Shown here one piece after another: positions 1 through 5,201 of a stretch of 5,201 nt of DNA. Source of the stretch: Spirochaetaceae bacterium (GTDB lineage: Bacteria; Spirochaetota; Spirochaetia; Treponematales; Breznakiellaceae); NCBI GenBank assembly GCA_031280455.1, contig JAITGR010000248.1, positions 1 through 5,201 on the forward strand. Reading direction: 5' to 3'. The stretch's first letter is position 1. Each line of letters opens with the position of its first letter. A program made the translations under genes and the position numbers. The notes beneath the pieces were generated by a model. The model saw only the letters and a list, made by a program, of their open reading frames with translations, was not told where the DNA came from and made no database searches.

Positions 1-126
1 CAATAGTTCGTTTTTCTCGATTTCTTTTATAATAAAGGCGTTGGCATCCGACATGGGCGCCATGTTGCAGCGCGGAAACAGGGCGGCAACTGCCGCTATC
101 GCAAGGTATTTTCCAAGTGCTTTCAT
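1..126 (-). CDS. N-terminus of an exported protein, possibly a lipoprotein (partial; 3' end lies left of the window)
   Basis: The complement of 1-126 reads 42 codons without a stop and runs off the left edge, so only the N-terminus is visible. It begins MKALGKYLAIAAVAALF, a basic n-region with two Lys followed by a hydrophobic stretch (about residues 7-17), which is a classic export signal. A Cys at residue 20 follows the hydrophobic core (FPRC). This does not match the strict lipobox, but relaxed lipoboxes occur in spirochaetes, so a lipoprotein is possible. After it the chain becomes hydrophilic and charged (residues 25-42). No Shine-Dalgarno sequence precedes the ATG. A promoter lies so close that the mRNA may be leaderless. 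The next Met (residue 22) would delete the signal, so the first ATG is preferred. The visible part gives no clue to function. Confidence 0.6.
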   Translation of the reverse strand, partial: MKALGKYLAIAAVAALFPRCNMAPMSDANAFIIKEIEKNELL

Positions 127-132
127 ATTGGT

Positions 133-162
133 AATATACCATTTTTTTGGTGCGTATGTCGA
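133..162 (-). promoter_or_regulatory. Sigma-70-type promoter for the minus-strand exported-protein gene, probably leaderless
   Basis: Read on the minus strand, TCGACA (157-162, five of six matches to TTGACA) is followed after 18 bp by TATATT (133-138), which is preceded by TGG, an extended -10 pattern. Only six bases separate the -10 box from the ATG, so initiation at the usual distance would fall on the A of the start codon. The lack of a Shine-Dalgarno sequence agrees with this. Confidence 0.5.
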
Positions 163-173
163 GGCGTTCTGCC

Positions 174-236
174 TGATTTCAGATTTCAGATTTCAGATTT
201 CTGATTTCTGATTTCAAATTTCAGATTTCAGATTTT
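174..236. repeat. Heptanucleotide tandem array, 9 units of (A/T)GATTTC
   Basis: Nine contiguous 7-bp units fill these 63 bp: five AGATTT(C/T), three TGATTTC and one AAATTTC. The period is not a multiple of three and no ORF crosses it in a credible way, so it is intergenic. It begins 11 bp upstream of the -35 box of the minus-strand promoter. It resembles in kind the short tandemly repeated heptamers (STRRs) described in cyanobacteria, but no relation is claimed. Copy number could vary by replication slippage. Confidence 0.9.
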
Positions 237-298
237 CCGCCGGCATATCAGAGCAAGGCGGACGCGCTGGTTTTGGTCGAATTATCGGCTAAAGTCCG

Positions 299-361
299 AC
301 AACTGGCAACTGATTACCGACAACCGACAACTGACAACCGACAACCGACAACTGACAACTG
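299..361. repeat. Heptanucleotide tandem array, 9 units of ACAAC(C/T)G
   Basis: Nine contiguous 7-bp units with consensus ACAAC(C/T)G. The second (GCAACTG) and third (ATTACCG) units are degenerate and the other seven are exact. It lies 47 bp upstream of the glucosaminidase start codon and 62 bp after the first heptamer array. Period and unit number are identical to that array although the unit sequence is unrelated. The rest of 127-408 (237-298 and 362-408) shows nothing clear apart from an A-rich run at 380-387. Confidence 0.9.
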
Positions 362-408
362 AAACCGACCAGCCTTAACAAAAAAAATCAGTTTCCGATA
401 ATCAAGGC

Positions 409-1071
409 ATGAGGAATACACTTCTTTTTGGTTTTTTTTCGGTTTTCTTGTTGGCGGCTGGGGGCGGTGTGCCGCGGGTGTGTGGCGCGCCGGCGTTTCA
501 GGCGGAGCAGCGCGACGGCGACGCTCTTTTTGCGTACCCGAGTCCGTACCGCATCATGGGGCAGGGCGCGTTGAGCGCGGAGGAAATGGCTGCCTGGCTG
601 TGTCAGGCAAACGCTGATATTGACGCGGATTTTGCGCGCGAGTTTGCGGCGTTGTACATTATCGAAGCCGCGCTGGAGGGCGTAAGCCACGATGTCGCTT
701 TTTCGCAAATGTGTCTGGAAACAGGTTTTTTGCGGTTTGACCGGCTAGTAACGCCGGATATGAATAATTTTGGCGGGCTGGGCGCGCTGAATATGTCCTA
801 CCGCGGCGAGCGGTTTTCTTCCATTCAAAAGGGTGTGCGCGCGCAGATTCAGCATCTTAAAGCGTACGGTTCCACGCAGGCTTTGGCGCAGGAGCTTGTC
901 GACCCGCGGTACTACTACGTCCGCTACGGCAGCGCGCCAACAATCCACGACTTGTCGGGTAAATGGGCAACGGACGCGCTGTACGGCGATAAGTTAAAAA
1001 GCATTATCGACCGCGCCTACTTTATGGCGGGTAAGAACGCGGTCAGCCCTATCCTTTCCAGCGGCCAATAG
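409..1071 (+). CDS. Secreted glucosaminidase-domain (GH73-type) peptidoglycan hydrolase
   Basis: This 220-residue protein is predicted to cleave the glycan strand of peptidoglycan (endo-beta-N-acetylglucosaminidase type) outside the cytoplasm. Residues 1-28 form a signal peptide (hydrophobic 4-19, plausible cleavage after CGA at 26-28). The domain spans about 47-208. It shows the family's order of conserved blocks: LYIIEAALEGVSHDVAFSQ (82-100); QMCLETGFLRF (100-110), with E104 the likely catalytic acid; NNFGGLG (119-125), the counterpart of the NNxFGIKG block; GVRAQIQHLKAY (142-153); DPRYYYVRYGSA (165-176); and GKWATD (184-189). No cell-wall binding repeats are present, so it is a minimal single-domain enzyme. 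The ATG at 409 is the only start compatible with the signal peptide. An AAGG lies too close to it to be a good Shine-Dalgarno sequence, and a stop at 376 blocks extension. It is probably monocistronic, since the next gene has its own promoter. A role in daughter-cell separation or wall turnover is inferred. Confidence 0.85.
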   Translation: MRNTLLFGFFSVFLLAAGGGVPRVCGAPAFQAEQRDGDALFAYPSPYRIMGQGALSAEEMAAWLCQANADIDADFAREFAALYIIEAALEGVSHDVAFSQMCLETGFLRFDRLVTPDMNNFGGLGALNMSYRGERFSSIQKGVRAQIQHLKAYGSTQALAQELVDPRYYYVRYGSAPTIHDLSGKWATDALYGDKLKSIIDRAYFMAGKNAVSPILSSGQ

Positions 1072-1166
1072 GGCGCTTGCGTCCGGCTGACGGCCTCGTA
1101 GCGGGGCTGGCTGGGCGGCCCCTCTGTGAACCCACCCTTCCTCATGAAATCGAAAAAAGCGTAAAG

Positions 1167-1195
1167 TTTACAAAATGATAAAAACAGGCTATAAT
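1167..1195 (+). promoter_or_regulatory. Strong sigma-70-type promoter for the cstA-family gene
   Basis: TTTACA (1167-1172) and a perfect TATAAT (1190-1195) are separated by exactly 17 bp. The expected transcription start is near 1202, giving a leader of about 67 nt before the ATG at 1269. Confidence 0.8.
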
Positions 1196-1216
1196 ACCGA
1201 TACTATTAAGGAAACA

Positions 1217-1242
1217 CTGATTCGCCGGTGAGCGGCGATCAG
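1217..1242 (+). promoter_or_regulatory. Leader hairpin in the cstA-family mRNA
   Basis: CTGAT(T)CGCCG pairs with CGGCGATCAG to give ten base pairs with one bulged T (1222) and a GTGAG loop (1228-1232). It sits between the predicted transcription start and the Shine-Dalgarno AGGAGGA (1258-1264), leaving the ribosome site free. No U-run follows, so it is not an attenuating terminator by itself. It may stabilise the mRNA 5' end or be a protein site. Confidence 0.45.
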
Positions 1243-1268
1243 CGATTTCTATACATCAGGAGGACGAT

Positions 1269-2708
1269 ATGATTTCGTTTCTAGTTGGAATTGCCGCACT
1301 GATAGTTGGCTATCTTGTGTACGGCAAAATTGTGGAAAAGGTGTTTGGCATACGGCCGGAGGCGCAAACCCCCGCGGTACGAATCCACGACGGTGTTGAC
1401 TTTGTGGTAATCCCCACCTGGCGGGCTGTGCTGATTCAGTTTTTGAACATCGCCGGCACCGGCCCGATATTCGGCGCAATAGCCGGAGCGCTCTTTGGCC
1501 CCGCGGCATTTGCCTGGATAGTGCTGGGCTGTATCTTCGGCGGCGCGGTGCACGACTATTTCTGCGGCATGCTCAGCCTGCGCAACGACGGCACCACCAT
1601 AGCCGAAATCGTCGGCAAGTACTTAGGCACGGTGCCCAAGTACATAATGCGCGTGTTTTCCGTCGTGCTGCTTATCTTTGTGGGCGTTGTGTTTGTGTAC
1701 ACCCCCGCGCAGGTCTTGAACACGCTCATTGACCCCGCCAACCAAAGCATTTTTACCATAGCGCTGACCATCATCATCGCCTACTACATACTGGCGACCA
1801 TCCTGCCCATCGATAAAATCATCGGCACCCTGTACCCGCTCTTTGGCGCGGCGCTGCTCATTATGGGCATCGGCATAACGCTGATGCTCTTTTTAAGCGG
1901 CGAAATAGCGAACATACCAGAATTTTCGTTTGCGAACCTGCACCCCAAAGGCGTATCCGCCTTTCCGTTCCTGTTCATCTCGATAGCCTGCGGCGCGATT
2001 TCCGGCTTCCACGCCACGCAGTCGCCGCTTATGGCGCGGTGTATTAACAGCGAAAAAGCAGGCCGCAGCGTGTTTTACGGTGCCATGATAATCGAAGGCA
2101 TCGTCGCCATGATTTGGGCGGCGGCGGCCATCGGCCACTTTGGCGGCGTGGAAGGACTCGCCGGTGCCGGCAGCGCCCCCGTCATTGTAACCAAAGTATC
2201 CACCGAGCTTATGGGCATCATCGGCGGCGCGCTCGCCGTACTGGGCGTTGTAGCCTGCCCGATAACCTCCGGCGACACCGCGTTCCGCAGCGCCCGCCTG
2301 GCCATAGCCGACGCCCTGAAATTCGACCAAAAGCCGATAAAGAACCGCTTTATGATAGCGCTCCCGCTCTTTGCCATAGGCATATTACTCGTCGTATGGT
2401 CGCAGACCGGCAAAGACAACTTTGCCATCATCTGGCGCTACTTTGCCTGGTCTAACCAAACCCTGGCGACCATCGCGCTGTGGTCGGCAAGCGCCTACCT
2501 GGCCAAAACCGGCAAATGCTACTGGATAACGCTGCTGCCGGCAACATTTATGACCGTTGTGGTAACCTGCTACATCATTGTCGCCAAAGAAGGCTTTGGC
2601 CGCCCCTACAACGTCGGCCTCATAGCCGGAATCGTGCTGGCCGCCGTGCTGTTCGCGCTGTTTGTACCGTTCATCGGCATAAAGCAAAAAGGCGTACTAA
2701 AAGAGTAG
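1269..2708 (+). CDS. cstA: CstA-family carbon starvation transporter (pyruvate or peptide uptake)
   Basis: This 479-residue integral membrane protein of the CstA family is predicted to import pyruvate or small peptides by a cation-coupled mechanism (E. coli CstA and BtsT are the characterised members). About 12-13 hydrophobic segments are visible, e.g. 1-18, 55-76, 78-98, 128-148, 161-180, 188-209, 268-290, 313-330, 361-378, 385-410, 419-438 and 448-470. Family signatures are intact: WRAVLIQFLNIAGTGPI (51-67), GGAVHDY (91-97), SGFHATQSPLMAR (245-257), ITSGDTAFRSARL (332-344) and WRYFAWSNQTLA (389-400). It is much shorter than E. coli CstA (about 700 residues) and matches the short form common in anaerobes and Gram-positives. 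The start is fixed by AGGAGGA at 1258-1264 and by the N-terminal membrane helix. It has its own promoter and no co-transcribed partner. The exact substrate cannot be told from sequence. Confidence 0.92.
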   Translation: MISFLVGIAALIVGYLVYGKIVEKVFGIRPEAQTPAVRIHDGVDFVVIPTWRAVLIQFLNIAGTGPIFGAIAGALFGPAAFAWIVLGCIFGGAVHDYFCGMLSLRNDGTTIAEIVGKYLGTVPKYIMRVFSVVLLIFVGVVFVYTPAQVLNTLIDPANQSIFTIALTIIIAYYILATILPIDKIIGTLYPLFGAALLIMGIGITLMLFLSGEIANIPEFSFANLHPKGVSAFPFLFISIACGAISGFHATQSPLMARCINSEKAGRSVFYGAMIIEGIVAMIWAAAAIGHFGGVEGLAGAGSAPVIVTKVSTELMGIIGGALAVLGVVACPITSGDTAFRSARLAIADALKFDQKPIKNRFMIALPLFAIGILLVVWSQTGKDNFAIIWRYFAWSNQTLATIALWSASAYLAKTGKCYWITLLPATFMTVVVTCYIIVAKEGFGRPYNVGLIAGIVLAAVLFALFVPFIGIKQKGVLKE

Positions 2709-2737
2709 GCCGTTATACCGGGGAGGGAGCGGGCGCA

Positions 2738-2762
2738 TGCCCACCGGAGGAGCCGGTGGGCA
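2738..2762. terminator. GC-rich hairpin 29 bp after the cstA-family stop; possible mRNA 3' end
   Basis: TGCCCACCGG pairs perfectly with CCGGTGGGCA (ten base pairs) around an AGGAG loop. It is the first hairpin after the gene and could end or protect the transcript. No T-run follows, so it is not a canonical intrinsic terminator. Confidence 0.4.
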
Positions 2763-2781
2763 CCGCGCTTTCCGTTCCAAT

Positions 2782-2802
2782 CTTTTTGCGTACCGCAAAA
2801 AG
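2782..2802. repeat. Perfect 9-bp inverted repeat, TAC loop
   Basis: CTTTTTGCG (2782-2790) and CGCAAAAAG (2794-2802) flank TAC. It is the second hairpin of the array. It lacks the GC-RNA-GC core of its neighbours but has the same three-base loop size. Confidence 0.8.
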
Positions 2803-2826
2803 TATTTCCACTGCAATCGCTTGCGC

Positions 2827-2860
2827 TGTTCAAAATCCGCAGCCATGCGGATTTTGAACA
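2827..2860. repeat. Perfect 15-bp inverted repeat, GCCA loop
   Basis: TGTTCAAAATCCGCA (2827-2841) pairs with 2846-2860 around GCCA. The loop and right arm contain CCATGCGGATTTT, the same 13 bases found in the two linker repeats at 2921-2933 and 3045-3057. The hairpin and the linkers therefore share an origin. It abuts the next hairpin with no spacer. Confidence 0.9.
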
Positions 2861-2885
2861 TGGTGTTTGGCAAAGCCAAACACCA
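2861..2885. repeat. Perfect 11-bp inverted repeat, core GC-AAA-GC
   Basis: TGGTGTTTGGC (2861-2871) pairs with GCCAAACACCA (2875-2885) around AAA. It follows the previous hairpin at the very next base. Confidence 0.9.
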
Positions 2886-2898
2886 CACTTGGTTACCA

Positions 2899-2916
2899 GC
2901 CGCCATCCATGGCGGC
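2899..2916. repeat. Perfect 7-bp inverted repeat, TCCA loop
   Basis: GCCGCCA (2899-2905) pairs with TGGCGGC (2910-2916) around TCCA. The sequence GCCGCCATCCATG at 2899-2911 recurs at 3037-3049, where it leads into the second linker copy. Confidence 0.7.
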
Positions 2917-2918
2917 GC

Positions 2919-2934
2919 ATCCATGCGGATTTTC
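2919..2934 (+). repeat. Linker repeat, copy 1 of 2
   Basis: The 16 bases ATCCATGCGGATTTTC occur here and, identical, at 3043-3058, 124 bp apart. Its first 12 bases are a small palindrome (ATCC-ATGC-GGAT). A 13-base part is also in the hairpin at 2827-2860. It sits between the hairpin at 2899-2916 and the run of abutting hairpins at 2949-3040. Confidence 0.8.
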
Positions 2935-2948
2935 AGCTTGGTGAGTTT

Positions 2949-2972
2949 GCCAAACCGCGCAGCGGGTTGGGC
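2949..2972. repeat. Imperfect inverted repeat, core GC-GCA-GC
   Basis: GCCAAACCGC (2949-2958) pairs with 2962-2972 around GCA, with one bulged base on each side (A2952 and G2966). It has the same core as its neighbours and looks like a decayed member. It ends exactly where the next hairpin begins. Confidence 0.6.
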
Positions 2973-2999
2973 TTTGAGTTGCGCGCAGCGCAACTCAAA
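2973..2999. repeat. Perfect 12-bp inverted repeat, core GC-GCA-GC
   Basis: TTTGAGTTGCGC (2973-2984) pairs with GCGCAACTCAAA (2988-2999) around the GNA-type loop GCA. It abuts hairpins on both sides with no spacer. Confidence 0.9.
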
Positions 3000-3026
3000 A
3001 CTTAAAACGGCGAAGCCGTTTTAAGT
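3000..3026. repeat. Perfect 12-bp inverted repeat, core GC-GAA-GC
   Basis: ACTTAAAACGGC (3000-3011) pairs with GCCGTTTTAAGT (3015-3026) around GAA. The centre is GCGAAGC, the well-known exceptionally stable DNA mini-hairpin. Confidence 0.9.
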
Positions 3027-3040
3027 CGGCATCCGTGCCG
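3027..3040. repeat. Short 5-bp inverted repeat, TCCG loop
   Basis: CGGCA (3027-3031) pairs with TGCCG (3036-3040). It is short enough to be chance taken alone, but it starts at the base after the previous hairpin and leads into the second linker copy. Confidence 0.45.
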
Positions 3041-3042
3041 CC

Positions 3043-3058
3043 ATCCATGCGGATTTTC
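3043..3058 (+). repeat. Linker repeat, copy 2 of 2
   Basis: Identical over 16 bases to 2919-2934. It is preceded by GCCGCC as in the hairpin at 2899-2916, so the shared unit is longer than the exact match and partly scrambled. Confidence 0.8.
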
Positions 3059-3071
3059 GGCATTTGACCTT

Positions 3072-3104
3072 GCTTGTAGTTTACGCAAAGCGTAAACTAC
3101 AAGC
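3072..3104. repeat. Perfect 15-bp inverted repeat, core GC-AAA-GC
   Basis: GCTTGTAGTTTACGC (3072-3086) pairs with 3090-3104 around AAA. This and the hairpin at 2827-2860 have the longest perfect stems in the array. Its last two bases (GC, 3103-3104) are also the first two of the next hairpin, so the two cannot form fully at once. Confidence 0.92.
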
Positions 3105-3127
3105 CCAAAGTGCGCAGCACTTTGGGC
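3103..3127. repeat. Perfect 11-bp inverted repeat, core GC-GCA-GC
   Basis: GCCCAAAGTGC (3103-3113) pairs with GCACTTTGGGC (3117-3127) around GCA. It is the last hairpin of the array and ends 21 bp before the -35 box of the argA-region promoter. Confidence 0.9.
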
Positions 3128-3148
3128 AGTGGGCGCTGTGTGGAATTG

Positions 3149-3177
3149 TTGACAAATTTGTTCAGTATCCCTATGCT
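3149..3177 (+). promoter_or_regulatory. Sigma-70-type promoter for the acidic ORF and argA
   Basis: A perfect TTGACA (3149-3154) is followed after 17 bp by TATGCT (3172-3177, four of six matches). The expected start near 3184 gives a leader of about 55 nt. No other promoter is apparent before argA, so the acidic ORF and argA are probably one transcript. Confidence 0.65.
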
Positions 3178-3186
3178 TTTTATCTG

Positions 3187-3231
3187 AAGTGAGCTTTGGT
3201 CGCTTGCTTGAAATCGTTTTTTTTTTTGGAG
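3187..3231 (+). promoter_or_regulatory. Leader with a weak hairpin, 11-T tract and Shine-Dalgarno of the acidic ORF
   Basis: AAGTGAGC (3187-3194) can pair with GCTTGCTT (3202-3209) over eight pairs, two of them G-U in RNA. Seven bases later there is a run of eleven T (3217-3227) directly before the Shine-Dalgarno GGAG (3228-3231), seven bases from the ATG. The hairpin is too weak and too far from the U-run to call a terminator with confidence, but an attenuator is conceivable. The homopolymer could change length by slippage and shift the promoter-to-ribosome-site spacing. Confidence 0.35.
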
Positions 3232-3238
3232 TTTAAGT

Positions 3239-3541
3239 ATGAGATTGGACACATTCGAGACAGATATTAAAAACAGAATATTTGTTTTTGCGTATTTGGT
3301 GCCGGCCTGTGCCGCGCACGATGACGAGGACGAAATGGATGACGACGACGACGAATTCGAGGACGAATTCGACGACGACGATGATGAGGACTTTGACGAC
3401 GACGATGAGGACGACGACGATTTTGACGACGACGACGATGATTTTGACGACGACGACGATTTTGACGACGATGACGACGACGATTTTGACGAGGACGAGG
3501 ATGACGACGACGGCGAATACGACGACGAATTCGATGACTAA
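3239..3541 (+). CDS. Extremely acidic, Phe-punctuated poly-Asp protein or leader ORF (100 aa)
   Basis: No family is recognised. Residues 1-26 are ordinary (MRLDTF...). A short hydrophobic stretch (IFVFAYLV, 14-21) is followed by PACAA, which could be a weak signal peptide cut near residue 25. Residues 28-100 are almost only acidic: of 73 residues 51 are Asp and 11 Glu. The rest are Phe (40, 44, 52, 62, 69, 75, 83, 98), Tyr94, Gly92 and Met33, so an aromatic residue interrupts every 4-11 acidic ones. The start is backed by GGAG at 3228-3231 with seven-base spacing and by an upstream promoter. The stop lies 12 bases before argA, and both are in the same frame. It could be an exported cation binder, a regulatory leader peptide for argA, or an expanded GAN repeat with little function. 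Translation is likely and function unknown. Confidence 0.65.
   Translation: MRLDTFETDIKNRIFVFAYLVPACAAHDDEDEMDDDDDEFEDEFDDDDDEDFDDDDEDDDDFDDDDDDFDDDDDFDDDDDDDFDEDEDDDDGEYDDEFDD
3320..3538 (+). repeat. GAN trinucleotide tract encoding the acidic region
   Basis: These 73 codons are mostly GAC or GAT with some GAG or GAA, interrupted by TTT or TTC about every 15-30 bases (units such as GACGACGACGATTTT). Slippage here in steps of three would keep the frame open, so length variation between strains is expected. Confidence 0.85.
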
Positions 3542-3553
3542 TCGCGTGCCGCT

Positions 3554-4885
3554 ATGAGCGTCCAGCCCGCCATCGACTTTGTGCGAGACGCATTCCGGTA
3601 CCAAAACCGGTTTAACGGCTCCACAATGGTCTTCAAAATAGATTTTCCCGTAACCGAAGACGCAGGCTTTGCCTACGTAATCCGCGACCTCGCGTTGCTG
3701 GTTAAGTCGGGCATACGCGCCGTCATTGTCCCAGGCTGCGCCGAATGGATAGACGCGGCGCTGGAACGGCAGCACTTGCACAGTGAGTACCTGGACGGCG
3801 AGCGCATCACCTGCGAGGCGGCGATGCCGTTTGTCGAGATGGCGGCCTTCCACGCCGCCACCCGCATACTCACCGGCCTTTCCGGCAGCCGCGTCGAGGC
3901 GGTTATCGGCAACTTTGTCCGCGCCCGCGCCCGCGGGGTGATAAACGGCGTGGACATGCTGTTAACCGGCGAAGTCGACAAAATCTACGCCAACTCGCTC
4001 AACCGTATGCTGGACGCGGGCATGGCGCCGGTGCTGCCGTGCATAGGCTGGAGCCCCGCGGGAAAATCCTACAACGTTTCCAGCGACGAAATCGCGCTGG
4101 CCGCCTCCAAAGCGCTCTCCGCGGTTAAACTAATCATTATCGCCAAAGGCCCTTTTCTCAAAACCGGCGCGGCGGGCATTACACTGCCGCCGGACGTTCA
4201 ACAGGACGAAAACGGCAGAATAGTCAGGCTAAAGCCCCACGAAGCGGAAGCCGTGCTCGCCCTGGCCGGAAACGGCGGCGAGGGCGGCGCGCGGTGGCCG
4301 GTGCAGTTGGCGCTGGCTACCCGTGCCGCGCGCGCCGGAATTGACCGCGTACACATCATCGACGGCCTGGAAGACGGCGCGCTCCTGCGGGAAATCTACT
4401 CAAACTTCGGCTCCGGCACCATGATATACGCCGGCGAGCAGGAGACGATACGCCCCATCAAGAACGCCGACATTCCCGACCTGCTTCACTTAATGGAACC
4501 GTTTGTCAGGCAGGACATACTCCTGCGCCGTTCCGCAGCGGACATTCAGGAAAAGAAAGACGATTACGTGGTGTTAGAAGTAGACGGCGCGATACGCGCC
4601 TGTGCGGCGCTCCACGACTGGGGGGACAGCCAGGCCGAAATCGCCGCGCTGGCCGCCGGCACGCATTTTTCTGAAATGGGCTATGGCTGGCGCGTTGTTG
4701 AACACCTAATAGCGCGCGCCCGCAAATGTAAATTCAAGCGGGTTTTTGTGCTGACAACCCGCACCCAGGACTGGTTTGAATCGCACGGCTTTTGTGAAAC
4801 ACCGCTTTCTACACTGCCCGAACGCAAACGCGCCCGCTACAACCAAAACCGTAACAGCAAAATATACGCGCTGCCGCTCAGTTGA
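3554..4885 (+). CDS. argA: N-acetylglutamate synthase (amino-acid N-acetyltransferase)
   Basis: It catalyses acetyl-CoA + L-glutamate to N-acetylglutamate, the first step of arginine synthesis, in the cytoplasm. At 443 residues it has the same length and layout as E. coli ArgA. It has an amino-acid-kinase-fold domain (about 24-295), which in ArgA binds arginine for feedback inhibition, then a GNAT acetyltransferase domain (about 297-440). Blocks aligning with E. coli ArgA include VIGNFVRARARGVINGVD (117-134), YNVSSDEIA (173-181), EDGALLREIYSN.GSGT (273-289), RPIKNADI (300-307), ILLRRS (322-327), IRACAALH (347-354), VFVLTTRTQDWFESHGF (397-413) and LPE..ARYN..RNSKIY (421-438). The acetyl-CoA loop is SEMGYG (373-378). 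The kinase-fold GG loop (LGGEAI in E. coli) is replaced by FKIDFPV (27-33). The start has no Shine-Dalgarno sequence. A stop 15 bases upstream in frame blocks extension, so translation is probably coupled to the acidic ORF. No other arg gene is in the window. Confidence 0.93.
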   Translation: MSVQPAIDFVRDAFRYQNRFNGSTMVFKIDFPVTEDAGFAYVIRDLALLVKSGIRAVIVPGCAEWIDAALERQHLHSEYLDGERITCEAAMPFVEMAAFHAATRILTGLSGSRVEAVIGNFVRARARGVINGVDMLLTGEVDKIYANSLNRMLDAGMAPVLPCIGWSPAGKSYNVSSDEIALAASKALSAVKLIIIAKGPFLKTGAAGITLPPDVQQDENGRIVRLKPHEAEAVLALAGNGGEGGARWPVQLALATRAARAGIDRVHIIDGLEDGALLREIYSNFGSGTMIYAGEQETIRPIKNADIPDLLHLMEPFVRQDILLRRSAADIQEKKDDYVVLEVDGAIRACAALHDWGDSQAEIAALAAGTHFSEMGYGWRVVEHLIARARKCKFKRVFVLTTRTQDWFESHGFCETPLSTLPERKRARYNQNRNSKIYALPLS

Positions 4886-4922
4886 GCATGTCCCAAAAAC
4901 CGGTTATTTTCGGGACATGCTC
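4884..4922. terminator. Hairpin overlapping the argA stop codon
   Basis: GAGCATGTCCC (4884-4894) pairs with GGGACATGCTC (4912-4922), eleven perfect base pairs. The 17-base interior includes a small AACCGGTT palindrome and an A-run facing a T-run. The left arm contains two bases of the argA TGA. There is no T-run after it, so it may be a 3' stabiliser or a rho-independent-like end of unusual type. Confidence 0.5.
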
Positions 4923-4923
4923 T

Positions 4924-4953
4924 TGGAGAAACGGCTTAACAGCCGTTTCTCCA
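4924..4953. terminator. Second post-argA hairpin, 13-bp stem
   Basis: TGGAGAAACGGCT (4924-4936) pairs perfectly with AGCCGTTTCTCCA (4941-4953) around TAAC. It starts two bases after the previous stem ends. A T-run is absent on the plus strand. Together the two stems probably mark the end of the argA transcript. Confidence 0.55.
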
Positions 4954-5021
4954 CTCAAAACCAAGGTTGCTGTCCCAACCAAAAGCCCGCGTAATGTCTC
5001 ACATAAAAAACTAACCATGGG

Positions 5022-5097
5022 GTGAAAAAAAACGCTCGATGAGGCCATTGCCGGTAACACGGTGGAAAACGAGGCGGAGTACATAGTCGCTCCTTAA
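5022..5097 (+). pseudogene. Possible frameshifted short gene or gene remnant
   Basis: From the A-run at 5025-5032 a 23-codon stretch, KKTLDEAIAGNTVENEAEYI then VAP, runs to a TAA at 5095-5097 with codon use like the neighbouring genes. In frame it is blocked just upstream by TGA at 5023-5025. With one A fewer in the eight-A run, a GTG at 5022 would open a 24-residue ORF beginning MKKTLDEA. No Shine-Dalgarno sequence is visible. It may be the decayed end of a gene or chance. The family is not recognised. Confidence 0.2.
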
Positions 5098-5144
5098 CAA
5101 TAATCTAACTCCTTACCAGGCAAAGAAAATAGCGTCAAAAGGCG

Positions 5145-5173
5145 TTGTATAAAAAGACCGGAAATGCTATACT
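5145..5173 (+). promoter_or_regulatory. Promoter for the gene starting right of the window
   Basis: TATACT (5168-5173) preceded by TGC gives an extended -10. TTGTAT (5145-5150) lies 17 bp upstream as a weak -35. The expected start is near 5180, leaving a short leader before the Shine-Dalgarno sequence at the right edge. Confidence 0.55.
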
Positions 5174-5196
5174 TCCCCCATAAAACCCGGCAAAAC

Positions 5197-5201
5197 AGGA
5201 G
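5197..5201 (+). promoter_or_regulatory. Shine-Dalgarno of a plus-strand gene beginning beyond the window
   Basis: AGGAG forms the last five bases of the window, about 17 bases after the predicted transcription start. A start codon is expected within roughly ten bases past the edge. Nothing of the protein is visible. Confidence 0.5.

Follow-up and report, generated by a model that had tools for sequence, protein, structure and literature searches.

A composite hairpin array with Flavo-1 and TD-2 matches downstream of cstA in a Spirochaetaceae bacterium

Gene context and anatomy of the array

The window analysed here is a stretch of 5,201 nucleotides (positions 1 to 5,201 of contig JAITGR010000248.1, assembly GCA_031280455.1) from a Spirochaetaceae bacterium. 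It carries an array of hairpins, read on the minus strand, in the interval that separates cstA from a kinase/GNAT operon; the array lies shortly past the cstA stop codon. The best matches to cstA are in Spirochaetaceae and Treponema metagenome-assembled genomes (up to 86%), which, from their names, we take to be of termite gut origin. Like the window, the three closest relatives (L091, L137 and L138) have, as judged by eye, a very acidic ORF directly before the kinase/GNAT gene. In L091 a similar promoter-like site was likewise seen by eye, and no hairpin with a score of at least 7 was found within 900 bases upstream of the gene. The features of the window are as follows.

409-1071: glucosaminidase-type gene
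1269-2708, plus strand: cstA, the gene before the array (PF02554)
2731-2737, minus strand: TGCGCCC, the 3' end motif of the composite element (from the sequence)
2738-2762, minus strand: Flavo-1 hairpin hp1 (palindrome scan)
2764-2820, minus strand: Flavo-1 match (Rfam RF01705), containing hairpin hp2 at 2782-2802
2824-2916, minus strand: TD-2 match (Rfam RF03162)
2827-2860, minus strand: TD-2 hairpin hpB, 15-bp arms, loop GGC against GGA in the family
2861-2885, minus strand: TD-2 hairpin hpA, GC-AAA-GC on the plus strand
2899-2916, minus strand: TD-2 hairpin hp0, loop ATGGAT
2917-2937, minus strand: putative truncated hpB of decayed unit 2, 5' arm and GGA loop without the 3' arm (our reading; D2 repeat)
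2949-2972, minus strand: hairpin in the putative hpA slot of unit 2, GCA loop (plus strand), imperfect arms
2973-2999, minus strand: hairpin in the putative hpA slot of unit 2, GCA loop (plus strand)
3000-3026, minus strand: hairpin in the putative hpA slot of unit 2, GAA loop (plus strand)
3027-3040, minus strand: putative hp0 of unit 2, CACGGATG loop region
3041-3061, minus strand: putative truncated hpB of unit 3 (our reading; D2 repeat)
3072-3104, minus strand: hairpin of putative unit 3, AAA loop (plus strand)
3103-3127, minus strand: hairpin of putative unit 3, GCA loop (plus strand), outer end of the array
3149-3177, plus strand: promoter-like site of the form TTGACA-17-TATGCT, ahead of the downstream operon
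3239-3541: acidic Asp/Glu-rich ORF, no Pfam match
3554-4885: amino-acid-kinase/GNAT gene

An earlier, sequence-only reading of this DNA had described an unclassified array of about eleven hairpins, six of them inverted repeats with AAA, GCA or GAA loops in a shared GC-RNA-GC tip. All six are present with the loops described (2861-2885, AAA; 2949-2972, GCA, with imperfect arms; 2973-2999, GCA; 3000-3026, GAA; 3072-3104, AAA; 3103-3127, GCA), and the array as a whole is real, although our count of its hairpins is about 12. Six palindromes with a score of at least 10 occur in 2709-3238, starting at 2738, 2827, 2861, 2973, 3000 and 3072, where 200 dinucleotide shuffles give 0.005 on average; this set is not identical to the six of the earlier reading, four of which are among them. 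Four palindromes in the same region score at least 12, against none in the shuffles. Folded alone, the minus strand of 2729-3130 greatly exceeds its shuffles in stability, with a z score of -15.1 as DNA and -11.8 as RNA, each against 100 shuffles.

The array is no longer wholly unclassified, since part of it scores above the Rfam cut-offs for two families. The Flavo-1 model (RF01705) matches 2764-2820 on the minus strand with 45.2 bits (cut-off 42; model positions 9-69 of 76), and the TD-2 model (RF03162) matches 2824-2916 on the same strand with 54.6 bits (cut-off 48.7; model positions 1-98 of 98), and we regard it as near certain that 2738-2916 is Flavo-1 plus TD-2. The likeness to Rfam TD-2 lies in hp0, hpA and hpB in that order, and the likeness to Rfam Flavo-1 in the framework around hp2; the complete order of the latter element is framework, hp2, framework, hp1 and TGCGCCC.

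The remainder of the array, 2917-3127, we read as probably two decayed TD-2-like units, also on the minus strand, whose hpA slots would hold two or three hairpins each in contrast to the Rfam family. The array arms are similar to the hpA (..GAGTTTTTGC) and hpB (..TGAAAATCCGC) patterns, a likeness that was judged by eye where the five hairpins of units 2 and 3 are concerned; on our reading, these five and the hpA of the complete TD-2 would make up the six GC-RNA-GC hairpins described earlier. The region of units 2 and 3 gave a single sub-threshold TD-2 match (30.3 bits, 2944-3030), which falls on the plus strand of a nearly palindromic stretch, and our minus-strand reading of both units rests on the GGA loops and the D2 direct repeats. 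From 3127 to 2731, in the direction of the minus strand, the order is two hairpins, a truncated hpB, hp0, three hairpins, a second truncated hpB, TD-2 and Flavo-1. The locus thus differs from Rfam TD-2 in that Flavo-1 comes after the element and two putative decayed units come before it.

The position of the array shortly past the cstA stop codon and the strength of its stems when folded as RNA would suit stem-loops acting in mRNA, whether as a cstA terminator, a 3'-end protector or operon spacers. We consider this explanation quite unlikely. As had been stated before, no array stem is an ordinary terminator with a continuous T-run behind it: in a terminator scan, two of the stems passed loose criteria, with the tails TTGTAGTTTA and TGGTGTTTGG, and neither of these is a continuous T-run.

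Dispersed copies in related genomes

Genome-wide counts were taken from relatives of the window, namely the 195 genomes of the family of G004, the genome with the closest kinase/GNAT protein among them (67%). TD-2 matches were found in 85 of these genomes (above the cut-off in 55) and Flavo-1 matches in 69 (above the cut-off in 43), counts that are low because of strict filters and the few candidates scored per genome. A Flavo-1 start lies directly after hpB in 39 of 119 TD-2 copies, as it does in the window.

The composite takes the form of a dispersed mosaic in G107, G093 and G092, with mostly TGCGCCC at one end, a variable opposite end and extra hairpin modules. The TGCGCCC motif follows 15 of the 18 copies in G107 (two of the exceptions are stretches that are too short, and the third, L225, reads GGCGCCC) and all 23 copies in G120, some of which also have a few bases past the motif in common. 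A single query of the element and its surroundings gave 61 whole or partial matches in G107. Inserts of about 100 bases occupy the hp1 loops of the G107 copies L223 and L229, and some hp1 loops in G120 contain nested hairpins, as judged by eye. Where G120 has about 780 bases at one locus, which contain more than the element, the relative G121 has 26. A gene flanking a G107 locus is present in four relatives; by eye, G106, G111 and G109 have no element beside it, and G007 has other hairpins there. No target duplication was established. An outer inverted repeat, TTCGATTCGG..CCGAATCGAA, appears by eye to surround two of the G120 Flavo-1 copies (L325 and L330).

Such dispersal raises the possibility of REP-type sequences mobilised by a RAYT (Y1) transposase, which we hold to be very improbable. 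In G183 (L304), some 20 nt separate a TD-2 copy from a Y1_Tnp gene of 286 aa; however, among 20 Y1 loci examined, of some 150 Y1 sites listed, this was the only one with TD-2 nearby. Among genomes rich in TD-2, G088 lacks a Y1_Tnp match and G107 does not appear in the set of genomes that have one, with missing contigs as a loophole. We have rejected the RAYT/REP link on these grounds; on present evidence, a Y1 transposase is probably not the mobiliser of these repeats.

On a prophage-like contig of G159 (L199, 2890-9668), seven intergenic TD-2 matches share a single direction, and all seven have a Shine-Dalgarno-like site and a start codon after hp0 on the other strand. The shared direction led us to consider an integron cassette array, which was dropped because the contig carries phage-type genes (head-tail adaptor, minor tail and primase families). 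For stem-loops in mRNA, the placement of these seven copies between consecutive genes, close to stop codons at one flank and to Shine-Dalgarno sites at the opposite flank, is a favourable observation.

BOX, ERIC and BIME-type mosaic repeats are short, modular, palindromic, intergenic and non-coding. The array is alike in all these respects and differs in that no mobilising enzyme was found for it. Flavo-1 was described as a candidate RNA of Bacteroidetes (PMC2864571), and its matches in Flavobacterium psychrophilum lie sense or antisense to transcribed regions indistinctly, with many outside them (PMC9723704); in the available portion of PMC9029176, Flavo-1 is merely listed. In contrast to its Rfam filing as an sRNA, Flavo-1 is here a dispersed repeat with arms that vary in pairs. 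A literature search returned no paper with the words TD-2 RNA, and titles and abstract openings held nothing on TD-2 or Flavo-1 repeats in Treponema; a stem-loop scan of genomes that included T. pallidum reported, in the part available, new families in other genera (PMC1590033).

Paired changes in the arms and strand asymmetry

Arm pairing was surveyed in 119 TD-2 copies of 120 loci, a selection of the relatives' TD-2 matches plus one other. Watson-Crick pairs account for 1489 of 1547 cells in hpB (with 20 G.T, 10 A.C and 28 other) and for 1021 of 1071 in hpA (with 23 G.T, 10 A.C and 17 other); hp0 was partly misparsed in this survey (581 of 714) and was left out. When each cell is scored against the commonest pair of its genome, with related copies counted, the 13 genomes with at least three TD-2 copies yield 273 two-arm, 52 one-arm and 27 other cells beside 1649 unchanged ones. 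Among the two-arm cells, 169 lie beyond a single G.U step, and 104 are of a kind passable via one.

Flavo-1 hp2 in G120 (23 copies, 8 pairs) has nine two-arm and no one-arm cells among 181, and 9 of 759 sites differ in the unpaired framework. In hp1 of the same genome, a one-arm T.G was seen by eye in at least three copies (L325, L327 and L341). The TD-2 copies of G107 fit less well, with six two-arm and four one-arm cells when taken alone.

For comparison, a tRNA control proved uninformative (22 distinct tRNAs, no group of four), and SRP RNA was used instead. Thirty SRP RNA loci of the same family gave 102 two-sided, 50 one-sided and 21 broken cells, against 118, 6 and 5 for hp0 and hpB of 25 TD-2 copies, with hpA excluded because it aligned too poorly; the SRP rows are mostly single genes from different genomes and the TD-2 rows are repeat copies. 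The sequence-only reading had called the arms unrelated. Their letters do differ, but they follow the hpA and hpB patterns of the TD-2 family and vary mostly in pairs, and therefore they are not unrelated. Its suggestion that structure and not sequence is selected or produced agrees with a fold that stays constant while the arms vary.

The mismatches are unevenly divided between the strands. A strand-symmetric scan of 101 units found 25 G.T, 9 A.C and 14 other mismatches on the GGA strand; leaving out one unit, a false positive from a viral contig, there are 24 G.T against 7 A.C (two-sided binomial p 0.003, a value that is too small because the copies are related). The fold of the GGA strand thus seems to be of importance, whether in RNA or in single-stranded DNA. 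Pure DNA copying would be expected to be symmetric, and the wobble asymmetry therefore suggests that selection on one strand also acts.

This G.T excess, which singles out the GGA strand, is in keeping with an explanation in which the GGA-loop strand of TD-2 would give a regulatory RNA able to bind and titrate CsrA, and the array would be a multi-site minus-strand decoy with stems under RNA selection. The RsmE consensus is (A/U)CANGGANG(U/A) (PMC5864733), and it is the match of TD-2 loops to the RsmE/CsrA consensus that brings a CsrA decoy into consideration. The hpB loop reads ANGGAN in 110 of 119 copies, 107 of which are also closed by C-G, csrA was found in 22 of the 24 genomes tried, and all four CANGGANG sites in the window are inside the array and on the minus strand. 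However, four sites per window is mildly above chance (mean 1.9, with at least four in 29 of 200 shuffles), only two of the four belong to hairpins that are complete (hp0 of the TD-2 match and hp0 of unit 2), and hpB of the window has lost GGA, with GGC in its place. Moreover, some genomes that lack TD-2 matches have csrA as well (e.g. G004, G018 and G020), and the TD-2-rich G159 and G187 have no csrA match, although these genomes may be incomplete. Orientation likewise counts against the decoy: in genomes without a Flavo-1 junction, TD-2 copies between codirectional genes are antisense in 22 cases and sense in 4, by mechanically called ORFs. We consider a CsrA decoy unlikely as the main explanation, but a CsrA-type function of the GGA strand may exist alongside rewriting of the DNA, and both may hold.

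Two of these observations also count against stem-loops in mRNA. In genomes with a Flavo-1 junction the orientation bias is not clear (7 antisense against 4 sense), and the wobble excess belongs to the GGA strand, which in standalone TD-2 is mostly opposite the mRNA strand.

Triloop tips and a proposed role of template switching

Loop tips were surveyed in perfect palindromes with arms of at least 9 from 237 Treponemataceae loci, most of which were chosen for holding elements, so that the figures describe the family and not genomes at large. These loci hold 379 distinct palindromes, 166 with a 3-base loop; of the latter, 147 have C-G closure, 103 have GC..GC beside the loop, 112 show R-N-A in the loop when one of the two strands is read, and the complete GC-RNA-GC tip is present in 66. 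In a control of 67 cstA loci (L014-L080, two of which are from spirochaetes by title), 30 of 147 palindromes are triloops, with C-G closure in 11, GC..GC in 4, R-N-A in 12 and both of the latter in 1. The 13 Treponema cstA loci contain 34 palindromes, eight of them triloops (C-G closure 7, GC..GC 4, R-N-A 5, both of the latter 3). The tip that the sequence-only reading took to be shared is therefore frequent in the family but is no fixed rule.

Loops of the GNA type are known to give stable DNA mini-hairpins. Short DNA hairpins of the GCGAAGC kind are stable (PMC10527192), and template switching has been described as homogenising arms and inverting spacers (PMC8604942) and as creating and maintaining stems (PMC8794818). 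We propose that a C-G-closed 3-base R-N-A loop would form an unusually stable DNA mini-hairpin, at whose tip the nascent strand could fold back during replication and copy one arm off the other. A change in one arm would thereby be written into both, and the fold would stay constant as the arms drift; the GGA-loop strand would also be important when folded. For hp0 and hpB of TD-2, which have GGA loops and no R-N-A triloops, the loop type counts against copying primed at the tip.

The likeness to template-switch inverted repeats, as these are described in the available text of PMC8794818 and PMC8604942, lies in two-arm changes with few one-arm intermediates, a pattern found here and weaker in G107. 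The repeats of those reports are rRNA or other RNA genes and yeast coding repeats, whereas here the pattern belongs to a repeat family with a preferred tip. A further difference from what the same portions describe is that loop inversion shows no clear excess over chance here. Of 10 groups in which copies within a genome share the same hpA arms, 5 contain reverse-complement loops, against a mean of 3.0 in shuffled loops (6% of 5000 shuffles reach 5), and this lends weak support to template switching.

Paired rewriting at the DNA level is, with moderate support, the best account of the arms and tips. For the locus as a whole, we see about an even chance that it is a composite dispersed repeat, made up of Flavo-1, a complete TD-2 and two decayed units, with palindromes matched mainly at the DNA level; the models show Flavo-1 and one complete TD-2, the decayed units are our reading, and we infer the DNA-level matching. 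More tentatively, Flavo-1 and TD-2 could be modules of one mosaic DNA hairpin repeat family whose arms are continually rewritten pairwise as C(RNA)G tips prime template switching, in which case much of the covariation would be a product of mutation and no proof of RNA function. Covariation is widely used as the main evidence for functional RNA structure, and the two families, catalogued as RNA, have paired changes with few intermediates and many tips in the DNA-stability pattern. If DNA copying does make much of the covariation, other families defined by covariation would merit a second look, and the Flavo-1 and TD-2 repeats would offer many natural replicates for testing copying against RNA selection.

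Repeats of other kinds were also seen in the window. Before the glucosaminidase-type gene, at 174-232 and 297-360, short motifs of the types TTTCAGA and GACAACTGACAACC are, by eye, repeated in tandem, and a second adjacent pair of long hairpins, without GGA loops, occurs 3' of the kinase/GNAT gene at 4884-4953.
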